Shown here one piece after another: positions 1 through 37,886 of a stretch of DNA of 37,886 nucleotides. The DNA is from Anaerolineae bacterium. Lineage in GTDB: Bacteria; Chloroflexota; Anaerolineae; Aggregatilineales; Phototrophicaceae. A model generated the notes under the pieces. The model made no database searches. It was not told where the DNA came from and was given only the letters and a program-made list of their open reading frames with translations. The stretch covers positions 1 to 37,886 of the forward strand of contig JAUZRW010000258.1 of NCBI GenBank assembly GCA_030950085.1, given 5' to 3'. The translations under genes and the position numbers were made by a program. How positions within the stretch are numbered: the first letter of the stretch is position 1; every line of letters begins with the position of its first letter.

Positions 1-114
1 CACCAATATCTTGCTGATCGTATTTCGGGCTTCAAGAAGATTCTGCCGCTTCCTGACTTGATACATGCTCAGGCTCAACTACTTGATCTTGATTCTTCAT
101 GGCAGATGGCTTAA
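1..114 (+). CDS. C-terminal end of an unidentified protein (cut by window edge)
   Basis: Reading frame 1 is open from the first base and ends with TAA at 112-114, giving the last 37 residues of a protein whose start lies outside the window. The tail is mixed hydrophobic/charged and ends in DSSWQMA. No motif is recognisable in so short a piece, so no function is proposed. It runs towards the minus-strand dehydrogenase gene, so the two are convergent, with a dispersed repeat fragment between them. Confidence 0.5.
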   Translation, partial: HQYLADRISGFKKILPLPDLIHAQAQLLDLDSSWQMA

Positions 115-139
115 CTTTCCCCTATTTATTGAGATGATA

Positions 140-189
140 CCAAAGAATTTTATTCAAAATCATGCTCTGCGTTATGCTTTTTCTAAAAA
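140..189. repeat. Dispersed repeat fragment (AGAATTTTAT / CTCTGCGTTA type)
   Basis: The stretch 165-189 (CTCTGCGTTATGC followed by TTTTTCTAAAAA) matches 22154-22178 at 23 of 25 positions. The preceding AGAATTTTATTCAAAATCA resembles the segment near 22025-22045. A third related copy lies at about 4458-4506. All copies are intergenic. Confidence 0.55.
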
Positions 190-216
190 TTAGCAGATTC
201 TACAACAAAAATTGCC

Positions 217-1392
217 TTACTCTGTCGGGACAATCTTATAGACTGTGCCGCCATAATCGACGATGTACAATTCGCCTGCTTCATCTTCGCCAAAACTGCT
301 GACTAGCATATCAGTTTGTCGTAAAACGCCCGATTGCCATGTCGTCGCTGTGTCACGATACGCATAGCGTAGCACACCGCTACAAAAATCACTGTAAAGA
401 TAGGTCGCTTGCAAATTCGGGATAGCGTCGCCACGATAAATATAGCCACCTGTCACCGAACAACTGCCATCGCTATGGTCATATTCGGCAATCGGCATGA
501 CAACATCATCTGGCACATGCCCACCACTAAATGGATGGGTCGCTTCTAGCACATTCCATCCATAGTTTAGCCCACCCACACTATCAACAGGCTCAAAATC
601 AATTTCTTCCCACTGATTTTGCCCGACATCCGCAATATACATATCGCCTGTCACACGGTCAAAGCTAAAGCGCCAAGGATTGCGCCAACCATATGACCAT
701 ACTTCCGGCGCACCACCGACACCATCGGCAAAGGGATTATCGGCTGGGATGCCATAACCCGTCTCAACATCAACATCTAAGCGCAAAATTGAACCCAGTA
801 GCAAATCAGGATTCTGCCCAGCACTCAACGGGTCGCCAGCCGCCCCACCATCCCCTAGCGCCATATATAAATAGCCATCCGTGCCAAATGCCACGTAACC
901 GCCATTGTGATTAGGGAAGGGTTGCATCTGCGTAAAGATAATTTCTGCACTATTGAAATCAGCAATATTCGGGTTTTCTGATACCTGATATTTAGCAAGC
1001 ACTGTATGCCCAGCACCGTCTGTATAATTGACGAAAAACAAGCCATTTTCGGCATAGTTCGGATGAAAGGCTAATCCTAATAAACCACGCTCTGTATAGG
1101 CTTGCTGATTAGCCGATGGCGAGACAAGATTCGTCAAATCGAGAAAAATAGTCGATTCACCGCCATCCAAAACATAAATAATGCCACCTTGTTCCACAAT
1201 GAATAAGCGTTCTGTGCCATCGCCTGCGTGTGTCACATATAAAGGTCGCCACAAATTCTGCATGACCACTTGAAACTCAAAATCATCTGGTGAGGGTACT
1301 TCGTTACGGGTCGTGACAGGGGGTTCAGTATCTTGTGCAAAGACAAGACCGCCAAACATCAATATGAGTAGGAGAGCCAAACTGCGTTTCAT
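217..1392 (-). CDS. PQQ-dependent glucose/sorbosone dehydrogenase-like protein, secreted
   Basis: A 391-residue protein of the soluble aldose sugar dehydrogenase (GSDH) family, which oxidises sugars with PQQ on a six-bladed beta-propeller. The start is taken at the ATG at 1392, because AAGGA lies 8 nt upstream; an in-frame TTG one codon earlier is less likely. Residues 1-20 form a signal peptide (KR, then a leucine-rich core, ending FAQ), so the protein acts outside the membrane. Family-typical stretches are visible: LFIVEQGG, RGLLGLAFHPNY, FPNHNGGYVAFGTDGYLY, ALGDGGAAGDP and SYGWRNPWRFSFD. Length is close to the usual 350-400. It is monocistronic. Whether PQQ is really the cofactor, and which substrate is used, cannot be told from sequence. 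Confidence 0.9.
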   Translation of the reverse strand: MKRSLALLLILMFGGLVFAQDTEPPVTTRNEVPSPDDFEFQVVMQNLWRPLYVTHAGDGTERLFIVEQGGIIYVLDGGESTIFLDLTNLVSPSANQQAYTERGLLGLAFHPNYAENGLFFVNYTDGAGHTVLAKYQVSENPNIADFNSAEIIFTQMQPFPNHNGGYVAFGTDGYLYMALGDGGAAGDPLSAGQNPDLLLGSILRLDVDVETGYGIPADNPFADGVGGAPEVWSYGWRNPWRFSFDRVTGDMYIADVGQNQWEEIDFEPVDSVGGLNYGWNVLEATHPFSGGHVPDDVVMPIAEYDHSDGSCSVTGGYIYRGDAIPNLQATYLYSDFCSGVLRYAYRDTATTWQSGVLRQTDMLVSSFGEDEAGELYIVDYGGTVYKIVPTE

Positions 1393-1436
1393 CAACCATT
1401 CCTTCTGTAATCGTCTAATTTCAGTAAATTCTTCCC

Positions 1437-1445
1437 ATTATAGCA
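1437..1445 (-). promoter_or_regulatory. Extended -10 promoter of the dehydrogenase gene
   Basis: On the minus strand TGC is followed directly by TATAAT (1442-1437), an extended -10 element 45 nt before the ATG at 1392. No good -35 box is present at 16-18 nt, which is usual when an extended -10 is used. Confidence 0.45.
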
Positions 1446-1485
1446 TAATCTCTTGAGGAAATGATTTGGAGTCTATCAGCGTAGG

Positions 1486-2649
1486 TCAGGTAAATGATGG
1501 GGTATGGCGTTGGTGAAGTGCCTGTGCGACAGCTTCTTTGGCATGAATAACCCCTGCGCCTTGTTGCTCTAGTACTATCCCTGCTAAGGGTGTGGCGGTC
1601 TCTTTCAAAATTGTGCGGATTTGTGACGGTGTGAGTTTAGGATTGGCTTCCAGCATTTGCGCGATAACCGATGACACAATCGGGGCGGCAACCGATGTGC
1701 CATCCACATGCTGATACTTCTCATGGATGAGTTTATGGGCATAAATACGGTCTTGCAATGTCCGATGCAGCGATTTTCCTAAGCGGCGCGTCTTGGGTTT
1801 GGGAATATCCAAATCTGCCAAGCCATGTGCGAGTAGATTTTTTACAGCCTCTTTATTGCCAGATTGTAATAATGAACCAAGCCAATGCGCCTCTTTTTCA
1901 ACAATCGTTTGTGGCAAAATCGGCGATGCAATCCATTGTGCTGGCGCAATGATATCAGGCTTATTTGTACCATCATAGGCAGTACCATAATTGCTATGGT
2001 AGGTTGTCCAATCGCTACGATTGAGGCTGTTATTATCATTATACCCCCCCACAACAATCGCTTCTGGTGAACTTGCCGGCGGTACAAGATGGCTATCCCC
2101 CTGATTTCCGGCAGCAATCACGACTGTCACCCCTGCTTTTGTCAGGTCGCGGACACAATGATGCAAGGGGTGGTCAGGGTTGGTACTGATAACATCGCCC
2201 CCGACGGACACATTCACAATCCGAATATTCATCCGCGCATGGTGACGAACAAGCCATTTCATGCCACGCAGAATATCCGCTTCTTTGACACCGCCTTTGG
2301 GATTACTAATTTTCACCAGCACCAAATCACTTTCACAGGCGACAGCACGATATTTTCCATTAGAAGCCGCGCCATTTCCAGAACCAATCGCCGCAACCAT
2401 CAAACCATGCCAACTCGTAGTATCAGCCTGTTCTACACGAGATTGTTCTTTTATTTGGCGCGTCGTGGCATCAACATGCAGTCGAAGGCGGTCAGCGATA
2501 TCGGGGTGCATATAAAAACCGGAATCGAGGTAGGCGATGACGACTCCCCGTCCGCTATAGTGCGGAGAGGCATCAATACGCTCCGGTGTTGTGAGCAGGG
2601 CTTTTTCAGGATGTGGATAATTGGGTACAAATGACGACATACAGTACAT
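1486..2649 (-). CDS. S8-family subtilisin-like serine peptidase, no signal peptide
   Basis: A 387-residue subtilase. The catalytic triad is intact: D42 in AYLDSGF, H81 in SWHGLMVA, S319 in DGTSVAAP, with oxyanion N182 in AAGNQGD. There is no signal peptide or prodomain of normal size (the Asp comes at residue 42), so the enzyme looks cytoplasmic, like AprX-type intracellular subtilases. Between PDIIAPA (231-237) and the GTS motif lies an insertion of about 70 residues (244-314), rich in Lys/His and predicted helical, which most S8 enzymes lack. The start could also be M4 (2640); neither start has a clear ribosome site. Likely a housekeeping or regulatory protease; its substrate is unknown. 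Confidence 0.9.
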   Translation of the reverse strand: MYCMSSFVPNYPHPEKALLTTPERIDASPHYSGRGVVIAYLDSGFYMHPDIADRLRLHVDATTRQIKEQSRVEQADTTSWHGLMVAAIGSGNGAASNGKYRAVACESDLVLVKISNPKGGVKEADILRGMKWLVRHHARMNIRIVNVSVGGDVISTNPDHPLHHCVRDLTKAGVTVVIAAGNQGDSHLVPPASSPEAIVVGGYNDNNSLNRSDWTTYHSNYGTAYDGTNKPDIIAPAQWIASPILPQTIVEKEAHWLGSLLQSGNKEAVKNLLAHGLADLDIPKPKTRRLGKSLHRTLQDRIYAHKLIHEKYQHVDGTSVAAPIVSSVIAQMLEANPKLTPSQIRTILKETATPLAGIVLEQQGAGVIHAKEAVAQALHQRHTPSFT

Positions 2650-2780
2650 TTCAATGTTAGCTGTGATGGGATAGAGCGAATTTTAATATTTCCGCCCTGT
2701 ATTGACACCCCCAAAAATATGTCTTGAATGCGATTATAATCTTGAGTATTAATTCTATTTATGATATTCTTCAAGCACTC

Positions 2781-2855
2781 GCCTTCATAGCTCAGAGGAT
2801 AGAGCCGAAGTTTCCTAAACTTTGTGAGTCGCAGGTTCGAGTCCTGCTGAGGGCA
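2781..2855 (+). tRNA. tRNA-Arg (anticodon CCU)
   Basis: A complete cloverleaf can be folded. The acceptor stem is GCCTTCA with TGAGGGC (one G-U pair), the D-arm GCTC/GAGC with an 8-nt loop, and the anticodon stem GAAGT/ACTTT with loop TTCCTAA, placing CCT at 2814-2816 (reads AGG, Arg). The T-arm is GCAGG-TTCGAGT-CCTGC. The variable loop has 7 nt (GTGAGTC), a little longer than the usual 4-5. CCA is not encoded. A candidate -10 TATAAT lies at 2735-2740. Confidence 0.93.
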
Positions 2856-2918
2856 TCATAAAATATACCTCAGTCAACCACGGTTTTGTGTTTTACAATG
2901 GGCAGTCGTAAATAACAA

Positions 2919-2948
2919 CGGGCGCACACGTGGGTACGCCCCTACAAT
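2919..2948 (-). repeat. GTAGGGGCG-type dispersed repeat, copy 1
   Basis: A 30-nt sequence identical to 31139-31168. Read on the minus strand it starts ATTGTAGGGGCGTACC and ends TGTGCGCCCG, with an ACGTG core. Related copies are at 21908-21939, 30512-30540 and 34203-34230. It lies 3' of the SH3/CARDB gene, next to the tRNA. Confidence 0.7.
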
Positions 2949-2976
2949 ATTTTTATGTTTAACGTGTAAAAGTCGC

Positions 2977-4188
2977 TTACCCACAAGCCCCTTGTTGCAG
3001 TGTATATGTGATAGAACGGCTATTATCGCCTTCGTTCGTTTCGACAACTTGACCGGACGGGTCAACTGAAATCACAACCTCATGTGTTTCGTCAAAAAAG
3101 ACATTGATAGTCAATGAAGCAACCACCACAAACGAGGCATTGGCATCTAATTCTGGGAAGCCGCCAATCGTTGAGCCGCTTGTTGAGCCGCTTGGTACGT
3201 GGCGGTCTGTGACAGTCAGCGTACCAGACGAGTTCGAGCGACCTGTCCCTGTATTTTGGACATTGATGAAAATATCGAATGATTCACCACAGGTCGGTTG
3301 CGGTGGGTCAAGCCGTAATCCGGTTACTTGCAGATTCGCGCTTGTAATCGGTGTAGCGGTTGCCGGTGGGGTAGGCGGTGGCGGTGGTTGAATCCGTTGT
3401 AAGCCACTTTCAGAACCGCTAAAGCGCACAATATTAGGCGCAATAAAACCACGCCGACCATTATTTAATTCGATGTAATACCAACCGGAATTAAAGGCAC
3501 TCACACCAATGACACGAGCCGATTCACCTGTTAACAATGACCCTATACGCGGATAAGAAACATCGTCGCCCTGTCGCACATTGGAATCAGTTAAAGCGGT
3601 GACAGTCGGTTCACCTGTGTTCAGCGAGGTGGGAGTCGCCGCAAGTGTCGGACGTGCGCTGCCACTGCCTCCACCTATTTGTGTTGGAGTGGGTTGCAAT
3701 GGAATACGGGTTGGTAAACTAACAAATTGCTGTGTCGGATTATTGAGTACCCGTATCGGGCTAACACGGAAAATTTGCGGTGCGCCACTGGTCACATTAA
3801 CAACCAAGCGCAATTCGTATAAACCATCACGGGCAGTTGTCGTATTCCATGTCCCAAGAATGCTATTTCGTACTGCTTGATTAGCGGGTAATGTTGCCGG
3901 AAACCATGGGCGGTTTGTATCCACTATTGGAGTCGCACCGGAATTAGTGTCTTGAAGTAGCAGTGGGCGATATTCGACAAAATAATTTGCCATATCGAGC
4001 GTATCCGCTGTCCCACGAATATCGACAGCACCGCCTATTACAAAGACAGGTGGTGGAAACGAAATCGCAATATCTGCATCTTCTGGTGGCGCAGCAAGCG
4101 GTTCAATATCTTGAGCCTGTGTGACAAATGCCCCAATCAATGCCAATAATAAGCCGAGCATGAGCCAATAACGCTGTTTCACTTTCAC
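2977..4188 (-). CDS. Secreted protein with SH3-like and CARDB domains
   Basis: A 403-residue exported protein. It starts at GTG (4188), fixed by a perfect AGGAGG at 4194-4199 five nt upstream. Residues 1-25 are a signal peptide (LMLGLLLALIGAFVTQAQ). Residues about 40-150 form an Ig-like beta domain. A Pro/Thr-rich linker follows, then a bacterial SH3 domain (about 200-255: NVRQGDDVSYPRIG, GWYYIEL, GRRGFIAP). A second Pro/Thr linker (PPPPPTPPATATP) leads to a CARDB-type domain (about 285-400: CGESFDIFINVQNTGTG, VDPSGQVVETNEGDN). This architecture is common in Chloroflexota surface proteins. A role in cell-wall or matrix binding is plausible, but no enzymatic domain is seen. Confidence 0.85.
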   Translation of the reverse strand: MKVKQRYWLMLGLLLALIGAFVTQAQDIEPLAAPPEDADIAISFPPPVFVIGGAVDIRGTADTLDMANYFVEYRPLLLQDTNSGATPIVDTNRPWFPATLPANQAVRNSILGTWNTTTARDGLYELRLVVNVTSGAPQIFRVSPIRVLNNPTQQFVSLPTRIPLQPTPTQIGGGSGSARPTLAATPTSLNTGEPTVTALTDSNVRQGDDVSYPRIGSLLTGESARVIGVSAFNSGWYYIELNNGRRGFIAPNIVRFSGSESGLQRIQPPPPPTPPATATPITSANLQVTGLRLDPPQPTCGESFDIFINVQNTGTGRSNSSGTLTVTDRHVPSGSTSGSTIGGFPELDANASFVVVASLTINVFFDETHEVVISVDPSGQVVETNEGDNSRSITYTLQQGACG

Positions 4189-4353
4189 AATAACCTCCTA
4201 GATGAATAATCTAATCAGACCTTTTGCTATAGATATTGTCTACATCACAAGGACATCAATAATGAGACTTACACTTCAAGCATACAGAAAATTGCCCATT
4301 ATGCACAAGTCAAACCCAACGATTGCTATACGATGTGCTGATTCCTATTATCT

Positions 4354-4386
4354 GCGACGAAATAGCCCCTTTCGGGGTTTCATCGC
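4354..4386. terminator. Long imperfect hairpin, possible terminator
   Basis: GCGA-C-GAAA-TAG-CCCC, loop TTTC, GGGG-TTTC-A-TCGC folds into a 12-bp imperfect stem. No strong U-run follows on either strand, so terminator activity is uncertain. It may be a structured leader element, or part of a repeat with no second copy in this window. Confidence 0.35.
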
Positions 4387-4457
4387 ACCTCACACAAAAT
4401 TACAACATGAAACAGATATTAGAGTGTTATCACAGATAGTTTGTTAAACAAGTATAA

Positions 4458-4506
4458 CTCTGCGCCTCTGATTCTCTGGGTCTCTGTGTTACGATTTTTT
4501 CTTGAC
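4458..4506. repeat. Dispersed repeat fragment (CTCTGCGCCTCT type)
   Basis: AACTCTGCGCCTCT, then CTCTGTGTTACGATTTTTTCT, resembles 22143-22178 with an extra internal segment (GATTCTCTGGGT), and also 165-189. Confidence 0.5.
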
Positions 4507-4542
4507 AGGTCATAATCACAACAAGGAGCGTAAACAACCCGT

Positions 4543-5580
4543 ATGCTGATTCGTCTCATTAATATGCCACTGTGGATATTTTTGCTAATACTGCTTGCCA
4601 TCGCTGTACTATTGACACTTGTAGCAATCCAGAAAAAAACCAACCGTGCGGCTTCTATTGCGAGTGGCTTACTGGTCTCGCTGGTCACGATAGGGCTACT
4701 CTTGGGGATGGGTGAAGCCTATTATCGCTTTGTCTATGCAGATAGTGGTTGGGGATTTACACTCGCCCACAAAAATTGGGAAAGCCGTTATTGGCAGGTC
4801 AATTCACGCGGCTTTCGAGATAGCGAATGGGCAGAATCAGATTTTGAGGGGCGTAGCACAATTGCGGTTTTAGGCGATTCGTTTGCCTCCGGCTGGGGTG
4901 TCAATAACCCAGATGACCGTTTCCCTGATGTGCTGGCAAACTTATTAGGTGATGACTACGCTGTGGTTAATTTGGCGATCCCCGGTACGAGTACGCCGCA
5001 ACAATTGGAACTGTTGCAAAATAATCCACCTGAGCAACCCGATATCGTGCTTTTACAATACTTCCTCAATGACATTGAACTCGCCTCTGCCAGTGTGAGT
5101 CGCCTATGGGTTGATGAATTTGTGACTGCGCCGGATGCAGGGTCTATCGCCGAACAATCGTATCTCGGTAACTTCATTTATTGGATACTGTATCCTCGCA
5201 CGCGCACCGTCAACGCCACGTTTGAAGGCTCATATTGGGATTGGCAATACGCAACCTATGATATCAATAGCATTTGGGAAATTCATGCTCAGCAATTAAA
5301 CGATTTCATAGATGCGATTGAGGCTTTAGATGCCGATTTGTATGTCGTGATTTTCCCCAACATGGAAGATGCGGTTCGCAGGGTGCCGTATGTTGACCGT
5401 GTGAAATTCGTTTTTGAGGCACGGGGTTATGGCGACCATGTGATGACACTCTATGATGAGGTTGCTGCATGGGATAGGGCAGAGTCGATTGTCGCTTCAC
5501 CACGCGATGCCCATCCGAGTGCTGCCTTTCATCGTTATGTCGGGCAAATCCTCTATGAACGCTGGTTCACAGGCGATTAA
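4543..5580 (+). CDS. Membrane-anchored SGNH/GDSL-family hydrolase
   Basis: A 345-residue protein with two N-terminal membrane segments (about 8-30 and 38-58), then an SGNH hydrolase domain. Block I is LGDSFASGWG with nucleophile S113; block III is YFLNDIE with N176; block V is DAHPS with D322 and H324. The Ser-Asn-Asp-His set is therefore present. Such enzymes are esterases, often deacetylating or deacylating cell-surface glycans (DltD/AlgJ-like use), though no substrate can be named. AAGGAG at 4523-4528 lies 14 nt before the ATG, longer than ideal. It faces the TPR gene convergently, with a 20-nt gap. Confidence 0.85.
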   Translation: MLIRLINMPLWIFLLILLAIAVLLTLVAIQKKTNRAASIASGLLVSLVTIGLLLGMGEAYYRFVYADSGWGFTLAHKNWESRYWQVNSRGFRDSEWAESDFEGRSTIAVLGDSFASGWGVNNPDDRFPDVLANLLGDDYAVVNLAIPGTSTPQQLELLQNNPPEQPDIVLLQYFLNDIELASASVSRLWVDEFVTAPDAGSIAEQSYLGNFIYWILYPRTRTVNATFEGSYWDWQYATYDINSIWEIHAQQLNDFIDAIEALDADLYVVIFPNMEDAVRRVPYVDRVKFVFEARGYGDHVMTLYDEVAAWDRAESIVASPRDAHPSAAFHRYVGQILYERWFTGD

Positions 5581-5600
5581 CGTCTGCCTGCCCGAAAAAT

Positions 5601-6821
5601 CTATCCTTGTGGCTCAGGAATCGGGTCAGTGCAAATCGAGGGTCCCTCTGGGGGATATGTCCATGTTTGTACGATATCGGCTTCAGTGACCATTTGCTGA
5701 AAATCGGCATACAAGGGCAGCAAGGTATCACAATCACCTAAGACTTCGGCAGCTTGCCCTTGAATATACCAACACTCAAAACGGCGTTCTTCTATCGGGA
5801 TGCCCTGCGCCACTTGCAGCGTTGTACAGCGTCCGAGTGCATCACGGGCGGCGGCAAAATGTCCTTGTAAAAAGTGTTCGCGCCCCAGTTGATACCAGCC
5901 GTCAGACCAACCGGGGGCATTATCCGTGACGAAAGAACAATATTCAATTGCAGCATTGCCTTCTCGCAAGGTACTACTCAATTCGCAAAGCCGAAAACGT
6001 GCTTTCACATTATCATCATCAAAGGCAATCACATTGAAATAATACGCTGTCGCCGTATCATTATCGCCAACTTGGAGGGCATATAAGGCACGTTCAAAAT
6101 GCAGGGGCAGTAAACGGCGATTGTAGTCGATAGCTTGGTCAATCGCTTGTGCCGCTTCTTGATAATCTCCTAAATCGCTATGGGCAATTGCCAGCACTCG
6201 GTAAGCATCGGCTCGCCAATCCAGTGCTGATTCATTCGCAATCTGTACTGCCCGTTCGCTTTCGCGCAGTGCCGCATCAAAAATGCCCCGACTACCATAA
6301 GATAGCGAGAGGGCTAGGCGTGCTGTGATACTATTTTCATCACGCAAAATGGCGCGTAATGCCAAACGTACCGCTTCGTCTGATTCGCCATTCGCTTGCA
6401 AAGCAAAGGTATGAATACCTGTCACGGTATTATCGAGTGGGAATTGGTCAAATGCTTGCTGCGTGAGTTGCAGAGCGCGGCTACGGTCAACTTCGTTATT
6501 GATATCGCTATAACTGCGATAAATGAGCGCCCGTACTAACATCACCAGCACATCTTGATTGTTCGGCTCTTCTTCGCGCAATTGCTGGGCATATTGAATC
6601 GTGCGTTCGATATCACCATACGCAAAAGCTAATTGTGCATCGCGCAGCGTGACATCTTCGGGGGCTGTCTGTAACCAGCGTAACGTCCATTCTCGAATCC
6701 AATCGCGTGCTAAAAAGCCTGTACCCAGCATGATGCTTATCACCATCAAGGTTGGCAAGCAGCCGCCAAAACGTGAACGACGACGATAGGCAGACTGTGA
6801 ATTGTCACGGTTGATACGCAT
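5601..6821 (-). CDS. Membrane-anchored TPR protein
   Basis: A 406-residue protein with a short basic cytoplasmic N-terminus (RRRSRFGG), one signal-anchor segment at about 21-38, and an extracytoplasmic region built of tetratricopeptide repeats from about residue 55 to 380. Examples are the helix pairs around DAQLAFAYGDIERTIQYA, AHSDLGDYQEAAQAIDQA and LGREHFLQGHFAAARDA. Cysteines in the last quarter (RLCEL, EYCSF, GRCTT, FECWY, GDCDT) may form disulphides. The start ATG has no clear ribosome site. TPR proteins act as scaffolds; the partner is unknown. It is divergent from the kinase gene and shares its upstream region. Confidence 0.85.
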   Translation of the reverse strand: MRINRDNSQSAYRRRSRFGGCLPTLMVISIMLGTGFLARDWIREWTLRWLQTAPEDVTLRDAQLAFAYGDIERTIQYAQQLREEEPNNQDVLVMLVRALIYRSYSDINNEVDRSRALQLTQQAFDQFPLDNTVTGIHTFALQANGESDEAVRLALRAILRDENSITARLALSLSYGSRGIFDAALRESERAVQIANESALDWRADAYRVLAIAHSDLGDYQEAAQAIDQAIDYNRRLLPLHFERALYALQVGDNDTATAYYFNVIAFDDDNVKARFRLCELSSTLREGNAAIEYCSFVTDNAPGWSDGWYQLGREHFLQGHFAAARDALGRCTTLQVAQGIPIEERRFECWYIQGQAAEVLGDCDTLLPLYADFQQMVTEADIVQTWTYPPEGPSICTDPIPEPQG

Positions 6822-6921
6822 GTACTGGTTATCCGATGTGCGGCAGTGAATGATGTATTTATCGCGTATAGTGTAACGAATTTTCTTACATTGTGCATTA
6901 TGTTGTGATAACCATCACCCG

Positions 6922-6950
6922 TTGCCGCGTGGTCTAAGTTCACCTATAAT
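6922..6950 (+). promoter_or_regulatory. Promoter of the Ser/Thr kinase gene
   Basis: TTGCCG (6922-6927), a 17-nt spacer and a perfect TATAAT (6945-6950) lie 38 nt before the start codon at 6989. Spacing is ideal for a housekeeping sigma factor. Confidence 0.75.
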
Positions 6951-6988
6951 CATTTGGCACACTTATCTATGCAACGAGTAAGCAATTT

Positions 6989-9082
6989 ATGTCAGACGAA
7001 CTCATCGGAAAAACCATAGGTGGTTACGAGGTTCTCAACCAAATCGGGGAAGGCGGCATGGCAACCGTCTATCTCGCGCATCAACAATCTATGAATCGCA
7101 AGGTGGCGCTTAAGGTGCTGCCCAAGCAATTCATGACAGATGATACCTATCTGCAACGCTTCGAGCGCGAGGTTGCAATTGTCAGTCAATTAGAGCATCG
7201 TAATATCATCCCTGTCTATGATTATGGCGAGTTTGAAGGGCAGCCCTATATTGTCATGCGCTATATGCCTGTGGGGTCTGTCGATGATATGTTGCAACGG
7301 GGTCCTCTCAATCCTGATGCTATTTTGAATATTATCCAACAAATTGCCCCCGCACTCGATTTTGCCCATATCAAAGATGTCTTACACCGCGATTTGAAAC
7401 CCAGCAATGTCTTGATGGATGATGATGGCGGCGCGTTTATAACCGATTTTGGGATTGCACGACTCACCGGAGACCACAATGCTGGGATTACGACGCAAGG
7501 TGTTGTCGGAACACCGGCGTATATGTCACCCGAACAAGCCCAAGGCAAAGAACTTGATGGACGCAGTGATGTCTACGCTTTGGGAGTGATGTTATTCGAG
7601 ATGGCAACAGGTCGTCGCCCCTTTGATAGCGAAACACCGTACAGCATTGCTGTTATGCAGGTGACACAGCAACCACCGATGCCGCGTAGCCTGAACCCCA
7701 CTATTTCGGTTGCCTTAGAAAATGTCATCTTAAAATCGCTTCAAAAAAATCGGGATGAACGTTACCAAACAGCTCTCGCTATGGCAGAAGGGCTTAAGTT
7801 AGCGATTGAGCGACCTGCCCTTGTCCATGATACCGAACCGGTTATTCGGAAAATAGATTTGCGCCAACAACAAGCACGTATTCAACAGCCAACGCCACCT
7901 GCTATCAGCACCCCCCGTTATCAGCACCCGCCAAGCAGCGCCGTGAGTCGCCCGATTGTGCCATCGCCGAGTAACTTGCGTTCTAAAATCCGCAAACGTC
8001 GTCAGCAAAACCCGATGATGAGTGCCTTGATTGGTAGCACAATTGGTTGCGGGTTATTGGGAATCTTATTAGCGATTGGATTTTTTGCCCTCAGCTTCTT
8101 TATCCCATCAACGACACTGCCCCATGTATCGCCCTCGCCGACCCTAGATGTAGTTGGCAGCGCGACTTCCATGACAAGCACAGCAGCAGCCTCCACTGTA
8201 TCGACCAATAGCGGCGGCACATCGACACTCACATTAGATGCCACCAGTTTTGCGGCGCGTCAAACACTCGTTGCTCGTGATGAAGATAATGATGCGACGG
8301 CAACAATCGAGGCGGCTGCCACACTCACAGCCACCCTATTTGTTCCCACACGAACAGGCATTGACCCTGTAGGTGTACGTGGAACGCCACAATTGCGTAT
8401 TCCATTAAGCGCTGCCAGTGGGACACTAATTTTCGCGGATATTCGAGGTGATAATCGTACACTAGAAATTGTCTCGCTTGATTTGTCAACATGGACAGAA
8501 ACACAACTCACGCAAGACCCGAATGCCAATAATAGTTATCCGATTGCCTCACCGGATGGGCGTTGGATTGCCTTTCAATCCGATAGAGATGGCGATTTCG
8601 ATATTTATATTATGAATACAGGGGGCGGACAATTGCAGCGTATGACCTTCAATGAGGTGTCTGATCGCATTGCATCATGGTCGCCGGATGGTCAATGGAT
8701 TATCTATACCAGCGACCCTGATGGTGATGGTCTCTACGAATTACGGCGCGTCACATTGGATGGTTTAACAGATGAACTTATTCTCAATAATGGGCAACGT
8801 ATCGGGCATCCGCGTTATAGCCCCGATGGACGCTATATTATTTTCACGACAGGGACTGACCCACGCAATGCCGCCACATGGGAAATTGGTCGCTTCGATA
8901 CCGAAACTGACGAATTTATTTTGCTGACGAATAACGACACCCGTGATGCTTCCCCAATATTTAGCCCTGATGGTCAGACAATTCTCTACATTACCTTTGA
9001 TGGTGCTGATAATGCGATTGCGACGATGGATATCAACGGCAACAATCAGCAGATTCTCTATGATACGACGGGTAGTGATTGA
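6989..9082 (+). CDS. PknB-type Ser/Thr protein kinase with TolB-like propeller
   Basis: A 697-residue receptor-type kinase. The kinase domain (about 13-275) has the glycine loop GEGGMATVY, K42, HRDLKPSN with D135, DFG at 153-155, and the activation/APE region (GTPAYMSPEQ). A basic linker and one membrane segment (about 350-372) follow, then a Ser/Thr-rich linker and repeated SPDG motifs (WIAFQSD, WIIYTSD, YIIFTTG, TILYITF) of a TolB-type beta-propeller outside the membrane. The frame stops at an in-frame TGA (9080-9082), where a Trp codon TGG is expected. The same frame then continues through one more SPDG blade to 9241, so the sensor seems to have lost its last blade or the base is wrong. 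The kinase core is unaffected. Confidence 0.92.
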   Translation: MSDELIGKTIGGYEVLNQIGEGGMATVYLAHQQSMNRKVALKVLPKQFMTDDTYLQRFEREVAIVSQLEHRNIIPVYDYGEFEGQPYIVMRYMPVGSVDDMLQRGPLNPDAILNIIQQIAPALDFAHIKDVLHRDLKPSNVLMDDDGGAFITDFGIARLTGDHNAGITTQGVVGTPAYMSPEQAQGKELDGRSDVYALGVMLFEMATGRRPFDSETPYSIAVMQVTQQPPMPRSLNPTISVALENVILKSLQKNRDERYQTALAMAEGLKLAIERPALVHDTEPVIRKIDLRQQQARIQQPTPPAISTPRYQHPPSSAVSRPIVPSPSNLRSKIRKRRQQNPMMSALIGSTIGCGLLGILLAIGFFALSFFIPSTTLPHVSPSPTLDVVGSATSMTSTAAASTVSTNSGGTSTLTLDATSFAARQTLVARDEDNDATATIEAAATLTATLFVPTRTGIDPVGVRGTPQLRIPLSAASGTLIFADIRGDNRTLEIVSLDLSTWTETQLTQDPNANNSYPIASPDGRWIAFQSDRDGDFDIYIMNTGGGQLQRMTFNEVSDRIASWSPDGQWIIYTSDPDGDGLYELRRVTLDGLTDELILNNGQRIGHPRYSPDGRYIIFTTGTDPRNAATWEIGRFDTETDEFILLTNNDTRDASPIFSPDGQTILYITFDGADNAIATMDINGNNQQILYDTTGSD

Positions 9083-9241
9083 GCAGCCAGTTATAGCCCA
9101 GATGGTCAGTATATTGTCTTTACAAGCAATGTCGAAGGCGAAGACCAACTGTACTTGATGACTGCCGATGGTCGTAGCGCACAATCTATTACATCCGGCG
9201 GTGGTCTGTATGCCTCATGGATACCGCCCCGTTCGGAGTGA
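9083..9241 (+). pseudogene. In-frame continuation of the kinase propeller after a premature TGA
   Basis: Directly after TGA the same frame reads AASYSPDGQYIVFTSN, later YLMTADGRS, and ends SWIPPRSE before TGA at 9239-9241. This is one further TolB-type blade, like the four before it. A complete protein would be 750 residues. TGA is a genuine stop in neighbouring genes (topA, the DtxR-type gene) and Trp is written TGG, so stop-codon reassignment is not supported. Confidence 0.75.
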
Positions 9242-9546
9242 TTAACACCATATAGCCGCGGAAGTATCGTTGTTCAGAGCATGATTGAGCAATGGTAATT
9301 CGATAATGTGGGGTTGAATATGGCGATTTTTGTCAATTTCGAGAATACCGACTGTTGAATGTGCGGTCACTGTGTTTGGCAGATTTTGATAACGGCGAAT
9401 CGTTTGCTTAAGCATTTTCCGCCGTTGTTGATTCTCCTCATAAGTGACTTGCCATTGAGCCGCTTCAAGTGTCATGGTATAGACAGCACCCGAATTAAAT
9501 AACAAAATATCATTGGGTGTCTGAAATGATTCCCAGTCGAATCATT
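9242..9546 (-). pseudogene. Broken metallophosphoesterase gene with an apparent internal deletion
   Basis: On the minus strand GAGG precedes ATG (9546) by about 8 nt. The frame begins MIRLGIISDTQ, the typical opening of YfcE-like metallophosphoesterases (ISDxH motif), then stops at TGA 9513-9511. In the adjoining frame an open stretch begins NDILLFNSGAVYTM and runs 87-90 residues to TAA at 9242, including VGILEIDKN, which resembles the C-terminal end of that family. The catalytic middle (GDxxD, GNHD, GH motifs) is absent. I infer an internal deletion plus a frame change. Alternatively the downstream frame is a separate small gene starting at TTG 9505. It ends right against the kinase tail. 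Confidence 0.5.
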
Positions 9547-9901
9547 GTGTTTCCTCGTAAGGCGTGCAATAGCCGAAAGTCAATAATCTGTGCTATGTTT
9601 AGTATAGATTATCTGTATTCCCTGTTCTTTGACGCTTACCCTACGCTATAACAACACCTTACAAACGATTGCATGATAGACAGTATATTCCTTCATTGTG
9701 ATTGAGTTAAGAAACCATAACATCACAACATTTTGTCTAGTATTACAATGTATAACAGATAGTGTGAGATTAGTTTGATTCCACTCATGGCGCTAATGCG
9801 ATATTGATTGCTGTGCTATATTAAATTTGATATTGATGTGCAGCAGCCTTCTATAAATTAGTTCGTGATGTGGGTGAGAAAGGATTCGAGGATATCTTAT
9901 T
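9547..9901. other. AT-rich gene-free region
   Basis: 355 nt between the broken metallophosphoesterase and the STAS gene, which are divergent. No open frame with a ribosome site was seen. Several TATA-like hexamers occur (for example TATATT at 9817-9822), none with a convincing -35 partner. No repeats shared with the rest of the window were found. Confidence 0.4.
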
Positions 9902-10249
9902 ATGCTGCCACAGGAGATAATTGACGGCATTCCGGTATTGCGACCAAAAGGACGTTTTGATTCGTATCAGGTGGCAGCGATTGATGCCTCTATGGAAGCC
10001 ATCGTTGCCGAATCCGATATGCCGTGTGTTGTTGTAAACTTTATGGAAGTCCATTTCCTTGATGCCGCCTCGATTGACGCATTGTTCAAATGGCGCGAGA
10101 CATTCATCGAAAAAGGGGGCGATATCAAGTTATCTTCATTACGCCATACTGTACGAATGAGTCTTAATATTCATCATCTAGTACAATTTAGGATTTATGA
10201 AGATGATGCCCAAGCCATCGCAGATTTTGACAACGAAAACAACGAATAA
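9902..10249 (+). CDS. STAS-domain protein (anti-sigma factor antagonist-like)
   Basis: A 115-residue single STAS domain resembling SpoIIAA/RsbV. These bind anti-sigma kinases and are switched by phosphorylation of a Ser in the motif DSSG. Visible features are the first strands (IPVLRPKGRFD), CVVVNFMEVHFLDAASIDAL, and the late helix (VRMSLNIHHL). In the key loop the sequence is LDAASID, so the phosphorylated Ser position is Ala (A56) and only S57, aligned with the usual Gly, could replace it. It stands alone, with no anti-sigma kinase or sigma gene beside it. It may therefore be an unswitchable antagonist or part of another complex. Start ATG; GAGG lies about 13 nt upstream. Confidence 0.8.
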   Translation: MLPQEIIDGIPVLRPKGRFDSYQVAAIDASMEAIVAESDMPCVVVNFMEVHFLDAASIDALFKWRETFIEKGGDIKLSSLRHTVRMSLNIHHLVQFRIYEDDAQAIADFDNENNE

Positions 10250-10297
10250 ATTTGGACGCTTGAGGAAGTCTTTGCTGCTATAGTATGCGATAGACGA

Positions 10298-10645
10298 TTA
10301 ATCATCGCCGTAGAGGTCATGATAATCACCCTCGTCCTCCTCATCCTCATCGTAGAAATCATCAAAATCGACATCATCCTCGTAACCCTCATCTTCGATA
10401 ATATCGTCATCCTCGTCATCGTTGAAGAACAAGTCATCATCAATTTGGATTTCCTCTTCCGCCATTACATCGAAATCTTTATCATCCACTTCGTCTACGA
10501 CTATTACCTTGTTGCTGTAGTAATCGCCGTCGTTATCGTCATACTTTGCTTCTTCTTCTTCCGCAAGTGCCTCTAAAGATAGTTCTTCGTCCTCGTCATA
10601 ATCATTTGGGTTGGAATCCAGCCAAATCTGGTCGTGACTGAACAT
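10298..10645 (-). CDS. Small, extremely acidic protein (48% Asp/Glu)
   Basis: 115 residues, of which 55 are Asp or Glu by my count, with many Tyr and Phe (for example YEDDVDFDDFYDEDEE). It has only a handful of basic residues. ATG at 10645 is preceded by AAGGGG about 10 nt upstream, starting directly after the pdxT stop, so it is very likely translated from the pdxT mRNA. It is not a recognised family. Such composition suggests a disordered, nucleic-acid-mimicking or metal/cation-binding protein, or an RNA-polymerase delta-like acidic tail; these are guesses. The antisense frame looks hydrophobic only because Asp/Glu codons read as Ile/Val in reverse. Confidence 0.65.
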   Translation of the reverse strand: MFSHDQIWLDSNPNDYDEDEELSLEALAEEEEAKYDDNDGDYYSNKVIVVDEVDDKDFDVMAEEEIQIDDDLFFNDDEDDDIIEDEGYEDDVDFDDFYDEDEEDEGDYHDLYGDD

Positions 10646-10659
10646 AGTGATAGGCCCCT

Positions 10660-11253
10660 TTATGGTGATGATGAATCTGTTTCTGCAACCATATCATAAA
10701 AATACTGATGTAGGCGCAGGTCTTTCGTTAATTCTGGGTGAAAAGCAGTGCCAAGCAAGTGTCTCTGCCGTACAGCGACTATCGTATTATCATCAATCTG
10801 GGCTAAAGTCTCCACACCTTCGCTGACTGCTCGTACAATAGGCGCACGAATAAAGATTGCATGGAATGGCGTATCCCCTTTTAAGCCTTTGATGGGTAAG
10901 TCGACTTCAAAACTATCTGCTTGTCGCCCAAAAGCATTACGGTCTACACACACATCCATCAACCCTAGAATCGGCTGACTGTCGATGCCAATATCTTTTG
11001 CGAGAAAAATCAACCCAGCACATGTACCCCATGTGGGTTTCGATTGGGCAAAGTGGCGCAAGGGGTCTATTAGCCCATATGCGATTGCCAACTTACCGAT
11101 GGTGGTGCTTTCACCACCCGGTATGACTAAACCATCTAAATCATGCAAATGTTGCGGGAGGCGAACTTGTACTGTCCTCGCACCGACTTTCTCTAGCATT
11201 TGCTGATGTTCGATAAATGCGCCTTGCAGCGCCAACACGCCGATTGTGACCAT
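10660..11253 (-). CDS. pdxT: Pyridoxal 5'-phosphate synthase glutaminase subunit
   Basis: A 197-residue class I glutaminase that supplies ammonia to PdxS for vitamin B6 synthesis from ribose 5-phosphate, glyceraldehyde 3-phosphate and glutamine. It opens MVTIGVLALQGAFIEH, with IPGGESTTI (glutamine-binding), the nucleophile C78 in GTCAGLI, and H172 and E174 in FHPELT. Length is normal for PdxT. The ATG at 11253 is chosen because the family begins there; an upstream in-frame extension of 15 residues has no similarity. pdxS, usually adjacent, is not in the window. It has its own promoter at 11284-11312 and is followed by the acidic protein gene 14 nt on. Confidence 0.95.
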   Translation of the reverse strand: MVTIGVLALQGAFIEHQQMLEKVGARTVQVRLPQHLHDLDGLVIPGGESTTIGKLAIAYGLIDPLRHFAQSKPTWGTCAGLIFLAKDIGIDSQPILGLMDVCVDRNAFGRQADSFEVDLPIKGLKGDTPFHAIFIRAPIVRAVSEGVETLAQIDDNTIVAVRQRHLLGTAFHPELTKDLRLHQYFYDMVAETDSSSP

Positions 11254-11283
11254 TTTCCCTGACTTTTCGTATCTAGCGGATAT

Positions 11284-11312
11284 GTTATATCGTGTCACGG
11301 TTGAATTGGCAA
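11284..11312 (-). promoter_or_regulatory. Promoter of pdxT
   Basis: On the minus strand TTGCCA (11312-11307), a 17-nt spacer and TATAAC (11289-11284) lie about 30 nt before the pdxT ATG. The hexamers and spacing fit a housekeeping promoter. Confidence 0.65.
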
Positions 11313-11423
11313 ATCAAGCATCAAAAGATACCATTCAGCGCCGCTTCTGCAATCGTGAATTTCTCGTGCGAAGATATTACACTTCGTACAACTGCTACAT
11401 TAAGTCAGGGAACGATTAAACGC

Positions 11424-12677
11424 TTATTCTGATGATGGGTGGCGGTTGGAGTTGCGCCGTCGATTACGTCCCCCTCTGCGCCGCTTCTTGCCGGATGTAT
11501 TGCGGTATTGTTTTGGCTTGGATTGCAGTTGAGTCGGTTCGGGCGCTGTCGCATCCGAGACAAAGGGGTGATTCTCAATGACGGGGATATGCTGACGAAT
11601 CAGTTTTTCGATATCTTTGAGATACTTACGTTCATCGATATCACAAAAGGAATACGCAATGCCCGATGCTCCTGCCCGTGCTGTGCGTCCGATACGATGG
11701 ACATAACTTTCCGGCTCGTTGGGTAAATCAAAATTGATAACATGAGTCACTGCATCAACATCTAAGCCGCGTGCTGCAATATCAGTTGCGACAAGGATTC
11801 GTGTCTTGCCATCTCTAAAATTAGCAAGCGCCCGTGTGCGTGCTGTTTGCGATTTGTTACCATGAATCGCCTCGGCTTGCATCCGCGCCCGTGAGAGTTG
11901 TTTGCAGAGGTTATTCGCCCGATGCTTTGTCCGTGTGAAGACCAAAACGCGCTCGACAGCCGAGTCTTTGAGCAGGTGCGTGAGCAAATTGCGTTTTTTG
12001 TTGCGCTCGACAAAAAAGACAGATTGCACCACATTATCAACGGTGCTGGCTTGTGGCGTGACTTCAACGCGCACGGGGTCAATTAAAATACGTTGACCTA
12101 ATTCTTGGATTGCCTGCGGCATAGTCGCCGAAAAGAGGAGCGTCTGGCATTTGGTGGGCAGTGTTTTGATGACGCGCTTGACATCATGAATAAAGCCCAT
12201 ATCTAACATACGGTCTGCCTCATCTAACACAAAGACTTCTACTTTATCGAGATGCACAATGCCTTGATTCATCAAATCTAGCAAGCGTCCCGGTGTCGCA
12301 ACTAAAATATCGACTTTGCGACGGATAGCTTGGACTTGTGGTTGTTGACCCACTCCACCAAAAATAACGGTATGCTTTAAGGGTGTATGACGAGCATAAG
12401 CACCGAAGTTCGTGCCGATTTGTGCGGCTAATTCACGGGTTGGTGATAGTACGAGAACGCGGATATGTCGCCTTCGCGGATTCGTACTGAGGCGTTGGAT
12501 AATGGGCAGGGCAAAGGCGGCAGTTTTTCCCGTGCCGGTCTGGGCGCAGCCAATGACATCTTTGCCATCCAAAATATAAGGAATAGCTTGTGCTTGGATA
12601 GGCGTTGGCTCAGTATAGCCTTCTTTTTCGACAGCCCGTAGTAACGAATCGTTCAATTTTAAGTCATGGAATTGCAT
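11424..12677 (-). CDS. DEAD-box ATP-dependent RNA helicase (RhlE-like)
   Basis: 417 residues with all helicase core motifs in order: Q-motif ([11 protein letters not shown]), Walker A AQTGTGKT (45-52), [16 protein letters not shown] ([14 protein letters not shown]), SAT (LFSATMP), then the second RecA domain with [20 protein letters not shown] and [10 protein letters not shown]. The C-terminus is a short basic tail ([13 protein letters not shown]), typical of RhlE-type enzymes that bind RNA non-specifically. Role: unwinding of short RNA duplexes in ribosome assembly, RNA decay or cold adaptation. ATG at 12677 lacks a clear ribosome site. The upstream region carries two palindromes. Confidence 0.93.
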
Positions 12678-12790
12678 AGAGGATTAAATCTTCTCGGTTG
12701 TGTGTAGGATATGTGCCTACATTGTGAACGATATTTGGCAAAAAGACCAGACTGTGACGGTATCTTCTCTCGCGTGATATATAAAACGGA

Positions 12791-12826
12791 TGTGATATCA
12801 CAAATATTCCACATGATTAATCATGT
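12791..12826. promoter_or_regulatory. Two palindromes in the helicase upstream region
   Basis: TGTGATATCACA (12791-12802) and ACATGATTAATCATGT (12811-12826) are both perfect palindromes. On the minus strand the first overlaps TTGTGA (12803-12798), which with TATATC (12781-12776) at 16-nt spacing forms a possible helicase promoter. The second lies just after the truncated DUF5615 gene and could be its terminator stem or an operator. A CRP/FNR site would need a 4-6 nt gap between half-sites, so that identity is not claimed. Confidence 0.35.
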
Positions 12827-12834
12827 CTTCTGGT

Positions 12835-12960
12835 TTATAAACAGCGTGCATGACCCAAATCACGGGCTGTAACAACATCAATCCCCCGACTTTGCAGTTG
12901 TTTAGCGATTTCAACAGGTATGTTTTCATCAAGGTAAAAGCGAAGATTTTGTGCTGCCAA
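12835..12960 (-). pseudogene. Truncated DUF5615 (PIN-like) gene
   Basis: AAGGAG (12968-12973) lies 7 nt before a TTG start at 12960. The product reads LRFYLDENIPVEIAKQL, then RGIDVVTARDLG, the well-known opening of DUF5615 proteins (PIN-like, putative toxin/nuclease of DUF433 pairs). It then stops after only 41 residues with HARCL, where about 110 are expected; the second half with the later acidic residues is missing. A neighbouring frame just downstream (VMHAVYKPEDMINHVEYL) could be the tail of some other gene joined by deletion. It overlaps the DUF433 gene by 32 nt. The product is probably inactive. Confidence 0.7.
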
Positions 12961-13231
12961 GTCGCTTCTCCTTATATTCACGGGCTTCAATGATTTGTTC
13001 ACGAATGTCCACATCAATATCTACCTTGTGTTGGTAGTAATAAGCCAACGCTGCATGAACTTGTGCCATCGTAACCTCATAATCTGACGCAATTTCGCTG
13101 GGTGTCTGATGATGAAAAATCGTAGCCATTACGATATCCGTTACTCGCAAACCTGTTCCGGCGATGCAAGGTCGTCCGCCCCTGATATTCGGATTGGTGA
13201 TGATAAGATTGATAGCCTGTATTGTGTCCAT
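12929..13231 (-). CDS. DUF433 protein (putative antitoxin)
   Basis: A 100-residue DUF433 protein with NPNIRGGRPCIAGTGLRVTDIV, then a helix-turn-helix-like part (TPSEIASDYEVTMAQVHAALAYYYQHK). DUF433 genes commonly precede DUF5615 genes, as here, and the pair is regarded as toxin-antitoxin-like. GAGG of the ribosome site overlaps the stop codon of the preceding 48-codon frame. With the toxin-like partner truncated, this would be an orphan antitoxin or a plain DNA-binding protein. Confidence 0.85.
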   Translation of the reverse strand: MDTIQAINLIITNPNIRGGRPCIAGTGLRVTDIVMATIFHHQTPSEIASDYEVTMAQVHAALAYYYQHKVDIDVDIREQIIEAREYKEKRLGSTKSSLLP

Positions 13232-13240
13232 CGGCTTTCC

Positions 13241-13387
13241 TCACTTGATTAAGTTCACACCTTCATTATAACGGAATAGCAGATTAATCATCAAACAACC
13301 CATACTAGCATAAAAAGCAGGACGACCTTTGCCTAAGTACGAGGTCTGCTCACGGATATTGTAGAGATACTTAGCAATAATGGTCAC
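13241..13387 (-). CDS. Possible 48-residue protein coupled to the acyl-CoA ligase gene
   Basis: A GTG start at 13387 overlaps the ligase stop codon (GTGA). The frame runs to TGA at 13241 and encodes a peptide with SYLGKGRPAFYASMGC and MINLLFRYNEGVN. The overlap and the ribosome-site link to DUF433 downstream are what one expects of a translated frame, but the peptide has no recognised family and could be the remnant of a longer gene. It reads like a protein tail rather than random sequence. Confidence 0.3.
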   Translation of the reverse strand: MTIIAKYLYNIREQTSYLGKGRPAFYASMGCLMINLLFRYNEGVNLIK

Positions 13388-15030
13388 TCAGTTTCGGCGA
13401 TTTGATAGCCTTCGTATTGTTTCCGTAGCACCTTCTTATCAAACTTGCCGACACTGGTTTTCGGTACTTCGGCAATAAATTCGATGTCATCTGGCAACTG
13501 CCACTTGGCAAATTCTTTACTGAGCAAGTCATAGATTCCAGCTTTCACTTGCGCTTTATCTGCGCCATCGCTCACGACAACACATGCCAAAGGACGTTCT
13601 TGCCATTTCGGATGTGGAATAGCAATCACAGCCGCTTCCATCACATCCTCATGCCCCATAATAGCATTTTCCAGTTCAACGGTACTAATCCACTCGCCAC
13701 CGGATTTCACGAGGTCTTTGGTACGGTCAACGATTTGCATATAGCCTTCAGAGTCAATAGATGAGACATCTCCTGTGCGAAACCAGCCATCTTCCGTGAA
13801 AGAATCGGCGCTGCGCTCGTCTTTATAGTAGTCAGCCGTGACCGCCGGACCGCGTACCTGCAATTCACCCATAGCCTCGCCATCCCATGGCAACTCTTCA
13901 CCATTAACATCCATAATTCGCATTTCGACACCGGGCGGCGTAATGCCTTGTTTCGCTCGCAAATCAAGTTTTGCTTCATCAGACCAATCTGCCATATGGC
14001 TCTTGATAGCCGATAGCGTGCCTACGGGAGTCATCTCTGTCATGCCCCATGCGTGGAGAATATCGACACCGAATTTTTCTTTGTATGCCTTAATCATAGA
14101 GCGCGGTGCTGCCGAACCACCAACAGGCATTCTTTGTAGACTGGAAATATTATAGTCACCTGCTTCAAGCACTTGTAACAAGCCTAACCAAAGTGTGGGT
14201 ACACCGGCTGTCACTGTGATTTTTTCATCTTGAATCAAGCCGGCGAGGTCAGCGCCTTGCATATGAGGACCCGGATAAATCAGTGTACAGCCGACCATCG
14301 TACCCGCATAAACTAGCCCCCAAGCCATAGCATGGAACATCGGCACAACGGGCATCAGGATATCGGGTTCTGCTAATCCCATCGCGTCGGTTAGAGAAAC
14401 CATCATCGTATGCAGATAAATTGCGCGGTGCGAATACAAGACCCCTTTGGGATGACCTGTTGTACCAGAGGTATAGCACATAGCTGCCGCCGCATTTTCA
14501 TCAATTTCAGGCCAACCATAATCTCCCGATTCCGCCGCCAGCAACTCTTCATAACTATGAACATTAGGCAGCGAGGTTTCCGGCAATTCGCCATGCGTCA
14601 TGACGATATAATGTTTGACGGTCTTTAATTGTGGCGCAAGTGGCTCAAGTAATTTGATGAGCGTGTCATCCACAAAAATCACCTTGTCTTCGGCATGATT
14701 AATGATGAAGATGAGTTGGTCAGCCGGAAGCCGCAAATTAAGAGTATGCACGACTGCACCCATACATGGCACACCAAAATACAATTCATGATGGCGATAG
14801 GTATTCCATGCGAATGTTCCCACGCGGTCTCCATCTTCAATGCCAAGTTTTTTGAGCGCCTGTGCCAATTGTCCACAGCGTCGATACGATTCAGCATACG
14901 TGACCTTGTGCATGGTATCGCCGAATTTTGTGCGGATTTCTTTGTTGGGGTAGAGTTGCATGGCACGCTTCATGATGGGCGTGAGAGTTAATTGATAATC
15001 CATCATCGTGCCAGATAAGCCGTTAATCAT
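13384..15030 (-). CDS. Acyl-CoA ligase (AMP-binding, fatty-acid CoA ligase-like)
   Basis: A 548-residue member of the ANL adenylating family, which activates a carboxylic acid as acyl-AMP and transfers it to CoA. ATG at 15030 is chosen because GGAG lies 10 nt upstream; an in-frame extension to 15114 has no such site. Motifs are the P-loop YTSGTTGHPKGVLYSHRA, GMTEMTP, DGWFRTGDV, GGEWIS, and the catalytic lysine near the end in SVGKFDKKVL. It resembles medium/long-chain fatty acyl-CoA synthetases; chain length cannot be told. No beta-oxidation genes are adjacent. A short frame and DUF433/DUF5615 follow on the same strand. Confidence 0.92.
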   Translation of the reverse strand: MINGLSGTMMDYQLTLTPIMKRAMQLYPNKEIRTKFGDTMHKVTYAESYRRCGQLAQALKKLGIEDGDRVGTFAWNTYRHHELYFGVPCMGAVVHTLNLRLPADQLIFIINHAEDKVIFVDDTLIKLLEPLAPQLKTVKHYIVMTHGELPETSLPNVHSYEELLAAESGDYGWPEIDENAAAAMCYTSGTTGHPKGVLYSHRAIYLHTMMVSLTDAMGLAEPDILMPVVPMFHAMAWGLVYAGTMVGCTLIYPGPHMQGADLAGLIQDEKITVTAGVPTLWLGLLQVLEAGDYNISSLQRMPVGGSAAPRSMIKAYKEKFGVDILHAWGMTEMTPVGTLSAIKSHMADWSDEAKLDLRAKQGITPPGVEMRIMDVNGEELPWDGEAMGELQVRGPAVTADYYKDERSADSFTEDGWFRTGDVSSIDSEGYMQIVDRTKDLVKSGGEWISTVELENAIMGHEDVMEAAVIAIPHPKWQERPLACVVVSDGADKAQVKAGIYDLLSKEFAKWQLPDDIEFIAEVPKTSVGKFDKKVLRKQYEGYQIAETE

Positions 15031-15253
15031 TTTGCTTTTTCTCCAAAATTTAGTTTCAAAACGGTCATTTGTGATGCTCCCATTGTAGCGGAAAATCTGT
15101 TTTTGCTCTAACATTTGCTGATTAAAAATAAAAAGTAGTGTAAAAATCGTATCTTTTCAGCTAAATTACGGTTTTTATTCATAATCTCTAGCACTATGCT
15201 CTGTGCTATCTACACTTCGGTAGAATCCAACGATATCATTATGGTAGAAAGGA

Positions 15254-16019
15254 ATGAGCCATCATTCATACAACTCAGGAATTAGCACAAGAGACTTACC
15301 TTGATTATCTTAGCACCATCAAATTTCGCTTAATTCAACCACAAACGCCTCTTTTGCCGATTGGATTTGACAGATTCAGTCAGCGTTTGAAGTTGGGGAC
15401 GTTGCTCGAATTGTTCAATGCGGATATCCCTTTTTCTCAGCAAACAACGAAGGACAAATTACAAGAATTATGCTATATCCCCAAAATGTCTACCTATGCC
15501 ACGGCAGCTATCATCAATGAGGCTGTGAGGCGTATAGCACCCGATACTGCTTTTGTGAATATTGGCGTATGGCATGGTTTCACATTTCTTTCGGGACTGA
15601 TTGGCAATGGTGATAAGCACTGTATTGGCATTGATAATTTCTCGGAGTATGGGGGACCAAAAGAGGCTTTCTACAAACGATTCGAGAAATACTCTAGTTC
15701 AAGTCATGATTTCTATGAAATGGATTACATCGACTACTTTGCGACTTTACATGAGACTCCTATTGGCTTCTTCATCTATGATGGCAATCATAGTTATGAA
15801 AATCAGTGCCAAGCCCTCACATTGGCTGAACCCTTTTTTGCTGATGACTGCATTATCATGGTTGATGATACCAATTATGAGGCTGTGCGGCGTGCGAATG
15901 AAGATTTTATTAAACACAGCCCGCATAATTATGAGATACTCTTTGACCAACCGACATACTGCAACCATCATCCGACTTTTTGGAATGGCGTAACCATTAT
16001 TCGTAGGGTTGCAGATTAA
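15254..16019 (+). CDS. Class I SAM-dependent methyltransferase-like protein, probable 5' frameshift
   Basis: The long frame (15258-16019) encodes a protein resembling Methyltransf_24-type enzymes: a nucleotide-binding strand and loop FVNIGVWHGFTFLSGL, GIDNFSEYGG, FFIYDGNHSY and DDCIIMVDDTN. The only start codon in this frame is TTG at 15354, with no ribosome site. AAAGGA followed by ATG (15254) lies upstream in another frame. Removing one C at 15259-15260 joins ATG to the long frame as MSIIHTTQELAQETYLDYL. I therefore infer a 1-nt insertion or assembly error. The whole protein would be about 255 residues. Substrate unknown. Confidence 0.65.
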
Positions 16020-16072
16020 GCAAAATTCAGCGAATCGCAGATTCATGCCATCATAGTAATTTCGCAATTTTC

Positions 16073-16111
16073 GGACGGGACAGGTGTTGTCCGCCGATAA
16101 ATGCAAAATCG
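16073..16111. repeat. 39-nt dispersed repeat, copy A (topA leader)
   Basis: Begins GGACGGGACAGG and ends AATGCAAAATCG. It aligns without gaps to 22087-22125 with about 31 of 39 identical, including TGTCCGCCG and CAAAATCG. The ends GGAC/GTCC can pair. It ends 19 nt before the topA start codon. Confidence 0.6.
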
Positions 16112-16130
16112 TAATTTTAGGAAGAGTCAG

Positions 16131-18059
16131 ATGGCGAAACAATATCTGGTGATTGTCGAATCACCGGGCAAAATCAAGAAACTCAAGCACATTTTGGGCG
16201 CGGATTATGATGTGATTGCCAGCATGGGGCATGTCATGGATTTGCCGCCTAAGTCCTTCGGCATTGACCTTGAACAGATGGATGCTGACTATGTTGTCTT
16301 GAAAAAAGATGTTGCCAAAAAATTGCGAACTGCGGCAAAAAAAGAGTATCGTATCGTCTATCTAGCCTCAGACCCCGATAGAGAAGGCGAGGGAATTAGC
16401 CACCATGTTGCTAATTTGCTCAAGCGTGCCAATCCCAAACTGACTTTGCAACGGGTTACATTTGATGCGATTACCCCTTCTGCGGTACTAGCTGCTTTCA
16501 AAAAGCCGCGTGATTTAGACGAACAATTGGTCGCTGCCCAAGAAGCCCGTCGCCTCTTAGACCGTCTCGTCGGTTTTCCGGCATCGCGTTTTTTATGGCA
16601 ATTTGTCGATGGCAAAGGTTTATCGGCTGGGCGGGTGCAATCAGTCGCCTTGCGCTTAGTTGTCGAGCGCGATGATGCGATTCAGGCATTCGTACCGCAA
16701 GAATATTGGATAATCACAGGGGTATTCAAAGTCGAGAAAGGTGAATTTTCGGCTAAACTCACCCACTGGAAAGGCAAAAAGGCTAACATCAAAACCCGTG
16801 CTGAGGCAAATGTAATACTGGATGCCTTAAAAGATGTAGATTTTCGTATTGGCAGTGTGCAACCCAAACAACGAATCCGTAAAGCCCCGATTCCCTTCAC
16901 AACATCGACATTACAACAAGCCGCGAGTTCTAACCTCAAAATGTCGCCGGATGAAACGATGCGTCATGCCCAAAAGTTGTATGAAGAGGGCTATATTACG
17001 TATATGCGAACCGATAGTCCGGCTGTTTCGCCGGAAGGGGTGCAAATGGCAAAGGCGACGCTTCGCAGTCTTTACGATGAACGCTATATCGGCAAAGTGA
17101 TTTATAAGGCAAAGGGCAATGCACAAGAGGCACATGAGTGTATTCGTCCCACAGATACACAAGTTTCCCCGCGAGCCGTTAAAGCAGCACTAAACGAGAA
17201 AAATAAGCGTGCTGGCGATTTATACGACTTGATTTATCGACGTTTTCTGGCGAGTCAGATGTCTCCTGCTATATATGACGAAGTGCATGTTTCTGTTATC
17301 GGTGGCGAGGTGCTTTTCACTGCGAAAGGCTCACGTTTGGCATTCGATGGGTTTTTGCGGATGTACAATTTCAGCGAAGAAAAAGAGCGCAAATCGAAGA
17401 AACTATCTGATGATGAAGCAGAAAATGACAATACCAATAAGCAATTGCCACCTCTGACAGTAGGTGAATCCGCAGAAGCAATCAAAATTACACCTGAGCA
17501 ACATTTTACTAAACCACCGCTTCACTACTCAGAAGCGTTACTCGTTAAGGCATTAGAAAAACATGGAGTCGGGCGACCTTCTACCTATTCGCAGACTGTC
17601 GCCACCCTCAAAAAACGGCGCTATGTGACTGTGCAAAAACGCCGTCTCATCCCAACAGAGCGTGGCAAAGAAGTCCATCAGGTGCTATCGACCAAGCTAT
17701 CGGGCTTGTTTGAAGTTCCCTTCACCGCAGAGATGGAATCGGCATTGGATGAAATTGCAGCCGGCAAACGCGAAAGCAAAGCCTATCTGAAAACGTTTTG
17801 GTCAAAGGTGAGTCCGCTATTTGGCGAAAAAGTGATTCAAGGTGTCTTAAAGCCGCGTTCAAGCAAAAAAGGCAAATCTACCAAGCCCCGTAAAAGTCGC
17901 AAAACATCGAAAAAAGTATCTGCTGACATACCCATTTCGCCAGAACTCGGCGCATGTCCGACGTGTGGCAAGGCATTGGTCAAGCGCAAGAGCAAACACG
18001 GTGCATTCATCGGCTGTAGTGGCTTCCCGAAATGCCGTTTTACGAAGGCTATTTCGTGA
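16131..18059 (+). CDS. topA: DNA topoisomerase I
   Basis: A 642-residue type IA topoisomerase that relaxes negative supercoils. ATG at 16131 follows AGGA by 8 nt; the 10-residue upstream extension is not conserved-looking. The Toprim domain has IVESPGKIKKL and ASDPDREGEGI. The catalytic tyrosine is Y291 in GYITYMRTDS, and HECIRPTD and HGVGRPSTYS follow. The C-terminal end carries a Lys/Ser-rich linker and one four-cysteine zinc finger (CPTCGKALV, then CSGFPKC); E. coli has three such fingers. It is monocistronic, with a repeat in its leader and another repeat downstream. Confidence 0.96.
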   Translation: MAKQYLVIVESPGKIKKLKHILGADYDVIASMGHVMDLPPKSFGIDLEQMDADYVVLKKDVAKKLRTAAKKEYRIVYLASDPDREGEGISHHVANLLKRANPKLTLQRVTFDAITPSAVLAAFKKPRDLDEQLVAAQEARRLLDRLVGFPASRFLWQFVDGKGLSAGRVQSVALRLVVERDDAIQAFVPQEYWIITGVFKVEKGEFSAKLTHWKGKKANIKTRAEANVILDALKDVDFRIGSVQPKQRIRKAPIPFTTSTLQQAASSNLKMSPDETMRHAQKLYEEGYITYMRTDSPAVSPEGVQMAKATLRSLYDERYIGKVIYKAKGNAQEAHECIRPTDTQVSPRAVKAALNEKNKRAGDLYDLIYRRFLASQMSPAIYDEVHVSVIGGEVLFTAKGSRLAFDGFLRMYNFSEEKERKSKKLSDDEAENDNTNKQLPPLTVGESAEAIKITPEQHFTKPPLHYSEALLVKALEKHGVGRPSTYSQTVATLKKRRYVTVQKRRLIPTERGKEVHQVLSTKLSGLFEVPFTAEMESALDEIAAGKRESKAYLKTFWSKVSPLFGEKVIQGVLKPRSSKKGKSTKPRKSRKTSKKVSADIPISPELGACPTCGKALVKRKSKHGAFIGCSGFPKCRFTKAIS

Positions 18060-18109
18060 CAATGCTTCTGCTTTTTTGGATGTGCTGTGTAATAAAAGCC
18101 AAAAACGAT

Positions 18110-18143
18110 TGAACCGCCAAGACGCAAAAACGCCAAGAAAAAT
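18110..18143. repeat. AACCGCCAAGACGC-type dispersed repeat
   Basis: GAACCGCCAAGACGC, followed by AAAAACGCCAAGAAAAA, matches the start of the composite repeat at about 22003-22030 (GAACCGCCAAAACGCCAAG). It directly precedes the left direct repeat of the HNH cassette. Confidence 0.55.
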
Positions 18144-18173
18144 GGCGTGTTCTCGAATGGCAATAGACGATAA
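18144..18173. repeat. Left 30-nt direct repeat of the HNH cassette
   Basis: GGCGTGTTCTCGAATG, three variable bases, then ATAGACGATAA. It is repeated in the same orientation at 18941-18970 with 27 of 30 identical. Confidence 0.75.
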
Positions 18174-18212
18174 AAAACACAAGGCACGCTGGCGATTGGT
18201 GCGCGGCGCTAA

Positions 18213-18227
18213 AATAACAATGTTATT
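18213..18227. repeat. Small inverted repeat at the 3' end of the HNH gene
   Basis: AATAAC-AAT-GTTATT. It resembles the core of the perfect palindrome at 25221-25240 (GATAACAATTGTTATC). Confidence 0.35.
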
Positions 18228-18630
18228 CCCAAAGGTTAGATTCTATTAAAATGTGGCGGATCTCAACATATTCAATTTCATTCATTTTTAGGATAAGAAC
18301 CGTTACCCGTCCTTCTGGTGTTTTGCCTATAATTGTGCTTGCGTCAATTTCAAAATGGCTATGCCATTCCTGAGCGCGAGGATTGTAGAAGGGAACCAAA
18401 TCGCCTGTTTCAGTATCATAAGAGCCTAAATCGCTACCCTTAGCATTATTGCAATTCGCACATGTCCATGCAAGATTACTCTTTTTATCTGAACCCCCAT
18501 GCTTAATCGAAAGGATATGGTCAACTTGGAAAGGTTGAAAACTAAATATTTCAGGCAATTGACAATATTCACAACGTTCATTGGCACGCTTGCGGATTTC
18601 GCTACGTACTTTGTTTGAAATACGACTCAT
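18223..18630 (-). CDS. HNH endonuclease
   Basis: A 135-residue HNH nuclease of the McrA/5-methylcytosine-specific-like class. The metal and zinc sites are clear: CEYCQ (C20, C23), the catalytic VDHILSIKHGG (D37, H38), N52 in KSNLAWTC, and CANCNNAKG (C57, C60). The C-terminal half holds strands such as HSHFEIDASTIIGKTPEGRV. ATG at 18630 shares a base with the stop of the 89-residue gene (TAATG), so the two are translationally coupled. Such stand-alone HNH pairs are frequent in Chloroflexota and cyanobacteria; whether they are defence nucleases or homing-type elements is not settled. Confidence 0.9.
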   Translation of the reverse strand: MSRISNKVRSEIRKRANERCEYCQLPEIFSFQPFQVDHILSIKHGGSDKKSNLAWTCANCNNAKGSDLGSYDTETGDLVPFYNPRAQEWHSHFEIDASTIIGKTPEGRVTVLILKMNEIEYVEIRHILIESNLWE

Positions 18631-18899
18631 TATTTTTGCTTTAGTGCAACATAAGCTCTCGTTTTAAGTAATGTCATGAGCCGATTAAATGCTAATATCT
18701 CATCCAATTCAGCATTTTCATCAGGCGTTAACGTATCGGCTTTGTTTTTTTCAGTGAGTATATGCAAGCGTTCTTGCTGCTCCTTTGGTGCTTGGAATGC
18801 CAAGATATCAGCAGGGCTTACTTTCTGCGCCAAGTATTCAAGAAATTGATTATACGCGGTAGACGTTTTTATCATGATACCATCTACTTCAATTTTCAT
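18630..18899 (-). CDS. Small protein paired with the HNH endonuclease
   Basis: 89 residues, starting at ATG 18899. Mostly helical by composition: an N-terminal strand (MKIEVDGIMIK), then helices with SPADILAFQAPKEQQERL and LTPDENAELDEILAFNRLM. The C-terminus (LLKTRAYVALKQK) is basic. It has no catalytic motif. The overlapping TAATG with the HNH gene points to a fixed stoichiometry, so an inhibitor, DNA-targeting partner or chaperone of the nuclease is plausible. I do not recognise a named domain with certainty. Confidence 0.75.
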   Translation of the reverse strand: MKIEVDGIMIKTSTAYNQFLEYLAQKVSPADILAFQAPKEQQERLHILTEKNKADTLTPDENAELDEILAFNRLMTLLKTRAYVALKQK

Positions 18900-18940
18900 T
18901 CAATGATACTTGAATTATAGCACAAGAAAACTTATGAACA

Positions 18941-18970
18941 GGCGTGTTCTCGAATGCTGATAGACGATAA
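18941..18970. repeat. Right 30-nt direct repeat of the HNH cassette
   Basis: Second copy of the repeat at 18144-18173, same orientation; GGCGTGTTCTCGAATG and ATAGACGATAA are identical and only three middle bases differ. It lies just upstream of the HNH-pair start and just after the Sua5 gene end. Confidence 0.75.
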
Positions 18971-18982
18971 CAATCATTTTCA

Positions 18983-20041
18983 TCATCCTACCTCCATAAT
19001 ATGACCTTCGGCAGCTCGCATGAGACGGTCATAAAGGGCGAGTCCGAGTCCTGTTTCTTGGGGCGCACGGGCGAGAATAACATCGACTTTGCTATTATCG
19101 AGCGCACGCATCCCAGCAAATAACGCGGCTGCCATGGCTTGCGATGTTTTGCCGATGAGGACAATCTGCACATCCAATTTCGCAAATTCCAGTGCTTCAT
19201 TATCTTGTGCCAATATACCGACCTGTTTGCCCTGTTTAATATCGGTTGCAGCTTCGTGACGCATCGCCTCATAAACTGCTTTTTCTTCGCCTTTGAAAAC
19301 TTTTACTGTTGCATGGGGTGAATAGTGCTTGAGCAATGTGCCGGGTGCCGCGGCGATATCATCTTCTGTGATATGCTGCGGACGAAAGGCGACTGTTGGC
19401 AAATGTTCGCGCAAAGCCTCTAATGTGACTCCGCCGGGGCGTAAGACTGTCGGTATCTCTGAGGTTAAATCAATAATCGTCGATTCGACACCAATTTGTG
19501 TACTACCGCCATCAAGAATGACATCCACATGACCATCTAAATCAGCTAAAACATGATAAGCCGTTGTCGGGCTGGGTCTACTAAAAAGATTGGAACTCGG
19601 CGCGGCAATTGGTACGCCTGCTTTGTGAATCAACCGTTGGGCAATCAAGTGTGCAGGCAAACGTACAGCAACAGTATCGCGTCCGGCAGTGACATTGGCA
19701 GGAATTTCAGGGCGCTTTTTCAGAATGAACGTCAATGCACCGGGCCAGAAAGCATCCGCTAATTTTTGCGTAATTGACGGAATCTCAATGGCGACTGTTT
19801 CTAACTGCGCGACAGTCTCAATATGCACAATCAAGGGGTCATTAGAAGGGCGTTGCTTTGCCTCAAAAATATGGGCAACGGCGGCTTCGCTCAGTGCATT
19901 CGCCCCTAAGCCGTAAACAGTCTCAGTCGGGAAAGCGACTAAGCCGCCATCGACAATCACTTGTCCGGCAAGTGCCATCACCTGTGGGTCGGGGTTTTGA
20001 GGGTCAACTGTGACGCTATATGTTTCAGCTTGATAAGGCAT
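18983..20041 (-). CDS. tsaC: L-threonylcarbamoyladenylate synthase (Sua5 type)
   Basis: A 352-residue Sua5/YrdC protein that makes threonylcarbamoyl-AMP from Thr, bicarbonate and ATP for the t6A37 modification of ANN-decoding tRNAs. The YrdC domain covers about 15-205, with GLVAFPTETVYGLGANA, KQRPSNDPLIVHI, WPGALTFIL, VAVRLPAH and PIAAPSSNLFSRPSPT. The Sua5 C-terminal domain follows a linker containing APGTLLKHYSPH and includes VGILAQDNEAL. ATG 20041 is preferred over the longer frame to 20095, since the family begins near here. The ribosome site is weak. Confidence 0.93.
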   Translation of the reverse strand: MPYQAETYSVTVDPQNPDPQVMALAGQVIVDGGLVAFPTETVYGLGANALSEAAVAHIFEAKQRPSNDPLIVHIETVAQLETVAIEIPSITQKLADAFWPGALTFILKKRPEIPANVTAGRDTVAVRLPAHLIAQRLIHKAGVPIAAPSSNLFSRPSPTTAYHVLADLDGHVDVILDGGSTQIGVESTIIDLTSEIPTVLRPGGVTLEALREHLPTVAFRPQHITEDDIAAAPGTLLKHYSPHATVKVFKGEEKAVYEAMRHEAATDIKQGKQVGILAQDNEALEFAKLDVQIVLIGKTSQAMAAALFAGMRALDNSKVDVILARAPQETGLGLALYDRLMRAAEGHIMEVG

Positions 20042-20284
20042 ATTTTTAGCTTTCTCATTTTTGGGAACACACAAACATTCCACTATAATTTCCACACGAT
20101 TCTATTGTAATCTGAGATTGTGCTATAAAAGCCCCCTAATGATTGAGGTTATATCAAAAATTGCCTCATTCCATATTGGCAAAATCATCACATTCTCTTA
20201 AACTACCCTCATACATTCTTTTGCAATAGAGAATGTTGCTTAGATAGATTTTGTATATTCACACCATTTTGAGGAGACTCAATA

Positions 20285-21880
20285 ATGAACCGAAGAATCT
20301 TTACCTTTTTATTGATAACTGTACTTTTGTTGCTTGTGTCGGCGCTGGTGGTGGCACAAGATGAAACCTTCTCTTTGACTATCATGCACACCAATGATGT
20401 TCAAGCCCATCATGACCCGAATCGTGATGGTGATGGGGGTGCTGCACGTCAAGCAACCGTCGTTGACCAAATCCGTGCCGAAGGTGGCAATTCCTTGTTA
20501 CTGGATGGCGGAGACCGTTTTACAGGGACACTGTATCATGTCCAGTATCTTGGGCAAGATAGTGTCCAAATCATGAATATGATTGGCTATGATGCTATGA
20601 CATTGGGCAATCATGAATTTGATAATGGCGATGAAGTGCTGGCTGCTTTTGTTGATGGTCTGAACTTCCCAGTTGTGACAGCCAATGTTGATTTCAGTGA
20701 ATCACCAGACCTCGCAGGCTTGATAGAACCCTATGTGGTGCTTGATGCGGGCGACGAACAAATCGGCATTATCGGTCTTGTCACCCCAGAATCCGATATT
20801 TTATCCTCACCAGGACCCGAACTCGTATTTGACAATGATTTAATTGCTGTCACACAAGCGGCAGTCGATGAATTGACGGCTATGGGTGTCAACAAAATTA
20901 TCCTTGTGACACATATTGGCTACAATGCTGATATCGAAGTGGCACAGGGCGTTAGTGGTGTTGATGTTGTCGTCGGTGGACATACCAATACTTTCCTCAG
21001 CAATGCTTATGCTGACGCACAGGGCGAATACCCAACCGTGCTTGAAAGTGCTTCTGGTGAACCTGTCCTCGTCGTGCAAGCGTCAACAGAAACCGTTTAT
21101 CTGGGTCGCTTAGATGTTGAATTTGATGCCGATGGTGTTTTAGTTGATTGGGAAGGCGATGCAATTCTGCTGTCACGGTATATCACCCCAGACCCCGAAG
21201 TTTCTGATTTGATAGCAGGGCTGGCTGAACCCATTGAAGAACTTCGCGCCACAGCGATTGGCGACAGTGCTGTCTATCTTGTGGGAAACCGCAGTGTTTG
21301 CCGTGTGGAAGAATGTAATCTTGGCGACTTAATTACCGATGCCATGCGTGCCGATACGGGCGCTGAAATTGCCATTCAAAATGGCGGTGGTATCCGTGCT
21401 GATATTGACGAAGGCGAAGTCACGCTCGGTGAAGTGTTGACTGTATTGCCCTTTGGTAATCTTGTCAGCACACTGGATTTGACCGGTGCCGATGTGATTG
21501 CAGCACTCGAAAATGGTGTTTCACGGATTGCATTGACCGATGATGGTACGATTAGCCGCGATGGGGCTTCAGGTCGCTTCTTACAGGTCAGTGGTATTAG
21601 CTATACTTTTGACCCAACGCAAGAACCCGGCAGTCGGATTGTTGAAGTCTTACTCGAAAATGGAGAACCGATTGACCCCGATGCCATTTACTCGGTTGTG
21701 ACCAATGACTTTATGCGGAATGGTGGCGATGGTTATGCTGTTTTAGCTGAAGATGCCATTGACCCCTATGACTTCGGTAAACCACTTGACCAAATTGTGG
21801 CTGATTACATCGCAGCCAATAGTCCGCTAGAGATAGGCACTGACGGACGTATTACGGCAACAGTGGGTTATGCTGACTAA
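20285..21880 (+). CDS. Secreted 5'-nucleotidase / UshA-family metallophosphatase
   Basis: 531 residues; GAGGAG lies 7 nt before the ATG. A signal peptide covers about 1-25. The N-terminal calcineurin-like phosphoesterase domain has TNDVQAHHDP (D38), LLDGGDRFTG (D74, D77), TLGNHEFDNGD (N109, H110), VTHIGYN and GGHTNTF. The C-terminal substrate-binding domain has AIQNGGGIRADI, LPFGNLVSTLDLTG and TNDFMRNGGDGY. The usual D-x-H of the first motif reads D-V-Q, with His two positions later, a departure from UshA. It hydrolyses extracellular nucleotides or related phosphoesters for phosphate and nucleoside recovery. The hairpin repeat downstream may end transcription. Confidence 0.92.
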   Translation: MNRRIFTFLLITVLLLLVSALVVAQDETFSLTIMHTNDVQAHHDPNRDGDGGAARQATVVDQIRAEGGNSLLLDGGDRFTGTLYHVQYLGQDSVQIMNMIGYDAMTLGNHEFDNGDEVLAAFVDGLNFPVVTANVDFSESPDLAGLIEPYVVLDAGDEQIGIIGLVTPESDILSSPGPELVFDNDLIAVTQAAVDELTAMGVNKIILVTHIGYNADIEVAQGVSGVDVVVGGHTNTFLSNAYADAQGEYPTVLESASGEPVLVVQASTETVYLGRLDVEFDADGVLVDWEGDAILLSRYITPDPEVSDLIAGLAEPIEELRATAIGDSAVYLVGNRSVCRVEECNLGDLITDAMRADTGAEIAIQNGGGIRADIDEGEVTLGEVLTVLPFGNLVSTLDLTGADVIAALENGVSRIALTDDGTISRDGASGRFLQVSGISYTFDPTQEPGSRIVEVLLENGEPIDPDAIYSVVTNDFMRNGGDGYAVLAEDAIDPYDFGKPLDQIVADYIAANSPLEIGTDGRITATVGYAD

Positions 21881-21907
21881 AGGTAATATCTGGTAAAAAT
21901 TAAAAAT

Positions 21908-21939
21908 CGTAGGGGCGAATCCTAGTGATTGTCCCTACG
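21908..21939. repeat. GTAGGGGCG-type repeat with hairpin
   Basis: CGTAGGG (21908-21914) pairs with CCCTACG (21933-21939), and AATC with GATT inside. It starts 28 nt after the nucleotidase stop, a position where it could act as a terminator. Confidence 0.65.
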
Positions 21940-22086
21940 TTCTAAAAACATAGCGAAAATTACTTGTTTAACTTGAGTTTTGGATAAACGTACAAATACG
22001 GAAAATGAACCGCCAAAACGCCAAGAATTTTATACAAAATTCAGTCAATCACAGAGACACTCTTTATCACTATTTGGGGTCACAAC

Positions 22087-22125
22087 GGACGCGATATATG
22101 ATGTCCGCCGCAAAATACAAAATCG
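22087..22125. repeat. 39-nt dispersed repeat, copy B
   Basis: GGACGCGATATATGA, then TGTCCGCCGC and ACAAAATCG; ungapped match to 16073-16111. Its front part (GGACGCGATATAT) also resembles the palindrome at 34206-34225 (GGACGAGATATAT). Confidence 0.6.
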
Positions 22126-22276
22126 CGATTCACCGAAATCTTACTCTGCGCCTCTCTGCGTTACGCATTTTCTAAAAACTTCTCGGACTCCGCATTTTTC
22201 AATATCCATAAACTATTTGCACAAAAGCACTTCACATCTTATAATAAGAACGTATGTTCAAATAGCGAGGTGTATG

Positions 22277-22762
22277 ATGGCAAACAGTAAACGGGCAGAT
22301 GGTTATATTCATCTTTTAGGCGTTAACGGACATGTGATTCAACGGCAATTGGATGGATTAAGCCACGACGATACATTGTTACAACCGGATATGCGCGGCA
22401 ATTGTGCTAATTGGATTCTAGGGCATATCAATGTGAGCCGTAGTTCTTTGATGGAACGTTTAGGGCTTGAGCCGGTGTGGGGCGAGACAGCGGCTGCTAT
22501 CTATGCCCACGATACGCCGCCCATTACAGATGCGACTTGTCCACATTTTCCATTAGAGCAACTCATGGCTGATTTTACGGCAGCAGGTGAACAAATCATC
22601 GCTCGTCTGGAAACTATCAGCGACGAAGAATTAGATGCCGATATCAGTGAAACAAACATATTGGCTGGGTCTGTCTCTTTCACGATTTGGCATGAAGCGT
22701 ATCATGTCGGACAGTTTGAGTATCTGCGACAGTTAACAGGTGTCGATGATAAAGTAATTTAG
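22277..22762 (+). CDS. DinB-superfamily protein
   Basis: A 161-residue four-helix-bundle protein of the DinB/YfiT type. GAGG at 22267-22270 lies 6 nt before ATG 22277 (another ATG at 22274 is too close). Three histidines typical of the metal site are H50 in WILGHINVSR and H139 and H143 in IWHEAYHVGQ. DinB-like proteins are thiol S-transferases or unknown hydrolases. The following FEYLRQLTG is the usual C-terminal helix. It is separate from the ArsR remnant downstream. The upstream in-frame extension lies in repeat DNA and is not used. Confidence 0.85.
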   Translation: MANSKRADGYIHLLGVNGHVIQRQLDGLSHDDTLLQPDMRGNCANWILGHINVSRSSLMERLGLEPVWGETAAAIYAHDTPPITDATCPHFPLEQLMADFTAAGEQIIARLETISDEELDADISETNILAGSVSFTIWHEAYHVGQFEYLRQLTGVDDKVI

Positions 22763-22813
22763 CTTTGTGCCTTGCTCTTGACGGGTAGCGAGTGCATCTC
22801 TATACTAAACCGT

Positions 22814-23154
22814 ATGGTTAATCAAACAGCAGATGCACTCAACCACGTATTTTCAGCATTATCTGACCCCACACGACGGGCGATTATGGCGCGATTAGTT
22901 CAGGGTGAAGCAACTGTCAGCGAACTGGAAGAACCGTTGACATGACACTGCCAGCAATATCGAAGCATTTGAAGATGTTGGAGAAATCTGGCTTACTCAA
23001 TCGTCGTGTCGAAGGGCGTGTTCATCATCTCTCGCTCAATGCGGGACCCATGCAATCAGCCTCAGAATGGCTGGAAACTTATCGCATCTTTTGGCAAGCT
23101 AGTTTTGATGTGTTGGCAAGATTGGTCGAAGATGATGCGGACAGTGAATCGTGA
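22814..23154 (+). pseudogene. ArsR-family regulator with a single-base frameshift
   Basis: The frame from ATG 22814 reads ALNHVFSALSDPTRRAIMARL, then VSELEEPLT, and stops at TGA 22943-22945. The next frame, from ATG 22942, continues MTLPAISKHLKMLEKSGLL, NRRVEGRVHHLSL and WLETYRIFW to 23154. Adding one T at 22937-22939 restores EPFDMTLPAISKHL, the usual ArsR winged-helix sequence. The break lies just before the recognition helix, so the separate pieces could not bind DNA normally. Such regulators are usually followed by an AHSA1/SRPBCC gene, and a remnant of one follows here, which favours real decay over a read error. Confidence 0.8.
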
Positions 23155-23246
23155 CTTCTCTATTTGTTGATGCTCTCACAGTCCAGCGCACATTCAAAGC
23201 ACCACGCCATAAAAATCGCTATTTGGCTGTTTTTCGTCTACAATAA
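23151..23246 (+). pseudogene. 5' remnant of an AHSA1/SRPBCC-domain gene
   Basis: GTG at 23151 overlaps the ArsR stop (GTGA). The frame reads DALTVQRTFKAPR, the standard beginning of AHSA1-type SRPBCC proteins encoded next to ArsR regulators (TVxRxFxAPR). After this it changes into unrelated AT-rich sequence and stops at TAA 23244-23246, leaving 31 residues where about 150 are expected. Confidence 0.65.
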
Positions 23247-23325
23247 AAAACATCTCAACTGTTCTCGCACTTTCCCTGTTTATGCTATGATAAAGAAAAT
23301 CTAACTTGACCATAGAGGACGCTAT

Positions 23326-23994
23326 ATGCAGCAAGTGGGTAAATCTGAATCAGTTGATGATTTCGTCAAAGCGGTTTATATGCTACAACAAGAGCATGAA
23401 CGTGCCTCAACCAACGCTCTCAAAGATGCTTTGGATATTTCTGCGCCCTCAGTAACCGATATGGCAAAACGCCTTGTTGAGATTGGACTAGTCGATTATG
23501 TGAAGTATCAGGGTGTCAAACTCACTGAAAAAGGTGAGGCGATGGCGCTGAATCTCGTGCGTCGTCATCGCTTAATTGAACTTTACCTCGTGCGAGAGTT
23601 AGGCTATGCTTTGCATGAAGTTCATGAAGAAGCTGATAATTTAGAACATGCCGTATCAGACCGTTTTATCTTGGCGATAGATGCCAAACTAGGTCATCCA
23701 AAGTTTGACCCACACGGCGACCCCATCCCCCATAGTGACGGAACAATCACACGCCGTAATCTGCGTCCATTGAGTCAATTGCCTTTAGCGACTCTAGCAC
23801 GGGTATCACGCTTAATTTCCACGGATACGCAAATGTTGCAGCATACCATTGACCGTGGCTTTGCACTCAACACAGAAGTTGAAGTGACCGCCCGTGACCC
23901 CTTTGAAGGACCTTTGACGATTACTGTGGGCAGTCAACAAACCGTCATCGGCTTTAATGTCGCCGAAAGTATTCTGGTTGAAGTCATGTCTTGA
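23326..23994 (+). CDS. DtxR/MntR-family metal-dependent transcriptional regulator
   Basis: 222 residues; GAGG precedes the ATG. The N-terminal winged helix (about 10-70) has VDDFVKAVYMLQQE, LDISAPSVTDMAKRL and VKLTEKGEAMA. The dimerisation/metal domain (about 75-145) has RRHRLIELYLVRELGY and EADNLEHAVSDR, with the His/Glu residues of the metal sites, then GHPKFDPHGDPIP. A FeoA/SH3-like domain closes the protein (about 155-222: PLATLARVSRLI, NTEVEVTARDPFEGP). It senses Mn2+ or Fe2+ and represses uptake genes; no transporter is next to it. The Cys of the CPHG motif found in some DtxR proteins is Asp here. Confidence 0.92.
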   Translation: MQQVGKSESVDDFVKAVYMLQQEHERASTNALKDALDISAPSVTDMAKRLVEIGLVDYVKYQGVKLTEKGEAMALNLVRRHRLIELYLVRELGYALHEVHEEADNLEHAVSDRFILAIDAKLGHPKFDPHGDPIPHSDGTITRRNLRPLSQLPLATLARVSRLISTDTQMLQHTIDRGFALNTEVEVTARDPFEGPLTITVGSQQTVIGFNVAESILVEVMS

Positions 23995-24161
23995 TAGATT
24001 TGTACCATTCCCCTTTACGCTCCGAAATGGCGTGCGCGACTTTGTTAAGACTACACACAAGCTGTCAAGCTATCTTTGTGTATTTCTAATCATAAAATAT
24101 CATAGCACTATGCTATACTGTTACAGTTTTGCATATCAACATCATAAGGCAATGAACAGAA

Positions 24162-24632
24162 ATGTTGTATTCAGCTATGGAAAAATCACTGACAAATCAA
24201 CGTGTACGCGCTATCTTGCTCACGGAACAAAAGCAAGTCTTGTTCATCAAGCGCATTAAACCACATAACCCTAGCCCCTATTGGGTTGCTCCCGGCGGCG
24301 GTGTAGAAGATGACGATGAGTCTTTACTCGATGCCTTACAGCGCGAATTGTGTGAAGAATTAGGCGCGACATATGAAGTCATTGAAGTTGGGTTTGTGCT
24401 AAAGCATTGCAAGGCAAATAAACAGCTTGAAGAACATTTCTATATTTGTCGCTTGCGAGATTACGACATCAGCCGCCGAAATGGACCCGAATTCGATGAC
24501 CCAACACGCGGACAATACATTCCCGATGCTATCGAACTCACAGCCGAAGCTATTCAGTCGATTAAGATTCAAACAGAAGAATTATGCCAATGGTTGCTAG
24601 GTAATCTGGACTACCTGCGTACTCTCGCTTAA
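24162..24632 (+). CDS. Nudix hydrolase
   Basis: 156 residues with a complete Nudix box at 47-69 (G47, E53, R61-E62, E65-E66, G68; visible as GGGVEDDDESLLDALQ and RELCEELGA). The core sheet around it is RAILLTEQKQVLFIKR and YWVAPGG. It hydrolyses a nucleoside diphosphate linked to another group; the substrate cannot be predicted. ATG 24162 is used; M6 (24177) is possible. A TATACT -10 lies at 24114-24119 with no clear -35. Confidence 0.9.
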   Translation: MLYSAMEKSLTNQRVRAILLTEQKQVLFIKRIKPHNPSPYWVAPGGGVEDDDESLLDALQRELCEELGATYEVIEVGFVLKHCKANKQLEEHFYICRLRDYDISRRNGPEFDDPTRGQYIPDAIELTAEAIQSIKIQTEELCQWLLGNLDYLRTLA

Positions 24633-24740
24633 ATGCCCCAATCTGTCCTTTCTATAGATAAACCACCGAGATGTACGCTATAATACGATAAGGTTTCAAG
24701 CAATATATCGGTATTATTTTTTCTAAACAGGAGATTTTTT

Positions 24741-25148
24741 ATGGCTCAAGAACGCCCACCTGCTTTACCACTCGAATTAGTCAATGAATTTGTGAGAGTC
24801 GCTCATGGCGATTTTGCCAAAGTGAAAGCTCTGCTAGAAGAAACACCTGCCCTACTCAATGCAACATGGGATTGGGGCGCTGGCGATTTTGAAACGGCTC
24901 TCGGCGCAGCAGCCCATACCGGAAGCCGCGATATTGCCCACCATCTGATTGATAAAGGCGCACGGATTGACCTTTTCGCAGCAGCCATGCTCGGCAAGTT
25001 GGATGTTGTGAAGGCAATTCTGACGGCATTTCCTGACGCACGCAACAGTCGCGGCGCACATGGTATCCCATTGGTTGTTCATGCTCAACAAGGTGGCGAG
25101 GAAGCTCAAGCTGTGTTGGAATATTTACAATCCCTCGCAGAAGCGTAA
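24741..25148 (+). CDS. Ankyrin-repeat protein
   Basis: 135 residues with a strong ribosome site (AGGAGA 8 nt upstream) and a perfect TATAAT at 24679-24684 but no good -35. Ankyrin-type helix pairs are visible: FVRVAHGDFAKVKALLEE, ETALGAAAHTGSRDIAHHLIDKGA and DLFAAAMLGKLDVVKAILTAFP. About three to four repeats make up the whole protein, with no signal peptide. It is a binding module of unknown partner. Confidence 0.85.
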   Translation: MAQERPPALPLELVNEFVRVAHGDFAKVKALLEETPALLNATWDWGAGDFETALGAAAHTGSRDIAHHLIDKGARIDLFAAAMLGKLDVVKAILTAFPDARNSRGAHGIPLVVHAQQGGEEAQAVLEYLQSLAEA

Positions 25149-25220
25149 ACAGTTTTCACGTTTCAAAAAAAGCCTAACACAGAGACGCGCTTTTCTGCTT
25201 TTGGATTCTCCTGAACCGTT

Positions 25221-25240
25221 AAGATAACAATTGTTATCTT
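25221..25240. promoter_or_regulatory. Perfect 20-bp palindrome, likely operator of the chelatase promoter
   Basis: AAGATAACAATTGTTATCTT reads the same on both strands. Its right half contains the -35 hexamer TTGTTA (25231-25236), so a bound dimer would block RNA polymerase. Confidence 0.6.
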
Positions 25241-25259
25241 TCTTTGATTCCCGTATACT
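25231..25259 (+). promoter_or_regulatory. Promoter of the chelatase gene
   Basis: TTGTTA (25231-25236), 17 nt, TATACT (25254-25259), 46 nt before the ATG at 25306. Confidence 0.6.
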
Positions 25260-25305
25260 AATCGTTCTGTTGATAACGAAACAGCTAAAGCGAGGATACA
25301 AAACT

Positions 25306-26442
25306 ATGACGAATCGTCCGTCTGTTTACCCTTTTACCGCCATCGTGGGGCAAGATATGATGCGGCTTGCCTTGATTCTGAATGCGATTGATATGCGAAT
25401 TGGGGGCGTGCTGATTCGGGGTGAACGCGGTACCGGTAAATCTACGGCTGCGCGTGCATTGGCAGCACTACTACCTGACATGCAAGTGGTCGCAGATTCG
25501 CCCTTTAATGATGACCCTAATCGCCCTGATACATGGTCAGATATTACCCGTGAACGTTATAACGGCGGTGGGAACAATTTACCGACTGATAATCGCCGCG
25601 TCCCATTTGTGGATTTGCCTGTGAGTGCTACCGAAGACCGTGTTGTCGGCACACTCGATATTGAAGCCGCGATTCAAAAAGGTGAACGCCATTTTGAACC
25701 CGGTTTGCTGGCGAGTGCTAATCGTGGCATTGTTTATGTCGATGAGGTCAATTTGCTAGATGACCATATCGTTGATTTGCTGCTTGATAGTGCCGCAATG
25801 GGTGTCAATGTGGTCGAACGTGAAGGCATCAGTTTTTCTCACCCAGCACGCTTCATCCTTGTGGGGACGATGAACCCTGAAGAAGGTGATTTGCGCCCAC
25901 AATTGCTAGACCGTTTCGCACTCTCTGTCGATGTGTTGGGTATTCGTAACGCGCAAAGCCGTATCGAAATCTTGGAACGCCATATTGCTTATGAAGATGA
26001 CCCACAAGCCTTCCATGAAGAATGGCAAGCTATCGAAAAGAGCCTCAGTGAACGGATTGTTGCGGCGCGTGAGATTGTCAGTGATGTTCAGCATACAGTC
26101 ACAGATTTGCGCCTGATTGCGACCATGATGGCAGAAATGCAAGTTGATGGTCATCGTGCCGACCTCGTGATTTTGAAAACAGCACGCGCTCATGCTGCTT
26201 ATGAAGGGCGTACAGCTATCACAGATAGCGATATTGCCCTAGCCATTAAGTTAGCGATTCCGCACCGTCTGAAACGGGGCCCCTTCGCAGATGCCAACGC
26301 GCAATTGGACAATGTAGAAAATCAGCTTGCGGAACAACGCGCCGAAATGAGCGAAGACGGAGATGCGGCTGAAACTGCCGAAGATGGCGAAGCATCAGCA
26401 CAAGACTCATCTGCCGACGCTAAAAAAAAAGTGACGAAGTAA
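25306..26442 (+). CDS. ChlI/BchI-type AAA+ chelatase subunit (zero-frame product)
   Basis: 378 residues from ATG 25306 (GAGGAT 10 nt upstream). AAA+ ATPase of the Mg/Co-chelatase I/D family: Walker A GERGTGKS (39-46), Walker B IVYVDE (142-147), the family insert VDLPVSATEDRVVGTLDIE, GTMNPEEGDLRPQLLDRF, and a helical lid. The C-terminal 60 residues are an acidic linker (about 320-378) typical of the D-subunit, not of I. The frame stops at 26440 after an A9 run, while the VWA half continues in the -1 frame. Together they make the familiar fused cobaltochelatase-type protein of about 698 residues. The termination product would equal a small I-like subunit. No large CobN/ChlH subunit is in the window, so the metal is unknown. 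Confidence 0.9.
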   Translation: MTNRPSVYPFTAIVGQDMMRLALILNAIDMRIGGVLIRGERGTGKSTAARALAALLPDMQVVADSPFNDDPNRPDTWSDITRERYNGGGNNLPTDNRRVPFVDLPVSATEDRVVGTLDIEAAIQKGERHFEPGLLASANRGIVYVDEVNLLDDHIVDLLLDSAAMGVNVVEREGISFSHPARFILVGTMNPEEGDLRPQLLDRFALSVDVLGIRNAQSRIEILERHIAYEDDPQAFHEEWQAIEKSLSERIVAAREIVSDVQHTVTDLRLIATMMAEMQVDGHRADLVILKTARAHAAYEGRTAITDSDIALAIKLAIPHRLKRGPFADANAQLDNVENQLAEQRAEMSEDGDAAETAEDGEASAQDSSADAKKKVTK

Positions 26443-26458
26443 GCGACGAGCAATCGTC
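26422..26458 (+). promoter_or_regulatory. Candidate -1 ribosomal frameshift site
   Basis: Nine A (26422-26430) are read AAA AAA AAA in the zero frame. A slip of one base back reads on as AGT GAC GAA into the VWA frame. The -1 frame is closed by TAA at 26421-26423, and the zero frame by TAA at 26440-26442, so the change must happen inside this 19-nt overlap. Fourteen nt downstream GACGA-GCAA-TCGTC (26445-26458) forms a 5-bp hairpin with a GNRA loop. Confidence 0.6.
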
Positions 26459-27401
26459 TACACAAGCACCGGAAACCGCGCAACAGCAGGCTGCCGAAAA
26501 TAACCCTTTCCCTAGTGCGGATGCCCGTTGGTGGGAAGGGGGACAAAAGGTGCAGTCTGCGGCGGAATTTGAGGCGCGTAAATTGCAAACAAACCTCGAT
26601 AAAATGTCGCGCCAGCGTTCAGGGCGACGTTCGACGACTCGTACCGAGCGCAAACGGGGACGTTATGTACGGGCTGTTCCGGCAGGCGACAAAACCGATG
26701 ATATCGCCTTTGATGCCACATTACGCGCTGCGGCTGTCTATCAAAAAGCCAGAGTCAAGCAAAAAGAAGAAAGTGGCATGGCGTATGCCCTACGAAAAAG
26801 TGACCTCCAGCGCAAAATCCGTGTGAAAAAAGCCGCCAACCTCATTTTATTTGCTGTGGATGCCTCATGGAGTATGGCGGTTTCCGAGCGTATGCAAGCG
26901 ACAAAGAGTGCCATTATGTCGCTGCTGACCGATGCCTATCAACGCCGTGACCGCGTGGGGCTGGTCGTTTTCCAGAAAGACCGTGCCTCGCTGATATTGC
27001 CACCCACAAATAGCGTCATGCTGGCGAAAGAGGCGCTGCAAGATATTCCCGTCGGTGGGAAAACACCACTTTCTGCCGGATTGTTCCTGAGCTACGATAC
27101 GATTAAGCGCGAAATGCTGCATAATCCCGATGTGATGCCGATGATGATTTTGCTCACCGATGGGGCAGGCAATGTCAGCATGAGTGAGGGACTCTCGCCA
27201 CAAGAAGAATCACACCATATCGCGCACCTGATTAAAGAGGCTGAGATTCGCACTGTGACGATTAATATGGAGCATGTCGCCTTTGACCAAGGATTGGCAA
27301 AACGTTTAGCCGACCAATTGGGTGGTCCCTGCTATACCCTCGCCCAGATTCGTGCTGATAATCTGCTGGAAACGGTTCGCAACGAAATCGAAAAGGCGTA
27401 A
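26424..27401 (+). CDS. ChlD/BchD-type VWA domain of the chelatase (-1 frame part)
   Basis: Open in the -1 frame from the A-run to TAA at 27401. It begins with an acidic/Gln-rich linker (SDEVSDEQSSTQAPE), then NPFPSADARWWEGG, basic KRGRYVRAVP and ALRKSDLQRKIRVKK, then a VWA domain with an intact MIDAS: DASWSM, T in GGKTPLSAG, D in LLTDGAGN. This is the integrin-I-like half of D-type chelatase subunits. It has no ATG; the first possible internal start is GTG at 26550, with GGGGGA upstream, which would drop the conserved linker. I prefer synthesis by frameshift fusion to the AAA+ part; a real or sequencing deletion in the homopolymer is the alternative. Confidence 0.85.
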   Translation, partial: KKSDEVSDEQSSTQAPETAQQQAAENNPFPSADARWWEGGQKVQSAAEFEARKLQTNLDKMSRQRSGRRSTTRTERKRGRYVRAVPAGDKTDDIAFDATLRAAAVYQKARVKQKEESGMAYALRKSDLQRKIRVKKAANLILFAVDASWSMAVSERMQATKSAIMSLLTDAYQRRDRVGLVVFQKDRASLILPPTNSVMLAKEALQDIPVGGKTPLSAGLFLSYDTIKREMLHNPDVMPMMILLTDGAGNVSMSEGLSPQEESHHIAHLIKEAEIRTVTINMEHVAFDQGLAKRLADQLGGPCYTLAQIRADNLLETVRNEIEKA

Positions 27402-27423
27402 TCGTTCGTAGATTGTTCTCCTC

Positions 27424-27458
27424 GTGTATACTGAAAGCATGGTTTAGTAACTGTGTTT
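27424..27458. repeat. Left 35-nt repeat bounding the PRTase/DprA cassette
   Basis: GTGTATACTGAAAGC, R, TGGT, Y, T, RR, T, R, ACTG, Y, GTTT. It matches 29338-29372 at 29 of 35 positions in the same orientation; all six differences are transitions. Confidence 0.75.
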
Positions 27459-27485
27459 GCAAATTTAGAAAAAATGTTCTATAAT
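27457..27485 (+). promoter_or_regulatory. Promoter of the PRTase/DprA cassette
   Basis: TTGCAA (27457-27462), a 17-nt spacer, perfect TATAAT (27480-27485), 20 nt before ATG 27506. It gives a short leader of about 14 nt with only a weak ribosome site (GTGGA). Confidence 0.75.
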
Positions 27486-27505
27486 TATGGTAAGTGGAAT
27501 GAATT

Positions 27506-28306
27506 ATGCCCAAAAGATTCAAACTTCAAGACTATAATGTTGAATACATAGTTGCTAAACAACAATCATGTGTGTTGATAACAGGCGAAAGAATTTATTA
27601 CAATATTCTCTCTGATGCGTATCCAAATCGCTGTAATTCCATCTTTGATGACCGAAATCACAAATATGATTGGGGAGTTTATATTAACAGTAGCGAAGAT
27701 GAAGCGCAGGAAATTGACAACTTACTAAAAATGTTTACTTATGCGGTATGTCTACAAGATACACTACATCAAACATTTGCATTAGATTATTATTATGAGC
27801 CTTATTGGGATAAGCCAGAGGGTGGACTAACTTTAGCCGGAAGTCTAGTTCATCAATGCAAGTATTATCCTATTGATACGCCTGAACATTCTCAGCAGCT
27901 TGAAAAGTTGATTGATTACTTTTCTCGGTTTTTTACTAAACACCCATCATATGGACAATCAGATTATCTGGTAGGTGTTCCGTACTATGGTGAGAAAAGT
28001 TTCGATTTGCCAACTACCTTAGCAACACGGCTCTGCGATAAGTTCAGTATAATCAATGGTGAACAATATGTTGCTAAAATACGCGAAACAAAATCAATGA
28101 AAAGTTTAGAAGCGCCAGAAGAAAAGACAAAAAATATTAAGGGGGCATTTTCAGTTTCCAATAATGCTCCATTTTCTGGTAAAAGGATTACAATTCTTGA
28201 TGATGTATATCGTTCAGGTACGACAATTCTTGAATTAGCAAGCATTCTGCAAAAGGCAGGTGCAATAGTTCAAGGACTTGTAGCAACCAAGACAATTCGA
28301 GACTAA
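27506..28306 (+). CDS. ComF-like phosphoribosyltransferase-fold protein with a novel N-terminal domain
   Basis: 266 residues. The C-terminal half (about 118-266) is a type I PRTase fold: YLVGVPYYGEKSFDLPT (substrate side), VAKIRETKSMKSL, NIKGAFSV, and the PRPP loop ITILDDVYRSGTT (228-240) followed by LQKAGAIVQGLVATKT. The order is that of ComF-type competence proteins. The N-terminal 110 residues (SCVLITGERIYYNIL, YDWGVYINSSEDEAQEIDNLL) lack the four-Cys zinc finger of ComF and match nothing I know. Twelve nt separate it from the DprA-like gene, which has its own ribosome site, so they form an operon. Codon and base use are more AT-rich than the chelatase gene before it, consistent with acquisition. 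Likely a nucleotide- or PRPP-binding enzyme or sensor. Confidence 0.8.
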   Translation: MPKRFKLQDYNVEYIVAKQQSCVLITGERIYYNILSDAYPNRCNSIFDDRNHKYDWGVYINSSEDEAQEIDNLLKMFTYAVCLQDTLHQTFALDYYYEPYWDKPEGGLTLAGSLVHQCKYYPIDTPEHSQQLEKLIDYFSRFFTKHPSYGQSDYLVGVPYYGEKSFDLPTTLATRLCDKFSIINGEQYVAKIRETKSMKSLEAPEEKTKNIKGAFSVSNNAPFSGKRITILDDVYRSGTTILELASILQKAGAIVQGLVATKTIRD

Positions 28307-28317
28307 GGTGAGCTATC

Positions 28318-29319
28318 ATGGCATTACCAAACTTAATGGACATCAAAGGCATCGGCAAAAAACGATACGCAATCATAAATACAAAAATGACTGAAAATAA
28401 TTGGTCATTGAATGATGTTTATGCTATGTCGCCAGATACTATAAAAAAGATATTCAAATTGCCCATTAATGTTGCCAAAGCCATATCCGAAACAGGGAAA
28501 AAGGCTGTTGCGGAGCGTAAACAATCTAAACCTGACAAAGTGGTTCAGCCAAAAACAACAACTGATAAACTATCTGAAAAAGACACACAAGTATTTGACA
28601 AAAAAGATAGTAATTATCCGAATAGGTTGAAGCAAATATTAGGTGATGCTGCGCCTGAAAAACTCTATATATGGGGCAATTTAGAACTGATAGATAAACC
28701 GTCGATTGGTTTTTGTGGTTCACGGAATGTCAGTGATAAGGGATTGGCTGTTACGGCGGATGTCGCACAGCAAATTGCTGAACTCGGCTGGGTTGTGGTA
28801 AGTGGTCATGCACGGGGAGTCGATGCAACAGCGCATCGTGTGGCACTTGAAAATAATGCTGGAACAATTATTGTGCTTCCACAGGGCATTAATGGCTTTA
28901 AGTTGCGTTCTGAATTGCGGCGATACGCTAAAAAAGAGAACTTGCTCATTATTTCCGAATTTCCGTTGAATGCACGCTGGAATGTCGGTTATGCGATGCA
29001 GCGCAATCGCACAATTATTGGTCTTTCTGATGCGATGGTACTGGTTGAATCGCGTACAAAGGGCGGCACATTTAATGCTGGCAAAACAGCCTTGCAGTAT
29101 CAACACCCATTATTTGTGGTGACATTTGATGATAAAAAACCAAGCAATGCGGGTAACGACTATTTCATTCAACGCGGCGCAACTCGCCTTATGAAAAGTC
29201 AGACTACAGGGCGTGCTAACATCACGACTTTAAGGCAACAGGTAGAATCGCAGCAAGCACGGGATAATTTACCATCTGCAAAACCTACACAAATGACCCT
29301 GTTACTAGAATCAGAGTAA
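28318..29319 (+). CDS. DprA/Smf-like SLOG-domain protein with N-terminal HhH
   Basis: 333 residues. An N-terminal helix-hairpin-helix-like part (6-60: LMDIKGIGKKRY, KLPINVAKAI) is followed by a charged linker (62-92) and a DprA-type Rossmann domain: YPNRLKQIL, GFCGSRNVSDKG (134-136 GSR), VVVSGHARGVDATAHR (162-169), IIVLPQGING, IISEFPLNA, QRNRTIIGLSDAMVLVES and GGTFNAGKTAL. The winged-helix C-terminus of competence DprA is missing; the tail is short (PTQMTLLLE). Departures from DprA consensus (SGHARGVD for SGLARGID; TKGGTFNAG for SGSLxTA) suggest a divergent paralogue. DprA binds ssDNA and loads RecA; SLOG domains in conflict systems bind or cleave nucleotide signals. The pairing with a ComF-like gene in a repeat-bounded cassette suggests a defence or DNA-uptake role. 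Confidence 0.85.
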   Translation: MALPNLMDIKGIGKKRYAIINTKMTENNWSLNDVYAMSPDTIKKIFKLPINVAKAISETGKKAVAERKQSKPDKVVQPKTTTDKLSEKDTQVFDKKDSNYPNRLKQILGDAAPEKLYIWGNLELIDKPSIGFCGSRNVSDKGLAVTADVAQQIAELGWVVVSGHARGVDATAHRVALENNAGTIIVLPQGINGFKLRSELRRYAKKENLLIISEFPLNARWNVGYAMQRNRTIIGLSDAMVLVESRTKGGTFNAGKTALQYQHPLFVVTFDDKKPSNAGNDYFIQRGATRLMKSQTTGRANITTLRQQVESQQARDNLPSAKPTQMTLLLESE

Positions 29320-29337
29320 ATTCAGAAACAAGTCGTG

Positions 29338-29372
29338 GTGTATACTGAAAGCGTGGTCTGATGACTGCGTTT
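29338..29372. repeat. Right 35-nt repeat bounding the PRTase/DprA cassette
   Basis: Second copy of 27424-27458, starting 18 nt after the DprA-like stop codon. It is followed by a short open frame (29380-29481) that the left copy does not have. Confidence 0.75.
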
Positions 29373-29379
29373 TTCGTTT

Positions 29380-29481
29380 ATGAAGGCAAATATCGTGCGC
29401 GATTCGCTAAAACTCGAAGATTTACCAGCTTATGTTGTAGAGAATACACAACAGCTTACCATCCTCACGAGAAAATTGTGA
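29380..29481 (+). CDS. Possible 33-residue peptide or gene remnant
   Basis: ATG at 29380, directly after the right repeat, opens a 33-codon frame containing VRDSLKLEDLPAYVVENTQQ. It has no strong ribosome site (TTTTTCGTTT upstream) and no known family. It may be a fragment of a gene that originally followed the chelatase operon. Confidence 0.25.
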   Translation: MKANIVRDSLKLEDLPAYVVENTQQLTILTRKL

Positions 29482-29557
29482 TAGGTGACATCTAACAAAG
29501 AATGACATTTTGCGCTAAGATAGGGGTAAAATGAATTCAGATTGAGGAGCGTGAACG

Positions 29558-29896
29558 ATGTTTCGGCGCAAACCAAAAACACGGATGCAACGGGCGCGTG
29601 AGGACTTCGTGAAAATACGACAACAGGCTGACGATGCTCGTAAAGATATTGTGCAACAATTGAATCGCAGTGCCAAGCACCTTCGCGGTGATGTTGGGCA
29701 TCTGTTTGATGGCGATGACCGTGCAAGTCGATTAGCGAAAGAACTTGAACATATGGCAGAAGACCTTGAAAAACGTACTGAAAAGCGCGTGGGTGACGTA
29801 GCCGATACTGCGAGTAGTAATGTGTGGTTTACCGTTCTTGTCGCCTTTGCCATCGGTGTACTGGTCGGAATCATGTTCAAAATCATGAAACGATAA
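29558..29896 (+). CDS. Small coiled-coil protein with a C-terminal membrane helix
   Basis: 112 residues; GAGGAG lies 8 nt before the ATG. A long charged helical part (MQRAREDFVKIRQQADDARK, SRLAKELEHMAEDLEKRTEKR) is followed by a single hydrophobic segment (about 90-107: VWFTVLVAFAIGVLVGIMF) and a short basic end. The layout resembles ElaB/YqjD/DUF883-type or YtxH-type tail-anchored proteins, which associate with ribosomes or membranes in stress. The exact family is unproven. Confidence 0.75.
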   Translation: MFRRKPKTRMQRAREDFVKIRQQADDARKDIVQQLNRSAKHLRGDVGHLFDGDDRASRLAKELEHMAEDLEKRTEKRVGDVADTASSNVWFTVLVAFAIGVLVGIMFKIMKR

Positions 29897-29903
29897 TTTG
29901 AGT

Positions 29904-30236
29904 ATGATTAAATTTGTGGTGATGTTTCGACAACCAGATGATAGGGGCGATTTTGAGAATGCCTATAACGACTTTCTGGCGCTTGTCGAACGGATGCCAG
30001 ATATCAAGCGCCGACAGGTGGTGCATGTCCTCGGCAGTCCGCAAGGTGATGCGCCTTATCATCGCTTGCTAGAAATCTACTTTGACACAGAGGAGCAACT
30101 AAAAGCCTCGTTGATGTCTGGTGCTGGGCAAGAAGCTGGCAATGAGTTAGGGCGCTTCAAAGAAGGCAGTTTTGATGTGCAATTTGCGGAAGTTTACGAA
30201 GAAGAAGGCGGTAGCACAGTCACGGAAACAACTTAA
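29904..30236 (+). CDS. EthD-family ferredoxin-like protein
   Basis: 110 residues from ATG 29904, seven nt after the stop of the preceding gene, so probably cotranscribed. The dimeric alpha-beta barrel pattern is clear: MIKFVVMFRQPDD, FENAYNDFLALVERMP, VVHVLGSPQGDAPYHRLLEIYFD, EEQLKASLMSGAGQEAGNEL. This matches EthD domain proteins (first seen beside ether-degrading P450s), whose function is mostly unknown. The tail is Glu/Thr-rich. It converges with the 74-residue gene, overlapping by 4 nt at the stops. Confidence 0.85.
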   Translation: MIKFVVMFRQPDDRGDFENAYNDFLALVERMPDIKRRQVVHVLGSPQGDAPYHRLLEIYFDTEEQLKASLMSGAGQEAGNELGRFKEGSFDVQFAEVYEEEGGSTVTETT

Positions 30237-30457
30237 TCAGTATCTGTCGTGTCGCCTTCGCGCATCGCCTTGAGTTCTGCTTCTAGCGCCTCACGTTTAG
30301 CGGCACTCGCCTTACGCCCAGCAACGAGTGCCTCTTGATAGTGTTCGCGCAAGGTTTGACGTATTTGGCTATCTTCTGATGCGAAGAATAACATCGCTAG
30401 TAGTCCGATGATTCCACCGATGAATGTCCCCAAAAACCATGTCAAAATTTTTCGCAT
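30233..30457 (-). CDS. Small membrane-anchored coiled-coil protein
   Basis: 74 residues with ATG at 30457 and AGGAAA 9 nt upstream. One N-terminal membrane segment (about 4-26: ILTWFLGTFIGGIIGLLAMLFF) is followed by a charged helix with heptad-like pattern (QTLREHYQEALVAGRKASAA, REALEAELKAMREG). It resembles YtxH-like proteins. Its stop codon overlaps that of the EthD gene. Confidence 0.7.
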   Translation of the reverse strand: MRKILTWFLGTFIGGIIGLLAMLFFASEDSQIRQTLREHYQEALVAGRKASAAKREALEAELKAMREGDTTDTD

Positions 30458-30511
30458 TGCTATATTTTCCTATTTTCAAATAGTACACGACCAAAAAAGT
30501 TTTTGAGGTTT

Positions 30512-30540
30512 CGTAGGGGCGACAGCGTGCTGCGCCCAAT
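30512..30540 (+). repeat. GTAGGGGCG-type dispersed repeat
   Basis: CGTAGGGGCGACAGCG, then TGCTGCGCCCAAT. Same ends as the copies at 2919-2948 and 31139-31168, with a different middle. Confidence 0.6.
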
Positions 30541-30572
30541 CTTCAAGAATTAAATTGGTCAAGTAATAGTAA

Positions 30573-30624
30573 CCATCGCTATGTTTTTATAAAACGCTTA
30601 AACGCAAAGCATCTTTAGCGATGG
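30573..30624. repeat. Inverted repeat CCATCGCTA / TAGCGATGG
   Basis: Nine perfectly matching bases on each side of a 34-nt AT-rich loop. This could form an RNA hairpin or be a protein-binding pair of sites. Confidence 0.4.
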
Positions 30625-30819
30625 CTTGTCAAAACGTCACAAAATAATATTGAACCTCTACTATAAACCCTGACCTAACATGACCTGTCTTGCTATTCTC
30701 TTACCGTCGTCTACCCGATTTCGTGCATATACGGATAGTGCGACTCTGCTTGACTCAGGCTCATTTTTACCCCAAACTACACTTAACTACAAGTGAATAA
30801 TTGCATAAAGAGGTGCAGT

Positions 30820-31008
30820 ATGTACCATAATCCACGCAGACCATTTTATAATGCGCGTAGCGAAGATATTCCACAGGACAACAGCGCCCACCATTCAGCC
30901 GTGATTGATTCCAAACGATTTTGGAAACTGCTGAAGAAATTAACTCTCCGCAAGGATGCCGCAAAAGAAGCCAAAGCCGCTAACAAAGACAAAGCCGCAA
31001 CCGGCTAA
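30820..31008 (+). CDS. Small basic hypothetical protein
   Basis: 62 residues. ATG 30820 is chosen over an upstream in-frame ATG (30793) because GAGGTG lies 5 nt before it. The N-terminus is MYHNPRRPFYNARSEDIP; the C-terminal third is very Lys/Ala-rich (KRFWKLLKKLTLRKDAAKEA, then KAANKDKAATG), suggesting an amphipathic, possibly nucleic-acid- or membrane-binding helix. No family recognised. A hairpin overlaps its stop codon. Confidence 0.6.
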   Translation: MYHNPRRPFYNARSEDIPQDNSAHHSAVIDSKRFWKLLKKLTLRKDAAKEAKAANKDKAATG

Positions 31009-31026
31009 ACCACGCCTAGCCGTTGC
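30997..31026 (+). terminator. Hairpin terminator-like structure after the 62-residue gene
   Basis: GCAACCGGCTA pairs with TAGCCGTTGC (one bulged C) around a 9-nt loop, followed by TTTGATTTAAC. The U-run is weak. Confidence 0.5.
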
Positions 31027-31056
31027 TTTGATTTAACATCTTTTTTGAAACAAAAA

Positions 31057-31079
31057 CAGGATACTTTTTAAGTACCCTG
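31057..31079. terminator. Second hairpin, 10-bp stem
   Basis: CAGGATACTT, loop TTT, AAGTACCCTG, with one A-C mismatch. It could serve the downstream end of either converging gene. Confidence 0.35.
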
Positions 31080-31138
31080 CTGCTTTCTACCTCTGTATCA
31101 GGGAATAATGACTTATGGACGCAATTGACCGTGTTTAT

Positions 31139-31168
31139 CGGGCGCACACGTGGGTACGCCCCTACAAT
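31139..31168 (-). repeat. GTAGGGGCG-type dispersed repeat, identical to copy 1
   Basis: All 30 bases are identical to 2919-2948, 28 kb away. It starts 26 nt beyond the stop of the MBL/rhodanese gene. Confidence 0.7.
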
Positions 31169-31193
31169 TCTTGGTCTCAAGTGCATAATTCTA

Positions 31194-32585
31194 CTAATTC
31201 TGCTCTAATGGTAGCTTAGACTTCTTCCACTCATCAATACCGCCTGACATATTAATCAGATTTTTGAAGCCTTGTTTTTGCAAGATGCTGGCGACAACTT
31301 GTGAGCGCAAGCCACCGCCACATTGAATCGCAAGCGGCTCATTATCCGGAATCTCGTCCAGATGTTGCCCCACTTTGCCCATATGAATATGAATGACTCC
31401 CGGAATATGCTCGCTGTGATATTCATTGCTTGAGCGCACATCCAAAATCTTTATGCCGGACTCGTAAATTTCTTGCGGACTCTGTTGTTCAACACGCCCT
31501 TTGGCATGATGAGAAATCGCCTCATGGGTGAAATAACCCGGTATATTATCAATCCCTATCGAATACAGCGCACGCAATACCGCCATGACATCATTACGAT
31601 AGGCGATGAAGAATAACGGCTTCTCATAATCGACATACCAGCCCACATAGGTCGGGAAATTGCTTGAGCTAATCGGGATATTAATGGTTCCGGGGATGTG
31701 CTTCGCAGCGAAATCTTCTATTGGGCGGGTATCAATGAGCAAGGCATCCGACGGTACAATATCTTCTCCCGGTTGCTCTTTAATGTGTTGTGCTTGTGGT
31801 AATTCGCGCAATAATGGCGAACCCACTTTATTGACATGCTTCATACGGGCAAAATATTTCGGCGCTTCTGGTTGACCGTCTAGCAACCATGCCACAAAAT
31901 CTTCTTCATTATCTATATTGAAGGCTGGGTTGAAGCGTTTTTCGTAACCGAGTGTGGTTGATGGGATTGCGCCGAGAGCTTTTCCGCAAGCACTACCCGC
32001 ACCATGACCGGGCCAAATCTGCAAATAATCTGCCAGTTGCTGGAAACGCTGCACATTGGCGAATTGTTGTTTTGCACCAACTTCACGAGTTCCCATAATT
32101 CCGGCGGCTTCTTCAAGTAAGTCAGGTCGTCCGACATCGCCCACGAAGAGAAAATCGCCCGTAAAAACGCCCATCGGTTCGGAAGCGTCCGTGTCAGTCA
32201 CCATAAAGGAGATACTTTCCGGCGTATGACCGGGTGTATGCAGCACCTCGAACTTCACTGCGCCAATTTCAAAGGTATCGCCTTCGTGTACCAGTTGAAT
32301 CTTATCACCTTCGGGGAATTGATAAGACCAATCTGCGCCACCTTCGCCACTGAGGAGCATTGTTGCGTCGGTAGCATGGGCGAGTTCGCGTATACCACTG
32401 ACAAAATCAGCGTGAATATGTGTTTCGGTGACATAAACAATCTCAAAGCCATTTTCTGCCGCCGCTTCTAGGTAAGGTGCGATATTGCGTGAGGGGTCAA
32501 TGACAACGGCTGTTCCGGAACCCGGACATCCGACAAGATAAGAAGCCTGTGCAAGTTGATTATCATAAAAATATTGAAGCAGCAT
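31194..32585 (-). CDS. MBL-fold hydrolase with two rhodanese domains
   Basis: 463 residues from ATG 32585 (AGGA 9 nt upstream; the longer frame to 32726 is rejected). The metallo-beta-lactamase domain (about 1-240) has THIHADFVSG (55-64), LHTPGHTPESISF, FTGDFLFVGDVGRPDL and IWPGHGAGSACGK, matching persulfide dioxygenase (ETHE1)-like proteins that oxidise glutathione persulfide. Two rhodanese domains follow (about 265-360 and 370-463). The second has the active Cys in LAIQCGGGLRS; the first has IAYRNDVM there, with no Cys, so only one can carry persulfide. It probably works in sulfide/persulfide handling. A -10 (TATAAT) lies at 32626-32631. Confidence 0.92.
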   Translation of the reverse strand: MLLQYFYDNQLAQASYLVGCPGSGTAVVIDPSRNIAPYLEAAAENGFEIVYVTETHIHADFVSGIRELAHATDATMLLSGEGGADWSYQFPEGDKIQLVHEGDTFEIGAVKFEVLHTPGHTPESISFMVTDTDASEPMGVFTGDFLFVGDVGRPDLLEEAAGIMGTREVGAKQQFANVQRFQQLADYLQIWPGHGAGSACGKALGAIPSTTLGYEKRFNPAFNIDNEEDFVAWLLDGQPEAPKYFARMKHVNKVGSPLLRELPQAQHIKEQPGEDIVPSDALLIDTRPIEDFAAKHIPGTINIPISSSNFPTYVGWYVDYEKPLFFIAYRNDVMAVLRALYSIGIDNIPGYFTHEAISHHAKGRVEQQSPQEIYESGIKILDVRSSNEYHSEHIPGVIHIHMGKVGQHLDEIPDNEPLAIQCGGGLRSQVVASILQKQGFKNLINMSGGIDEWKKSKLPLEQN

Positions 32586-32677
32586 ACTTGTGTCCTTGAT
32601 TATTTTGCTGAGTGTGTGTCCGTTTATTATATAAGGAAACTGATTACTGAGAAATTGCGAGATTTCTATAGCTGATA

Positions 32678-34174
32678 TTAGACGGGGGTTGGGGTATAGG
32701 TCGTCAATTGTGGCGCTGGCAACCAAATCGTGACGGTTGTTCCCATGTTTTCACCGCCACTCGTAATGTTGATTGTGCCACCGTGGGCATCCATAATCTC
32801 TTTGGTAATCGCTAAACCGAGTCCTGTACCGCGTTGTGGACCCCGCGACTTATCCACCTGATAAAAACGTTCAAATAGGCGCGGTAAATCTTGCTCTGGA
32901 ATACCGATACCGTTGTCACGCACAATAATTTCCACACCGCCATTTCGCACCTGCGTACTCACCCATACCTGCCCACCATCTGGCGTATACTTAATCGCAT
33001 TGCTGACAAGATTAGTAAAAACTTGGACTAAACGGTCTCCATCGCCTGCAATAATGGGTAACTTGTTAGCCTCCACAGTCAAGCTGATATTTTTCTGACG
33101 CGCTACCACAGCGAGACGATAGGCAATAGCCTCCACAATCTCATGAACGGCTAAGGGCTGCATCTTCATAGATAAACGACCTACTTGCAAACGTGCCAAA
33201 TCCGTGAGTTCTGTCACCATGCGGTTCAAGCGTGCTGCCTCATCATGGATAATAGCCGCCGCTTGTGTCGGGTCTTTAGCCGCCCCGTCTATAATGGCTT
33301 GAGAATAGCCTTGAATCGAGGTTAAGGGTGTTTTCAAATCATGAGACACATTCGCCATAAAATCGCGTTGAGATTCTTGTGCCGCACGGACTTCAGCACT
33401 CATGCGATTGAAAGATTCCGCGACAAGCCGCATTTCCTTGGGTCCTGTTTCTGGCACATACTCCCCATACTCACCCTTTGCAACAGACGATGCGGCTTGC
33501 GACAATTTTTGTAAGGGTTGAGCAATACTACGAGCTATCAGGAATGCCAGAATAAAAGCAACGATTCCACCGACTAAACTCGCTTGCACCAATGGGACAA
33601 GGAAGGAATTGCCAAATTCACCTAAGACAGCTTGGGCTGATTTTGTATTACGGGGTTCGGCGACGATGAGCGCAATCGAATCCACATTATCGCGCACACC
33701 ACGAATGGGGCGTTGATAGAAGCCACCATACAGCCATTCACTGTCATCGGGATTACGAAATTCGCCGAAGCCAATCTCAATATTAGGAGCGCGTATCGAA
33801 ATGCGCTGCGCCCGATAATTCGCCTCTAAACGCAATTGCAGCCTATCTTGTGCCGCAAAATCGCCACTACTATCATGCAAGACTCGTGCCTGATTATTGT
33901 CAAGAGCAAGCATCAAAACACGGACTTCGTTAGTGCTTGCGAAGCTATTGAGCAAATCGCCCTGAGCCGCGTTATTGCGTGTTCGTGCGGCATCTACAAT
34001 ATCTTGCGTCAATGCAGGAAGCACAGCTTCTAATCGTTGCCATGTGAGGTGTGGCGGCGCAGGTTGCGAACTCAGGAATAGGAGCAATACCCCTGTCACG
34101 ACAGCAAGCGAAACCGCTAGCAGAAACAGATAAGAATAAAATAGACGTGTTCGCAATGTCATGTTAGAAAACAT
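32678..34174 (-). CDS. Membrane sensor histidine kinase
   Basis: 498 residues from ATG 34174 (AAGGTG 6 nt upstream). Membrane segments at about 11-35 and 192-215 flank an extracytoplasmic sensor region of about 155 residues with no known domain. HAMP (about 215-268), HisKA with H278 in NVSHDLKTPLTS, then HATPase: N-box VFTNLVSNAIKYTPDGG, G1 VRDNGIGIPE, F-box LFERFYQVD and G2 RGTGLGLAIT. It phosphorylates the OmpR-type regulator encoded just upstream. The spacing to that gene (60 nt) contains a perfect palindrome. The signal is unknown. Confidence 0.94.
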   Translation of the reverse strand: MFSNMTLRTRLFYSYLFLLAVSLAVVTGVLLLFLSSQPAPPHLTWQRLEAVLPALTQDIVDAARTRNNAAQGDLLNSFASTNEVRVLMLALDNNQARVLHDSSGDFAAQDRLQLRLEANYRAQRISIRAPNIEIGFGEFRNPDDSEWLYGGFYQRPIRGVRDNVDSIALIVAEPRNTKSAQAVLGEFGNSFLVPLVQASLVGGIVAFILAFLIARSIAQPLQKLSQAASSVAKGEYGEYVPETGPKEMRLVAESFNRMSAEVRAAQESQRDFMANVSHDLKTPLTSIQGYSQAIIDGAAKDPTQAAAIIHDEAARLNRMVTELTDLARLQVGRLSMKMQPLAVHEIVEAIAYRLAVVARQKNISLTVEANKLPIIAGDGDRLVQVFTNLVSNAIKYTPDGGQVWVSTQVRNGGVEIIVRDNGIGIPEQDLPRLFERFYQVDKSRGPQRGTGLGLAITKEIMDAHGGTINITSGGENMGTTVTIWLPAPQLTTYTPTPV

Positions 34175-34205
34175 GGTCACACCTTGCACAATGCTGTTTA
34201 GTCGC

Positions 34206-34225
34206 GGACGAGATATATCTCGTCC
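34206..34225. repeat. Perfect 20-bp palindrome between regulator and kinase genes
   Basis: GGACGAGATATATCTCGTCC is self-complementary. With the flanking CTAC it looks like a member of the GTAGGGGCG repeat family (minus strand GTAGGGACGAGA). In mRNA it would form a 10-bp hairpin inside the operon. Confidence 0.65.
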
Positions 34226-34234
34226 CTACTTGTT

Positions 34235-34909
34235 TCACACAATTAATTTATAGCCCATGCCCCATACGGTTTCGATAGAGGATGTCATCCCCTTGAGTTT
34301 ATGTCGTAAATGGGCGATATGCACATCAACAGTACGGGTTTCGCCAGCGAAGTTATAGCCCCAAACAACGTCCAAAAGACGGTCACGGTCAAAAACGATA
34401 TTTGGATTTTCTACCAGCATGAGCAGCAAGTCGAATTCTTTCATCCGTAGGTCAACGCTACGGTCATCAATCATAACAGAGCGATGTTGTGGGTTAATTG
34501 TCAAGTTGCCAATCGTAATCGGCGTGCTTTCACTCGATGGTTTACGCTCACTGCGGCGCAAAATCGCCTTAATCCGTGCTACCAACTCACGCGGATTAAA
34601 AGGTTTTGTCAGATAATCATCCGCGCCCAATTCTAAGCCGACAATTTTATCAATATCATCACTACGGGCTGTCAGCATGATAATCGGCACATCGGATTCT
34701 GCCCGTACTCGCCGACACACTTCTAAGCCATCAAGACCGGGCAACATTAAATCCAAAACCACCAAAGCAGGTTCATCGCTAAGAATTTTTTCGAGTGCCT
34801 TGCGTCCATCGGTGGCACTTGCGACATTATAGCCTTCTTGTTCAATATACATGCGCGCAAGGTCGATAATCTTCTGTTCATCATCGACAACAAGTATGGT
34901 GTCAGTCAT
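34235..34909 (-). CDS. OmpR/PhoB-family response regulator
   Basis: 224 residues with AAGGA 7 nt before the ATG. The receiver domain has acidic D9-D10 in LVVDDEQK, phospho-acceptor D53 in VVLDLMLPG, T80 and K102 in DYLTKPFNP. The winged-helix output (about 128-224) has LTINPQHRSVMIDDRSVDL, LRMKEFDLLLMLVENPN and VDVHIAHLRHKLKG. It is the first gene of the regulator-kinase operon. Targets are unknown; it resembles PhoB/ResD-type regulators. Confidence 0.95.
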   Translation of the reverse strand: MTDTILVVDDEQKIIDLARMYIEQEGYNVASATDGRKALEKILSDEPALVVLDLMLPGLDGLEVCRRVRAESDVPIIMLTARSDDIDKIVGLELGADDYLTKPFNPRELVARIKAILRRSERKPSSESTPITIGNLTINPQHRSVMIDDRSVDLRMKEFDLLLMLVENPNIVFDRDRLLDVVWGYNFAGETRTVDVHIAHLRHKLKGMTSSIETVWGMGYKLIV

Positions 34910-35094
34910 AATTTTCCTTCTAGCTTCTAGCTATGGAGACGTGATTATTCGCGTCCGCGATGCGCCTAGCTTATTATGGACTGCGATGATTGTCTATTTG
35001 CAATCAAAGTGTAAAAAGTTTATGAAAATTCTGTTCGCATCTGCCAATATCGGGGCATGACGCATCATACCCCGATATATCGTAACAGTACAAG

Positions 35095-37743
35095 CTATTC
35101 GAGACTCAATCCCGTGAAAAGGTCGCGGGTTGTTTCATCGACATTGACAGCACATTGCGCGAATTGTGATGCAAAGGCTTGAATGTTCGGATTTTCAGTT
35201 TCATTGAATGTTGGAAGTTGTGCAATACACACTTGATAATCGCGTGTGAATTGCTGTGCATCTTCTAACTCAGTCAACAAATCAGCATCTTCCAGTACGT
35301 ATCTATCCATGGCACGATACAACCATATCACTGAGAGCAAATCACCAATTTGTGAGAAGTTCAGTGATGCTTGTGAGGGGAACTCAATCACTGTCGATTG
35401 TTGTAATTGCCCAGCCAAGCCATTGAAAAACTCAACTGCCGCAGCGCCTTGTGCTTGCTCTAATTCGGTACTGTTGATGACCGAACGACGGGCAGGCATA
35501 CTATCAAACAGGGTTGCCTCGCCACTGAGATGGCTGATGAAGGCATAGCAGGCATCAGGATATTGTGTTTGGGCTGTGATATAGGCACTACCAATATCGT
35601 AGGATACGGCACTATAGTCTGTACCCTGTGGGAACGTGACCAAGCGATAGGGATTATCCGCATCCACTTCATCATCATTGCCCCCACCAAAGCCAAACAA
35701 GTCAGTGAGAACATCAGTATACATGGCTGGATTTTCGAGCGAAACATCATCACCGCCGCCACCGGGTCCACCGCCGGCTGCTAAGGGTGAATAGTTGATA
35801 TAACCATCTTTCGCCAAATCCAAAACTTGTCGGATAGCGTTGACATTCGCCTCAGTGGTGAAATCAACAGTGGGTGGGCTTGTGCGATAATCCATAGGCA
35901 AACCGCCATAAGCAGCAACCAAGGATAATGTATATGTTCCACCTGTTTGAGATTCAAAAGCTGCTGGGTCATTGGCATCAAAGCGCAGAGTCCGCAGTGC
36001 TTGTTCAAAATCGTTGACTGTCCAACCTTGATAGGGTAAGAACGCGCCAGCCGCATTGAATAAATCCACGTTGTAGAACAATACTTCGGGTGCAACATGC
36101 AACGGCATACCATAAGTCACACCGTTTTGAGAAAGTAGTTCGACTGTATTGCCCACAAAATCATCCAAACTCAGGTTAGGGTCAGCAGCGAGTAGGGGGT
36201 CAATCGGCAATAGCAGCGTCAAGTCTTCATTGGTATCGAGACGACTCGGTTGATAAAAACAATCCACTTTCTCATGATAATCGGATAAGCTGTTATCGCC
36301 CGACAAGAACGACAGGCGTTCAAGTTCTATACTTGCCATCTGTGGATTGCGCTGTATAAAGTCGGCGATAGTGGCATCCCACCCTTCTCGATTGGCAATC
36401 GGACCAAAGCCAACCAGACCAAATGTTAATGTGACATCGCCACTACCAACAATCGTATTGTCATCTTGTGTGACTGTCACAACATCTGTTCCACGTCGAT
36501 TATTAGCCGCTTGTAAATCATCTAATGCCTGACTCGCCATTTCGCTTAAAGCAGTCGCAACATCGGTATCATTGGCTAAAACATTGCTCGCCGCCTGACT
36601 GACATACTCGGAGAACAAGGTTTGTGAATATGGGACAGCCGTTTCTGCGAATTCAATCACTTGTTCAAACAATTCTTCTGGCAATTCAAGTGCAAACAGC
36701 GCATTATCCGCTTCTGCACCGACCAGAGTACGCCGCGCCGGTATGGGTTGACCGATAATTGACGTAAAGACACTTTCTTCTTCGGTCATATATTTAATCA
36801 GGCGATAAGCTGCTTCGGGTTGCGCGGAACCGGCACTGATACCTGCACCGAGAGGTTGTAAGCCGACTGAACCACCGGGCAAGGTCGTGAAAGCGTACTC
36901 GGCATCAGACCCTGAGAAGGCGACTAGGGCTGTCACAATACTAGGAGCAAAGACGATGGGCGAGAATTCTAAACCTTCGGGGATAGCCACAAAACCATCT
37001 GCTTGCAAATCTGACCAAACTTCAATGGCAGGCTCTAGCTGCGGATTATCAAATGCTGGGATACCATCAAATTGGAAGGTATCATATAGAGGGTTATCGA
37101 GTGCCGCGACTGCCACAAAACCGGAATCGGCAAAATTGGTCACGGGGGCTTCTTCAACGATATTGCCCTCGCCATAGACTGCTAACTGCTCGGCTGCAAT
37201 CACTAAATCATCGAGTGTCCAACGTTCGTTAGGGTAAGCTAATCCGGCATTATCAAAAGCCTCCACCTCATAGACTAAACCGACCACATCACCTGCCAAT
37301 GGAATCGCCCAAATACTGCCATCCCATTGATAAGATTGCCACATTGACGGGAAAAATTCATCGACATTTAGCGAGGAGCCAGCATTCACGAGCGGCGACA
37401 AATCGAGGAAAAATCCAGCGCGTGTCGCAATGACATTAAAAGCGTCCTGACCTGTTAAGACATCAGCAGAGCGTGCATACTCCGCCATCTCATCTAAATA
37501 GACTTCAATATCATCGCCGGGTGTGTAAGACGGGGTATCCGCCGTCACAATTTCTACGATGATATCAGGATTGGCGACCATGAAATCTTCGATACTCGGT
37601 TTGAGCAAATCTTCGAAAATCGGGGGTAAACCAATCGAAATCGTAACAGGTTCTTGTGCTTGTAAGGGAACAATCCCTAGCAACAACACAAAAAGTACCA
37701 TAAGACCCACTAATCGGGACTTAAACACAGGCATCTCCTTCAT
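35095..37743 (-). CDS. Secreted protein with two tandem family 1 solute-binding domains
   Basis: About 882 residues, roughly twice the length of a normal ABC-transporter binding protein. A signal peptide (SRLVGLMVLFVLLLGIVPLQAQ) is followed by SBP domain 1 (about 35-440: TISIGLPPIFEDLLKP, ADVLTGQD, LAGDVVGLVYE, PIPARRTLV). A Gly/Asp linker leads to SBP domain 2 (about 440-882: LTFGLVGFGPIAN, GMPLHVAPEVLFYN, SMPARRSVIN). Both repeat the same order of motifs, so the protein arose by duplication or fusion. Start choice is uncertain: ATG 37743 lacks a ribosome site, and ATG 37734 has AAGGAG directly against it. No permease genes follow. No lipobox Cys is seen, so anchoring is unclear. Confidence 0.85.
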   Translation of the reverse strand: MKEMPVFKSRLVGLMVLFVLLLGIVPLQAQEPVTISIGLPPIFEDLLKPSIEDFMVANPDIIVEIVTADTPSYTPGDDIEVYLDEMAEYARSADVLTGQDAFNVIATRAGFFLDLSPLVNAGSSLNVDEFFPSMWQSYQWDGSIWAIPLAGDVVGLVYEVEAFDNAGLAYPNERWTLDDLVIAAEQLAVYGEGNIVEEAPVTNFADSGFVAVAALDNPLYDTFQFDGIPAFDNPQLEPAIEVWSDLQADGFVAIPEGLEFSPIVFAPSIVTALVAFSGSDAEYAFTTLPGGSVGLQPLGAGISAGSAQPEAAYRLIKYMTEEESVFTSIIGQPIPARRTLVGAEADNALFALELPEELFEQVIEFAETAVPYSQTLFSEYVSQAASNVLANDTDVATALSEMASQALDDLQAANNRRGTDVVTVTQDDNTIVGSGDVTLTFGLVGFGPIANREGWDATIADFIQRNPQMASIELERLSFLSGDNSLSDYHEKVDCFYQPSRLDTNEDLTLLLPIDPLLAADPNLSLDDFVGNTVELLSQNGVTYGMPLHVAPEVLFYNVDLFNAAGAFLPYQGWTVNDFEQALRTLRFDANDPAAFESQTGGTYTLSLVAAYGGLPMDYRTSPPTVDFTTEANVNAIRQVLDLAKDGYINYSPLAAGGGPGGGGDDVSLENPAMYTDVLTDLFGFGGGNDDEVDADNPYRLVTFPQGTDYSAVSYDIGSAYITAQTQYPDACYAFISHLSGEATLFDSMPARRSVINSTELEQAQGAAAVEFFNGLAGQLQQSTVIEFPSQASLNFSQIGDLLSVIWLYRAMDRYVLEDADLLTELEDAQQFTRDYQVCIAQLPTFNETENPNIQAFASQFAQCAVNVDETTRDLFTGLSLE

Positions 37744-37804
37744 AAATGGTAACTGCTCAGGGGTATTGTAACGGAAATTGAGAAAAGATGGTACAATCTG
37801 AAAC

Positions 37805-37886
37805 ATGAATGAGATACGCGAGCAATTGAGACAACTGAATAAAGAACAACTGATTGACATCATCTTGGAGATGCGTGGGCAGATTG
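37805..37886 (+). CDS. N-terminal start of a gene cut by the window edge
   Basis: ATG 37805 opens a frame that runs to the end of the window: MNEIREQLRQLNKEQL, then IDIILEMRGQI. The heptad-like N-terminus resembles the leader of some IS66-type transposases (KEELIDIILEL), but 27 residues are too few to decide. Confidence 0.35.
   Translation, partial: MNEIREQLRQLNKEQLIDIILEMRGQI

Follow-up and report, generated by a model that had tools for sequence, protein, structure and literature searches.

At positions 27506-29319 of the window (the whole 37,886-nt stretch of Anaerolineae DNA analyzed here), a ComF-like PRTase gene is followed by a DprA-like gene, and the question raised by this locus is what such a pair does outside a competence setting. 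The first-pass annotation regarded it as an accessory, possibly anti-phage pair, with a PRTase working on a nucleotide and a DprA-like protein that binds DNA or a ligand. Homology agrees with that view: the cassette is almost certainly a member of the toxin–antitoxin/anti-phage group of PRTase–DprA pairs, a group that the annotation had not named. It comprises the experimentally studied ShosTA, PsyrTA/RqlHI and P2-phage DprA-PRTase, and the cassette does not represent a new type of system. A toxin–antitoxin or defence function is probable, and the two genes are called toxin and antitoxin below. For PRTase–DprA systems, the sensing of infection and the role of DprA as antitoxin are unsettled.

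Cassette organization

27506-28306, + strand: toxin gene (ShosT/PsyrT-type PRTase), ATG start, 266 aa
28193-28225, + strand: PRPP loop ILDDVYRSGTT, in the toxin gene
28318-29319, + strand: antitoxin gene (ShosA/PsyrA-type DprA), ATG start, 333 aa
28318-28524, + strand: N-terminal helical part of the antitoxin, residues 1-69, four helices in the model
28573-29262, + strand: SLOG/Rossmann DprA core of the antitoxin, residues ~86-315, from model alignments

Both open reading frames, the 11-nt gap between them, the PRPP loop and the DprA signature were recovered as first annotated. A decayed pair was considered and rejected, both genes being intact in the window and in genome G408 (identity 49% for the toxin, 53% for the antitoxin).

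The AlphaFold2 model of the toxin (pLDDT 92.5) consists of a ββαββα N-domain (residues 1-75) and a ComF-type PRTase (residues ~76-266). Recognition of the PRTase by Pfam is weak (Pribosyltran at 8e-4, short of the curated cut-off), and the NCBIfam matches, GntX (1.6e-11) and ComF (6e-9), are both far below their cut-offs. PADLOC profiles matched PsyrT (2e-15, at profile positions 540-683 only) and ShosT (6.7e-5). The fold matches the ShosT structures 8zvb/8zvc/8zvd, with Z 12.9, rmsd 3.4 and 175 aligned residues for residues 75-266 against 8zvc. In the PRPP loop D232, D233 and S237 are invariant across 12 homologs and G238 is nearly invariant. The small N-domain is conserved within the family of the toxin; residues 1-75 are covered by no row of the fold search, whose rows lie mainly at 96-266, and this is not evidence of novelty.

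The antitoxin matched the PADLOC profiles PsyrA (1.4e-59) and ShosA (3.5e-47), Pfam PF02481 (1.1e-47) and TIGR00732 (1.5e-42, under the equivalog cut-off). Its model aligned with ShosA 8zva over 207 residues (Z 23.4, rmsd 2.1). The solved ShosT and ShosA were recovered with profiles as well as through their folds. Residues 1-69, which had no profile match, are presumably helix-hairpin-helix-like, as judged by eye.

Relationship to known systems

According to the literature on relatives, toxicity comes from the PRTase domain and is neutralized by the DprA partner, and some members protect against phages. Toxicity of RqlH is reported to reside in its PRTase domain, and RqlH to activate SOS (PMC4670107); the DprA-PRTase of P2 phage is reported to defend against T7 and λ (PMC9122126). 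A 2025 review, citing Pu et al. 2025, states that ShosT perturbs purine metabolism and that ShosA binds DNA, and that ShosA 'likely recruits additional factors' (PMC12593503).

PsyrTA (SyrTA)/RqlHI has the gene order of the cassette, with the toxin first and the DprA antitoxin second, and it supplies the best profile scores for both proteins and the nearest group in the DprA tree. It differs in its RecQ-family helicase: the PsyrT profile spans 689 positions, whereas the cassette toxin has 266 aa and no helicase match in Pfam. RqlI-type antitoxins also have a C-terminal HTH, which the cassette antitoxin lacks. ShosTA (E. coli APEC O1; P2-phage hotspot) likewise combines a PRTase toxin and a DprA antitoxin, of matching folds, and ShosA shares with the cassette antitoxin a clamp-like C-terminal tail (QLSLL in 9vzo). 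Unlike the cassette toxin, in which Pfam found no HAD-like domain, ShosT has a HAD-like N-domain (strong in the Pf-phage protein, weak and under the Pfam cut-off in that of P2). The P2 copy of ShosTA has the antitoxin gene first, unlike the cassette, and ShosA falls in a DprA tree group separate from the cassette antitoxin. By its predicted domains the cassette is a third architecture, with a short N-domain replacing the RecQ helicase of PsyrT or the HAD of ShosT.

Distribution and DprA phylogeny

The cassette was found in 7 of 154 genomes of the order, one extra short ComF-like match aside, at three or more different loci. Adjacency of the pair elsewhere, on which the earlier claim depended, was seen in all six testable carriers of the order, the genes in G401 being split by contig ends. 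The toxin is rare in the phylum (12 of 400 genomes at E <= 1e-8, a count that includes helicase fusions and ComF-sized frames), and in an Actinomycetota sample the one match among 396 genomes was the query's own. Scans of viral_contigs with the toxin alone and with query A1 gave no relative, the scan with query A2 gave one locus, and tblastn of the toxin against phages gave four partial matches.

The DprA tree (39 rows) took 25 of 32 PRTase-linked, 9 of 16 canonical and 5 of 11 paralogous DprAs. The window protein and ten others form a starred group (96/89), which joins seven PsyrA rows (90/81) in an 18-row group (100/100) that excludes all canonical and paralogous rows. The DprA class of the window is thus sister to PsyrA and lies outside the ShosA group; the P2 ShosA row is long-branched and its placement is unsure.

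C-terminal tail of the antitoxin

29275-29316, + strand: disordered tail, residues 320-333, pLDDT <50 in the model
29290-29304, + strand: β-clamp-binding-like motif QMTLL, in the disordered tail

QMTLL is a loose match to the published clamp-binding consensus QL(S/D)LF (PMC9690074). A strict form of the tail motif, defined only after the tails had been inspected, occurs in 17 of 32 PRTase-linked DprAs and in none of 27 other DprAs (Fisher 3.6e-6), and in 2 of 319 background ORFs. Clustering of the linked proteins at 60% identity leaves 13 of 26 clusters with the motif, against the same 0 of 27. A looser Q..L pattern was found in 19 of the 32 linked proteins and 5 of the 27 others. The clamp idea arose from six loci; among the 26 later loci, 12 have the strict motif.

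The linked set omits L136, L137 and L139, for which a PRTase partner was not shown, L080, which had no DprA match, and L084-L087, which are the same loci as L042, L069, L070 and L071; the truncated L071 was replaced by its other half, L129. L096, L132, L134 and L135 were counted as linked via annotated neighbors, and a PRPP-loop-like pattern is present in the partners of the first three and absent from the annotated PRTase of L135. The 27 controls are the DprAs with a locus and no known PRTase link, and no PRTase homolog was seen near them within the fetched flanks; G414:C7, G361:C166 and G015:C106, without a locus, were left out.

The solved ShosA chain 9vzo has the C-terminal sequence TQQLSLLGDE, while the deposited chain 8zva stops 14 residues early, so that the motif is missing from it. 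The strict motif is absent from 15 of the 32 linked proteins, among them same-family G401 and (strictly) G475, the Pf-phage ShosA, and the Acinetobacter and E. coli-plasmid PsyrAs, both of which have HTH ends.

Docking of the antitoxin on the β sliding clamp through the QMTLL tail is, on these comparisons, slightly favored. That the motif is a short signal of some other kind, for docking or degradation, or a hydrophobic end that arose by chance, is a serious possibility of somewhat less than even probability: the tails QKNLL, QAELPI and QPGLW match the consensus only loosely, and the ends GDLFS, KGGLL and KDSLF, carried by three linked DprAs that lack the motif, have no correctly placed Q. Against it stand the difference between linked clusters and controls and the spread of the motif over all three main linked DprA tree groups, including a Nostoc PsyrA in which it lies behind the HTH end. 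We know of no sequence relation of the cassette to SocAB (Caulobacter) or RipAB (pneumococcus). These are described as toxin–antitoxin systems tied to the sliding clamp (PMC9690074; PMC12795458), in which the toxin acts on the clamp, whereas in the cassette it is the antitoxin that has the clamp-like motif. The tails QLSLL, QLGLF and QPSLF are near the consensus given in PMC9690074, which also argues against a motif unrelated to the clamp.

Function of the cassette

The cassette could instead be an SOS-regulated DNA repair or recombination module, in which the DprA-like protein would load RecA at damaged forks and the PRTase would sense or salvage nucleotides. Such a module would be consistent with a promoter box common to lexA and recA (see below), with a DprA core that is kept and strongly similar to ssDNA-binding DprAs, with a tail fitting a fork-associated repair protein, and with neighbors that form no defence island. 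It is nonetheless unlikely, since the sporadic occurrence of the cassette at several loci of the order is unlike that of a repair gene, and both profiles and tree place it closest to toxin–antitoxin/defence pairs.

Promoter and SOS-type box

27456-27485, + strand: promoter TTTGCA, 18 nt, TATAAT (10 of 12 matches; -10 element at 27480-27485)
27468-27479, + strand: SOS-type box GAAAAAATGTTC, one mismatch to GAAC-N4-GTTC, touching the -10 element

The pair had been assigned one strong promoter. A perfect TATAAT is indeed present, but the promoter score alone proves little, because 10 promoter-like sites were counted in the region against 6.7 +/- 2.4 in shuffles. A box of the GAAC-N4-GTTC type (0-1 mismatch) lies on the -10 element in 6/6 same-family copies with a visible promoter, and at that promoter position it was not found in any of six loci outside the family.

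LexA-type repressors were found in 9/9 family genomes searched. In all seven genomes with a readable start, a perfect GAAC-N4-GTTC lies no more than 115 nt before the first lexA start (G469 and G463 were missed by the search motif); genome G000 has a LexA-type gene with a perfect upstream box. In five of eight genomes recA has an upstream box with no more than one mismatch; G413, G475 and G502 show two-mismatch versions only. Five genomes, picked after their recA boxes were known, were searched with the exact recA-type pattern, which returned 26 rows (21 distinct sites); the reversed control returned 6 rows. The pattern stands before recA in 5/5 of these genomes, and 9 of the 21 sites lie ahead of other genes or have no ORF after them.

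The cassette is very probably under SOS (LexA) control through this putative box, an estimate raised from probable by the lexA promoter boxes. It is quite unlikely that the box is bound by a different regulator, such as the antitoxin: genes for NurA- and SLT-domain proteins, which are not textbook SOS genes, stand at pattern sites, and the window copy has one mismatch, yet the perfect lexA boxes, the recA boxes and a DinB-superfamily gene at 22277 speak for LexA. Control by LexA would link the toxin to DNA damage, reportedly caused by ShosT and RqlH. No published mention of an SOS-type box or a clamp-like tail in PRTase–DprA systems was found in the literature covered, the original ShosTA study being outside its scope.

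Proposed mechanism

The cassette is likely to be a PRTase–DprA module of the third architecture that acts as an SOS-fed abortive, probably anti-phage switch, with its antitoxin docked at forks. LexA would repress the operon to a low level through the box on the -10 element. The antitoxin would grip DNA by its DprA core and the β sliding clamp by its C-terminal QMTLL tail and, docked in this manner, would silence the PRTase, or keep repair going, as long as forks are normal. Disruption of forks by phage or damage would displace or titrate the antitoxin, and the freed PRTase, using PRPP, may then unbalance the purine pool. The ensuing DNA damage would raise SOS and with it the amount of operon product, and the cell would halt before phage release.

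More tentatively, with a probability approaching but short of even, PRTase–DprA antitoxins from E. coli ShosA to those of Chloroflexota may in general dock on the clamp by a C-terminal peptide and thereby watch over the replication fork, so that the PRTase is freed when replication stalls or is taken over by a phage; the LexA loop would be self-amplifying in this lineage, and the short N-domain would mark a third class. If this is true, such a docking tail, common to E. coli ShosA and distant copies, would name one recruited factor and the site of action.

Flanking sequences and gene neighborhood

26550-27401, + strand: VWA-domain gene of a Mg-chelatase-like AAA/VWA pair, preceding the cassette
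27419-27458, + strand: 40-nt imperfect direct repeat, left copy, bracketing the cassette
29333-29372, + strand: 40-nt imperfect direct repeat, right copy, bracketing the cassette

The cassette sits after the VWA gene in three genera, and in G408 and G502 the pair follows it directly. As first annotated, the cassette has no competence neighbors (a Pfam scan of all 22 window ORFs of at least 220 aa gave zero com genes) and it is not the only copy: a separate comF and two further dprA-type genes are present elsewhere in the genome. The expected absence of a zinc finger and a winged helix also held by eye: the toxin lacks the zinc finger of the genome's comF (C193, 230 aa, CxxC and CxxC), and the genome's dprA (C47, 362 aa) has an extra C-terminal part, which we take to be the winged helix, that is missing from the antitoxin. 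An accessory competence pair (ComF + DprA) in DNA uptake is thus highly improbable: the family names, the shared PRTase and SLOG folds and the best structural matches, which outscore solved ShosT and ShosA, are those of competence proteins (H. pylori ComF 7p0h with toxin residues 79-264, Z 15.1, rmsd 2.7, 161 aligned; S. pneumoniae DprA 3uqz with the antitoxin, Z 27.0, rmsd 2.5, 213 aligned), but com neighbors and both diagnostic parts are missing, the genome has its own comF and dprA, and profiles and tree group the cassette with PsyrA/ShosA.

A defence island was considered and rejected. The neighbors are the Mg-chelatase-like AAA/VWA pair and genes for a DtxR-type regulator, NUDIX, ankyrin, DinB-superfamily, rhodanese/metallo-β-lactamase, histidine kinase, Ser/Thr kinase, topoisomerase I and Sua5 proteins. 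PADLOC, which covered 12 of the 22 window ORFs of at least 220 aa, showed no co-location with known defence genes; its matches among the neighbors (kinase, subtilase, helicase, topoisomerase-like) look like general domain matches. The ORF at 2977-4188 had no Pfam match at 1e-10, and Rfam gave no match in 26500-30500.

The AT-rich composition claimed for the cassette was confirmed (GC 39-41% against ~46% typical), but two further 1-kb bins (15001-16000 and 18001-19000) are equally low, so that low GC is weak evidence for a foreign origin.

The direct repeat and the SOS-type box are features that the first-pass annotation had missed. The repeat was not found around the cassette copy of G408, and in 20 relatives the sequence following the VWA gene contained just 11-12-nt pieces of it. 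The best 40-mer match between the flanks is 32/40 (80%), against at most 25 in 200 shuffles, and a degenerate 35-nt pattern of the repeat (up to three mismatches) occurs at only these two places in the genome.

Gene pair and genome setting

The cassette consists of two adjacent genes, for which ORF reading and domain profiles gave the same placement and types as the first-pass annotation:

27506-28306, + strand, PRTase gene of ComF type with PRPP loop (putative toxin)
28318-29319, + strand, DprA-type SLOG gene (putative antitoxin)

The genes are separated by 11 nt. The source genome (G000; 5.09 Mb, 266 contigs, 97% complete) also encodes a separate comF (contig C193, two CxxC pairs), a longer dprA (contig C47) and a further, shorter DprA paralog (contig C208); the window pair, not being the sole ComF and DprA copies, is therefore accessory. 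The AT-rich composition ascribed to the cassette is present (G+C content 39-41% versus about 46%), but other bins are equally low. The DprA paralog (G000:C208:42258-42854, 280 aa) adjoins a MerR-like gene, and similar ones occur in relatives; the five sampled paralogs form their own clade in the DprA tree, and none of 11 such paralogs matches the strict clamp-like tail pattern given below.

Classification and features

PADLOC matched the PRTase gene to PsyrT (2e-15) and ShosT (7e-5), and the DprA gene to PsyrA (1.4e-59) and ShosA (3.5e-47). In the fold search the toxin model matched solved ShosT 8zvc (Z 12.9, model residues 75-266) and the antitoxin model solved ShosA 8zva (Z 23.4, model residues 88-297). 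The competence proteins scored higher by fold (ComF, Z 15.1 with the toxin model; DprA, Z 27.0 with the antitoxin model), and membership is therefore decided by profiles and tree, not by fold alone. Judged by sequence similarity, the pair belongs to the PRTase–DprA toxin–antitoxin or anti-phage type, in line with the earlier reading as an accessory, possibly anti-phage pair, and the cassette is a variant of this already known kind of system. In PMC9122126, resistance to T7 and λ is attributed to a DprA-PRTase pair of phage P2, and an antitoxin role to the DprA homologs of shosTA, syrTA and rqlHI. PMC4670107 names the PRTase domain as the toxic part of RqlHI and describes SOS activation by RqlH. 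PMC12593503, citing Pu et al. 2025, reports PRTase and pyrophosphatase activity with disturbance of purine metabolism for ShosT, and DNA binding for ShosA.

PsyrT carries a RecQ-type helicase fused to the PRTase (seen in the Nostoc copy). In ShosT the fused domain is HAD-like, with a strong match in the version from Pf and a weak one in that from P2. Neither domain was found in the window toxin by Pfam scan. Toxin-first gene order is shared with PsyrTA. On a Segatella plasmid PRTase, DprA and HAD are three separate neighboring genes, a split HAD-PRTase/DprA layout. In the AlphaFold2 toxin model (pLDDT 92.5), residues 1-75 form a separate ββαββα N-domain, covered by no solved structure in the fold search of the whole-toxin model, with nine positions invariant among five same-family copies. 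In seven less closely related homologs (from Actinomycetota, Desulfuromusa and a viral contig) the N-terminal stretches are similar in length and have no common invariant residue in the alignment, so that we only infer sharing of the N-domain beyond the family.

In a tree of 39 DprAs, with long branches for G388, P2 ShosA and Vasanti, the window protein and 10 other short-toxin partners form one group (support 96/89). Adding 7 PsyrA rows (90/81) gives a group of 18 rows (100/100) that excludes the ShosA rows as well as 9 canonical DprAs and 5 paralogs; a PsyrTA-type row (genome G015) and the Vasanti row fall near the canonical DprAs. On this grouping of sequences the short-toxin cassettes are a third class, nearer PsyrTA.

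Distribution and genomic location

Toxin matches were found in 8/154 genomes of the order; seven are toxin homologs (G000, G408, G469, G463, G502, G475, G401) and one, in G425, is a short ComF-like match. DprA adjoins the toxin in all six testable carriers, and the two genes thus recur together elsewhere; in G401 they lie at the ends of two contigs. The pair follows Mg-chelatase-like AAA/VWA genes in three genera (window, G408, G502) and occupies other loci in G469 and G463. Among 20 relatives whose region downstream of VWA was fetched (three with 3.1 kb or less visible), G408 alone has the pair there. Flank comparison of the window identified:

27419-27458 and 29333-29372, 40-nt direct repeat (32/40, 80%) flanking the cassette

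The best of 200 shuffles matched 25 positions. A pattern search of the G000 genome found no third copy, no counterpart was seen in the 20 relatives, and the repeat-bracketed cassette is confined to the window. The repeat may mark an insertion event.

Promoter box and probable SOS control

The operon begins with TTTAGAAAAAATGTTCTATAAT. Variants of the SOS-type box (GAAC-N4-GTTC) also lie 29-40 nt upstream of the toxin start in G408, G469, G463, G502 and G401, giving 6/6 family copies with visible promoter (that of G475 is off its contig and not counted); two have no mismatch and four, including the window, have one. The box occurs at that position in 0/6 loci outside the family, and in 13/461 ORFs as an upper-bound null that includes true cases and duplicates. 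LexA-type repressors were found in 9/9 family genomes searched. A perfect box precedes the first lexA start by 37-115 nt in 7/7 genomes with readable start, followed 22-29 nt further on by a second with one mismatch. LexA would thus be the likely regulator of the toxin operon.

The recA box has at most one mismatch in 5/8 genomes (G000, G408, G463, G404, G469) and two in G413, G475 and G502. An exact recA-type pattern, searched in those five genomes, which were picked after inspection of recA promoters, gave 26 rows (21 distinct sites) versus 6 for the reversed pattern. Five of these sites lie upstream of recA; NurA-domain and SLT-domain genes account for three each and the G408 toxin for one, and the remaining nine stand before some other gene or before no ORF. 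The Pfam check covered two NurA proteins and one SLT protein. With NurA-domain-like and SLT-transglycosylase-like genes each preceded by the box in three genomes, an unusual SOS regulon is suggested for the lineage. The window holds a further box:

22248-22259, SOS-type box GAACGTATGTTC, preceded by a TATAAT-like element and followed by the start codon (ATG, 22277) of a DinB-superfamily gene

The start listed for this ORF, 21980 (TTG), is probably too early. On G404:C26 three recA-type boxes lie within 12 kb, and an ORF that follows resembles phage genes by eye; the region is perhaps a prophage under SOS-type control. The recA frames of G404 (729 aa) and G469 (608 aa) match RecA in two pieces, with an in-frame insert that appears intein-like by eye.

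Antitoxin tail and proposed mechanism

In the antitoxin model a helical N-part is joined by a disordered linker (residues 69-83) to the DprA core, which is followed by a disordered tail (320-333) containing QMTLL. Partner tails diverge before the motif and end, among others, in QLALN, QLLLP, QLPLL, QPSLF, QPGLF, QPTLL, QLSLL, QLGLF and QLTLP. The strict pattern Q[LMPQ]xL[FLPWNI], required within the final 15 residues and defined after the tails were seen, matched 17/32 PRTase-linked DprAs (13/26 clusters at 60% identity), 0/27 other DprAs of the sampled genomes and 2/319 background ORFs; shuffled tails gave a mean of 0.36 matches (maximum 3 over 2000 rounds). No PRTase homolog was present in the flanking sequence fetched for the 27 other DprAs. 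The looser Q..L matched 19/32 linked versus 5/27 other DprAs. The strict motif is absent from G401, Pf ShosA, two HTH-ended PsyrAs, Vasanti, Agarilytica and others. ShosA chain 9vzo has the C-terminal TQQLSLLGDE, and PMC9690074 gives QL(S/D)LF, C-terminal, as the bacterial clamp-binding consensus.

The features that most merit specialist attention are the lexA/recA-type box in the promoter and, on ShosA-type antitoxins, the clamp-like tail. The antitoxin could be held at replication forks by DNA and clamp contacts, and be freed or outpaced when phage or damage disrupts the forks; the PRTase would then consume PRPP, unbalance purines and cause DNA damage, upon which the SOS box would boost operon expression. 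Only the parts list of this mechanism is established here; toxicity, neutralization, clamp binding and LexA binding are properties we infer for the pair, and the chief alternative is a repair module under SOS regulation with no toxin role.

ShosA chain 8zva stops 14 residues before the natural C-terminus and hence lacks the QLSLL tail. In genome G002, an ORF of 276 aa next to a PRTase–DprA pair also has a clamp-like tail, with QLGLFDDLHGES at its end.
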